DNA from: an uncultured Candidatus Saccharibacteria bacterium
GTDB taxonomy: Bacteria > Patescibacteriota > Saccharimonadia > Saccharimonadales > Saccharimonadaceae
Reading direction: 5' to 3'
Assembly: GCA_949480205.1 (NCBI GenBank)
Contig: CASXXK010000006.1
Coordinates: 1 to 41,066 of the forward strand
DNA length: 41,066 nt
The notes under the pieces: generated by a model
Database searches by the model: none
What the model was told of the DNA's origin: nothing
The model's input: the letters and a program-made list of their open reading frames with translations, nothing else
Translations under genes and position numbers: made by a program
Shown: positions 1 through 41,066 of the stretch, in pieces
Numbering within the stretch: the stretch's first letter is position 1
Layout of the letters: every line of letters starts with the position of its first letter

Positions 1-37
1 TAAACCGTACCCCCGATACGCTGAGGTAAGTCTGATG

Positions 38-1246
38 TTATCTCCACTCTAAGATGCTGGTGTAATAGTATGCAGGGGAGATAACTTCCATGACGGTGCC
101 ATTGTCTCCTACTCTGCCGCAGATGGGAGAATATGCAGTTCCCAGTTTGGATGGTGCATTTGCTCCGCTGATGTCCGTCAAGTATATTGAAGGGTTGTCA
201 TTGCCCCTTTGTGCTGTAGAGAGAAAGGCAACGCTAAATCCATCCGGCCCAATCACCGGGCTCCAGCTGGTCTGCGAACCACCGGTAGGAATTATGTCAG
301 TAATAGACTGCTCGGAAATATTAGCCCGTGAACACACGCTCATCCCGTTGGAACGATTTACGGCAAGGAACTCATTTTCATTAATCCAAGAAGTAATGTA
401 GCAATGACTTTTCCATTTCCATACATCGGAGTAAACATCCATGATGTAAGAGCTGTCGCCACTCACTTCATAAGAAGCTCCAGGAGTGATATTATCCAAA
501 GGCACCATATAATATGTCGGGTGAAGATAATCCGTCACTTCAGCATAGATAAAATATCCATCCTGAGTAAAACCGACAGCATTATAGTACTTAATCGGAT
601 CAAAATCACTTTGAGCTTGCTCATTCAACGCCACAGTGAGATCAAAGAATTCTCCTGATTGGTCTACCCACCCAGCATGCTGTGCTTCGTTGCTTAAAAA
701 GGTTTTAGTGGCCGCCATCAGCGTAAAATCTTCATTGAACATGTCACGGTAATTAGAATAGCGTGAGAGTTTGTAACCGGGTTCAATGATAGACTCAGTT
801 TCGTTAACGCGGGCTACATGCTCAAATACAAAGGATGACACGGTATAGTAATCTCCTGTGTCGGGATTGACTGCGCTGACGACGAAGGACGGAGCAAAGG
901 CATTACTTTTGTAGTTTGCCTGCATCATTATTATCCCCTCAATCTCCGGTGTAGCCGTGGTTGCTTCAGCGCTTTCTACGGGTTCTTCACCCATCCAGTC
1001 ATCCGGTACACATTCGTCTTCGGGTGGACGACCAAAGTCGTCATCGTCGACAGGCTCGGATTCTGCCATCTTCGGGGCTTCCGTAGCCGCAGTCACGGGT
1101 GCTTCTTCCGGAATTGCGACGTTTGTTCCCGAAGAATTGGACGCCTCGGGTGTCAAAACAGATGCATCATTCCCGTTTCCGCACCCCACCAACATTGCGG
1201 TGCCAATTATCCAAGCCAGTATAGTTACAATAATTCTTTTCTTCAT
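38..1246 (-). CDS. Surface lipoprotein with predicted beta-propeller-like ectodomain
   Basis: A 402-residue protein with a bacterial lipoprotein signal: basic start MKKR, hydrophobic stretch, then lipobox LVGC at about residues 18-21. A low-complexity Ala/Thr/Glu/Pro spacer follows (about 25-100), holding an acidic patch DDDDFGRPPEDE. The C-terminal part has alternating strands and a PD40/TolB-like segment near the end (WSPVIGPDGF and YLTDISG), so a propeller is plausible but not proven. The ATG at 1246 is chosen because GGGAGGG lies 4-5 bases upstream; the upstream TTG has no advantage. A second gene of the same family begins at 40652 in the opposite orientation, nearly identical after the spacer. 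Function unknown; probably an exposed, lipid-anchored protein. Confidence 0.8.
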   Translation of the reverse strand: MKKRIIVTILAWIIGTAMLVGCGNGNDASVLTPEASNSSGTNVAIPEEAPVTAATEAPKMAESEPVDDDDFGRPPEDECVPDDWMGEEPVESAEATTATPEIEGIIMMQANYKSNAFAPSFVVSAVNPDTGDYYTVSSFVFEHVARVNETESIIEPGYKLSRYSNYRDMFNEDFTLMAATKTFLSNEAQHAGWVDQSGEFFDLTVALNEQAQSDFDPIKYYNAVGFTQDGYFIYAEVTDYLHPTYYMVPLDNITPGASYEVSGDSSYIMDVYSDVWKWKSHCYITSWINENEFLAVNRSNGMSVCSRANISEQSITDIIPTGGSQTSWSPVIGPDGFSVAFLSTAQRGNDNPSIYLTDISGANAPSKLGTAYSPICGRVGDNGTVMEVISPAYYYTSILEWR

Positions 1247-1553
1247 AATCCCTCCCAAGCTAAGATTGTGTCCACTTGACTAAGGATAACAACACACTAT
1301 TTGCGTAATGATACTGGTAAAATAGTCGTTCAAGAAAGCAATCCTGAATCTATGATATTCCCTGACACCATTAACCTTAACAAGATGTAACACAATACTG
1401 ATATTGCTACCTATTTTAACACTGGGAAAGACCGTATGCAATAGATTTTGAGAGATTTTTGGAAAAGGAATGGTTGTGAAAGCTGGATTAATAGGGTAAA
1501 AACCATACTTTTCGTAAGCGGAATGTAACAGCATCAGTAAAATGTTAACAAGT

Positions 1554-1604
1554 CCCCCTTATCCTGATGTGCGGTATACTTAGACATATCAAAGAATAAG
1601 GGGG
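1554..1604 (+). promoter_or_regulatory. Inverted repeat around recombinase promoter
   Basis: Arms CCCCCTTAT (1554-1562) and ATAAGGGGG (1596-1604) are perfect reverse complements and bracket a -10-like TATACT (1574-1579). The right arm contains the purine-rich stretch that would serve as ribosome binding site for the recombinase at 1616. This may be an operator or recombinase binding site. The rest of the 1247-1615 gap is AT-rich and shows no convincing gene. Confidence 0.45.
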
Positions 1605-1615
1605 CTTATTATATT

Positions 1616-2188
1616 ATGGCAGCAACAGAACCAATCAGGGACAAAAAACAATTTAAGGCATTAGCAGGATATTTCCTGGAAAAAGGGCAGCTACGTAATT
1701 ATGCCATGGTTGTCATGGATGCGTATACAGTGCTTAGGATCAGCGATCTATTACGTTTGAAGTGGTCAGATGTGTATGATGAAGAGAGGAAGGAATTCCG
1801 TATTCGCATTTATGTTACAGAGAAAAAGACTGGAAAGAACCGGGAAATAGCATTACACCCACAAGTCTTAGGTGCACTTCGTCAGTGCTATCCACACCGT
1901 AAAGGCGAATACATTTTTGCCAACAATCGGAAGGACGCAAAGGCTATCAGCCGGGTGCAGGCATGGCGAATCATCCACACGGCAGTAGTCGCTCTGGGTA
2001 TTATGGGTAAAATATCCTGCCATAGCCTGAGAAAGACGTGGGGATACCATGCATGGAACAGCGGCAAAGTGTCTCCCGTTGTTATTATGGATATTTATAA
2101 TCACAGCAACTACGAGGTCACAAGACGTTACCTAGGTGTAGCACAGGATGATAAGGATAAGGCATATCTGGAGATGGAACTGATGTAA
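1616..2188 (+). CDS. Minimal tyrosine recombinase (phage-integrase family)
   Basis: A 190-residue protein that is essentially the catalytic domain of a tyrosine recombinase. Family residues appear in order: Arg41 (LRISDLLRLKW), Lys70/71 in the beta-hairpin, His136-x-x-Arg139 (CHSLRKTWGY), His163 and nucleophile Tyr172 (RRYLG). Typical integrases are 300-400 residues; here the N-terminal arm-binding and core-binding domains are missing, as in small Xer-like or invertase-type enzymes. It lies directly upstream of an orphan surface-domain cassette, so cassette recombination is a possible job, though this is inference. A generic integration or resolution role is equally possible. Confidence 0.88.
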   Translation: MAATEPIRDKKQFKALAGYFLEKGQLRNYAMVVMDAYTVLRISDLLRLKWSDVYDEERKEFRIRIYVTEKKTGKNREIALHPQVLGALRQCYPHRKGEYIFANNRKDAKAISRVQAWRIIHTAVVALGIMGKISCHSLRKTWGYHAWNSGKVSPVVIMDIYNHSNYEVTRRYLGVAQDDKDKAYLEMELM

Positions 2189-2197
2189 ATAAGAGTA

Positions 2198-2477
2198 GAG
2201 AGCAGAAATTTTAGATTAGTGAACAGGCGTTTAGGTACCGATATGGCTTGGACGCTACTTTTCGTGCGCAGCGGGTATATTAGCTTAGTTGATGCTACTG
2301 GCGCACTTAAGGATGTAGGCCAGAGTAGTTTTTTATGGTCATCACGAAGTGATGTTGCTACTTCCGCCTACAACTTAGGCTTTGCTGGTGAAGGTGTTAA
2401 TGTATCAAGCTATGGACGCCGTTACTACGCTTTCCCCCTCCACTGCCTTAGTACTGTATTAGACATGGAGAGCAGAA
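2198..2477. repeat. 10-bp direct repeats flanking the cassette
   Basis: GAGAGCAGAA occurs at 2198-2207, just after the tyrosine recombinase stop, and again at 2468-2477 at the end of the cassette reading frame, 270 bp apart. Such repeats could be crossover sites or a chance match; no third copy was noticed at the 19-kb cassette. Confidence 0.4.
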
Positions 2478-2482
2478 GATAA
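2219..2482 (+). pseudogene. Orphan FISUMP/C-lectin-like variable cassette
   Basis: An 87-codon frame starting at GTG that reads like the last part of a larger surface protein. It runs from FVRSG through WSSR and AYNLGF to FPLHCLSTVLDM. The pattern of a fixed framework with variable Tyr/Ser/Asn/Gly positions resembles FISUMP domains, some of which are targets of diversity-generating retroelements. There is no signal peptide, N-terminal region or clear SD. The 15-mer TTCGTGCGCAGCGGG at its start and TTTCCCCCTCC near its end recur in the cassette near 19.3 kb. I read it as a silent or truncated 3' cassette. It could instead be translated as a short protein. Confidence 0.5.
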
Positions 2483-2558
2483 CTGCCATGCGCATTCGCC
2501 CATACAAAGTGCTGATTCTGGGTAGAGATGTCCAGACCAGCACACTTCCAAGAAGAAA

Positions 2559-2586
2559 TTCCCTTCAGAAAGGGATTTTTACATTT
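2559..2586 (+). terminator. Rho-independent terminator after cassette
   Basis: Stem TCCCTT/AAGGGA followed by TTTTT and further T-rich sequence. It closes the tyrosine recombinase-cassette unit. Confidence 0.65.
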
Positions 2587-2679
2587 TTATCTACGTTTTC
2601 TAGCTATTGCGTAAAATCAGACAATCAAGTAAATTGAGTTGAAACGAGTTAAATAACGTAAAACAAGTTAAATACAAAA

Positions 2680-4284
2680 TTAGGCTATCTGCCTGACGTG
2701 ATGACACAAATTTGTCAAATTAGCATCATGAGATGCTTTTTTGTTGGCTCTATATCTATAAAATGGGCTAATTTTCGGAATGTAAACTTTTTTATTTGCG
2801 TCCACAAAAAATCCGTCAGGAAATAATAAAAGTTTACACTTTTTGGCGTCATTGGGTAAAAGGTTCAAGAAATCACGACCTAAATTGTCAGCGAAGTCCA
2901 GAGCAAAACTGATAAATTGTTCTCGGTTTTCATCAACATTATCGGTGATTTTTCTGATTTCTCCCTCAACTTCTTCAATCTCTATGGTTTGCTGTTCAAT
3001 TTTAGCTTCCAAATCTCTTAATACAATGTTGCTGGTTATGCTGGGCAGTTTTTCCAACATTTCGTCTTTGCGTTTTCGCATGGTTGCTATTTGATTTTGT
3101 AATTGGTGAACGGTAGATTGGTCATTCTCGCCCTCCAGCTTCCAAACCTTATCTAAAGCTTTTAATAGCTTCTTTCGACCTTCTTCGGTAAAATCTAGAT
3201 TATCTAGCCACATGGCAATTTCAGCATTGACTTCATCTTTTCCTACCAGCCTACCGCATTTGCGACATTGATATTTTGGATATTTCTTTGTACCTTTGCC
3301 GTTGGTTGAGCTACCACCACAAAATTTGCCTCGATTATGAATGCCCTCACGACCGATAGCTAAATCTTCTTTGTAGCAATGCTCGCAAAATAAAATGGTA
3401 TTGAGTGGGAATTCAGGATTGCCACCTTTTCTTGGACCACTCGATCGTTTAGCTTTGCCACTCACTATGTCAACAATTTTGAGATGTTGAGCTTTGGTAA
3501 TTAAAGGTTCGTGTAAGCCATTCTCATTGCGTTCGTTAATTTGCTTTCCGACATCAATAATTCCGGCATAGAATGGATCAACTACAATTTGTCTCCACCT
3601 ATCCATTCGCAAATGGCGACCTTTTCCTTGCTTTACATAAGTTGAATTATTGTATTCGGCTAGAGACTCGGAAAGGTCAATAAAGCCGTTGGCTAGTTTT
3701 GCCAAAATATCTTTGAGTAGTTCTCCAAGCTCAGGTTTTAGCACATGGACTTTGGCTTTTTCTCCGTCTAAGCGAGGTTGTTTCATGTAGCCAAACTTAG
3801 GGGAGAATGGATATCTCCCCTCTTTGATGGCTTGCTTTTCGCCAGAAATAGTCTTTCGTTGTCGTTCCTCATTGCTACCTTCAGCTTTAAACATCTCTAA
3901 GGCTACCATGAGCGAATCAGTAGCTGTTTTGGTCTTTAGGTCTGGTCTTGAAGCAAACTTAACATCAACACCTACTTTTCTGAACTCAACTATGTAATAA
4001 AAGGCTTCCTCCATCGACCTCATAAACCGGTCGGCATCGTCAATAAGTAGGTATTTAACTTGCCGATGTTTTTTACAATAGTCCAACATTTCTGCCAAAT
4101 CTTTGCGGTTGATGTTGTTGCCTTTCTTGCTGGAAACACTTTGGCTCCAAACCTTGACCAACTTCACACCTAATTTTTCGGCAAATTGATGAACCGAATT
4201 GTTTTGGCGATTTAGGCTATTATTTTTGAGTTGTTCTGTTGACGAAACTCGACAGTTAGCAATCGCCTCGATTTGCCTGCCCAT
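2680..4284 (-). CDS. Large serine recombinase
   Basis: A 534-residue large serine recombinase. The N-terminal resolvase domain has CRVSSTEQ with predicted nucleophile Ser14 and the DRxxR motif (Asp85-Arg86, Arg89). A recombinase domain follows (about 150-290), then a zinc ribbon with Cys300/Cys303 and Cys340/Cys343, then a charged coiled coil (about 385-450). Length and order fit integrases of ICEs, Tn4451-type elements and phages. It is the last gene of a four-gene operon, overlapping the preceding gene by 29 bases. AAGGAAG precedes the chosen ATG. It probably excises and integrates the surrounding element; attachment sites could not be defined. Confidence 0.93.
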   Translation of the reverse strand: MGRQIEAIANCRVSSTEQLKNNSLNRQNNSVHQFAEKLGVKLVKVWSQSVSSKKGNNINRKDLAEMLDYCKKHRQVKYLLIDDADRFMRSMEEAFYYIVEFRKVGVDVKFASRPDLKTKTATDSLMVALEMFKAEGSNEERQRKTISGEKQAIKEGRYPFSPKFGYMKQPRLDGEKAKVHVLKPELGELLKDILAKLANGFIDLSESLAEYNNSTYVKQGKGRHLRMDRWRQIVVDPFYAGIIDVGKQINERNENGLHEPLITKAQHLKIVDIVSGKAKRSSGPRKGGNPEFPLNTILFCEHCYKEDLAIGREGIHNRGKFCGGSSTNGKGTKKYPKYQCRKCGRLVGKDEVNAEIAMWLDNLDFTEEGRKKLLKALDKVWKLEGENDQSTVHQLQNQIATMRKRKDEMLEKLPSITSNIVLRDLEAKIEQQTIEIEEVEGEIRKITDNVDENREQFISFALDFADNLGRDFLNLLPNDAKKCKLLLFPDGFFVDANKKVYIPKISPFYRYRANKKASHDANLTNLCHHVRQIA

Positions 4285-4684
4285 TGTTGACTTCCTTAAG
4301 TTTTTCTAAAATAAAATCGAGAGCCAATCTGAAGTTGGGGATATCTTTGTTGTAAATAAAAACTAATTTTACCCCTAGTTCTTTCAGGTTGTCCAGTCGC
4401 TCTTTATAGGTACTTTTAGAATCAGCAAAACGCGTAGGATAGTCAAAAATGAGATATTTAATGTCGGGATGTTGTTCGCAATATTGTGTCATGCGTTCAA
4501 ATTGCTTTTTACCAATACAACCGATGTAGGCATTTTTGCTTGGGCAGGAAAAGCATAATTGCATATTATGCTTTTTGATGTATTGCTTAATGTCGCTATA
4601 TGTCCAACTCCCCTTATTTTCATATCTGCCAAGCTCACTCAGCAGGTAACTGTAATTTGCGATGGCCTTTTTTTGGCTATTCAT
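4256..4684 (-). CDS. Catalytically degenerate serine-recombinase-domain protein
   Basis: A 142-residue protein that can be aligned by eye along its length with the N-terminal domain of the recombinase encoded just downstream. Matching segments include the AIAN start, the helix CEQHPDIKYLIFDYPTRF against CKKHRQVKYLLIDDADRF, and the strand ELGVKLVFI. The catalytic RVSS motif is replaced by SYLL, so the predicted nucleophile and its partner Arg are absent. There is no zinc ribbon or coiled coil. It overlaps both neighbours (8 and 29 bases), implying translational coupling. It may be a directionality or accessory factor that heterodimerises with the active recombinase; this is inference. Confidence 0.7.
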   Translation of the reverse strand: MNSQKKAIANYSYLLSELGRYENKGSWTYSDIKQYIKKHNMQLCFSCPSKNAYIGCIGKKQFERMTQYCEQHPDIKYLIFDYPTRFADSKSTYKERLDNLKELGVKLVFIYNKDIPNFRLALDFILEKLKEVNNGQANRGDC

Positions 4685-5135
4685 GGTTCTCAACTCCTTT
4701 GACTGTTTCTACTAAACATTGTTTCATTAAATCTTCTTGCTCAAGCACATTCATGAGGTCATTGTAGGTGCGTTGAAAATCTGGAATCCATTGATTGAGA
4801 TAGAAGATTTTTACATCTAGTTCGTCGAATAGCTGTTCCCTTAGTTGGAACTCCGTAGCAGTACAGGCAAACCGCTCTCGATAGTCAAAGACTAGAAACC
4901 GAATTTCGGGATGTTGCTTGCAATGATGATACATTTTGGCAATTTCTTTGTCTGAGACACGGCTTACATACGGGCAACCATTTCCCCAAACACTGTCTAA
5001 ATCACAATGGATCGTTTCTGAAATATCTTTTAGATGCTCTTTGATATCAGAAGGTTGTTCATGTTTTTGCAGTCTATGTAAGAATCTGTTGTAATTAAAG
5101 ATAAAAGTTGACTGAGATTTATTTTGACTTTTCAT
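4677..5135 (-). CDS. Second degenerate serine-recombinase-domain protein
   Basis: A 152-residue protein starting at ATG 5135, which AAAGGA precedes; longer starts have no SD. Its second half carries the same resolvase-like block as its two downstream neighbours: helix HHCKQHPEIRFLVFDYRERF followed by LDVKIFYLNQW. The position of the catalytic RVS motif reads NYNRFL, so it is presumably inactive. It overlaps the next gene by 8 bases. Together with that gene it appears to be a duplicated, diverged catalytic domain retained without catalysis, perhaps for DNA synapsis or control. Confidence 0.65.
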   Translation of the reverse strand: MKSQNKSQSTFIFNYNRFLHRLQKHEQPSDIKEHLKDISETIHCDLDSVWGNGCPYVSRVSDKEIAKMYHHCKQHPEIRFLVFDYRERFACTATEFQLREQLFDELDVKIFYLNQWIPDFQRTYNDLMNVLEQEDLMKQCLVETVKGVENHE

Positions 5136-5145
5136 TGGTTTCCTT

Positions 5146-5286
5146 TCATAAATTATAATTTGATTTGGCATTACGGTAAAGGTTATGCAAAAATAAGGCA
5201 TAATCCATAGCCATTTCGTCCGTAATTTGATTATTTGGTTTTTGAGATAGGTCGTTCGTACCAAAAAGAAGCTGCTCATCCGACAT
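5146..5286 (-). CDS. 46-residue leader gene of the recombinase operon
   Basis: A 46-codon frame (start MSDEQLLFGTND, end NAKSNYNL) with GAAAGG upstream. Its TGA lies against the SD of the next gene, only 10 bases before that start. The composition is hydrophilic with an acidic middle and no membrane segment. Tight packing in the operon supports translation; the function is unknown. Confidence 0.5.
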   Translation of the reverse strand: MSDEQLLFGTNDLSQKPNNQITDEMAMDYALFLHNLYRNAKSNYNL

Positions 5287-5386
5287 AATAGTCTATACCT
5301 TTCAAAGTATTACTTTGTTATATCGGTTGAGCAAGATTGTGGCTAAAATTCAAAAACACCACTGGACATCAACCAAAATCTAGTTT

Positions 5387-5413
5387 TTTGACATACTTGC
5401 TAGTTATGTCAAA
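5387..5413. promoter_or_regulatory. 27-bp dyad, probable operator
   Basis: Perfect 9-bp arms TTTGACATA (5387-5395) and TATGTCAAA (5405-5413) with a 9-base spacer. Each arm contains a -35-like TTGACA, one per strand. It sits in the AT-rich gap (5287-5719) between the divergent recombinase and cargo operons. It could be an operator, or part of a recombination site. Nothing else in that gap is convincing. Confidence 0.5.
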
Positions 5414-5684
5414 TGGATATCGCTCATGGGTGTCATATCATATTTACCTCCATTTTTACTTGTTATATTAAATTTGTATCTATTGTAGACCATAGATCGA
5501 AAAAAACCAAATTTAATCAAGATTTTTGCTCAAATATAATTTTATCCCTACACTTTGGGTAATCCCTGACCATAAAAACTTGTCTATGCAGGCTTAAAAT
5601 TGAAATTAGAGGCAGGTTTAGACGGTGGCTATCGACTATTAAATACTTATTTCTATAAAAATCAAACATAACTGTATTTTGGTC

Positions 5685-5713
5685 TTGCATAATTACGGTT
5701 TTTGTAGTATAAT
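5685..5713 (+). promoter_or_regulatory. Sigma70-type promoter of structured leader
   Basis: TTGCAT (5685-5690), 17-base spacer, TATAAT (5708-5713). Predicted transcription start at about 5720, exactly at the first base of the long-range stem described next. Confidence 0.75.
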
Positions 5714-5787
5714 GGAATCAGCTAAACTTTATTATGTCGAAACGGTCATTTTATAATACCGGTTTTTGTATATAGAAAGGCGACCAT

Positions 5788-5829
5788 ATGTCAGCTTGGG
5801 TATACAAAAACTCGACTGGTAAAGTTTAG
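5788..5829 (+). CDS. Leader peptide MSAWVYKNSTGKV
   Basis: A 13-codon ORF with AGAAAGG upstream. Its TAG stop (5827-5829) overlaps the first bases of the terminator stem, so a ribosome at the stop would cover the 5' arm. This resembles leader peptides of attenuation systems. The inducer is unknown. Confidence 0.5.
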   Translation: MSAWVYKNSTGKV

Positions 5830-5854
5830 CGACTAAACATGTGGTCGCTTTTTT
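5828..5854 (+). terminator. Intrinsic terminator in leader
   Basis: AGCGAC (5828-5833) pairs with GTCGCT (5844-5849), extendable by two pairs, followed by a run of T. It lies 21 bases before the next gene, so cargo expression requires readthrough. Confidence 0.75.
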
Positions 5855-5875
5855 AGTTGCGACAGAAAGGGTATC

Positions 5876-6442
5876 ATGAAATTAGTCTTCGTCAAAATCT
5901 TGTGCTGGGTAGCTGGCATTGGAACAGTTGGTTATATTGGGTTAACCATCGCCAAGTCCATTCCGAGCATTAACGGTTTGGTAGCTTCAATACCTGTTAT
6001 CAAACAAATCCCTACTCCAGTTATCGAGCCTCTTGCTAAGAGTGCTTATAACTGTAAATCAGATTATGGAGAATATGCCGAAACTGTTCGGATTGCCGAT
6101 GCTCCAGAATCTGAAGGTTCTTATCCTCGTTGGGGATGTCCAATCAAAAACCCTAATAAATCAGAAGATGAGTATCAAGAATATTTAACTAGATTTGTAG
6201 AAAATAGTGCCTGGCAACAAAATTCAGAATACAATCCAGTTGCTATCTCTGCTCGTACTAAATCTGACTGCGAATATCATGATGGAATTTATTATGAGTG
6301 GGCTTTTGGTCAAGGTTCAACGACTCATAATTTCGCCTGCGTTAATCCTTTGACTAAAGATTATCAAGGAGATCTGGAAAATTTTAATCAAATTAAAGCA
6401 AACTACATTATTTATGAGTTGATTGATTATTCAAAGGAGTAA
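5876..6442 (+). CDS. Membrane-anchored Cys-containing protein, unknown
   Basis: A 188-residue protein not assigned to a family. Residues 5-30 form one hydrophobic membrane segment or uncleaved signal (ILCWVAGIGTVGYIGLTIA). The remainder is a hydrophilic, probably extracytoplasmic domain with four cysteines (YNCKS, WGCPI, SDCEY, FACVN) that could form two disulphides. SD GAAAGG precedes the ATG. It is the first gene after the attenuator-like leader and is followed two bases later by the next gene, so it belongs to the cargo operon of the integrative element. Confidence 0.6.
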   Translation: MKLVFVKILCWVAGIGTVGYIGLTIAKSIPSINGLVASIPVIKQIPTPVIEPLAKSAYNCKSDYGEYAETVRIADAPESEGSYPRWGCPIKNPNKSEDEYQEYLTRFVENSAWQQNSEYNPVAISARTKSDCEYHDGIYYEWAFGQGSTTHNFACVNPLTKDYQGDLENFNQIKANYIIYELIDYSKE

Positions 6443-6444
6443 AT

Positions 6445-6825
6445 ATGAGTAAAACTACATTATCAGATATTGATCTAAAAATCTTCGAGATTTTGGTTGA
6501 TTGGGTAAAAGAAAACAAAGCTGAGCAAACTCCCATGCCATATGCGAAGTTGGCAAAAGCCGTTGACAACCCTTCTGTTATTCCGACCAATCTTGGGAAT
6601 TATCTCGGTCATGTGTCGTCCTATTGTTTGGAGCATGACGCACCAGCAATTTCTGCAATCGTAGGTGGTTCAAATACCTGTGAACCAGGAGCTGGGTTTT
6701 TCGAATTGCTTGGCTATCCTGATACTAAGCCTGAGGATCGGATTGAACTTTGGCTACCGTTGCTGAAACAAGCCTACGAATATGATGGTTGGAATGAATT
6801 ATTAACAAAAGCTAAATCAGAATAG
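6445..6825 (+). CDS. Small partner protein of the nuclease operon
   Basis: A 126-residue soluble protein. The N-terminal half looks helical and winged-helix-like (PYAKLAKAVDNPSVIPTNLGNYL), followed by a segment resembling a domain I recall beside or fused to restriction endonucleases (SYCLEHDAPAISAIVGG and GAGFF). The SD AAGGAG overlaps the stop of the preceding gene. A nuclease follows 11 bases later, so a role as DNA-binding or regulatory partner is reasonable. The family assignment is from memory of the motif pattern and tentative. Confidence 0.5.
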   Translation: MSKTTLSDIDLKIFEILVDWVKENKAEQTPMPYAKLAKAVDNPSVIPTNLGNYLGHVSSYCLEHDAPAISAIVGGSNTCEPGAGFFELLGYPDTKPEDRIELWLPLLKQAYEYDGWNELLTKAKSE

Positions 6826-6836
6826 GAGATTGCAGT

Positions 6837-7391
6837 ATGGCAATTAACACTAAAGCCGAAGGACGAGATGGAACTGAGCAATGTATGGTCAAACAGTTCG
6901 TTGACCTCATTCGTCCGCAGATCGAAAGCATGGGTTATAAAATCACTACTCAAGCTAGCTTGCCTTACACTAATTTTTGCGACCGAATTGACGGCAATAA
7001 CAAAGGAATTGATTTTAGTAAAGGTAAGAAATACTACGCAGTCGATATCCTGGTTTATCGTGAGCTGGAAAATGACGAAAAAATACCACTCGTCATTATT
7101 GAGGGCAAAATCAAAGGTCATTCTACGCACGATGTTATTACTTATTCGGAGAAAGCCCGGACCCACAAATCAGTCTTTCCTCATATACAGTATGGTTTTA
7201 TCGTCCTAGACGCCGTTGACCGAAATTTTATGCCACTACGATATTATCTGCATTCAGGGTTTGACTTTGAAGAAATTTTTCCGAGCGATGAAGACGAAAT
7301 TAACCACGAAAATCGGATCAATGAGTTCGTTGAAAAGCTAAAAAATCAGATTGAAATGGCTGAAGAAAAGCACCAAATCTTCTTTAATTAA
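6837..7391 (+). CDS. PD-(D/E)XK restriction-endonuclease-like protein
   Basis: A 184-residue protein with the core of the PD-(D/E)XK fold: AVDILVY supplies the metal-binding Asp at the end of a strand, and VIIEGK gives the E-x-K pair about 20 residues later, followed by a helix and the strand FIVLDA. The N-terminal helix (about 10-35) and C-terminal charged helix complete the fold. Without a dedicated methyltransferase next to it, it may be a type IV-like or toxin-type nuclease, or a repair nuclease. It is preceded by the small partner and carried in the serine-recombinase element. Confidence 0.65.
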   Translation: MAINTKAEGRDGTEQCMVKQFVDLIRPQIESMGYKITTQASLPYTNFCDRIDGNNKGIDFSKGKKYYAVDILVYRELENDEKIPLVIIEGKIKGHSTHDVITYSEKARTHKSVFPHIQYGFIVLDAVDRNFMPLRYYLHSGFDFEEIFPSDEDEINHENRINEFVEKLKNQIEMAEEKHQIFFN

Positions 7392-7455
7392 AAGGGCTAT
7401 GCCGTTGATTAAGCAAGGCAAAACCCATATAATATAACAAAATGGAGATAAATCA

Positions 7456-7641
7456 ATGAAATCAGTCACCATTATGAAATACCAAGCCAAAGACGACAAA
7501 TATTATTTTATCGTCAAAGATAAGTTTGACATTGCAGACGAAGTTGAACGGCTAGATTATATGCTGAAACTGAAAAATGAAATGCTGGCTTCTGGCGAAA
7601 TGAAGAAACATCTTTGGACAAAGGAAACGGTTTTATTCTAG
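7456..7641 (+). CDS. Small hypothetical protein (61 residues)
   Basis: A short, charged protein with ATGGAGATAAATCA before the start and its own TATAAT about 20 bases upstream in the 7392-7455 gap. No family recognised; the next gene starts two bases after its stop. Confidence 0.5.
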   Translation: MKSVTIMKYQAKDDKYYFIVKDKFDIADEVERLDYMLKLKNEMLASGEMKKHLWTKETVLF

Positions 7642-7643
7642 TT

Positions 7644-7964
7644 ATGGCAAAGAAACCGATGGTAAAATCTCGAAAGCTGAAAGTAAATCTTGCCTATACT
7701 AAGGAAGAATTTAGCAAGATAAAGGCTGGCTCGATTGCACGGAGCATGGAGGATAAATGGGATATTGTTTATGAGGACGACTGGCTACATTTTTACCGTT
7801 CATGGACAGGTATTGAGGTTTACCGAGCTAAATTTACACTTCTTTCCGATGGCAATTATGAGCTTCAAGAGATTTTGGTAAATGATGACGAAATTGATAC
7901 AACTGATAGCGACCATGACTTCTCTACGGTTCAAAAGTTAATCCAGTACTATCTGTTGATTTGA
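7644..7964 (+). CDS. Conserved-looking small soluble protein (106 residues)
   Basis: The start at ATG 7644 follows the previous stop by two bases. The core WDIVYEDDWLHFYRSWTG with EVYRAKF resembles a family of small proteins I associate with ADP-ribosylation-related loci, often read as immunity or accessory factors. That link is from memory and weak. There are no membrane segments and the C-terminus is acidic. It is co-directional with the cargo operon. Confidence 0.5.
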   Translation: MAKKPMVKSRKLKVNLAYTKEEFSKIKAGSIARSMEDKWDIVYEDDWLHFYRSWTGIEVYRAKFTLLSDGNYELQEILVNDDEIDTTDSDHDFSTVQKLIQYYLLI

Positions 7965-8021
7965 GGTAGATTAAAAATATGACTGGTGGTGCCTTCACCT
8001 TTCACTGGATAGGAGTACTCC

Positions 8022-8057
8022 ATGAACGAAAGTTCTAAAACTTCACGAGGAGGTTAA
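8022..8057 (+). other. Possible leader micro-ORF MNESSKTSRGG
   Basis: An 11-codon ORF with GGAG 6 bases upstream. Its end contains a second SD-like GAGGAGG followed by a 3-codon ORF. It lies in the 7965-8107 gap before the DnaB-like gene and could be a translational leader; the evidence is only spacing. Confidence 0.25.
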
Positions 8058-8107
8058 ATGTCAAGGTAGACGCAGCCACTAATTTAATTAAAATAATGGA
8101 GCTTACA

Positions 8108-9172
8108 ATGGAAATACCCACCGATATTATGCAAGAAGCCGAAAAAACTGCAGATAGCTTTATGGAGCTTGACTGCGATGAGCTATCTTGGCTTGCCGAG
8201 CTTCATCAATACTTATCTCGGCACAAAACCGACTACGAGGCTATCAACGACAAAATTTTGCCGTTATTTTATAAATTAGGAATTTTCGTAGGTCCAACTG
8301 GTTTCTCTTTTTGGCAAGCAGGTTTTGAGTGGGCAGAGAGCAAAGAAACGGAAGATAAATATCAAAAATTGGATTTAAAGACTACCTTAGCCCTATTAAC
8401 TGCGGCACTTCGAGGTGCAGAATCTTACGGAGCTGACTATTGGTATTCCAAAGGCGTTACACAGAAACTGATCGCTCGTTTGGTTAAATTTAGAGAAAAT
8501 GAGCCAAAACCGAAGCCCTTTGAATTCGTCAAAACTGGTTTTACTAACCTGGACAAGGCAACTGGTGGTTTAAGAAAAGGTGGTATTACTGTTATTGGCT
8601 CACGACCTGCAATGGGAGTAATTAGCTTTGCGGCCGACATTGCTGATAACATTGTGATTAAGGAGGATAGGTCAGACGCAGTTTTACTATTTACCGAATT
8701 AAGATCTACTGAAAAGTTTATCCGAGGTAGATGTGAAATAATCATGGTAGAACGATTTTCTAAAACTTCAATCTTCGAAGTCATGCAAGCCGAAGCAGGT
8801 AAACACGGTGCTAAATTACTAATTTGGGAAACTACCATACTGGCTCCTCAAATTTTCCGTGATATGCGAAAGACTGCCGTTAAACTCAATATTCCAGTCA
8901 TAATACTAATGCACTTGCCGTACTATCAGGATTCAGTTGACAAAAAGCCATGTCCAGCCCTAGATGAATTTTATATCGTAGAGGAGCAATTAAGTTGCAT
9001 TGATACAGTTATAGCCCTTCATCGACCATCTTTCTATTACACTGAAGACGAGATGGAATATGGAAAGAGCTACGGTAGCGAAACCGAGCTTGCCGTATTA
9101 AAGGCTGCTAACGGAGAGACTGGTATTGTAGAAATTAAGTTCGATATTGACACAATTAAATTCGTAAATTAG
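8108..9172 (+). CDS. DnaB/RecA-like ATPase-fold protein with lost Walker lysine
   Basis: A 354-residue protein. The C-terminal half matches the replicative-helicase (DnaB_C/RecA-like) layout: TGFTNLDKATGGL, then GITVIGSRPAMGVIS where DnaB has GxRPGMGKTS, then a strand-rich core with VIILMHL, and LHRPSFY where DnaB has LHR. The Walker A lysine is Val (about residue 171), so ATP hydrolysis is doubtful. The N-terminal half (1-135) is helical and unrecognised. I prefer the start at 8108 because GGAG lies six bases before it; 8096 is possible. It may modulate the host helicase or act in element replication; this is inference. The gap 9173-9326 after it shows nothing. Confidence 0.6.
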   Translation: MEIPTDIMQEAEKTADSFMELDCDELSWLAELHQYLSRHKTDYEAINDKILPLFYKLGIFVGPTGFSFWQAGFEWAESKETEDKYQKLDLKTTLALLTAALRGAESYGADYWYSKGVTQKLIARLVKFRENEPKPKPFEFVKTGFTNLDKATGGLRKGGITVIGSRPAMGVISFAADIADNIVIKEDRSDAVLLFTELRSTEKFIRGRCEIIMVERFSKTSIFEVMQAEAGKHGAKLLIWETTILAPQIFRDMRKTAVKLNIPVIILMHLPYYQDSVDKKPCPALDEFYIVEEQLSCIDTVIALHRPSFYYTEDEMEYGKSYGSETELAVLKAANGETGIVEIKFDIDTIKFVN

Positions 9173-9326
9173 CAACTTTTTCGATAAATTTCTGCGTAAG
9201 CCCAAAAACTATAATATACGGTGCTACAAAATTGAATTAGTCTATCGCAGTTGAAAGTTTACTATTTTAGTTATATTGTTAATAACCTATCTTATCTCCA
9301 CTATATAATGTAATACATACTTGTTA

Positions 9327-9515
9327 TTAACTATCACCAGAATATAGCCAATTATTGAAGTCGGTAGATAAGATATCTTCCCATCTTTTTATCTCATTGT
9401 CTATCGAATTTAATAGCTGTCGGTCGATTTCTAATCTATTAACCTCCGTTTTTTGGTTAAGTTGATTGTTTTTATCGTCCAAAAGATGTAAATTTTTACT
9501 AGGTAGGTATACCAT
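9327..9515 (-). CDS. Small hypothetical protein, doubtful
   Basis: A 62-codon frame, hydrophilic and partly helical (RLEIDRQLLNSIDNEIKRWEDIL), without a clear SD, just downstream of the GIY-YIG gene. It may be the last gene of that operon or spurious. Confidence 0.3.
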   Translation of the reverse strand: MVYLPSKNLHLLDDKNNQLNQKTEVNRLEIDRQLLNSIDNEIKRWEDILSTDFNNWLYSGDS

Positions 9516-9530
9516 TCATGCTATTATTCG

Positions 9531-10130
9531 TTATTGAACGTCTTGTATGTCGGATAGCCTCGTGCCCCTATAGCACCAGTACTGCGCTCCCCGATAAGCG
9601 CCAGATTTATTAGCTTTACCGATTTCTTCCATAATTTTTCTTGTTAAAGGTGTAAGCTTATAGATATACCCTAAATACTCCACTTCACGTTCGCCAACAA
9701 CTTTAGCTATAATTGTTTTATCACAAGATAAATTAATTTTATCACCATTTTTTAAACCCTTGCGATAAAAACTGAATAATTTGCTATCGGTACGCGCTCT
9801 ACTAATGGAGTTGAATTGTTGCTCTCTATCCACATTCTCTGGAAAAATAATAATACATTCAAAAGCAGATAATAGCTGCTTTACTAAATCTAACGCAAAA
9901 AGTTCGCTATCCGCTACACGATGCTTAGAAAAAACTTCATGAACTAACTTTTCTTTATCATCATATTCGTCTACTTCAATAGCGAATGCACGTTTTAAAC
10001 CAACAACATTATAGTACCCATTACTTTCTAAAAAGCGCATTCTTTCTTGATACTGCTTAGGCTGAGTTTTTCCTATCTTAATAAGGCCAGAAACAGCGGT
10101 TGTCATTACATAAATTATGCCCCTAGCCAT
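9531..10130 (-). CDS. T5orf172/GIY-YIG nuclease with DUF4357 C-terminus
   Basis: A 199-residue protein. The N-terminal part (about 1-95) fits the GIY-YIG superfamily T5orf172 type: GIIYVMTT, GLIKIGKTQ, an Arg-containing helix ERMRFL, and the E of ADSELFAL. The C-terminal part (about 130-195) matches DUF4357 (KLTPLTRKIMEEIGK and GAQYWCYRGTRLSDI), a domain often attached to restriction or methylase-associated proteins. It starts on the base after the end of the DUF262-HNH gene, so it is co-translated with it. It probably provides nuclease activity in the restriction cluster. Confidence 0.75.
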   Translation of the reverse strand: MARGIIYVMTTAVSGLIKIGKTQPKQYQERMRFLESNGYYNVVGLKRAFAIEVDEYDDKEKLVHEVFSKHRVADSELFALDLVKQLLSAFECIIIFPENVDREQQFNSISRARTDSKLFSFYRKGLKNGDKINLSCDKTIIAKVVGEREVEYLGYIYKLTPLTRKIMEEIGKANKSGAYRGAQYWCYRGTRLSDIQDVQ

Positions 10131-11294
10131 TTATCTATTGCCTTTCGCGCGATTATGGGTTTTACAAAGCATCTGGCAATTATCCTCACTCGTGCCGCCC
10201 CCTTTGCTCCATGCAGTTACGTGATCGGCATCCATCTCACTTAGGCTATAGATTTTAGCTCTCGTAGCTTCATGACCTAATGCACAAAGTGGGCAGTTGG
10301 ATTCTCCTTTGTCCTGCGCCTTTATGGTCTGATCAGTGTAAACCTTACGTTTGGTTGCTTCGTCGAAGATTCGAACATCTAATAAACTTGGATTTTGGCA
10401 GCCGTCTAGTACATACTCAAAAATACCTTTGCGATTTTTGATATATGGATCGGAGTACAATTCTTCAATCTGTCCAGATAGTTCGCTAGGATCGTAGGGG
10501 TTATGATGATATTTTCTGTACAGTCCATCCCAATCTAAGCCCCTCATTTCGCTTTTTACATCCGGGAAAGTTGTTGCCGCCCAATCTATCACGGTATTAA
10601 AATAAGTTTTCAATTCGTTAATATCGTCATCATACCTATGCTTACTCATATAACCATCAATGTTGTCATTAGAGACCCAGTCAAGTGCTGTCCTTAAGAA
10701 ATCTTGACGGTTTACCGCTCCGGAAATATATGCGCTCCATTTTTGAATATTAGAGTTTCGCGAGTTAGAAAACTCAGCCTTGGCCACAGTTACGAATGGC
10801 CCAGAATAAGTAGCGTTATTGAGCTCCTGTTCATTTAGGGGGATACCGGCAATATTGATAGTTTTGAACCAGTTCTTAATTTCACTTTCTTCGCCTTCGC
10901 AAATGTAGATCGTAAGTGGAGTATTTAGGATTTTGTTCTGCAGATCTTGAGCTAGACCGGAAAAATATTGTTCCATACCATGCTGATCTTTTATTGCAAA
11001 TTTGTTAGTTACAAAACGCCCAAAGCTAGTAACACGTTGTTGGCCATCAAGCACTTCGTATTTACCGTCTCCGACTTTATTAAAATAAATCAGTCCGAGT
11101 GGGTATCCGTTAAGAATTGATTCAACCACGGCAACATCCTTTTTACCGTCCGCATAAATATAATTGCGTTGGTATTCGGGTTGGATTACTAATTTACCAC
11201 CCATGCCGAAAAGGCCTTTACCTTCCAATTCATTATAAATAAAACCTTCGCATAAATCTTTGACAGTTAAATCTGTACGTAAAGTCGTGATCAT
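10131..11294 (-). CDS. DUF262-HNH endonuclease
   Basis: A 387-residue protein with an N-terminal DUF262 (ParB/Srx-like, GmrS-related) domain: [36 protein letters not shown] helical middle follows, then a C-terminal HNH nuclease with [22 protein letters not shown] and KTHN, with the Cys pairs binding zinc. DUF262-HNH proteins are nucleotide-dependent restriction enzymes in several defence systems. Its ATG follows immediately after the TAG of the longest reading frame of the upstream methyltransferase locus, and GIY-YIG follows without gap. It may cut DNA lacking, or carrying, the methylation made by the neighbouring methylase. Confidence 0.82.
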
Positions 11295-11528
11295 CTAATT
11301 ATTCTCTTTAAATTTAATAAAAATGCGCTTATAAATTTTCTTGCCAGCAATAAGAGGCTGTGCAACCATGCTATCAATATTCCATATACCGTTAGAAAAG
11401 CCTTTTCCTTCGCTTTCCGTTGCGCCAACAATCTCGAATTGCTCGGGACAAAATTTATCTAAAAATGAAATTGGTACACCCATAACACCATTATTCCTTA
11501 AACCTAATAAGAATTCGTTTGTAGACAT
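11295..11528 (-). CDS. Alternative methyltransferase C-terminal module C
   Basis: A 77-codon module carrying GVMGVPISFLDKFCPEQFEI and ending KKIYKRIFIKFKENN, the C-terminal signature of EcoRI-family adenine methyltransferases but without catalytic domain. ATG 11528 has its own SD GGAGGTAAAA, so it could be made alone. The frame is also open upstream all the way to the (GA)8 tract, so loss of one GA unit in the methyltransferase would append it, giving a 488-residue protein. Its TAG abuts the ATG of the DUF262-HNH gene. Confidence 0.6.
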   Translation of the reverse strand: MSTNEFLLGLRNNGVMGVPISFLDKFCPEQFEIVGATESEGKGFSNGIWNIDSMVAQPLIAGKKIYKRIFIKFKENN

Positions 11529-11661
11529 TTTTACCTCCGATTGAGACTGACATATTGATACCTTTTGCCCACCCGTTTGGTCTTCCGTAATCATATGAAC
11601 AGCCGATGATTTCGAACTGTTCCGGACAGAATTTGTCGAGGAATGAGATTGGGACTCCCAT
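11491..11661 (-). pseudogene. Alternative methyltransferase C-terminal module B
   Basis: A second 56-codon copy of the same module (MGVPISFLDKFCPEQFEI to YKRILIRFKE) in a different frame, overlapping the start of module C. Gain of one GA unit in the upstream tract would join it to the methyltransferase (424 residues), with no stop in between. It resembles modules A and C at protein level but its codons differ, so it is an old or independently acquired duplication. No independent start signal seen. Confidence 0.6.
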
Positions 11662-11668
11662 GATACCA

Positions 11669-12763
11669 TTACATCTTGCTCCTGATGACGATTCTGAAGT
11701 ACGGCGTAATTCTGCGCAAGCGCCTCTCTCTCTCTCTCTCGGTGCCGCTATTATCGCTCATTGTATAAGTTAGGTCCTTGCCGTCATCACCTTTACGAAA
11801 CTTTTCAATCTCAAATTGTTCCGGACAATACTTGTCGAGAAAGCTAATCGGCACGCCCATCCCGGCTTTATAATCACTCGGAATCGCATCGGTATACGAG
11901 ACTTCTATTGCATCGTAATTATCATATTTCGGGTATCCGCGCTCACGTATTTCTTTGTGTTTACTATACTTAAGATTGTCCGCCATAGTCATGAGTGAAA
12001 GTGGCTGATGGCGACGCCCATGATCGAGATTAGTGAACCATATTACTCCACTTACCCGAATCATGCCTTCCTGATGGTCGGATGCGGTGGCATAATCTTG
12101 ATAATACTTGTTTATAAAATGGGTTGCTCCACCTTTAAAGCCAGTGCCAAGCCACAATTTATTGTACTTTATTAGAGGGAATACCTCTTTGTAAGTTATG
12201 GCATTTTGATGAGCTATAGTTATGATTCTGCGTTGATTACCATCTAGAGCCCAGGCTAGAAACTCACGAAACAATGAAAATGGCGGATTAGTGATAATTA
12301 TATCCGCTTCATCACGCAACTCACAAACTTCCTCACTTCGAAAATCGCCATCACCATCAAGGTAATCCCACTTCAGATCATTGATATCTATCTTTTTATC
12401 CCGATTCCTATCATTTTCCAGCACAAAGATCTTGCCGCGCGATCTAGTTTTATTCCTATCAAACTTCGGATCGCTCATTTCAAATAAAGTCGGTTGATAA
12501 GCAATTTCTGACGGTTTACTATCGGCGGCGTAACTCGTACTAATTAGCTTCTTCAACCCAAAAGTTTCAAAATTTTGCGCAAAATACTTGGTAAAATTAC
12601 TCCATTCTGGGTCATCACAAGGTAAAAGAATTGTTTTACCGCGAAAAACATCTGGATTGTACTCCAAATATGCGTTCATTTCACGTTCAATATCAGCGTA
12701 TTGAGTATAAAACTCATCGTTTTTGGCTCGTTTTGCTTGATGCAGGGAATCGTTCTTTGCCAT
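11669..12763 (-). CDS. EcoRI-family adenine-specific DNA methyltransferase, GA-repeat switch
   Basis: A 364-residue protein of the EcoRI methylase family, transferring methyl from SAM to adenine N6. It shows NDEFYTQYADIEREM at the start, catalytic motif IV ITNPPFSLF (Asn159-Phe162), IAHQNAI, WLGTGFKGG, WFTNLDHGRR, and the C-terminal block GVPISFLDKYCPEQFEI ending in YFRIVIRSK. The ATG at 12763 is six bases after TATAAT, so a leaderless mRNA is expected. Near the end a (GA)8 tract encodes ERERER. In the present frame the protein has module A as C-terminus; other repeat counts fuse it to modules B or C. It probably protects host DNA from the adjacent DUF262-HNH and GIY-YIG nucleases. Confidence 0.85.
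   Translation of the reverse strand: MAKNDSLHQAKRAKNDEFYTQYADIEREMNAYLEYNPDVFRGKTILLPCDDPEWSNFTKYFAQNFETFGLKKLISTSYAADSKPSEIAYQPTLFEMSDPKFDRNKTRSRGKIFVLENDRNRDKKIDINDLKWDYLDGDGDFRSEEVCELRDEADIIITNPPFSLFREFLAWALDGNQRRIITIAHQNAITYKEVFPLIKYNKLWLGTGFKGGATHFINKYYQDYATASDHQEGMIRVSGVIWFTNLDHGRRHQPLSLMTMADNLKYSKHKEIRERGYPKYDNYDAIEVSYTDAIPSDYKAGMGVPISFLDKYCPEQFEIEKFRKGDDGKDLTYTMSDNSGTERERERRLRRITPYFRIVIRSKM
11724..11740 (-). repeat. (GA)8 simple sequence repeat in methyltransferase
   Basis: A 17-base alternating GA run on the coding strand near the 3' end of the methyltransferase. Dinucleotide runs of this length are typical slipped-strand phase-variation sites. All three downstream frames are open into plausible C-termini. 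Confidence 0.85.
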
Positions 12764-12848
12764 GTTTTTATTATACAATATGGTTTGTTGTTAATCAATA
12801 TATTTACTCTGTCGGGACGCTACAATAGCATATCCCAAAGCCTTATCT

Positions 12849-13793
12849 CTACTTACTCCTACGATTTACCTCAATACTTATAATGCTTTTATCAAAATTC
12901 ATCATGATATGTTCCATCAGAACATCCAGGCTTTTTTCATTCAACCCTTCATATGTCTTTGGACTATAATAGTCGCCAAGTAATAATGAAAGCTCAGTTC
13001 TGGTTGCAATTGTATCGCCGAGGTACTTCTTTTCAAATTCTCTTAGTTTCTTCATGTAGTTGGAAGAAATACTAGTTACAAATAGACACTCATCTTGTTT
13101 TTGCTCCCTAAAAGTGATATTTAGATTTTTCTCACACTGCCTTGCAACATCCTGAAAATCTATAGGTTCATTATCCAATTTACCGTTATATTGTAAAACA
13201 ATTGAAAACAAAGCTTCTTCAATGTCATGCAGCGATTTGTTAAAGACTTCTGATGAAAAAATGTTTGTATTATATGAAAAGTCAAACGGAACTTCTGTGC
13301 CATAAACATTATTTTGAATCGGCGTAATTCTATCATCATAAATTACATTGAGAATATAAAAAGCACCCAGCGCTAAAAGCATAGTACGTATATTCGCTTT
13401 GCGCGCATTTTTCAGACGATCATGCTTTAGCTCACAATATACTGAATAAAAGTCATTTTCATCTTTAGCATTGTAATCGAATGGCATAATTTCACGCAAT
13501 ATTTTACAAAAACAGAAATTTTCATTGCGGACATAAAGCATTTTATTTGTTAGACCAAAATAGCCTACAACCTTAGATGCAGTTTTGCCTATGGTCGTCT
13601 CGGTCTTACTAAATTCAGCCCTACAGATATCTTTGTAAAGTGATTCGATATTAATACAAATTCTGACTATAAGATCTAAAATTTTGTTCGAATACGCCCC
13701 AGCCTGGCAATCGTCAAAAGTTATGCTATATGACAAATCAATAATTTCTTGTTCAATAATTTTATATGTAGACCAATATACACTACCTCGCAT
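12849..13793 (-). CDS. HEPN-like protein, unknown function
   Basis: A 314-residue soluble, helix-rich protein with SD AGGAGG before tandem ATGs; the second ATG has the better spacing. The motif YCELKHDRLKNARKANIRTML with a following hydrophobic helix resembles HEPN or abortive-infection-type helical proteins, where a conserved Lys-His-x-Arg sits after a helix. The assignment is tentative. It lies upstream of the methyltransferase cluster on the same strand, consistent with a defence role. Confidence 0.45.
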   Translation of the reverse strand: MRGSVYWSTYKIIEQEIIDLSYSITFDDCQAGAYSNKILDLIVRICINIESLYKDICRAEFSKTETTIGKTASKVVGYFGLTNKMLYVRNENFCFCKILREIMPFDYNAKDENDFYSVYCELKHDRLKNARKANIRTMLLALGAFYILNVIYDDRITPIQNNVYGTEVPFDFSYNTNIFSSEVFNKSLHDIEEALFSIVLQYNGKLDNEPIDFQDVARQCEKNLNITFREQKQDECLFVTSISSNYMKKLREFEKKYLGDTIATRTELSLLLGDYYSPKTYEGLNEKSLDVLMEHIMMNFDKSIISIEVNRRSK

Positions 13794-13868
13794 CATTTAC
13801 CTCCTATTTTATATTATGATATTATCATTGCCGTCACATATTCCAAAGCACAAGTTACATAATTAATA

Positions 13869-13874
13869 TATAAT
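13869..13874 (+). promoter_or_regulatory. -10 box, leaderless promoter of mod
   Basis: TATAAT six bases before the ATG at 13881 puts transcription start at the start codon. The -35 is weak. Confidence 0.55.
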
Positions 13875-13880
13875 ATACAT

Positions 13881-15101
13881 ATGCCCAATCACACAGATTA
13901 CCATACCAAAATCGGTCTCAGCAACAGCAACGACAAAAGTTTTTTGCTTTCGAATCGCAGTGTCGTGCTGAACTGGCCATACAAAGATTGCGTGTTGGAG
14001 GGTAAACAAACTAAAGAAACCGCCAAAGGTGATGAAAATTTCCTGCACATTGTGGATGATGCGACAGAAATTAGTGAACTACTAGAACCAAAAGATTTTA
14101 CAAATCTGAGATTACATAAAATTAGTACAAAAATCGCTCCGGAAGTCAAAAATAATACCGTCAAAAAGTCACAAATTGCAGCTGACGCCACAACTACAAT
14201 TGAGAATTTTACCGATCAAGATAATCTTATCATCAAAGGCAACAATCTCATTGCGCTTCATTCCCTGCGACCGCGCTTTGCGGGCGAAATCAAACTGATT
14301 TATATCGACGTACCATTCAATACGGGTGATGATAGCTTTTGTTATAACGATACTTTTACCCACTCCACGTGGCTCACTTTTATGAAAAATCGCCTAGAAG
14401 TAGCGAAAGATTTGCTCACCACTGACGGCTCGATTTTTATCCACGCTGACTGGCATGAAGTGCACTATCTCAAAGTTCTCTGCGACGAAATTCTAGGCCG
14501 CGATAATTTTATCAACGAAATTATTTGGTGCTACACTGGCCCAGGTAGCCCGCAGATGCAACAGCTCAACCGCAAACACGACACCATTCTTTGGTACGCT
14601 AAAGACCCAGATAATTTTACTTTTAACAAAGACACTGTACGCGTGCCTTACACCAGCACTTATCAATCCCTGCGCAAAAGTCTGAATGCTGGCGATGGTT
14701 GGACGGACGAAGATGTAGCGCGGATGCGCGAAAAAGGTCGTGTACCGGATGATTGGTGGAGCGATATTGCCGTAGCAGCGCGCGTGCCAGTCGATGACAA
14801 AAAACGCACGGGCTATATGACCGAAAAACCAATTAAGCTGATGGAACGCATCATCAAAATGGCGTCAAATTCAGGTGACATCGTGTTGGATTTTTTTGCT
14901 GGCAGTGGTACTACGCCATACGTAGCGGCGCAGCTTGGCCGGCAGTTCATTGCCGTGGAGCAATTGAACGGTGCGCACCGCCTGATGTTGCAACGTCTGG
15001 AAGGCGAAGCGGATTTTATCAGTTGCGAAATTGCAGACCCTGCGGATGTAGAAGCAAATTCTGATCACGAAAGTTTAACCCCAGAATCACATGTCGCCTG
15101 A
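13881..15101 (+). CDS. Type III Mod-like DNA methyltransferase, altered motif IV
   Basis: A 406-residue beta-class adenine methyltransferase of the type III Mod group. N-terminal NWPYKDCVLEGKQTKE and LIIKGNNLIALHSL match Mod; motif I is VLDFFAGSGTT in the C-terminal part. Motif IV, normally DPPY, reads DVPF (Asp143-Val144-Pro145-Phe146; codons GAC GTA CCA TTC), a change that may reduce or abolish methylation. The target-recognition region is short, since typical Mod proteins are 550-650 residues. It overlaps the downstream res gene by 11 bases. The pair may be a decaying R-M system or a divergent variant. Confidence 0.8.
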   Translation: MPNHTDYHTKIGLSNSNDKSFLLSNRSVVLNWPYKDCVLEGKQTKETAKGDENFLHIVDDATEISELLEPKDFTNLRLHKISTKIAPEVKNNTVKKSQIAADATTTIENFTDQDNLIIKGNNLIALHSLRPRFAGEIKLIYIDVPFNTGDDSFCYNDTFTHSTWLTFMKNRLEVAKDLLTTDGSIFIHADWHEVHYLKVLCDEILGRDNFINEIIWCYTGPGSPQMQQLNRKHDTILWYAKDPDNFTFNKDTVRVPYTSTYQSLRKSLNAGDGWTDEDVARMREKGRVPDDWWSDIAVAARVPVDDKKRTGYMTEKPIKLMERIIKMASNSGDIVLDFFAGSGTTPYVAAQLGRQFIAVEQLNGAHRLMLQRLEGEADFISCEIADPADVEANSDHESLTPESHVA

Positions 15102-16530
15102 AATTAACCACAATCTGCGCTATGCACCACGCGCATATCAAGTCGCGGCGTTAGAACGTTGGCAAAAATACATGGACAGTGCACCAAAATTGCCCGTGCA
15201 ACTTTTGTTCAATATGGCTACGGGTTCAGGCAAAACTTATATTATGGCAGCGCTGATGCTGGATTTATATGCGCGCGGTTGGCGCAACTTTCTTTTTTTC
15301 GTAAACTCCGCCAATATTTTGGAAAAGACGCGTGATAATTTCGTACGACTAAACTCGCCAAAATATTTATTTGTACCAAATACTAAAATTGACGGCAGGA
15401 ATATTCGCGTACGAGAAATTCGCAGCTTTTATGAAAGTGATCCGAACGCAATCAACATTTATTTTACTACCACTCAGCGCCTACATACCGATTTAAATAT
15501 TCCACATGAGAATCGAATCTCTTACGCCGAACTCGCACAGTATAATATTGTCTTGATCGGTGATGAGGCTCATCATAATAATGCCAAGAATAACCTTTAC
15601 CGTCCGACGACGTTTGGAAATTGGGAAGATACCGTGGCGCGAATTCTGCAACAAAATCCGCAAAGCATGTTACTGGAATTTACGGCTACGATGGATTTTG
15701 CAGATATAACGATTCAGAAAAAATACCGCGAGCGCACAATTTTCCAATACGATTTGCGGAAGTTTTGCCAAGACGGATTTAGTAAAGAAGTATTATTATA
15801 TAGTGCAACAGACAACTTGCTGGAACGCGAGTTGCAGGCCATAGTCCTTAGCCAATATCGTAAATATGTAGCACAAAAGTACAATATTCCCTGCAAGCCG
15901 GTGGTAATGTTCAAAAGTCGTACCGTGTATGAAAACAAAAATAATTTGTCATATTTTGAACTCTTGTTGTTACATTTAACGCCAGAAAGATTGGCAAAAA
16001 TACGCGACAATGCGACTGGAATTTTACAAAAAGCCTTCCAATTCTTTGAGCAAAACAAAATTAGTCTTGAGCAACTTTGCCAGGAACTTCAGCAAGATTT
16101 TGCGCCAGCTAACCTCTTGCGTATGGATGGTGGCCAACAAGTTTCTAAACAAATGCAACATGCTGTGAATACTTTGGAAGCACCAGAAAATCATTATCGA
16201 GCAATTTTTGCCGTGGATATGCTCAAGGAAGGTTGGGATGTTTTGAATCTGTTTGACATTGTGCGACTTTATGAAACCCGTGACGGCAAAACTAAAAATG
16301 GAATTTACATTCCAGGCAAAACCACAATTTCTGAAGCGCAATTGATTGGCCGTGGCGCGCGCTATTTCCCCTTTGCTACGAGCCATCAGAAAGATAAATA
16401 TCGGCGCAAATTTGATGACGAGCTAGAAAACGAATTACGCATTTTGGAACAACTGCATTATCATACTAGCCGCGACGTGCAGTATATTCATGAAATTCAG
16501 CAAGCTTTGGACAAAATTGGGCTAAACTAA
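15091..16530 (+). CDS. Type III Res-like helicase, lacking nuclease domain
   Basis: A 479-residue SF2 helicase of the type III restriction subunit group. Walker A is FNMATGSGKT, motif II is DEAH (IGDEAHHNN), motif III-like is FTATMD, and motif VI-like is QLIGRGARYFP. It ends soon after motif VI, where full Res subunits (around 900 residues or more) continue into a PD-(D/E)XK endonuclease, so the cutting domain is missing. It overlaps mod by 11 bases. Its 3' end overlaps the convergent ABC-F gene by 9 bases, which suggests the truncation happened at this junction. Confidence 0.8.
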   Translation: MSPEINHNLRYAPRAYQVAALERWQKYMDSAPKLPVQLLFNMATGSGKTYIMAALMLDLYARGWRNFLFFVNSANILEKTRDNFVRLNSPKYLFVPNTKIDGRNIRVREIRSFYESDPNAINIYFTTTQRLHTDLNIPHENRISYAELAQYNIVLIGDEAHHNNAKNNLYRPTTFGNWEDTVARILQQNPQSMLLEFTATMDFADITIQKKYRERTIFQYDLRKFCQDGFSKEVLLYSATDNLLERELQAIVLSQYRKYVAQKYNIPCKPVVMFKSRTVYENKNNLSYFELLLLHLTPERLAKIRDNATGILQKAFQFFEQNKISLEQLCQELQQDFAPANLLRMDGGQQVSKQMQHAVNTLEAPENHYRAIFAVDMLKEGWDVLNLFDIVRLYETRDGKTKNGIYIPGKTTISEAQLIGRGARYFPFATSHQKDKYRRKFDDELENELRILEQLHYHTSRDVQYIHEIQQALDKIGLN

Positions 16531-18171
16531 GTCTGAGTTAAGGTAGTAATAATATTCCAAAAGTTCACGGGAATAATTTTTGATGATGGCAAGCTCGGGT
16601 TTCTTGGAATCTTGCTGGTGAGTTGGTACAATCAGCATACGCGTGATGCCAACTTGTTCCACAAAAGCTGGGTTATGGCTCACCATGATAATAGTACCAG
16701 TGTAATCCTTAAGATTCTCACCAATAATCTTTTGCGTTTCGGGATCAAAATGGTTGGTAGGCTCATCAAGAATCACCAAATTAGCCCGCTGCAGTAGAAT
16801 CTTACATAAGGCTACGCGTGCTTTCTCGCCAGGCGACAAAACGGCAACCTTTTTATAAACATCATCACCATAAAAGAGAAAATTCGAGAGCATGCTACGA
16901 AGCTCCGTATCGGTAAAGTCATACGACTGAACATTTTCTAGAATCGTACGGCGTTCATCCAGGATTTCTAGTTCCTGTGCATAATATGCGATAGTGGTAT
17001 TGTGGCCCAAAATAACCGATCCGTCAGTAGGAGTGAGCTCACCAACGATTAATTTAAGTAGAGTAGATTTACCTACGCCGTTTTCACCGACGATAAGAAA
17101 CTTTTCACCACGCGTGAGTGAGAAAGACAGGCGATCATAGAGTTGTGGACCACCCGGATAGGCAAAAGATAGATTTTGCACTTCAAGTGGAGTTTTGCTT
17201 CCCTCTTGAGCTGGCGTAATATGCATCGCGACACGGGCATATTCTTGTTCGCGAGTTTCAAGCTCTTCCAACTTTTTGGCGAGAACTTTTTCGCGCTGAT
17301 GTCCCATACCAATCAAAGCCGTATTGGAACGTTTGGCAGCACGCGCCCGCGCCACGAATTCGCTGAGGCGTTTGATTTCGCGTTCTTGTTCGGTGATGCG
17401 CGCATCTTCCGCGGCTTTCTCTTCGGCGTATTGACGGCGAAAATCACTATAATTACCACGGTAGATTTTCATTTTGTGCGTAGTTTTATTTACGAAAAGA
17501 ATTTTGTTAACCACAGTATTAAGAAAGTCAATGTCGTGTGAAATCACCAGAACCGTACCTTTATAGCTACGCAAAAAGTTAGCCACAAATTGTTTGGTTT
17601 CCACATCCAAGTGATTAGTGGGCTCGTCCAGTAGAAGTACACCGGCATTCTCAAACAACACTCGGGCAAAAGCGACTTTGGATTTTTGACCACCAGAAAG
17701 CTCTTTCATTTTTTGATCCATCAAATCGGATAAGTGCATTTTTTCGAGAATCTTGAGCAATTCGTAATCAAAATTAGCGACATCGTAAGAGTCGATTAGA
17801 TCTTGCAAATTTGTGATGCGCTCCAAAATCACGGCGCTATCAGGATACTTGGCGAGTTTTTCGTATTCATTATTAAGTTGTTCTTGCAATTCATCCACTG
17901 GACGCCCCGCAGCTACATATTCCCAAACCGTAATATCATCATGCTCGGGCGGGATGGTGATTTCTTGCGGCAGATAACCCAAACGATGACTACCAAGCTC
18001 AATTTTGCCATCGTCTAGTTGCTGTTCACCTAAAATAATACGGAAAAGTGTAGTTTTGCCGGCGCCATTTACACCCACAATACCAACTTTGTCTCCAGTT
18101 TCAAGATTAAAATTACAGTCATTGTAAATGACTTTGGTGCCGTACGCCAGTTGGAGATGGTTTGCTTTCAT
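16522..18171 (-). CDS. ABC-F family ribosome-associated ATPase
   Basis: A 549-residue protein with two ABC ATPase domains and no membrane segments. Domain 1: Walker A GVNGAGKT, signature LSGGQ, Walker B LLLDEPTNHLD. A charged linker (about 240-320) follows. Domain 2: GENGVGKS, variant signature LSPGE, LVILDEPTNHFD. This is the ABC-F layout; members act on the ribosomal E-site in translation control or antibiotic protection. It resembles the Uup/YbiT-type housekeeping group rather than a recognised resistance factor. TATAAT lies six bases before the ATG, so it is probably leaderless. It is divergent from the FemAB gene. Confidence 0.9.
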   Translation of the reverse strand: MKANHLQLAYGTKVIYNDCNFNLETGDKVGIVGVNGAGKTTLFRIILGEQQLDDGKIELGSHRLGYLPQEITIPPEHDDITVWEYVAAGRPVDELQEQLNNEYEKLAKYPDSAVILERITNLQDLIDSYDVANFDYELLKILEKMHLSDLMDQKMKELSGGQKSKVAFARVLFENAGVLLLDEPTNHLDVETKQFVANFLRSYKGTVLVISHDIDFLNTVVNKILFVNKTTHKMKIYRGNYSDFRRQYAEEKAAEDARITEQEREIKRLSEFVARARAAKRSNTALIGMGHQREKVLAKKLEELETREQEYARVAMHITPAQEGSKTPLEVQNLSFAYPGGPQLYDRLSFSLTRGEKFLIVGENGVGKSTLLKLIVGELTPTDGSVILGHNTTIAYYAQELEILDERRTILENVQSYDFTDTELRSMLSNFLFYGDDVYKKVAVLSPGEKARVALCKILLQRANLVILDEPTNHFDPETQKIIGENLKDYTGTIIMVSHNPAFVEQVGITRMLIVPTHQQDSKKPELAIIKNYSRELLEYYYYLNSDLV

Positions 18172-18230
18172 TACATAATTATAACAAAATTTTAGGTCTA
18201 TTTTAGGTTAGTTTAATATAGTGGTAGTTA

Positions 18231-19100
18231 ATGAAAGAGCATATTCTGCAATCATCATTATGGGAAAACTTTGAGCGTCTAGAAAATCGCCGAACTTTCC
18301 GTATTAGCGGCAATGGGTTTACCGCCCTAGCTATACTTGAACACACTTGGTTTGGTAACTATCTTTTTGTCCCGTACGGTCCAACCGTAGAGCGTATAGA
18401 TGACTTTCGCGGTGCCATCAAAGCGCTCAAAAATTTAGCGAAGCAACACCACGCTTTCTTTATACGAATTGAACCAGCACACACCTGGGTACTGGATCTC
18501 ACTCAGCCGGAAACAAAAATTTTTGCCGACATGGAAAAAGAAAAGGGTCGACTTTGGCGAAATTACCATAAAAAAGCAGTTACTATAAGACAAACTAAGG
18601 ATCCGGCGGAAGTAAATATTCTCACGAATATGCTAAGCGACGTCGGACACCGTAATCGTTTTATTCCACAAAAATATACGCATCTACAAAACCAAATGTT
18701 TGCCGGATTTGCAACGCTATATATTGCCGAACTGGAGAAAACTCCGATCGCTGCGGCGTTAGTATACGACTATAATGGAGTGCGTTATTACGCTCATGCT
18801 GCAGCTGATTACGAGCACCGCAAGCTTTCTGCTGGTGCAATTCTACTTGTACAAATGATTATCGATGCCAAGAATTCTGGTATGGAAAGTTTTGACTTCT
18901 GGGGGATCACTACATCTCAGGACAAAAATCATCCTTGGTATGGTTTCACAAAATTCAAAAAGAGCTTTGGTGGCTATCAAGTTAATTACGCTGGCACTTG
19001 GGATTTGCCAATTTCCCGAGTGCACTATTTCTTCTATCAAATTATTCGCAAACTAAATCGCATAAGACGTAGAATCACCACTAACACTGGTGCGATATAA
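18231..19100 (+). CDS. FemAB-type peptidoglycan bridge aminoacyltransferase
   Basis: A 289-residue protein with the duplicated GNAT-like fold of the Fem family: the segment GRLWRNYHKKAVTIRQTKDP starting near residue 105, AALVYDYNGVRYYAHAAADYEHRKLSAG, then FDFWGITTSQDKNHPWYGFTKFKKSFGG at the C-terminal third. This family transfers amino acids from aminoacyl-tRNA to the peptidoglycan stem peptide. A TATAGT box eight bases before the ATG suggests leaderless or near-leaderless transcription. It is shorter than staphylococcal FemA (about 420), as is usual for minimal homologues. Confidence 0.85.
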   Translation: MKEHILQSSLWENFERLENRRTFRISGNGFTALAILEHTWFGNYLFVPYGPTVERIDDFRGAIKALKNLAKQHHAFFIRIEPAHTWVLDLTQPETKIFADMEKEKGRLWRNYHKKAVTIRQTKDPAEVNILTNMLSDVGHRNRFIPQKYTHLQNQMFAGFATLYIAELEKTPIAAALVYDYNGVRYYAHAAADYEHRKLSAGAILLVQMIIDAKNSGMESFDFWGITTSQDKNHPWYGFTKFKKSFGGYQVNYAGTWDLPISRVHYFFYQIIRKLNRIRRRITTNTGAI

Positions 19101-19225
19101 TATAAGAGTGAAATAAATTCATGGGACCCAAAGGCAGCCTGAGCTCACTCCTCCGCTCGCTGGCGGTTCTCAAACAAAGATCGTGAAGTTCCTCTCTGTG
19201 ATTCTAAGAGAATATTTGAGGTTTG

Positions 19226-19705
19226 ATGAGTCTGAGCTACGGCTGTGATGCAAAAAGTGAACTTCTCTACCTAACGTCGCTTGTTGGTCGTTTTCTGATT
19301 GGGTTTATGGTAGTAGGCTTCGTGCGCAGCGGGAACTTAAACCTGCCCGGTGTTAGTGGGGCTACCTTCAGAAACGCTGGCATCAACGGCTACGGTTGGT
19401 CGTCGCGAGCGGCAGCTTATACGTCATCTACTGCAGCTACGGCTTACAACCTCGGCTTCAATGCCAGCGACGTCTACCCGTCAAATGGCCCGAATAATCG
19501 TTGGAACGGTTTCCCCCTCCGCTGGTATATTATGCCGCGGCGGGGTGCCGATCTTTTCATCAACAAAAAAGATGCCCTCGAATGGCATTTTATATCATAT
19601 TATATATTTTGCGTCAATGGTATGCCCGATAGGAGTCGAACCTACGACACCCAGCTCCGGAAGCTGGTGCTCTATCCACTGAGCTACGGGCACAAAAAAT
19701 GGTGA
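19226..19705 (+). pseudogene. Second orphan FISUMP/C-lectin-like cassette
   Basis: Only codons within about 19319-19525 are recognisable: FVRSGNLNLPGVSG, WSSRAAAY, AYNLGFNASDV and NNRWNGFPLR, the same framework as the cassette at 2219. The frame has no credible N-terminus and runs on into the tRNA genes (antisense), so the natural 3' end is probably lost after FPLR. A small hairpin with T-rich tail (about 19572-19594) follows. Variable codons concentrate at Asn/Tyr/Ser/Gly positions. Probably a silent remnant or donor cassette; a short expressed protein is possible. Confidence 0.45.
19618..19693 (-). tRNA. tRNA-Arg (CCG)
   Basis: A full cloverleaf on the minus strand: D-arm TAGCTCAG, anticodon stem CCAGC/GCTGG with loop TTCCGGA (anticodon CCG), T-loop GGTTCGACTCC. 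CCA is encoded (19618-19620). The first acceptor pair is a G-U wobble. Confidence 0.95.
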
Positions 19706-19776
19706 GTCGGGTGGGGCTCGAACCCACGACACTCTGCTTAAGAGGCAGATGCTCTAACCAGCTGAGCTACCGACCC
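19700..19776 (-). tRNA. tRNA-Lys (CTT)
   Basis: A full cloverleaf on the minus strand: acceptor GGGTCGG, anticodon loop CTCTTAA (anticodon CTT), T-loop GGTTCGAGCCC, CCA encoded (19700-19702). Six bases separate it from tRNA-Arg, so they form one transcription unit. Confidence 0.96.
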
Positions 19777-19789
19777 AGACCATACGTTG

Positions 19790-19795
19790 ATTATA
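19790..19795 (-). promoter_or_regulatory. -10 box of tRNA operon
   Basis: TATAAT on the minus strand, 13 bases before the tRNA-Lys 5' end. The divergent murB -10 lies at 19817-19822. Confidence 0.6.
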
Positions 19796-19828
19796 TCACT
19801 AATTGCGAAAAAATGCTATAATAAAATC

Positions 19829-20899
19829 ATGGAAATTCGCGAAAATATCCCTATTGCTAGCCTTACTACAATGCGCCTGGGTGGAGATGCGCGTTATGTG
19901 ATTAGTGTCAAAGCGCCAGAAGAGATCAAACAAGCGTATGATTTTGCACATGAGCGAGATTTGCCGGTTTGGATTATGGGTGGTGGCGCCAACACGATTG
20001 GACACGATGAGGGTTTTCCTGGAGTTATCATCTTGAATGAAATCAAGGGGATTTTTGCAAAACAGGATGACAAATTTGTGACCATTAAGGCTATGGATAA
20101 GTTCGATGATGACTTGATTTTGAAAGGTATGGGCGGAGAAGTCTGGGATGACTTCGTGCGCGTAGCCTGCGACTTGGGATACTCTGGGATTGAAGCGCTC
20201 AGTATGATTCCGGGTACCCTAGGGGCGGCGCCAGTGCAAAATATTGGTGCCTACGGGCAGGACATTGCGCAGGTGATTATGTCGGTAGAGGCTTATGACA
20301 CGCAAACCGACCAGTTTATTACTATCGAAAAACCCGAGATGAACATGAACTACCGATGTTCTCGTTTTAATCACGGTGAAGATGCTGGACGCTATGTAAT
20401 CTTTGCCGTTACGGTCAAGCTGCATAAGGGCGAGCTACAACGCCCGTTCTATAATTCTCTAGAGCGCTATGTAGAAAAATATCATGAAACGAATTTCTCT
20501 CCTAGCAATATTCGCCGCATGATATGCGAAATTCGTAGTGAAAAACTGCCAGATCCTAAAGAAGTGGCTAGCGCAGGAAGCTTCTTTAAGAATGTTTTTG
20601 TAGATCAAGCTGGTGCTGACGCGGCGGAAGCCAAAGGAATTCCGATTTGGCGAAATGCCGACGGCAGTGGTAAAATTAATTCTGGTTGGCTAATTGAAGA
20701 ATGTGATTTAAAAGGCAAGGAACTTTTTGGTTTTGTCGTGAGTGATAAAGCTGCCTTGGTCTTGATAAATAAATCAGCCAAAACTTATCATGACTTGGAC
20801 CGCGCACGGCAAACCATCATCAATGCCGTACAAAAGAAGTTTGGCTATACCTTAAGCCAGGAGCCAGTGGAAATACCGAGTTTAACAGAGGAGAAATAA
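19829..20899 (+). CDS. murB: UDP-N-acetylenolpyruvoylglucosamine reductase
   Basis: A 356-residue FAD enzyme reducing UDP-GlcNAc-enolpyruvate to UDP-MurNAc in peptidoglycan synthesis. It shows the FAD-binding stretch MGGGANTIG, the block GIEALSMIPGTLGAAPVQNI, NIGAYGQ, and SAGSFFKN with the catalytic Ser; the C-terminal domain has SGWLIEECDLKG. Length fits type I MurB. The start at 19829 is six bases after TATAAT (19817-19822), with no SD, so it is leaderless. folD follows after two bases with its SD inside the murB end. Confidence 0.95.
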   Translation: MEIRENIPIASLTTMRLGGDARYVISVKAPEEIKQAYDFAHERDLPVWIMGGGANTIGHDEGFPGVIILNEIKGIFAKQDDKFVTIKAMDKFDDDLILKGMGGEVWDDFVRVACDLGYSGIEALSMIPGTLGAAPVQNIGAYGQDIAQVIMSVEAYDTQTDQFITIEKPEMNMNYRCSRFNHGEDAGRYVIFAVTVKLHKGELQRPFYNSLERYVEKYHETNFSPSNIRRMICEIRSEKLPDPKEVASAGSFFKNVFVDQAGADAAEAKGIPIWRNADGSGKINSGWLIEECDLKGKELFGFVVSDKAALVLINKSAKTYHDLDRARQTIINAVQKKFGYTLSQEPVEIPSLTEEK

Positions 20900-20901
20900 A
20901 C

Positions 20902-21705
20902 ATGAAGAGTCTGAACGGTGCCGAAATCGCCGATTATATGAAATTAAATCAAGTACACCAGGCGCGCAGCCTGCAAGCACGTGGGATAAAACCAAAATTG
21001 GTGATTATCCGTGACAGCGATAATCCAGTAATCGTAAAATATGTTAATCTTAAAAAACAATACGGTGAAGATATCGGCGTGATGGTGGAAGATTGGCTAC
21101 GAGAAGATGTGGCGCAAGCAATTGCAGAAGCCAATGCGGATTCGACCGTGCATGGCATTATTGTGCAACTGCCACTCAAGGACACTAGCAAAACCGACGA
21201 AATTGTCAGTAAAATTGCGCCAGAAAAGGACGTAGATGGTTTGGCGACAATATATCATGAGACGAATGATATATTTGAATCAGCCACTGCAACGGCGATT
21301 AACTGGCTATTAGCGGGTTACGACATTAAATTGCAAGGTAGCAAGATCGCTTTGGTGGGGCGCGGACGCTTGGTGGGCGCCCCACTTGAGCGCATGTGGA
21401 AAAATTCTGGCTACGACGTGACTGTATTTCGGAGCCATAGCGACCTGAATAAATTAAAAGATTTTGACGTAATCGTAAGCGCCACGGGTGTGCCACATTT
21501 GATAAAATCCGAAATGATTAAGCCTGGTGCGGTCGTTGTCGACGCCGGAACTGCTAGCGAAGATGGCGTTTTGGTGGGTGACGTAGATGAATCTGTACGA
21601 GCGCAGGCGAATCTTTCCGCAATTACACCAAAAGTGGGCGGGGTTGGCCCGCTCACTGTAACGGCATTGTTTGAGCACGTGCTAATGGCAGCGAACAATC
21701 GTTAG
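20902..21705 (+). CDS. folD: FolD, methylene-THF dehydrogenase/cyclohydrolase, divergent
   Basis: A 267-residue protein interconverting 5,10-methylene-THF and 10-formyl-THF. The catalytic Lys in YVNLKKQYGEDIG and the Gln of VQLPLKD are kept, as are the Rossmann motif VGRGRLVGAP and KVGGVGPLTV near the C-terminus. The usual PCTP block after the DVDG motif reads SATATA, and the NADP-loop HS/T block reads VFRSHSD, so it is a divergent member. Two bases separate it from murB (SD GGAGA). Its end overlaps the convergent MATE fusion gene by four bases. Confidence 0.88.
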   Translation: MKSLNGAEIADYMKLNQVHQARSLQARGIKPKLVIIRDSDNPVIVKYVNLKKQYGEDIGVMVEDWLREDVAQAIAEANADSTVHGIIVQLPLKDTSKTDEIVSKIAPEKDVDGLATIYHETNDIFESATATAINWLLAGYDIKLQGSKIALVGRGRLVGAPLERMWKNSGYDVTVFRSHSDLNKLKDFDVIVSATGVPHLIKSEMIKPGAVVVDAGTASEDGVLVGDVDESVRAQANLSAITPKVGGVGPLTVTALFEHVLMAANNR

Positions 21706-23693
21706 TTCGCTAACTGACAAATTATTTCTGCCACCTTTTCCTGTCCGAGCGAAGCGTCGACACAGAGATCATAGTTGCGTGGATCGCCCCAGTCTTGGCC
21801 AGAAATCAGGCTATAGTATTCGGCGCGATTCTTGTCGGAGCGCTCAACATTCTTAGCTGCATCTTTTTCATTATCATCATACATCGCCATCACATTCTTA
21901 ATGCGGAAATCTTTAGGTGCATAAATGAAGACGCGAAGCAGATTTGGATTGTCGCGCAAAACATAATCGGCAGCGCGGCCCACAATCACACAGGAACCTT
22001 GCTCGGCAATATTATGTAAGACAGCATCCTGAGCCTCAATGGCATATTTGGCGGGTGAGGTCGTGAGGTAAAGCTCGTGCATAATTTGCTCACCATCGTT
22101 ACTATTGACCTTCTTGATATATTCCTGGTCAATACCACTTTCTTGAGCAGCCAAAGCGGTCAATTCCTTATAGTAATATGGGATACCAAGCTGCTTAGCC
22201 ACCAATTCGCCGATTTTCTTCCCTTGCGAACCGTGTTCACGCGAAATCGTAATGATGACGCCAGGGTGAGATTTCTGAATTGTTGCAGCGGTCGCCGCTG
22301 TAGTAGCGTGCTCACGACCGAGGTGACGGAAGTAGGCAATGGCTAAGCCACCTGCAATGATGATGCCAAAGATGTCGGCAACCGGCGCCGCCCAAAGAAT
22401 ACCGTTAATGTTGTTCATCATCCGTGGGAGAATGAGGACCAGCGGCACAAAAAGAACAATATCGCGCGAGAGTGAAACGATGGCGGCGCGCAAAGGCTCG
22501 CCCACAGCTTGGAAGAAGATAGAAATAACTTTGATAGTACAGGTGAGCGTAATGAGCAGCAAGAAGATGCGGAAAGTCAATGTAGCAAATTGCATATAAA
22601 GTTCTGGGTTCTCAGAGTTGGAACCAAAGATATTGATGATAAACTGCGGACAGACTTCAAAGATGACAGTTGCCACTAAGCCCACGACAATCGTAGCAGT
22701 AAGACATTTACGGAAAGTTTCGCGAACACGGTCGAATTTGCCAGCGCCAATGTTAAAACCAAGGATTGGCTGTGCACCGATAATAATGCCCATAGCAATA
22801 CTCAAGACGATAGTGAAGACTTTCATACAGATGCCGATAATGGCGAGTGGGTCGTTAGCACCGTAAACCGAGTTTGCGCCATAGACAGCCAGCATTTTAT
22901 TACAGACCATGGAGATAATCACAATGGAAAGCTGAGTAATGAGAGTGGAAATACCGAGTTTAGCAACAGTACTCACCACTTGGCCAGCAGGTTTGAAGCT
23001 TTCGAGCTGCAAACGGAAAGTTTTGGTGCGAAAAAGGTAAATCACGGAAAGAGCGAGCGTGAGAATTTGACCCAAAATTGTAGCCCAAGCTGCACCGCGA
23101 ATACACCAATTGAGAACAAAGATAAAGACTGGGTCAAGGATGATGTTGGTGATGGCACCAGCTACGGTGGCAATCATCGCAAAGGATGGCGCACCGTCTG
23201 CTCGAATCACCGAGTTAAGCATATAGCCCAGCATATAAATCGGGAAAAACGAGATAATAATATAGAAATATTGGCGGGCATAGATAAGATTCTCGCCACT
23301 GGCACCAAAAAGACCGAGAATCTGATCGCAGAAAATATAGCCAAGTGCCACCAAGACAATACTAATGATAAAAGTAATCAGCATGCTACTGCCGACTGCG
23401 CGATGAGCGTTTTTAGTATCTTTGCGCCCCTGGCAGATTGACAGGAAGGCAGCAGTCCCATCACCAAACATACCCGAAAGCGCTACGGCTACGAGCGTCA
23501 GCGGAAAAACAATTGAAGTGGCGGCGTTACCCACAGCACCAAGGCCGGGAGCCGTACCATGGCCGATAAAGATTTGGTCGACAACGTTATAAAGTGAAGT
23601 AATAAGTAAGGCTAGGATGCAAGGAATTGAAAACTTTAGCAAAAGCTTAGAAATCTTTTCCTTTCCTAGATATTTGTTTTCTGTGCTATCCAT
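21702..23693 (-). CDS. MATE efflux transporter fused to cytidylate kinase-like domain
   Basis: A 663-residue fusion. Residues 1 to about 460 are a MATE (NorM/DinF-type) transporter with about 12 membrane helices and motifs such as DQIFIGH and LDPVFIFVLNW, exporting cations or drugs with Na+/H+. Residues about 475-663 resemble the cytidylate-kinase-like family (Cytidylate_kin2): ITISREHGSQGKKIGELVAKQL carries a P-loop-like GSQGKKIG, then CVIVGRAADY, and a C-terminal DLCVDASLGQEKVAE. The kinase-like half would be cytoplasmic. ATG 23693 is chosen over GTG 23696. The 5' region (23694-23830) has a TTGCAGC/GCTGCAA hairpin and a TAAAAT box; no known riboswitch recognised. Confidence 0.88.
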   Translation of the reverse strand: MDSTENKYLGKEKISKLLLKFSIPCILALLITSLYNVVDQIFIGHGTAPGLGAVGNAATSIVFPLTLVAVALSGMFGDGTAAFLSICQGRKDTKNAHRAVGSSMLITFIISIVLVALGYIFCDQILGLFGASGENLIYARQYFYIIISFFPIYMLGYMLNSVIRADGAPSFAMIATVAGAITNIILDPVFIFVLNWCIRGAAWATILGQILTLALSVIYLFRTKTFRLQLESFKPAGQVVSTVAKLGISTLITQLSIVIISMVCNKMLAVYGANSVYGANDPLAIIGICMKVFTIVLSIAMGIIIGAQPILGFNIGAGKFDRVRETFRKCLTATIVVGLVATVIFEVCPQFIINIFGSNSENPELYMQFATLTFRIFLLLITLTCTIKVISIFFQAVGEPLRAAIVSLSRDIVLFVPLVLILPRMMNNINGILWAAPVADIFGIIIAGGLAIAYFRHLGREHATTAATAATIQKSHPGVIITISREHGSQGKKIGELVAKQLGIPYYYKELTALAAQESGIDQEYIKKVNSNDGEQIMHELYLTTSPAKYAIEAQDAVLHNIAEQGSCVIVGRAADYVLRDNPNLLRVFIYAPKDFRIKNVMAMYDDNEKDAAKNVERSDKNRAEYYSLISGQDWGDPRNYDLCVDASLGQEKVAEIICQLAN

Positions 23694-23894
23694 CACAAAA
23701 AATCCTGTTTAGAATTAATATTTATTAGTCTGCCCTCCGAGCTAATTCCCTGTGGATTGCAGCAGATTGACGATTGTACGCTGCAAAGCTGGGTCAACTT
23801 TTTGTATTTTAGCACAATATTTTTGAAAATGGATAGGTTTGTTGTGAAAATTACAACAATATAATGGCTTTTCTGCAATTTTATTGATTTCTTA

Positions 23895-23923
23895 TTGACT
23901 TTTGTTAATATGTGTGCTATAAT
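23895..23923 (+). promoter_or_regulatory. Promoter of poly-G gene leader
   Basis: TTGACT (23895-23900), 17 bases, TATAAT (23918-23923) with TGC before the box. Start predicted near 23930. Confidence 0.75.
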
Positions 23924-23929
23924 TAAAGT

Positions 23930-24106
23930 ATGTGGTGGCAGTGTTCCATAGTTCCTTGTAATTATTCATACCGAAAGTTTACGTCTAACTGCCTAGCAAC
24001 GAAAAGTCCGGAAAGTTTCTAGCTTTTTCGCTGCTAGGCAGCGTGCCATGGATTATGGTCGATACATAAAAATGTTTTCGATCAAAAATAAAAGGAGGTA
24101 GTTGGC
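23930..24106 (+). promoter_or_regulatory. Long structured 5' leader
   Basis: About 175 nt of untranslated leader, unusual beside the mostly leaderless genes here. It contains a strong hairpin, CTGCCTAGCA (23989-23998) with TGCTAGGCAG (24032-24041), extended inside by GAAAAG/CTTTTTC, and a possible closing helix TGGCA/TGCCA. It ends with SD AAGGAGG. A regulatory RNA is likely; no known class recognised. Confidence 0.55.
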
Positions 24107-24511
24107 ATGATTATAGTGAACAAACAAGGTCAAGACATTATGGGGGGGGGGGATAAAAGGATTGCGTTTGCAGTAAACACCGAAGGGCATAATGACGCAG
24201 GTTTTGCAGGAATGATTTCCACGCGATTTTGGCCAGAATTAGCGTGCATTGGGGCGTGTCAACTCGGTACTGTGCTATCCAAAACAACTGATTCCGGGTT
24301 GGTGCTATATGCTTTGGTATGCCATTCGCTGAAGAACGGCTGGATAGACCAGGCCGAAACTATCAAAAAATGCTTTGATTCTATTGATACCGATGAGCCT
24401 ATTGCAAGTATTTCCATTGGGACGGGCCTCATTGGCATGCTCAGTGGTGCGGATTTTGAGCAGATTAAGAGAGGTATGGAACTCTCTAACAAAAAGATTA
24501 TCCTTTATTAG
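24107..24511 (+). CDS. Macro-domain-like protein with poly-G tract, probably phase-variable
   Basis: A 134-residue soluble protein. The second half (ASISIGTGLIGMLSGADFEQIKRGMELS, ending KIILY) resembles the ADP-ribose-binding loop and last helix/strand of a small macro domain; the assignment is moderate. Right after codon 12 an 11-G run (24142-24152) encodes Gly-Gly-Gly. One G more or fewer gives stops within a few codons, so the gene would be OFF. Here it is ON. It is preceded by a standard promoter and a long structured leader, and followed by a strong terminator. Its role may be ADP-ribose/NAD-derivative handling or an unrelated surface-independent function. Confidence 0.6.
   Translation: MIIVNKQGQDIMGGGDKRIAFAVNTEGHNDAGFAGMISTRFWPELACIGACQLGTVLSKTTDSGLVLYALVCHSLKNGWIDQAETIKKCFDSIDTDEPIASISIGTGLIGMLSGADFEQIKRGMELSNKKIILY
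24142..24152 (+). repeat. Homopolymer of 11 G
   Basis: A G11 run inside the coding start of the macro-like gene. This is a typical contingency-locus tract for slipped-strand mispairing; it is also sensitive to sequencing error. Confidence 0.9.
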
Positions 24512-24541
24512 CGTCTATCGGTTTTGTTGTTTCAGTGTGAG

Positions 24542-24573
24542 AAAGAGCCCAGTTGAATTGGGCTCTTTTATTT
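24542..24573. terminator. Bidirectional terminator
   Basis: AAAGAGCCCA (24542-24551) pairs with TGGGCTCTTT (24559-24568), with a T tract on one side and A-rich sequence on the other. It serves the macro-like gene and, on the minus strand, lepA. Confidence 0.85.
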
Positions 24574-26613
24574 TTAGCTATCTCGTTTCAGCATTACCGT
24601 AAACGCTTCGCTCGGGATATCGATTTTACCGAAGCGCTTCATGCGAGCCTTACCTTTCTTCTGTTTTTCGAGCAACTTAGCCTTGCGGTCACGATCGCCG
24701 GTGTGAATTTTTACCGTCACGTCTTTACGGTAAGCGCCAATAGTCTCACGGGCAATAATTTTAGCACCGATGGCGGCCTGAAGAGCTACTTCGAAGTTTT
24801 GGCGTGGAATTACGGTTTTGAGTTTTTTGGTAATTTCGCGCCCAAGAGCATCGGCTTCGGAACGATGACACATTAGGCTGAGCGCATCAATCCGCTGACC
24901 GCCTACGAGAAAATCAAGTCGTACCAAATCTTCCGCGCGATAATCAGACAACTCATAATTAAAACTGGCATAGCCTGACGTGATACTTTTGAGCTGGTCA
25001 TAAAAATCCGTAAGCAGGTTGGCCATAGGCGCCTCAAAGTCAATCACGGCGCGATCTTCAATATAGCTCAGATTGGTCTGGTGGCCGCGTTTTTCGTTAA
25101 TCAGGTTCAGCACGCCACCAATCATGGTCTGAGGGAGAATAATTTCGCCCTTGACCCACGGCTCGCGAATTTCTTGCACCGTAGAAATATCCGGTAAATC
25201 GGCCGCCGAGCGAATATTTAAATTCTCACCATTTGCTAAAGTAACCTCATAGTTGGTGCTGGGGTTAGTAATCACGAGATCGAGGTTAAATTCCCTTTCC
25301 AGGCGCTCACGAATAATGTCCATATGGAGCAAACCCAGGAAGCCAATGCGCAAACCAAAACCAAGGACTGGAGAATTTTCGGGCTCAAAATGCAGCGCCG
25401 AATCGGACATAGCTAGCTTCTCAACCGCGTCTTTGAGATCTTGGTACTGGTCGTTAGAAACTGGGAAAAATCCAGCATAGACAAACGGCAAAACATTTCT
25501 GTAGCCCGGAAGTGGCGTGGTGGCAGGAGTTTTGGCAAGCGTAACTGTATCACCGACTTTGGCTTCGCGAGTAGTTTTGAGGTTAGTGACAATATAACCA
25601 ATGCTGCCCTCCTCGAGACTGGCGGTAGGAGCCATTTTGGGTGTGAGCGCACCGACTTCCAAGGCAAGTCCGTTAGTGCCGGCCGCCATCATGCGGATTT
25701 CGGAATTTTTGGGGATGATACCTTCAAAAATGCGCACGTAAAGGACGACGCCGCGGTAGTCGTCGAAGTATGAGTCGAAAATTAAAGCCCGGGTGCGAGG
25801 CCTACTATGCGCATCCATTTCGGTAGAGGACCGGTCGTCGCGCCATCCCGCCGTTGCGGGTGTCGCGCGCCCTGCGTTCTCGGTCGTAACCTGCGAAAGC
25901 TCCTCTACCGAAATGCTGCCCATAGCTATGTTTCGTGCCGAGGCTAGTTGACTTTCTTTCTCAGGAGCATCCGCGACCAACGGGGAGCGGAACGAGCTAG
26001 TCTCGCCCGTAACGACGGGCCGAGACGTAGCGTCTCCTGAAAAGAAAGTTGGCTGGTAGGCGGCACGTAAAGTTGGTGCGGGCGCTTTGGTAATAATGCG
26101 GTCGAGAATTTCAGGGACGCCTTGGCCAGTTTTGCCGGAAGCCAGAATGATTTCTTCGGGTTTGCAGCCAAGCAAGTTAACAATTTGGGCGATGACTTTT
26201 TCGACGTCAGCTGCTGGTAGGTCAACTTTGTTAATTACTGGAATAATATACAAGTCCTGTTCAAGCGCTAAATAGACGTTCGCCAGGGTTTGCGCCTGAA
26301 TGCCCTGCGTAGCATCCACCACTAATACTGCGGCTTCTACCGCTTGTAATGAACGTGAAACTTCATAAGAAAAGTCGACGTGCCCCGGGGTGTCAATCAG
26401 GTTCAAAACGTAATCTTTCCAGTGCATTTGCACCGGTGTGAGTTTAATCGTAATGCCCTTTTCGCGCTCTAATTCCATTGAATCAAGCAACTGCGACTTC
26501 ATTTCGCGCTGCGAGACCGTACCAGTTAATTCCATCATGCGGTCGGCGATCGTAGACTTGCCGTGGTCGATGTGGGCGATAATACAGAAATTGCGAATTT
26601 TATCTGGATTCAT
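24574..26613 (-). CDS. lepA: Elongation factor 4 with palindrome-encoded insertion
   Basis: A 679-residue translational GTPase that back-translocates or remodels stalled ribosomes. G1 is AHIDHGKST, G3 DTPGHVDF, G4 NKVDLPAA; the C-terminal domain has RIGFLGLLHMDI and the family-typical end KKGKARMKRFGK. Typical length is about 600. The extra residues (about 85) sit between KAPAPT of domain I and RALIFDSYFD of domain II, replacing the usual short linker. The insertion is encoded by GC-rich inverted repeats. The ATG at 26613 is seven bases after TATAAT (leaderless); the -10 boxes of lepA and tilS lie back to back. Confidence 0.95.
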   Translation of the reverse strand: MNPDKIRNFCIIAHIDHGKSTIADRMMELTGTVSQREMKSQLLDSMELEREKGITIKLTPVQMHWKDYVLNLIDTPGHVDFSYEVSRSLQAVEAAVLVVDATQGIQAQTLANVYLALEQDLYIIPVINKVDLPAADVEKVIAQIVNLLGCKPEEIILASGKTGQGVPEILDRIITKAPAPTLRAAYQPTFFSGDATSRPVVTGETSSFRSPLVADAPEKESQLASARNIAMGSISVEELSQVTTENAGRATPATAGWRDDRSSTEMDAHSRPRTRALIFDSYFDDYRGVVLYVRIFEGIIPKNSEIRMMAAGTNGLALEVGALTPKMAPTASLEEGSIGYIVTNLKTTREAKVGDTVTLAKTPATTPLPGYRNVLPFVYAGFFPVSNDQYQDLKDAVEKLAMSDSALHFEPENSPVLGFGLRIGFLGLLHMDIIRERLEREFNLDLVITNPSTNYEVTLANGENLNIRSAADLPDISTVQEIREPWVKGEIILPQTMIGGVLNLINEKRGHQTNLSYIEDRAVIDFEAPMANLLTDFYDQLKSITSGYASFNYELSDYRAEDLVRLDFLVGGQRIDALSLMCHRSEADALGREITKKLKTVIPRQNFEVALQAAIGAKIIARETIGAYRKDVTVKIHTGDRDRKAKLLEKQKKGKARMKRFGKIDIPSEAFTVMLKRDS
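25817..25914. repeat. Palindromic insert 1 within lepA
   Basis: Perfect 14-bp arms ATTTCGGTAGAGGA (25817-25830) and 25901-25914 enclose a GC-rich core with an inner hairpin CCCGC/GCGGG (25847-25860). The whole segment stays in frame inside lepA. Confidence 0.8.
25949..26050. repeat. Palindromic insert 2 within lepA
   Basis: Near-perfect arms (CTTTCTTT..TCAGGAG at about 25952-25966, and its complement at 26034-26050) enclose an inner hairpin TCTCG-CCCGT/ACGGGCCGAGA (26001-26024). In frame, adjacent to insert 1. Confidence 0.75.
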
Positions 26614-26642
26614 AGTCACAATTATACTATAATTACAATATT

Positions 26643-27509
26643 ATGGCAAAGATTATTCTGGCAGTGTCGGGCGGGGTGGATTCAATGGTTATGCTGGATA
26701 TGATATGTCGTTCTGAGCAATATTCGTCTGGTGATATAATTGTAGCGCATTTTGACCATGGAATTCGGGAGAATTCAGCGGAAGATGCGGCGTTCGTAGA
26801 GCGCAAGGCACGCGAATATGGCGTGGAATTTCGGCTAGGCGAAGGTGAGCTAGGCAAGGGTGCTTCGGAAACTGAAGCACGAACGGCGCGATATGATTTT
26901 TTACATAATATAGACCCCTCTGCGACGATTTTTACAGCGCATCACCTCGATGATTTGGTGGAAACCGTAGCAATCAATTTGATTCGGGGCACTGGTTGGC
27001 GAGGCTTAGCAGTGCTGGATACACCAGGCATAAAACGACCATTTTTGGAAACGGAAATGTTTTATGAGCCGATGGACCGAATGGCTATTATGGAGTATGC
27101 CGCCAAGCGGCGACTAGAATTTCGGGAAGACCCATCTAACTCATGGGACGAATATTTACGGAATCGCGTACGCCACCAGATGGATAATTTCCCACTAGAT
27201 TTTGAGCAAAAAATGCAGATCTACCAGCTTTGGCAAGCCCAAAAACAGCTAAAATCCGAGATTAATCCTGATGTAGTTAGGCTATTACCCGCACAAGATG
27301 ACTCATGGCAACGGGCGTGGTTTCGGGATTTGGCGCCAAATTTAGCACTAGAACTGCTCCGCGCCGGAATTTTGCGTGCTGGCATTGCGGCCACACGACC
27401 ACAACTAGAGGATTTCCGGCAGGCAATTTTGAATTATGCCCCCGGCAAATATTTTAATCTGCCGGGAGACAAGTTAGTAAAACTTAATAAAACTAATTTT
27501 GAACTCTGA
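26643..27509 (+). CDS. tilS: tRNA(Ile)-lysidine synthase
   Basis: A 288-residue N-type ATP pyrophosphatase that converts C34 of tRNA-Ile(CAU) to lysidine. P-loop is AVSGGVDSMVMLD, followed by AHFDHGIRENSAED and FTAHHLDDLVETVAINLIRGTG, then REDPSNSWDEYLRNRVR. It is short (often 320-450), lacking most C-terminal accessory domains, as in small forms of TilS. TATAAT (26628-26633) is nine bases before ATG, so transcription starts at or next to the start codon. Divergent from lepA; its stop is two bases from the convergent small membrane gene. Confidence 0.93.
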   Translation: MAKIILAVSGGVDSMVMLDMICRSEQYSSGDIIVAHFDHGIRENSAEDAAFVERKAREYGVEFRLGEGELGKGASETEARTARYDFLHNIDPSATIFTAHHLDDLVETVAINLIRGTGWRGLAVLDTPGIKRPFLETEMFYEPMDRMAIMEYAAKRRLEFREDPSNSWDEYLRNRVRHQMDNFPLDFEQKMQIYQLWQAQKQLKSEINPDVVRLLPAQDDSWQRAWFRDLAPNLALELLRAGILRAGIAATRPQLEDFRQAILNYAPGKYFNLPGDKLVKLNKTNFEL

Positions 27510-27511
27510 TT

Positions 27512-27805
27512 CTATTTGCGCGTGCAAGTGCCTTTAGCATTCTTTGCAAACCAGTCATTAAATTCGTCAAGATAAGCCTCAACTCCGATTTGCTCAGCAT
27601 ATTCCTTTTGAGCGTCAAAGTCATAGCTCATACCAGTAGCAGCATAGCCAGTGAGTTTGTCGTCGTTATACATAATTGTGATATTGCCAACAGATGATTC
27701 GCAAGACATCTTGCGAGAAGTAAGTGAAACGATGCCAAAAATTATGCCAAACAAAACCGCAAAGCCAAGCACGACGCCGCCAATTATCATTAGTACTTTT
27801 TTCAT
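27512..27805 (-). CDS. Small single-pass membrane protein (97 residues)
   Basis: One N-terminal membrane helix (about residues 4-28) after MKK, then a short ectodomain with Cys near residue 34 and Cys near the end (GTCTRK) that could form a disulphide. No family recognised. SD AAGGAGG precedes the ATG. Upstream lies a structured RNA ending in an intrinsic terminator, so the gene may be controlled by readthrough. Confidence 0.65.
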   Translation of the reverse strand: MKKVLMIIGGVVLGFAVLFGIIFGIVSLTSRKMSCESSVGNITIMYNDDKLTGYAATGMSYDFDAQKEYAEQIGVEAYLDEFNDWFAKNAKGTCTRK

Positions 27806-27849
27806 ATTTCCTCCTTGAGAGTTATAAATTTGTTAGTCAGCCGGCGGTG

Positions 27850-27980
27850 ACAAAAATAGGACACTGCTCGGCAGTGTCTTAAATTGCTTTGTCATGATGG
27901 ATAAAATACACCCATTCAAAGAGCAGCGCCCTAGTTTTGGGTGTAAGGGTTCTACCATCATGTTTTTGCAATTTAAGACA
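27850..27980 (-). ncRNA. Candidate structured RNA or riboswitch
   Basis: On the minus strand: -10 TATAAT (27991-27986, with extended TG) predicts a start near 27980. The 5' end pairs perfectly over 13 bp (27968-27980 with 27875-27887). Nested inside are CATGATGG/CCATCATG and ACACCC/GGGTGT, with a terminal loop of about 25 bases. Then comes a terminator hairpin, GACACTGC/GCAGTGTC (27860-27878), followed by CTATTTTT. Four bases (27875-27878) are shared by the long stem and the terminator, the classic aptamer/terminator overlap. No SRP, 6S, tmRNA or known riboswitch core was recognised. It sits 45 bases before the small membrane gene. Confidence 0.65.
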
Positions 27981-28076
27981 ATCTAATTATAACATAAGAA
28001 GATAGGACTAGTAAGAAAATTATACCCACTATATAGAAGTGTGCTATAATCAGGGCAGATTTAAGTGGAGTTGAAT

Positions 28077-28913
28077 ATGATTACCAAAGCGATTATCCCA
28101 GTAGCAGGTTGGGGCACGCGCAGGTTGCCAATTACGAAGATTATTGAAAAGTCGATGTTGCCCGTAGGTAATCGTCCGTTGGTGGATTATTCGGTGCAAG
28201 AATTAATTCGGGCGGGCGTAAAAGATATTTATATGATTATCTCGAACGTAGAGCCCTGCCAGGTAAAGGCATTTTATTCCAAGAATGTGGCGCTTGATCA
28301 GTATTTAATTGACCGCGGCAAGGAAGACCGCTTAGCGCTGGCACATACCCTGCCGGATGATGTAAAAATTCATTATATTCAGCAGGATCCGGCTGGTAAA
28401 TATGGTACGGCAATTCCGATTGCAATGGCAGTAGAAGAGTACAATATTAACGAGCCAGTGTTGGTGTTTATGGGTGATGATTTCATCTGGAACCCAGGTG
28501 GAGAGTCGGCCAGCGATTCTCTCATCAAGACGATGCAAAACGATGACGAATCGGTGATTCTAGGCGTGGAAGTGCCACGCGACCAAGTGGAAAAATACGG
28601 CGTATTATCGGCTGAAGATGGTAAACTAACAGGAGTAGTGGAGAAACCGAGCGTCGAGGAAGCGCCGTCAAACTTAATCAATGTTAGCAAATATATCATG
28701 TCACCAGCGCTATTGCAGGAAATTGTGCGCTACACCAAAGAAAATGATTTTGGACCGAAGGATCAAGAGTATGTAGTGACAGATCCAATCGATAACTACA
28801 TCAAGAAGGGCGGCGTAATGCGCGTAGCTCCAGTAGCTGGCGAATATTTGGATGGCGGTAGTGTAGAGGGATGGCTACACGCGAACAACGTGGTTTGTGG
28901 TCACAAAAGCTAG
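28077..28913 (+). CDS. galU: UTP-glucose-1-phosphate uridylyltransferase-like nucleotidyltransferase
   Basis: A 278-residue protein making UDP-glucose for envelope glycans. It starts with the NDP-sugar pyrophosphorylase motif KAIIPVAGWGTRRLPITKII, then KSMLPVGNRPLVDY, QQDPAGKYGTA (usual GalU has QxxxxGLGHA), FMGDDFIW and EKPS. The altered QDPAGKYGTA block leaves room for a different sugar-nucleotide specificity. ATG 28077 is chosen because AAGTGGAG lies about six bases upstream; -10 TATAAT at 28045-28050. It precedes murA. Confidence 0.85.
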   Translation: MITKAIIPVAGWGTRRLPITKIIEKSMLPVGNRPLVDYSVQELIRAGVKDIYMIISNVEPCQVKAFYSKNVALDQYLIDRGKEDRLALAHTLPDDVKIHYIQQDPAGKYGTAIPIAMAVEEYNINEPVLVFMGDDFIWNPGGESASDSLIKTMQNDDESVILGVEVPRDQVEKYGVLSAEDGKLTGVVEKPSVEEAPSNLINVSKYIMSPALLQEIVRYTKENDFGPKDQEYVVTDPIDNYIKKGGVMRVAPVAGEYLDGGSVEGWLHANNVVCGHKS

Positions 28914-28945
28914 GCGTAATATTCATTCTGTGATATAATGATATT

Positions 28946-30556
28946 ATGGTAAAAAAGCATACTGAATTGAGCTATCAAGAGGCAATTGGTCGAGTGATTG
29001 CGCGATTGCGCACGGAAAAAGGCTGGACACAAACGCAGTTAGCCGAAAAAATTGGCAGTAGTCAGTCCGCGATTCATCGTGTGGAAAAAGGCCAACAAAA
29101 TATTTCTTTAGAATTGGTACGTAAGTTATCACAAGCACTTGGTGGACAAATTCTCTCTGTTAACGATAACGTTTCGCAAAGTTATCGCATCAATGGTGGT
29201 AAAGAATTGCACGGTGAGGCTGTGATTAATACTAGTAAGAATGCGGCCGTGGCATTACTTTGTGCTTCAATGTTAAATTCTGGTACTACTACTTTGAAAC
29301 ATGTAGCGCGCATTGAAGAAGTCTTCCGGATTATTGAAGTTTTGGAATCCTTGGGTGTACGCTGTCGCTGGATAAATGATAACCGCGACCTAGAAATTAT
29401 ATCACCAGACGAATTAGATATTGCCAACATCAATGTTGAGGCAGCACGCAAAACTCGTTCGATTTTGATGTTTATGGGACCACTTTTGCATAAATTCAAG
29501 AAGTTTCGTTTGCCTTATGCTGGTGGCTGTACACTTGGCACGCGCACCATTGAACCACATCTACGAGCACTCCGGGCTTTTGGTCTCAAAGTAGATGCGG
29601 CGAGCTGCAGTGGATTTTATGAAGCCATGGTGGCACCAGATAAGCCTACTCTTAAGCCAGATTTTAAAGATATGCCTGAGAACATTGACCAAGTAGGCCC
29701 CAAGTTCCCTGCCAAGCGTGTAGTGCTAATTGAGCGTGGTGACACCGTGACGGAGAACGTTTTGATGGCGGCAGCGTTGTACCCGGGTGAGACTACGATT
29801 GTAGGGGCATCATCGAATTATATGGTACAAGACCTATGTTTCTTCTTAGAGAAACTCGGCGTAAAAGTACGCGGGATTGGTTCGACCACTTTGCATGTGA
29901 CTGGCAAATCTGAGATTGATGTAGATATAGAATACGCGCCCGCTGAAGACCCAATTGAAGCAATGTCGTTCATTGCCGTTGCATTAGTGACGCAGTCAAA
30001 ATTAACAATTCGTCGCGCGCCAATTGAGTTCCTAGAAGTAGAACTAGAAGTTTTAAAGAGTATGGGCGCAAAGATTGAGCGCTCGCCAGAATATTATAGT
30101 GCCAATGGACGCACGCGGCTGGTGGACTTGAAGATCTTTAAGTCCGAGCTGGTAGCACCAACCGACAAAATTGCCCCGATGCCATTCCCTGGTCTCAATA
30201 TTGATAACCTGCCTTTCTTCGGCGTGATTGCCGCCACGGCTAAAGGGCGTACATTGATTCATGACTGGGTGTTCGAAAACCGCGCAGTGTATCTAACTTA
30301 TCTCGAAAATCTCAATGCCAAGGTTGAACTTTTGGATGCTCACCGAGTATATGTGGAAGGGCCAACCAACTGGCGCTCTGCCGAGCTAGTAGCGCCACCC
30401 GCCTTGCGCCCAGCCGTGGTGGTGATGATCGCAATGCTAGCTGCACCGGGGACTTCGATTTTGCGCAATATTTATTCGATTAACCGTGGCTATCAGGATT
30501 TTGCTGAGCGTTTGAATAAGTTGGGTGCAGATATTCAACCACTCTCTGGAGTGTAA
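28946..30556 (+). CDS. murA: XRE-type HTH fused to MurA
   Basis: A 536-residue fusion. Residues about 10-70 are an XRE/Cro helix-turn-helix (RVIARLRTEKGWTQTQLAEK, SSQSAIHRVEKG). Residues about 80-536 are UDP-GlcNAc 1-carboxyvinyltransferase, first step of peptidoglycan synthesis: INGGKELHGE, Lys98-Asn99 (TSKNAAV), and the fosfomycin-target Cys195 in AGGCTLGTR. Normal MurA is about 420. TATAAT (28934-28939) six bases before the ATG indicates leaderless mRNA. The HTH may let the enzyme bind DNA, for example to regulate its own or envelope genes; this is inference. Confidence 0.93.
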   Translation: MVKKHTELSYQEAIGRVIARLRTEKGWTQTQLAEKIGSSQSAIHRVEKGQQNISLELVRKLSQALGGQILSVNDNVSQSYRINGGKELHGEAVINTSKNAAVALLCASMLNSGTTTLKHVARIEEVFRIIEVLESLGVRCRWINDNRDLEIISPDELDIANINVEAARKTRSILMFMGPLLHKFKKFRLPYAGGCTLGTRTIEPHLRALRAFGLKVDAASCSGFYEAMVAPDKPTLKPDFKDMPENIDQVGPKFPAKRVVLIERGDTVTENVLMAAALYPGETTIVGASSNYMVQDLCFFLEKLGVKVRGIGSTTLHVTGKSEIDVDIEYAPAEDPIEAMSFIAVALVTQSKLTIRRAPIEFLEVELEVLKSMGAKIERSPEYYSANGRTRLVDLKIFKSELVAPTDKIAPMPFPGLNIDNLPFFGVIAATAKGRTLIHDWVFENRAVYLTYLENLNAKVELLDAHRVYVEGPTNWRSAELVAPPALRPAVVVMIAMLAAPGTSILRNIYSINRGYQDFAERLNKLGADIQPLSGV

Positions 30557-30775
30557 TGGATATCTAAGCAAAAGCATTATCAAATTTAGCGTAGGCTTTT
30601 TGAAAATAAGCAATTACGGAATGGCATTTTTGCTAAAATATCGTGCTTATGATTGTAAGTTTTAGAAAATTTGTTATATGCTGACGGTACGCCGGCGCCC
30701 GTGCGAGAAAAACGCGTATTCTTGTCGACCCCAGCGTGTAACAATGCTATAATAAGATTAACAAAGGAAGGTAAT

Positions 30776-31846
30776 ATGGCAAAAAAGACTACAAAAGCAG
30801 AAATGACTTCGGATGATTCCGGCAAAAAACAGGCGCTCGATCTCGCGATTGCCCAAATTACAAAGCAGTTCGGTGATGGTTCAATTATGAAACTGGGTGA
30901 AACCCAAAAGATTGATGTGGAACTTTTGCCCTCTGGCTCTTTGTCCCTAGACTTAGCGCTCGGCGGTGGCTATCCTAAAGGACGAATTATCGAGATTTAT
31001 GGGCCAGAATCTTCTGGTAAAACCACTTTGGCTTTGCACGCAATTGCCGAGATTCAGAAGCAAGGCGGGCAGGCGGCATTTATTGATGCTGAGCACGCTC
31101 TTGACCCAGCTTATGCTAAGAAGATTGGCGTAGATACAGATAATCTCTTCATCTCTCAGCCTGATAACGGCGAGCAGGCTTTGGAGATTTGTGAGACGCT
31201 GGTGCGCTCGGGTGCAGTAGACTTGATTGTGGTAGACTCCGTGGCCGCATTGGTGCCTCAAGCCGAAATTGATGGTGATATGGGTGATGCCCAGATGGGT
31301 CTGCAAGCACGTTTAATGTCGCAAGCGATGCGTAAGTTAACTGGTATTATTTCAAAGTCTAAAGCCACGGTGATTTTCATTAACCAGATTCGCATGAAGA
31401 TTGGCGTAATGTTTGGCAATCCAGAGACTACGACCGGCGGTAACGCCCTCAAATTCTACGCTTCAGTGCGTATGGATATTCGCCGTATTGGGCAAATCAA
31501 AGAAGGCGACAATATTTCTGGTAACCGCACCAAAGTAAAGATTGTCAAAAATAAGATTGCTGCACCTTTCCGCACCGCCGAGTTTGATATTATGTACAAT
31601 GAAGGTATCAGCAAGACGGGCGATGTGCTAGATTTGGCGATTCAAAAGGGTATTATTGATAAAGCTGGTGCGTTCTTGAAGTATAAAGGCGAGACGATTG
31701 CGCAAGGTCGCGAGGCGGCTAAGGCATTGCTCAAATCTAACTCTGAGTTGTTGGCCGAGATTGATCAAAAGGTCCGCGAAGCAGCTGGCTTGACAGGCAA
31801 TGTTGATGAAATTGCGCCCGAAATTGAAGAACCTGTGACGGAATAG
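30776..31846 (+). CDS. recA: Recombinase A
   Basis: A 356-residue RecA: Walker [10 protein letters not shown], catalytic Glu region [11 protein letters not shown], Walker [14 protein letters not shown]2 region [21 protein letters not shown]. Length is typical. ATG 30776 has AAAGGAAGG upstream and an extended -10 TGCTATAAT (30745-30753), unlike its leaderless neighbours. The gap 30557-30775 contains only this promoter and T-rich sequence; no clear SOS box seen. recX follows after 20 bases. Confidence 0.98.
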
Positions 31847-31866
31847 TTCTCGGTTGAGGTGTGGGG

Positions 31867-32748
31867 ATGCTCAAAATTGAGTCTTTAGAACTGGACGAGC
31901 CAGAATTGGAGCAGAAAGCTTCCGATGATGTTGATGCCGCCGAGGCAGAAGAAATTGCTGAATTGGATGCCGAGGCGGAACGACGTCGGCGTGAGGCGGA
32001 GATGATTTATGGCTCTAGCGATGATGTTTCTGGACCGGTTGGCGACTGGGCCACGTTGACGAGTGAACCGGAATACTACACTGTTACCAAAATGACTCCC
32101 GGTGTACGCGATCCGAATCGAGTAAATATTTTTCTAGACGGGCATTTTGCTTTTTCACTCGACGTGAACCAGGTGGTGGATGCCGGTGTGAAGATTGGTT
32201 ACAAGGCTACCGCTGAACGTCTAGAAGAACTGCGACATATGTCAGAGTTTGGCAAGCTGTATCAGCGAACATTAGAGTGGGTACTGACTCGCCCACACTC
32301 AGTTCGCGAAGCCCGCGATTACCTGCGCCGACGCCAAATAAAACGTCGAATGCTTAATCGTCAGCGAGCGCGTGAAGAAAAGAAGCCTCTGGCAGAAATC
32401 GAGGATAGCACTATGCAGCTAGTGTTAGAGCGTCTGATTGAAAAGAAATATCTTAACGACCAGAAATTTGCTGAGTTCTACGTGGAAAATCGCTATGTAC
32501 GACGTGGTATTAGCCATAAACGTCTCAAAATGGAGCTCCAGAAGAAGGGCGTCAGCCCTGAGTTGATTTCTGCCGCAATGGCCAAAGTACAACGTGATGA
32601 GAATGAGGAAATCTTCAAAGTTATTGCAAAAAAACGCAAAAAGTATAATGATTTTCAATTAATTAGATATCTAACGCGCCAAGGATTTAACTTTCAACAG
32701 GCGAAAGACGCCGTGGAAAAGGCTAAACTTCAAGACGATACAGAATAG
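31867..32748 (+). CDS. recX: RecX-like RecA regulator with acidic N-terminus
   Basis: A 293-residue protein. An acidic low-complexity N-terminus (about 1-60, rich in Asp/Glu/Ala) leads to a PRC-like or strand segment (VNIFLDGHFAFSLD), then the three-helix repeats of RecX: VLTRPHSVREARDYL, RLIEKKYLNDQKFAEFYVENR, GISHKRLKMELQKKGVSPELI, KRKKYNDFQLIRYLTRQGF. RecX binds RecA filaments and limits them. ATG 31867 has GAGG about eight bases upstream. It is co-transcribed with recA. Confidence 0.88.
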   Translation: MLKIESLELDEPELEQKASDDVDAAEAEEIAELDAEAERRRREAEMIYGSSDDVSGPVGDWATLTSEPEYYTVTKMTPGVRDPNRVNIFLDGHFAFSLDVNQVVDAGVKIGYKATAERLEELRHMSEFGKLYQRTLEWVLTRPHSVREARDYLRRRQIKRRMLNRQRAREEKKPLAEIEDSTMQLVLERLIEKKYLNDQKFAEFYVENRYVRRGISHKRLKMELQKKGVSPELISAAMAKVQRDENEEIFKVIAKKRKKYNDFQLIRYLTRQGFNFQQAKDAVEKAKLQDDTE

Positions 32749-32749
32749 T

Positions 32750-32779
32750 GTATATACATTGTATCGACAATGTATATAC
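32750..32779. terminator. Palindrome between recX and convergent gene
   Basis: Perfect 13-bp arms GTATATACATTGT (32750-32762) and its complement (32767-32779) with loop ATCG. No T tract; probable bidirectional transcription end or binding site. Confidence 0.5.
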
Positions 32780-32796
32780 GAAATGCATACAATGTA

Positions 32797-33402
32797 TTAC
32801 TCTTGCTCGTGGTTTTTCGTGCGCGTTTCGGTGGCAAAATCAGGCTCGCGAAACGGGTTGACGAAACTTGGAACAAAATCGTTTTTAGCAACCTTAGCTT
32901 TAGATTTAGGAGTTTCTTTCTCTTCTTTAATAATAACTTTATAGTCATTAACCTCATCAATACGATTACGTGAGATGGTAAGCTCTGGGTCGATGAAAGC
33001 TTTAATCAGCGGACGTTGCACAATTAGCTGTTGGATCTGCCAAGTTGAGGGCTCAAGAGTAAAGTCACTAACTTTGCCAAGTTTAGCCCCCTGCTTTGAC
33101 TCAACTTTGAGTCCAACTAAATGAAAATTAAGGTCAAGCACTTTCTTGATACGAATAATTTCGTCTGGCTCAACGAACTCATCCGCAGAATCAACAATCA
33201 TGCCCAAGCGCGAGAATTCACGTACACTTTCCATTGGAAGAATCTCTCCCACTTCTTTTCCAACCAGTGGTCCAGCCACTCGACAGGCAATAATTTTTAG
33301 ATTGTCTGGTTCAACAATTAGTTCTGTAATACTAGCAATTTGCCCACCTACGTGAAGGCTAAGGACTGGGCAACCAATTAAGCGTGAGCCGTTGAACAAC
33401 AT
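32797..33402 (-). CDS. PRC-barrel domain protein
   Basis: A 201-residue protein with two PRC-barrel-like repeats (about 5-75: GCPVLSLHVGGQIASITELI; about 85-155: GLKVESKQGAKLGKVSDFTL), then a charged, disordered tail. PRC barrels bind RNA or protein partners, for example in RimM and photosystem proteins; the substrate here is unknown. TATAAT six bases before the ATG (33409-33414) indicates a leaderless mRNA. Confidence 0.8.
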   Translation of the reverse strand: MLFNGSRLIGCPVLSLHVGGQIASITELIVEPDNLKIIACRVAGPLVGKEVGEILPMESVREFSRLGMIVDSADEFVEPDEIIRIKKVLDLNFHLVGLKVESKQGAKLGKVSDFTLEPSTWQIQQLIVQRPLIKAFIDPELTISRNRIDEVNDYKVIIKEEKETPKSKAKVAKNDFVPSFVNPFREPDFATETRTKNHEQE

Positions 33403-33420
33403 ACTATTATTATACCATAA

Positions 33421-35070
33421 CTACTTAATTAGCGGTGGTTGCCATAGGGCAGGATAATCTGGTACCCCCAATAATGTAGCAATCGTAGCAGCAAGATTAG
33501 CTAGCCCTGGCGCCGGAACTTGGGCAGCCCGATAGCGTTTGGTGTTAGCAGTATTATCATAGAAAATGCATGGCACAAGATTATTGGTGTGAGAAGTTTT
33601 GGGTATGCCGTCTTTGTCAAGTAATTCTTCCGCATTGCCGTGGTCGGCGGTGATAATCATCATGCCGCCAAGGTCATCAACTTTTTTGGCTAAGCGTGCG
33701 AGTTGGAGATCAATCGCTTCAAGTGCAACAATCGTAGGTTCAAGTTCGGCAAAATGCCCTACCATGTCACCACCTGGGTAATTAATACGAATAAATTTAA
33801 ATTGATCAAGTTTTTCGAGGGCGATGTCGGTGATCTCGGCGGATTTCATCCACGGACGGGTATTAAAGGGTTGGAGATCGGAAGAAATCTCAATATGCTC
33901 TTCTTTTGGCGCTTTCTTGTAGCTATTACCGTTAAAATAATACGTGACGTGGCCGAATTTCACGGTTTCAGAAATAGCAAGCTGAGAGATTTTGTGTTGC
34001 CCAAGATAGGTATTGAGTGGCGACTCAATTATGACTGGCGGGACCAGGATGTTTTTGGGAATATGAAGATCAGAATCGTATTCGGTAAGACCAGCAAAGT
34101 AGACCTCCGGCACCTGGCCGCGGTCGAATTTGTCAAAATCCGGGTCGTCGAAAGCGCGCGCGATTTCGACGGCGCGGTCGGCACGGAAATCATAATAGAT
34201 AAAAGCGTCACCGTCCTGTACCGTGCCGACCGCCCGCGGCTGACGGCAGCCGGAGGTCTTGGCGCGCTCAGCGCGAGCGCTGAGCGCGGAACTTGCACCA
34301 GTGTTTTCGATCACCACAAACGCTGGCAAGTATTGATCCTGTACCGTAGGGTTTTCCCGTCGCAAAGTCTGGATAGCTTCGCGGGCGGATTTAAACTGCC
34401 GTGGAGCGCGCCCGTGCACCATCATATCCCAGCCCAGTTTTACCATTCCCCAATCACTTTCGTAGCGATCGGCCGTAGCAATCATGCGTCCAGCACCCGA
34501 AGCGATACGATAATCTGAGTCTTTAAATTTAGCGCAAAACTTTTCAATCCGATCAATAAATTTTGGTTCAGACTGTGGCGCTACGTCGCGGCCATCAAAG
34601 ACACAGTGAATCCGAATTCTACGTATTCCTTCGTCATGCGCTTGTTGAATCATTTGTTCAAGGTGTTTGATATCGCTGTGCACGCCACCATCAGAGAAAA
34701 TACCGCAAAAATGCAAAGTACCAATTTCGTCACCACGGTGGAGGAACTTCATAGCCCCCTTCCAGGCTTTGGATTGCCAAATATCACCCGTAGCAAAGGC
34801 AGCTTCGATTCCGGCAATTCCCTGTTTGATAATTTGCCCAGAGCCGATTGCGTTATGCCCCACTTCAGAATTTCCCATTTGCCCAGGCATAATGCCGACA
34901 GCTTCACCTGAGGCTAAAAGTGGAATATTCAAATAGTTCACCATCGCTTTATTCAAGAATTCTGTATGCGCTTGACGCAAAGCATTGCCACTACGAGCAG
35001 CGCGTAAGCCGACGCCATCTAAAATTGCTAAAACGACTGGTCCGTCATAATGTAACGGTTGTTTACTCAT
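33421..35070 (-). CDS. gpmI: 2,3-bisphosphoglycerate-independent phosphoglycerate mutase
   Basis: A 549-residue Mn-dependent enzyme interconverting 3- and 2-phosphoglycerate. N-terminal metal motif LAILDGVGLR, nucleophile Ser in GQMGNSEVGH, GRDVAP, DFRADRA, and C-terminal ITADHGNAEELLD with SHTNNLVPCIFYD. An insertion of about 25 residues lies before VGTVQDGDAF, encoded by a palindrome. The ATG (35070) overlaps the aguA stop as ATGA, so it is translationally coupled as the last gene of the agu operon, tying arginine-derivative energy metabolism to glycolysis. Confidence 0.95.
   Translation of the reverse strand: MSKQPLHYDGPVVLAILDGVGLRAARSGNALRQAHTEFLNKAMVNYLNIPLLASGEAVGIMPGQMGNSEVGHNAIGSGQIIKQGIAGIEAAFATGDIWQSKAWKGAMKFLHRGDEIGTLHFCGIFSDGGVHSDIKHLEQMIQQAHDEGIRRIRIHCVFDGRDVAPQSEPKFIDRIEKFCAKFKDSDYRIASGAGRMIATADRYESDWGMVKLGWDMMVHGRAPRQFKSAREAIQTLRRENPTVQDQYLPAFVVIENTGASSALSARAERAKTSGCRQPRAVGTVQDGDAFIYYDFRADRAVEIARAFDDPDFDKFDRGQVPEVYFAGLTEYDSDLHIPKNILVPPVIIESPLNTYLGQHKISQLAISETVKFGHVTYYFNGNSYKKAPKEEHIEISSDLQPFNTRPWMKSAEITDIALEKLDQFKFIRINYPGGDMVGHFAELEPTIVALEAIDLQLARLAKKVDDLGGMMIITADHGNAEELLDKDGIPKTSHTNNLVPCIFYDNTANTKRYRAAQVPAPGLANLAATIATLLGVPDYPALWQPPLIK
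34263..34288. repeat. Palindromic in-frame insert core in gpmI
   Basis: Perfect 12-bp arms CGCGCTCAGCGC (34263-34274) and its complement (34277-34288), separated by GA. The encoded residues (around ALSARAERA) are absent from usual GpmI, which reads through a short loop here. Confidence 0.8.
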
Positions 35071-36164
35071 GGTAATGGTACCTGTTGAGTAATGCAATGG
35101 ATATTCCCGCCACCCAGCAGAATTTCGCGTGCGTAAATCGGTTCAATAACTTTGTCTGGGAAACATTGTTGCAAGGTGTCAATTGCGGCTTGATCGTGTG
35201 GGTCATTAAATACTGGCAGAATCACTGCACCGTTGCAGTTATAATAATTAATGTAACTTGCCGGCAAGCGATCGCCCGGGCGACGTGGGAAAGTACCCTC
35301 CACCACATCTACGCCTTTGGACTCTTCCTCGGTAATTAGAATTGGATTTGGCACATGAATCTTAATAATCTCAAGTTGGCGACCTTTGGCGTCGGTCTGG
35401 CTGCTAAGATAGTCATACGCCATTTGCGAGCGTTCGTGCTGCGGATCCTCAGGATTATCCTCCCAAGCCAAAACAACTTTGCCAGGGGCCACAAACTGAC
35501 AGATATTGTCCACATGCCCGTTGGTATCTTCGTCCATGTAGATTCCCTTTGGGATCCAGAGAACCTTTTCAGCGCCAAGATATTCTTTGAGCTTTTCTTC
35601 GATTTGTTCTTTGGTCATTTCCGGATTACGACCCGGATCAAGCAAAGTTTCTTCGGTAGTAAGGATAGTTCCCTCACCATCACTATGCACTGAGCCACCT
35701 TCAAGCACAAAATCCGTAAGATGATAATAATCCACTGCTTCAATTGCAGCCATTTTTGGAGCGATGTAATCGTCTTGGTCCCACGGGAAATAGAGTCCAT
35801 TTACCAGGCCACCATAAGCATTGAATTTCCAGTCAACAGCACGCATACGACCATAGCCATTCACTACAAAAGTAGCACCAGTGTCACGAATCCACGAATC
35901 ATTATTACTAATCTCCACAATCTGCACATTTGGCATATTCATCTCAAGTAAGTTGAGGTATTGAGATTTATTGACGCCAACTACGACTGGTTCGTATTTC
36001 GCGATTGCTTGGATGACTTCTTTAAAAGCTGCTTGACCATACTCGGCATTAAAACGCCAGTTATCCTCACGTTCGGGCCACAGTAGATACGTACAGCGGT
36101 GCTTGGCGAGCTCAGACGGCATGTAAAAACCGTCGGCCTTAGGTGTACTATTCGTTATGCGCAT
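35067..36164 (-). CDS. aguA: Agmatine deiminase
   Basis: A 365-residue guanidino-modifying enzyme converting agmatine to N-carbamoylputrescine and ammonia. It has NNDSWIRDTGATFVVN, EGGSVHSDGEG, GHVDNICQF with catalytic His, and GGGNIHCITQQ with the nucleophile Cys near the C-terminus. Length is typical. SD AGGAGG lies upstream of ATG 36164, inside the end of the transporter gene (17-base overlap). Peptidyl-arginine deiminase is less likely given length and neighbours. Confidence 0.95.
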   Translation of the reverse strand: MRITNSTPKADGFYMPSELAKHRCTYLLWPEREDNWRFNAEYGQAAFKEVIQAIAKYEPVVVGVNKSQYLNLLEMNMPNVQIVEISNNDSWIRDTGATFVVNGYGRMRAVDWKFNAYGGLVNGLYFPWDQDDYIAPKMAAIEAVDYYHLTDFVLEGGSVHSDGEGTILTTEETLLDPGRNPEMTKEQIEEKLKEYLGAEKVLWIPKGIYMDEDTNGHVDNICQFVAPGKVVLAWEDNPEDPQHERSQMAYDYLSSQTDAKGRQLEIIKIHVPNPILITEEESKGVDVVEGTFPRRPGDRLPASYINYYNCNGAVILPVFNDPHDQAAIDTLQQCFPDKVIEPIYAREILLGGGNIHCITQQVPLP

Positions 36165-37611
36165 TGAGTGCCTCCTCCTTTTTGGTGGTTTTTAGATTTT
36201 TACCATCTTTGACGTGCATGACCATGATTTCGCCAAGTATGATCGCGATACAAGCACCCACAATCAGTGGCCAGTTATAACTAAACATTTCAAGATTGAA
36301 CTCTGGGAAGAGGGTAAAGAATAGCGCAATCAATAGCAGTACAAAAGGTACAATTGCAAACAGCGTAATCTTGAATTTGCCGCCTTCGATCCAATATCCA
36401 CCTTTGACGGCTGGGCCGCGCTTGTGGAGTTTGAGGAAGGCAAGAAACATGGGTAAGTAGCACATGAGCAAACAAACCAAGCTGAGCGAGAAGAAAGTCC
36501 AGAATAAGTTAGAAATGTCTGGAATAAATTCTGCCACGATAACACCGGCGATTGCAATCACTAAGGCAACGACTCCGGTCCAAATTGAGACGACGTAAGG
36601 TACACCGTCTTTGTTGCGCTTCATCCAAGATTTAGGAAAAGCTCCGTCTTCAGCGGCGTAGGCAATAACCGAGTTAACGCCGAAGTTCCAAGAAGAGATG
36701 TTGGCAATAAGGGTGTAAATAAAGAGCCCGCCCACCACGACGATAACCGCCTTGATGGCTCCGGCAGAAAGACCAATCGTAGTAAGAAGAATTTGGTAGC
36801 TATCCAACAGACCAGAGTCGGTAGGAATTTCGTCGAGCGGAATTGCGACGCCAATACCAAAGGATGCGAGAAGATAGAAAACAGCAATTAGCACACCACC
36901 AAGGATTACAGCACGTGGGATTTCTTTCTTCGGGTTCGACATGTCGCCGCTAAAAGTAGAGACAACTTCAAATCCAAGCATATTAAAGATAATGAGCGCC
37001 ACAAAGCCAAGACCAGTGAAGTCAAATTTGCCATCCGCACCGACCATTGGTAAAAGATCAGTGAAAGATTCAATAGGGTTGGCGCTACCCTGAGTAACTA
37101 GTACGTAAATGCCCAACGCACCCAGCCCAGCCATAAAAATAAACTTAGCAAAAGCACCTAAGTTAGAAAGCCAAGCGCTTTGAGAGACGCGGAGTACGCC
37201 AAGGACAGAGACTAACAAGATATAGAAAACCTGAATTGCCAAGATAATTGGCCAGGTCATCTCAAAACCTAGCATCTGCATCAGATAGGTAGTGACAAGG
37301 TCGGCCAAGGAGGCAATCCAGAGTGGATAGTTGACCCAATAGAACCAAGCCACACGGCTAGCCCATTTGGAACCGAAAGCTTTTTCTATCCAAGTGTACA
37401 TGCCGCCTTCGGAAGGATATTGCGTACCAAGTTCAGCGGAAATTAAGCCATAAGGCACAAAGAATCCAATCAGCATGATAATCCACCAGAGATACTGCGA
37501 ATTACCAATGGCAGCAGTTGGCGCAACAGCGTCGCCCACAAGAATGATACAGACTGTGGCTAGAACTGCGCTGAACAGCCTGAATTTAGGTTTTTTATTT
37601 TTTTCAGGCAT
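36148..37611 (-). CDS. aguD: APC-family amino-acid/polyamine antiporter
   Basis: A 487-residue membrane protein with about 12 helices. N-terminal AAIGNSQYLWWIIMLIGF and YPSEGGMYTWIEKAFG match the APC superfamily, and NMLGFEVVSTFSGDMSNPKKEIPRA covers helix 6 and the following loop. Between aguB and aguA, with 8- and 17-base overlaps, it is most likely the agmatine/putrescine antiporter. Specificity is inferred from context. SD GGAGGAG precedes the start. Confidence 0.85.
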   Translation of the reverse strand: MPEKNKKPKFRLFSAVLATVCIILVGDAVAPTAAIGNSQYLWWIIMLIGFFVPYGLISAELGTQYPSEGGMYTWIEKAFGSKWASRVAWFYWVNYPLWIASLADLVTTYLMQMLGFEMTWPIILAIQVFYILLVSVLGVLRVSQSAWLSNLGAFAKFIFMAGLGALGIYVLVTQGSANPIESFTDLLPMVGADGKFDFTGLGFVALIIFNMLGFEVVSTFSGDMSNPKKEIPRAVILGGVLIAVFYLLASFGIGVAIPLDEIPTDSGLLDSYQILLTTIGLSAGAIKAVIVVVGGLFIYTLIANISSWNFGVNSVIAYAAEDGAFPKSWMKRNKDGVPYVVSIWTGVVALVIAIAGVIVAEFIPDISNLFWTFFSLSLVCLLMCYLPMFLAFLKLHKRGPAVKGGYWIEGGKFKITLFAIVPFVLLLIALFFTLFPEFNLEMFSYNWPLIVGACIAIILGEIMVMHVKDGKNLKTTKKEEALNAHNE

Positions 37612-38629
37612 TGTGCTCCTCCTTATGCCGCTTAATTTCGTCTAACGCTTCCTGAGCTTTGCCGCTAAAATACAGCAACAAGCCGCGTTGTGCTGTGAGG
37701 CGATTCTCTGCCTCATCCCAAGCTACAGAATGCGGACCGTCAAGCACACTATCCGTAACTTCTTCATTGCGATTGGCGGGCAAGCAGTGCATAAATTTGA
37801 CCGCCGGATTCCCTGTCATGGCAAGCATCTCATCATTCACCTGGTACTTAGGATAAAACTCACGCATATAAACATCTTTTGGCGTTTCCTTGTCATAAAG
37901 TCCATACCAAACGTCGGCATAAATAAAGTCGGCGCCCTCAAGGTAGGCCGGATTGTCTGTAACATGTACACTACCACCATACATTTGATTGTTGGCGCGC
38001 CCAATCTTGAGAAAATCGTCGTTGAGCCATTTGGCTGGAGGGCCATACTGGATAAAATTCATACCAAGCTTAGTAGTAATCATCATTAGTGAAGCACACA
38101 CTTGAGTACAATCACCTACAAAAACGACCTTAATTTTGTTTAGCGGTTTATCAGCGGGAAGATGGTCGAAAATTGTAATAATGTCGCCAATTTCTTGTGT
38201 GGGGTGGTTGTAATCCGACATACCATTAATAACTGGCACTGCCGAACGAGCAGCCAGTTCGAGTATGCTTTCATGACGGTTTACGCGCGCCATGATAATG
38301 TCACACATACGACCCAGGACCTGCGCAGTATCGCCAATCGTTTCGTGGCCGCCGAGCTGGATTGCCCCTGGCGCCAGATTAAGCGCATGCCCGCCAAGTT
38401 GTTCCATACCAACTTCAAATGAAACCCGCGTGCGAGTGGATTTTTGCTCAAAAATCATCGCGAGGTTTTTGTGAAACAGTGTTTCAAGAGTATTACCAGA
38501 CTTAATGTAATCGCGCACCACAATGGAGGTTTTGATGATATCCATGATTTCCGACTGATCAAAGTCGGTTGTGTCGATGAAATCTTTGTGGGTGGGGGTT
38601 TTGTGCGTTAATACATAAGGGTTATCCAT
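37604..38629 (-). CDS. aguB: Putrescine carbamoyltransferase
   Basis: A 341-residue transcarbamylase: carbamoyl-phosphate motifs STRTR and HPTQ, and HCLP in the C-terminal domain. WYGLYD carries the YGLY signature associated with putrescine rather than ornithine transcarbamylases, and aguD-aguA follow. It phosphorolyses N-carbamoylputrescine to putrescine and carbamoyl phosphate, which carbamate kinase would use to make ATP; no carbamate kinase gene is in this window. TATAAT (38636-38641) six bases before the ATG makes the operon mRNA leaderless. Confidence 0.92.
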   Translation of the reverse strand: MDNPYVLTHKTPTHKDFIDTTDFDQSEIMDIIKTSIVVRDYIKSGNTLETLFHKNLAMIFEQKSTRTRVSFEVGMEQLGGHALNLAPGAIQLGGHETIGDTAQVLGRMCDIIMARVNRHESILELAARSAVPVINGMSDYNHPTQEIGDIITIFDHLPADKPLNKIKVVFVGDCTQVCASLMMITTKLGMNFIQYGPPAKWLNDDFLKIGRANNQMYGGSVHVTDNPAYLEGADFIYADVWYGLYDKETPKDVYMREFYPKYQVNDEMLAMTGNPAVKFMHCLPANRNEEVTDSVLDGPHSVAWDEAENRLTAQRGLLLYFSGKAQEALDEIKRHKEEHNA

Positions 38630-38668
38630 AATTATATTATAATCTAAAAAAGATTAAGCGCAAGAGAA

Positions 38669-38689
38669 AAGCCCTGCAATGCAGGGCTT
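38669..38689 (-). terminator. Intrinsic terminator
   Basis: AAGCCCTGCA/TGCAGGGCTT hairpin overlapping the stop codon of the minus-strand gene, followed on that strand by TTTTCTCTT. Confidence 0.8.
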
Positions 38690-39347
38690 AGAATTCTCTT
38701 GGAGTAAAATAGAAATTATTGGCAGATGAGAACCAGGTGCGCAATAATTTCTCGTCAAGCGTTTGACGAGACAACATGTCTACCTCTACTCCAGTTGGTG
38801 TTGCGTGCATCGCAAAATATCCCATAATTGCCGACTGGATAATGTCAAAAGTTTGTTCGTCGTCTTGAGGCGGAAGAAACACTTTTGGCATTACCATCGT
38901 GCCAAAGCACTCGTGCGCCACTATATCCAGCATCCCCAAAGCGTGGCTAAACGACATTGCGGACAATTGGAAACTAACGTGATTCCCCGTGTCAAATGGG
39001 AAGTTCTGACCCCTCCAGAGCTGCATTGTGGACTGACTGAATAGCGTTTGCGCGGTTTGACTAATTGCAGTCCGCTGGTCTGTATCTTTAATACCATATA
39101 CATCCAGAAGAGCTGTATTATACTCTCCCAAAATCTGGCAAAAAAGATGGAAACCGGAGGCAACAGCCGCAAAAGTGTTACTGGGGTAATGGTCATGCGT
39201 ATGCAAATCAGGGTAGGCTTCGTAGTGTACACACGTGAGCCTCAGCTGAGTTAGCAGTGGCGTTAAGCCATCGCTTAAAGCAAACTTGTCATGGAATAAC
39301 TTACTTGCGTCGGCCCCAACAATATCACCGAGGTAACGGTTAGACAT
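38688..39347 (-). CDS. Unknown soluble protein (219 residues)
   Basis: No family recognised. The protein has no signal or membrane segment; it has several His/Asp clusters (YPDLHTHDHYPSN) and a helical middle. ATG 39347 has AAAGGAGAGG upstream; a TTG further up is less likely. It has a standard promoter and about 70 bases of leader, unlike the leaderless neighbours, and a strong terminator, so it is a monocistronic, probably accessory or regulated gene. Confidence 0.6.
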   Translation of the reverse strand: MSNRYLGDIVGADASKLFHDKFALSDGLTPLLTQLRLTCVHYEAYPDLHTHDHYPSNTFAAVASGFHLFCQILGEYNTALLDVYGIKDTDQRTAISQTAQTLFSQSTMQLWRGQNFPFDTGNHVSFQLSAMSFSHALGMLDIVAHECFGTMVMPKVFLPPQDDEQTFDIIQSAIMGYFAMHATPTGVEVDMLSRQTLDEKLLRTWFSSANNFYFTPREF

Positions 39348-39423
39348 AGCATCCTCTCCTTTCAAAGTGCTTTTGCACTCACAAACTTGGCCGTGAATCT
39401 AATATTCCAGCCTGTATACCTTC

Positions 39424-39452
39424 ATTGTATCACAGGTTGTCTATTTTGTCAA
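39424..39452 (-). promoter_or_regulatory. Promoter inside the ruvB 3' end
   Basis: Minus-strand TTGACA (39452-39447), 17 bases, TACAAT (39429-39424). It drives the unknown gene ending at 38688. A small GTGC/GCAC hairpin lies in its leader. Confidence 0.75.
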
Positions 39453-40502
39453 GTGTTTAAGGTGTTCTTTCGCTTTGACGGTAACCGCGCGCCCACGCGG
39501 TGTACGCTCCAGTAGGCCCATTTGTAACAGATACGGTTCATAGTAATCTTCGATAGTGGCAGATTCATCGCCTGTGAGTGCCGCAATCGTGTTTAGCCCC
39601 ACCGGACGATCACCGTAATTTTCCAGCATCAGTTGCAACATATTGCGATCGGCCGGATCAAGACCAAGGTTGTCAATTTCCATCATTTCCAGCGCCGCAG
39701 TGGCAAGTTTAAGGTCGATAAACCCATCACCATTGACGTCGGCATAATCACGCACGCGTTTGGTGAGACGATTGGCGATACGTGGAGTGAGGCGCGAGCG
39801 CGTAGCTAGCAAACTAGTAGCCTCGGGCGCAATACCTGTGCCAAGAAGATTAGCTGTACGGTTAATAATGCGCTCGATTTCTGGAATTTGATAATATTCC
39901 AAACGATGAATTAAGCCAAAGCGATCGCGTAATGGACCCGCAAGTGAACCAGTACGCGTAGTGGCGCCAATCACGGTAAATTTAGGCAAATCTAGGCGCA
40001 CCGAGCGAGCAGCCGGGCCCTTACCAATGACGATATCAAGTTTGCAATCTTCCATTGCGGAATACAGGATTTCTTCGACGGCGCGACGTAGACGGTGAAT
40101 TTCGTCAATAAAAAGTACGTCGCCGTCTTGAAGATTAGTAAGAATCGAAGCGAGATCACCGGCACGTTCGATAGCCGGACCAGAAGTAACGCGCAGATTA
40201 GCGCCCATTTCGTGAGCAATCACGTTGGCCATGGTAGTTTTGCCGAGCCCCGGAGGACCATATAATAGAACGTGGTCAAGTACAGTACCGTCGTTGCGTT
40301 TTTTAACGGCGTCAATAGCAAGTTTAAGATTAGTTTTGAGCCGCTCTTGGCCGATATAATCGGTGAAAGTTGTGGGGCGAAGCGAAACTTCCTCGGCTTG
40401 CTCAGAAAGATCGCCGTCGTTGAGATTAGTGTCCACTAGGCGGTGGGTCTCGCGTGGTTGCGGAGTGTCAGTTGGTTCATCAATATTACGTTGTATTCCC
40501 AT
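39441..40502 (-). CDS. ruvB: Holliday junction branch migration helicase RuvB
   Basis: A 353-residue AAA+ motor. Walker [10 protein letters not shown], Walker [10 protein letters not shown], sensor 1 GATTRTG, arginine finger region [10 protein letters not shown]-terminal winged helix ending [12 protein letters not shown]. The N-terminal 40 residues are an acidic extension. TATAAT (40511-40516, in TGCTATAAT) eight bases before the ATG suggests leaderless mRNA. Works with RuvA/RuvC, not in this window. Confidence 0.97.
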
Positions 40503-40569
40503 TACAGATAATTATAGCATAGATATTATGCTTCAACTTGCTAAAATCATACTTTTAAAGTTCTCGTGC

Positions 40570-40598
40570 TTGCCTACACTTACATTTTGTGATAGAAT
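40570..40598 (+). promoter_or_regulatory. Promoter of second lipoprotein
   Basis: TTGCCT (40570-40575), 17 bases, TAGAAT (40593-40598). A GTTAC/GTAAC hairpin lies in the leader, then SD GGAGG. Confidence 0.55.
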
Positions 40599-40651
40599 GA
40601 TACGGAAGTAAGTTACTCTTGTAACATGAACATTAATATGGAGGATAAGAA

Positions 40652-41066
40652 ATGATGAGAAAACAATTCCTTGTAACTATGTTGGCCATGGTGCTTAGTG
40701 CTACCGTGTTAGTCGGCTGCGGAAGTGGTAATGATACGCCCGCAGAAGCAATGACAAGTTCACCGGCAGCAGATACTGCTACACCAATGCCGGAAGAAAC
40801 ACCTGTAACTGCAGCTACAGAAGCTCCGAAGATGACAGAATCTGAGCCCGTCAATGATGATGACTTTGGTCGTCCGCCTGAAGACGAATGTGTATCGGAT
40901 GACTGGATGGGCGAAGAGCCTACGGAAAGTACCGAAGTAACCATCACTGAACCGGGAGAGGTTGAGGGGATAATAATACTGCAGGCGAACTACAAAAGTA
41001 ATGCCTTTGCCCCGTCCTTCGTCGTCAGCGCAGTCAATCCCGACACAGGAGATTACTATACCGTGT
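40652..41066 (+). CDS. Second surface lipoprotein, cut by window end
   Basis: The first 138 codons are visible. Signal MMRKQFLVTML with lipobox LVGC, then a spacer with EETPVTAATEAPKM and DDDFGRPPEDEC, and from LQANYKSNAFAPSFVV on nearly identical in DNA to the copy at 38-1246, with only scattered mismatches in the last 80 bases. The signal and early spacer differ more, as if the 3' part has been homogenised. Orientation is opposite to the first copy. SD GGAGG lies seven bases upstream. Same unknown surface function. Confidence 0.8.
   Translation, partial: MMRKQFLVTMLAMVLSATVLVGCGSGNDTPAEAMTSSPAADTATPMPEETPVTAATEAPKMTESEPVNDDDFGRPPEDECVSDDWMGEEPTESTEVTITEPGEVEGIIILQANYKSNAFAPSFVVSAVNPDTGDYYTV

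Follow-up and report, generated by a model that had tools for sequence, protein, structure and literature searches.

The closest described relatives of the locus reported here are found in H. pylori, where a 3' repeat in the Type IIG enzymes JHP1272 and HP1353-HP1354 adds a C-terminal domain which resembles part of the upstream TRD (Krebes, PMC3936762). The added domain displaces or substitutes this part of the TRD, and SMRT sequencing revealed the corresponding changes in methylated sequence, from GGWTAA to GGWCNA and from CRTTRA to CRTCNA (PMC3936762). This system has two specificity states and a separate ON/OFF tract, uses homopolymers, and operates on a Type IIG fusion enzyme. A broader class, C-terminal phase variation, has been described in H. 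canadensis (Snyder 2010, PMC2823697) and N. gonorrhoeae (PMC5320596), in which the repeat alters the C-terminus but does not silence the gene; three frames per gene are listed, and fusion of one gene with its neighbour is possible (PMC2823697, PMC5320596). Alternative recognition domains are also exchanged on a constant body in Type I hsdS genes (PMC7394358). R64-type shufflons, likewise, exchange alternative C-termini on one constant body.

We analysed a stretch of 41,066 nucleotides (the window) from an uncultured Saccharibacteria bacterium, which contains a methyltransferase gene of the EcoRI family (PF13651) with a repeat close to its 3' end. JHP1272 / HP1353-54 is the closest experimental precedent for this switch (PMC3936762). 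Nevertheless, the window differs from JHP1272 in having three tails accessible from one tract, no OFF frame, and an EcoRI-family gamma methyltransferase with a separate DUF262-HNH protein; moreover, the switch loci that we found use several repeat units, as opposed to the homopolymers of JHP1272 / HP1353-54. With respect to C-terminal phase variation (PMC2823697, PMC5320596), the tails reported are for the most part short, with 0 to 35 residues and some longer ones, and we found no family-homologous alternative modules described among them, whereas every window frame ends in one. hsdS genes and shufflons depend on recombination between repeats, while in the window all variants can be read from one unrearranged DNA. 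M.EcoRI and its family share both the body and one tail (tail A) with the window enzyme, but genes of the M.EcoRI type carry one tail without interruption (SxNGKCPYFRIL) and are partnered by an EcoRI endonuclease, whereas in the window the corresponding loop holds the repeat and the partner is DUF262-HNH.

We found no description of an equivalent three-tail methyltransferase in the literature searched, nor any paper on phase variation with restriction-modification in Saccharibacteria. A first, sequence-only reading of the locus had stated that no system with this layout was described, which held only in part: the principle is known (PMC2823697, PMC3936762), both as the class of C-terminal phase variation and as the two-state specificity switch of JHP1272/HP1353-54, and what appears new is a three-way selector without an OFF frame, in the EcoRI family, built repeatedly from different repeats.

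The methyltransferase gene, its repeat and its three readings

The gene (11669..12763, minus strand) encodes, in its present state A, an EcoRI-family adenine DNA methyltransferase of 364 aa, for which we have Pfam evidence and an AF2 model. The assignment rests on a full-length PF13651 match (E=5.9e-120, profile positions 2-345 of 345) and on the NPPF catalytic motif, invariant across the family alignment; adenine methylation activity itself is inferred from sequence. The proposed switch is a (GA)8G repeat (11724..11740, minus strand), which encodes TERERER in state A, between the last strands of tail A. No other GA run of at least 14 nt is present in the 855-kb assembly. On the same strand, module A (GVPISFLDKYCPEQFEIEKFRKGDDGKDL...PYFRIVIRSKM; 11672..11857) is an EcoRI-type tail split by the repeat, module B (GCSYDYG... 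type; 11494..11658, stop at 11491-11493) is read with one additional GA unit, and module C (GATESEGKGFSNG... type; 11298..11480, stop at 11295-11297) with one unit fewer.

Translation of the real and edited sequence gave readings of 364, 424 and 488 aa for n, n+1 and n-1 GA units, exactly as the sequence-only reading had claimed when it proposed that the tract selects among three C-termini. Every reading terminates in a module with the block GVPISFLDK(Y/F)CPEQFEI, so that no frame is OFF. The claim that each module carries this block and a family-like end was also upheld, since modules B and C in isolation match PF13651 (E=3.1e-10 and 8.6e-11) at profile positions 277-344 of 345. The locus has the hallmark of the systems described by Snyder, a simple repeat near the coding 3' end with frames leading to different C-termini, as well as that of JHP1272, namely that the added segments B and C are homologous to the C-terminal profile region of the enzyme itself. 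In contrast, the silencing frames of a classical ON/OFF phasevarion are absent, as all three window frames give a complete module. The further claim, that slippage would swap the C-terminus rather than silence the gene, is therefore supported, with slippage within populations remaining an inference.

Each tail starts with a copy of a 53-nt direct repeat (11808-11860, 11609-11661 and 11431-11483), the copies being 74-77% alike. As these are spaced by 199 and 178 nt, neither of which is divisible by 3, each module lies in the next frame. At the switch in the window we saw no long inverted repeats, only a 31-nt inverted pair (74%) within module C. The stop codon of module C adjoins the start of the DUF262-HNH gene (11295-11297 against 11294), as had been proposed, and the stops of B and A lie approximately 197 and 374 nt upstream; altered translational coupling to the nuclease, also proposed, remains an inference from these stop positions.

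The AF2 model of state A has a mean pLDDT of 86.7. Residues 11-247 form a Rossmann domain which aligns with the catalytic domain of M.TaqI, among others (Z about 9), and the tail is predicted to comprise residues 301-362, after this domain. Gamma-class methyltransferases carry their target-recognition region where this tail sits. The repeat is predicted to encode a short helix (342-347) which precedes the last strands, and a frameshift would thus remove the final strand of module A and supply a new end. When the B-state protein was aligned using MAFFT, relatives aligned on the first copy of the scaffold, with the last strand alone aligning on the second. The structure comparison spanned residues 11-247 only, and the lack of a reported match for the tail is no evidence of a new fold; a PDB sequence search with the methyltransferase gave no match at E 0.01. 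The body contains a second hypervariable stretch at residues ~205-240 (window ~12044-12151), with pLDDT below 50 at 216-231 in the AF2 model, which could possibly constitute another part of target recognition.

Occupied states, purifying selection and recurrence of the proposed switch

A homologous methyltransferase is encoded in 22 of 174 genomes of the window's genus. In addition to the window, three of these (G499, G546 and G016) combine the three-module layout with a GA tract. Locus L121 (from G499) has (GA)9 and an encoded reading that ends in A, L122 (from G546; identical across the compared region to L013 / CAMYWN010000021.1) has (GA)13 and ends in B, and L010 (from G016) has (GA)7 and ends in C, showing that each of the three states is the encoded reading in some genome. 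Complete genes terminating in B (L122) and in C (L010, and L218 from a viral contig) therefore occur. L121 and L122 contain the same modules, four GA units apart, at ~89% DNA identity. Two outcomes had been named in advance as refuting the proposal, a repeat count invariant in population reads and across strains, and frameshifted modules B and C in relatives. As far as a comparison between relatives allows, neither was found: the count varies (7, 8, 9, 13) with states A, B and C occupied, and both modules are intact and under purifying selection. It should be noted that repeat lengths were compared between species only, not within one population or species, and that the window assembly is a draft MAG (28 contigs, 87.6% complete), in which assembly could have merged mixed repeat lengths.

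With each segment in its own frame, the comparison of L121 (state A) with L122 (state B) gave dN/dS values of 0.028 (module B), 0.031 (module C), 0.035 (body) and 0.042 (first half of A). Out of frame, these segments gave values of 1.8 to 3.8, or zero synonymous changes. Every tail is thus under purifying selection between these loci and not in decay. Given that B is out of frame in L121 and C is out of frame in both, every tail must have been in use after the two lineages separated, barring expression by another route. In each of the five three-module loci, frames B and C run uninterrupted onward from the tract, over 17-24 and 73-81 codons, respectively, the C frame passing through module B. 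Upon synonymous redrawing of module B, the C frame stayed open in 0.6% of cases for the window, 3.5-4.4% for L121/L122, 8.8% for L010 and 1.3% for L218. Furthermore, among 162 single-tail homologues the family end motif appeared in only 2 of the 324 readings in shifted frames, as opposed to nearly every frame of the switch loci. Together with the 0.6% of open C frames in the window redraws, this indicates that the three-tail layout did not arise by chance.

Including the window, 14 loci have a repeat at the switch point; in other hosts and phage contigs it is (GA)/(AG)6-20, (CA)21, (GAACA)7 or A9, nearly always with three complete tails, and one Bacteroidales locus has G8. Three full modules are present in L218, which has A9. 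A second design, in which a single scaffold is followed by three different ends 3' of the repeat, was found in Gastranaerophilales (L019, (AG)8), Porphyromonas (L086, (AG)20), the same genus as the window (L128, (GA)6) and viral contigs (L160, (GAACA)7; L244, (CA)21; L159, (AG)10; L158, A9), the third tail being incomplete in L159 and L158. Tails B and C of L019-type loci retain half of tail A plus a long linker, whose folding is inferred. L223 has two modules and one frame that stops at the tract, the only locus in which we saw such a frame, and L056 (Bacteroidales) has G8 between two modules that share one frame. Mapping the 14 switch loci onto a tree of methyltransferase bodies requires 13 changes; well-supported branches force at least 10 of these, although the placement of L218 is unsure owing to its long branch. 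The switch, or a tail cassette containing it, has therefore been gained repeatedly. In the order to which the Porphyromonas locus belongs, a search of 393 genomes for a GA tract with PYF codons recovered that locus alone, so the switch is rare there.

Tail exchange, the EcoRI link and the nuclease partner

In the segment that separates the conserved scaffold from the last strand, homologues show dozens of discrete C-terminal types, which are shared by different phyla; the tails are modular. Most switch modules that we compared resemble the sole C-terminus of a standalone methyltransferase: window C resembles the tail of L040 (30/42 identical) and window B that of L272 (27/37 identical), while L121 B corresponds to L075, L010 B to L026, L010 C to L190, and L218 B and C to L111 and L064. 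Module C of L121 had no clear standalone counterpart among the homologues compared. A given type can occupy different positions, as the GATESEG type is found at position C in the window and at position B in L010. Two Bacteroidales MAGs (L012 and L023) encode DUF262 proteins 100% identical over 360 aa and bodies 88% identical, with unrelated tails, which represents a recent natural tail swap. As DUF262 proteins 95-100% identical lie beside unlike tail types (L012/L023, L121/L125), tails move independently of the nuclease. In six loci (L020, L074, L173, L181, L187 and L220), EcoRI-family methyltransferase genes that are complete, or nearly so, and differ in their tails lie in tandem, an alternative route to hold several specificities.

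The tail A type (KFRKG..PYFRIL) was present in 17 of 17 plasmid records containing an EcoRI endonuclease at least 65% identical to the query, from genera including Leuconostoc, Rhodococcus and Staphylococcus, although near-identical plasmids among these are not independent. Because a sample assembled in the opposite direction was partly picked by tail, the unbiased direction, with the endonuclease as query, was used instead. One sampled Patescibacteria-like genome of the window's phylum (G347, locus L113) has an EcoRI endonuclease, and its methyltransferase has the KFRKG..PYFRIL tail. More distant EcoRI-like endonucleases (Acinetobacter and Paracoccus; n=2) are annotated next to other kinds of methyltransferase. 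Since the tail A type accompanies the EcoRI endonuclease, state A is predicted to methylate GAATTC, and B and C would mark other sequences. The window itself gave no signal of GAATTC avoidance (15 sites observed, 15.5 expected).

The putative cognate restriction enzyme (10131..11294, minus strand; Pfam and PADLOC) is a DUF262 (GmrSD_N) protein with an HNH nuclease domain, matched by the PADLOC REase_II profile across its whole length (E=3.2e-87, 291 bits), with the methyltransferase matching MTase_II (294 bits). The locus thus satisfies the definition of a Type II restriction-modification system as a methyltransferase with an adjacent restriction endonuclease gene. DUF262 lies downstream of the methyltransferase in 94 of 102 genome loci but in only 14 of 36 viral-contig loci. 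The identity between DUF262 proteins is independent of tail type, which makes a shared fixed specificity doubtful, and a fixed, independent nuclease specificity is hard to reconcile with tail exchange. The nuclease may either read its target via the methyltransferase or respond to methylation generally. Because it is nearly unchanged while tails change, DUF262-HNH probably depends on the methyltransferase for its specificity, or for its protection, its behaviour being inferred.

Other genes surround this pair. Directly 3' of the DUF262-HNH gene lies a gene for a T5orf172 (GIY-YIG-like) protein (9531-10130, minus strand) which matches PADLOC PDC-S57. On the plus strand, an N6/N4 methyltransferase of 406 aa (13881-15101) and a ResIII protein of 479 aa (15091-16530) match the PADLOC Type III Mod and Res profiles over positions 167-388 of 708 and 33-506 of 873 only, and this Type III system therefore looks shortened. 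Between it and the EcoRI-family system lies a gene for a 315-aa protein (12849-13796, minus strand) without matches in Pfam, PADLOC or NCBIfam; the NCBIfam search gave no matches.

Proposed mechanism and alternative explanations

We propose that slipped-strand mispairing alters the number of GA units and that, as the unit has 2 nt, the tract length modulo 3 would pick the frame read after the common body (residues 1 to ~345). Tail A would end at once, B would be reached via a short out-of-frame linker and C via a longer one. Each tail, composed of the GVPISFLDK..PEQFEI scaffold, a hypervariable middle and a final Y-x-R-I-x-I strand, would occupy the target-recognition position of gamma-class methyltransferases. 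The upstream copy would be without its last strand in states B and C, where we expect the complete downstream copy to take its place, by analogy with the role suggested for the extra domain of JHP1272 in H. pylori. As a likely outcome, the sequence that is methylated would change in a heritable and reversible manner, and the enzyme would stay active in all states. We therefore favour, with a probability of roughly 0.8, a three-way phase-variable methyltransferase in which slippage chooses among three target-recognition tails. Our confidence is slightly higher for slipped-strand phase variation as the mechanism, even though slippage within populations is inferred, and slightly lower, while still good, for the change in DNA specificity, which is inferred without a methylome. 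The existence of two-way or truncated-frame loci (L223, L158, L159) speaks against the full three-way picture.

An alternative possibility is that tail switching is real but leaves DNA specificity unchanged, the tails tuning activity, stability or contact with DUF262-HNH, or the C state raising translation of the nuclease through the proximity of its stop codon to the nuclease start. Consistent with this, in the window, L121/L122 and L010 the stop codon of C either adjoins the start of DUF262 or overlaps it, and the hypervariable body stretch of low pLDDT could itself carry specificity. We nevertheless consider this unlikely, because diverse tail types swap beside identical DUF262 proteins, which argues against matching to the nuclease, because the KFRKG tail accompanies the EcoRI endonuclease across genera, because the tail is located at the gamma-class TRD position, and because the switch is also present in phage contigs without DUF262 (L159). 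Modules B and C could instead be used without any fusion by slippage, either as separate small proteins or as silent cassettes which recombine into the expressed position. In favour of separate use, an ATG begins each module (MGVPISF), and in L121/L122 the stretch AAGGAGGTGTAACGG(C/T)ATCATG places a strong Shine-Dalgarno-like AAGGAGG ahead of the ATG of module B; in favour of cassettes, the changing position of module types between loci points to recombination over evolution. Nevertheless, the B and C frames open from the tract in every three-module locus, which would be needless with an internal start, whole genes ending in B and in C are known, the junction carries a repeat each time, with differing units, and module copies are only 74-77% alike in DNA. 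This explanation is very improbable overall, but separate translation of module B in L121/L122 remains possible and could not be excluded. The AAGGAGGTGTAACGG(C/T)ATCATG stretch also encodes the end of tail A.

It could also be argued that a single cell makes all three isoforms, through ribosomal or transcriptional slippage on the repeat. A9 tracts, such as those of L158 and L218, are slippery for polymerase and ribosome, which favours this view, but repeats of GA, CA and GAACA do not belong to the canonical slippery sites, and tract lengths and encoded states vary between relatives, so we give it very little weight. A decayed tandem duplication, or a sequencing or assembly error, might be suspected in a draft MAG, but can be practically dismissed, as independent assemblies share the layout, the frames are open and the origin is recurrent; the conserved layout and the dN/dS values rule out artefact and decay.

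Phase-variable methyltransferases are usually treated as ON/OFF, whereas in the slippage-driven selector that we favour each frame gives a different, selected, complete enzyme. Annotation pipelines give only one of its three proteins, and ON/OFF repeat surveys would misclassify such genes. The tails amount to a natural set of exchangeable recognition modules for the EcoRI family, and raise the question of how a nuclease can cope with a partner that abruptly changes specificity, such tolerance being inferred at present. A bolder reading, for and against which we see comparable grounds, is that these loci form a recurrent class of three-way specificity selectors without an OFF frame, assembled many times from different repeat units in Saccharibacteria, Bacteroidota, Gastranaerophilales and phages, in which the nuclease follows the current specificity of the methyltransferase. 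If this were true, a single repeat tract in a host with a very small genome would allow one slippage event to swap the whole restriction-modification identity of the cell without self-damage.

Follow-up and report, generated by a model that had tools for sequence, protein, structure and literature searches.

The window analysed here, a stretch of 41,066 nucleotides, encodes on its plus strand the 134 amino acid open reading frame (ORF) that had been predicted at 24107-24511, as verified in the sequence and its ORF translation. This gene is enclosed by recognisable expression signals and carries a run of eleven G, and a gene for a methylase with a second simple repeat lies elsewhere in the window on the opposite strand. 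The features are as follows.

11669/11672-12763, minus strand: EcoRI-type adenine methylase (PF13651, E 5.9e-120)
23895-23923, plus strand: sigma-70-type promoter TTGACT-17-TATAAT with TG before the -10 box (extended -10), 11/12 consensus matches
23989-24041, plus strand: 5'-UTR stem-loop CTGCCTAGCA...TGCTAGGCAG, a strong fold
24091-24098, plus strand: Shine-Dalgarno AAAGGAGG, 8 nt upstream of the ATG, read from the sequence
24107-24511, plus strand: macro-domain ORF of 134 aa, assigned by homology of relatives, model pLDDT 94.3 and TARG1 Z 14.4
24142-24152, plus strand: 11-G tract, overlapping codons 12-16 and encoding Gly13-Gly15
24541-24569, plus strand: intrinsic-terminator-like stem-loop with T-rich tail

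The strong promoter, the Shine-Dalgarno sequence, the terminator and 16 relatives in the same frame together indicate that the macro gene is real. The original prediction placed an 11-G run directly after codon 12; a run of this length does exist, but it begins inside that codon, an ATG whose third base is the first G of the run. When tract lengths were simulated, 8, 11 and 14 G left the frame open and gave proteins of 133, 134 and 135 aa, respectively, while the protein ended at 15-16 aa with 9 or 12 G and at 22-23 aa with 10 or 13 G. The claim that the +1 and -1 frames stop early, on which ON/OFF switching of the gene would depend, was borne out. The sole nearby in-frame restart is Met36, which is not preceded by a Shine-Dalgarno sequence. 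Transcriptional slippage at long homopolymers is known in bacteria, and slippage of polymerase or ribosome at the RNA level would yield a constant mix of complete and shortened protein while the DNA length stays fixed. We consider this explanation most improbable, since eleven G are already in frame and slippage is not needed for the protein, and since the out-of-frame products would be just 15-23 aa long.

When the window protein alone served as query, the 174 genomes of the genus gave no relative, nor did phages, plasmids or viral contigs. A distant phylum match was then used for a two-sequence profile, and this profile search recovered 16 relatives, 44-69% identical, from Clostridia, Bacilli, Saccharibacteria and a Nealsonbacterium; one further distant member was also counted for the macro-domain ORF. 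All 16 relatives are read in the frame of the window protein both before and after the tract position. Across the tract a relative reads D-I-L-K-S-G-E-K-R where the window protein reads D-I-M-G-G-G-D-K-R, and the closest relatives align without gaps over the tract itself, so that the loop length is kept and the present 11-G length is the ON state with the loop length of the family. None of the 16 relatives has a G run at the tract position, which indicates that the tract arose in this lineage. An orthologue bearing the tract was not found in any other genome searched, including the 174 genus genomes, and a DNA pattern with free G count had no match in viral contigs. The macro gene stands alone and, in the genomes searched, occurs in this species only. 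This restriction to one species, as well as the missing tract in the relatives, would agree with a tract that is real and slippery without being selected as a switch, in a recently acquired dispensable gene heading for loss. We regard such a fate as unlikely, because the frame is intact and promoter, Shine-Dalgarno and terminator are strong, because the replaced residues preserve the loop length of the closest relatives, and because long tracts of this lineage tend to lie where they could regulate or switch a gene (see below).

The protein had been described as having a macro-domain-like fold, to be checked by structure prediction, and the prediction gave a full-length macro-domain match. The AlphaFold model from 17 sequences reached pLDDT 94.3 and pTM 0.89 (a single-sequence model, with pLDDT 43, was unusable), and in it Gly13-Gly15 lie in the loop that connects a short helix to the strand 18-24. 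Foldseek matched macro domains over the full length with E down to 3e-6, and the fold is shared as a whole with TARG1 (C6orf130/OARD1; VIA-align Z 14.4, rmsd 2.5, 126 aligned), Poa1p (Z 14.0) and the DarG macrodomain of M. tuberculosis (Z 13.0). The family is hardly recognised by sequence profiles: at the curated cut-off the window protein did not match Pfam Macro (PF01661), to which one of 17 members had a hit at E 0.09. As the HH comparison with TARG1 was not significant, the link to TARG1 is drawn from structure. Residues were mapped by MAFFT sequence alignment rather than by residue-level structural alignment, using a TARG1 sequence verified against PDB chain 2lgr; in this mapping D20, K84 and D125 of TARG1 correspond to Asp/Asn10, His73 and Ile109, respectively. 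The window protein thus appears to keep the Asp/Asn at the GDI position and the IG.G loop, whereas the catalytic pair Lys84/Asp125 of TARG1-type ADP-ribosyl-glycohydrolases is absent from it in the sequence alignment. Among the members, 16 of 17 have His at the K84 position and most have Ile or Val at the D125 position, and a C-x-S....W motif is invariant in the family instead. Binding of ADP-ribose or a nucleotide is plausible. Most likely the protein would bind ADP-ribose or a related nucleotide and act in stress, phage or toxin conflict. We infer the role in conflict from the gene being mobile as well as switchable, and such a role would be expected of a gene that stands alone, has moved horizontally and occupies a site whose content differs between close relatives.

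With regard to mobility, the closest relative genome found (G064), with 100% identity in the C-terminal part of LepA, keeps the same flanks, namely the MATE-cytidylate-kinase gene and lepA, but holds 2.4 kb of other genes between them (L104 6076-8204 versus 23865-24580 in the window). This insert has two unrelated ORFs of 254 and 373 aa, neither of which had a Pfam or PADLOC match. The arrangement points to an exchange of cargo at a variable site. The neighbour genes of the relatives likewise vary from genome to genome, and among 68 flanking ORFs of 15 relatives, inspected by eye without a profile scan, no conserved operon partner was seen. No DarT toxin gene was evident adjoining the macro gene within the window, and PADLOC gave no match. 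The flanking gene at 21702-23696 on the minus strand encodes a MATE transporter and a cytidylate-kinase-like domain fused in one ORF.

The length of the tract lies far beyond the normal tail of the run-length curve of the genome. In a 234 kb sample of the own genome, with the window included, 118 G/C runs were 5 long, five were 6 long and one was 7 long, none had a length of 8-10 and one was 11 long. The whole genome (855 kb) contains 8 G/C runs of at least 9, three of them 11 long, while by our arithmetic a random sequence of equal composition would be expected to contain about 2 runs of at least 9 and 0.1 of length 11. The size of the genome and its gene content would suggest a place in the Patescibacteria/Saccharibacteria. 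Homopolymers are error-prone, two-colour Illumina chemistry yields false poly-G and some long tracts of relatives sit at contig ends, all of which might suggest an assembly or sequencing artefact in which the real run would be shorter or otherwise differ in length. Such an error is very unlikely here: the tract is internal to the 41-kb contig and away from its ends, its 11-G length preserves both the frame and the spacing of the family, and another tract of the same genome, in the leader of a sugar transferase, is G11 and equally G11 in a second species.

Long G runs were found to be frequent in the genus, with runs of at least 10 in 31 of 60 genomes; runs of at least 11 occurred in 10 of 117 other genomes searched more widely in the order. 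Relatives contributed 59 distinct tracts, 25 of which sit on the G-sense strand between -35 and -10 boxes, a position called where the pair scored at least 10 of 12, compared to chance levels of 1.1% with shuffled flanks and 0.8% at random places and to 2 of 59 on the C-sense strand. Loci with G/C runs in promoter spacers include L016, L019, L020, L021, L027, L028, L032, L034, L129, L132, L133, L134, L141, L142 and L145, among others. The tract-bearing spacers are 15 to 22 nt long, a spread that would be expected from a sample of both ON and OFF lengths. Most of them stand ahead of genes for secreted or wall-anchored proteins, and a T4SS pilin and a papain-like protease are also encoded downstream of such spacers. 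A simple hydrophobicity rule assigns a hydrophobic N-terminus to 18 of 25 downstream proteins (background 45 of 158), and a loose sortase-like anchor pattern was found in 8 of 17 complete ones (background 2 of 158). The genome of the window itself has such a spacer tract in the promoter of an ABC transporter and a further one in the promoter of a LiaF-like gene. Across the lineage, coding tracts form the minority.

Tract lengths were also compared between species, using assemblies rather than reads. The ABC-transporter promoter tract is C9/C10/C11/C15 in four species (L012, L115, L120, L044) and a tract upstream of an exporter is C11/C10 in two (loci L015, L116), while the sugar-transferase leader tract mentioned above has the same length in both species (L014, L117). 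Further, a coding C10 tract is present in L152 and L154 near 1507-1516, where the frame changes precisely at the tract between the two halves of the gene; the frame of the same gene family is open in a third species (L153). The original prediction, that phase variation is used by this reduced genome, gains backing from the spacer enrichment, the length differences between orthologous tracts and the frame-shifting C10 tracts in the genus. Phase variation in the lineage is well supported, and for the macro gene at 24107-24511 it is likely. In the literature searched, which lacks the majority of preprints and subscription journals, we found no report of phase variation in this lineage.

Most known cases of simple-repeat phase variation come from host-adapted pathogens. 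Homopolymer switches in promoter spacers include those of meningococcal porA/opc and Bordetella fim, and the poly-G tracts of the genus resemble them in lying between -35 and -10 with spacers of 15-22 nt, whereas the tract of the macro gene is in the coding part and not in a promoter. ORF-type contingency genes with poly-G or poly-C have been described for Neisseria hmbR/hpuA (PMC3786947) and the Campylobacter phasome (PMC6321876). The macro gene is like these in having a G/C homopolymer within the ORF at which plus or minus one truncates early. It differs in that the Neisseria and Campylobacter genes are mostly surface, glycan or R-M genes of pathogens, while we find a macro-domain gene whose product is probably cytosolic, in a lineage of reduced genomes.

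In our judgement the macro gene is probably an ORF-type simple-repeat contingency gene with a slipping 11-G tract. Slipped-strand mispairing in replication would add or remove G in the tract. The tract length of the assembly would be the ON length, giving the complete 134-aa macro-domain protein, and one or two G more or fewer would lead to truncation after 15-23 residues, so that the population would mix ON and OFF cells. A high slip rate of the tract and selection for ON/OFF switching are what we infer in addition. Phase variation in a reduced-genome lineage, with many tracts in the promoters of surface proteins, would offer a source of differences between cells that can be tested, in organisms with seemingly few regulators, and a macro-domain gene that can be switched would connect ADP-ribose biology with bet-hedging. 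With somewhat less confidence we suggest that the genus diversifies surface and conflict genes by poly-G switches, mostly in promoter spacers but with coding tracts (the macro gene) and a three-ended methylase in addition, and that phase variation is a general life strategy.

The methylase just mentioned carries a (GA)8 tract at about 11724-11740, in the 3' part of the gene, and bears out the earlier statement that the window holds a second simple-repeat switch. With n=8, 9 and 10 repeats the protein would be 364, 424 and 490 aa long, respectively. At n=8 it matches the PF13651 profile to its end, and the frames of n=9 and n=10 run on into two other C-termini; each of the three alternative ends carries a MGVPISFLDKxCPEQFEI module. 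Switching of C-terminal sequence by simple repeats has been described for Helicobacter canadensis (PMC2823697), and the methylase is similar in that a dinucleotide tract in its 3' part lets the frames yield different C-termini, but it differs in that all three frames are open and each end has the module. From its sequence the methylase is a candidate for a three-way switch.

A further observation concerns the 5'-UTR stem-loop of the macro gene. It had no Rfam family match, and a reading of the hairpin as integron attC-like was dropped, as just one half-site fits by eye. The region that holds it folds better than shuffles (z -2.9), and the stem-loop might be a regulatory element.
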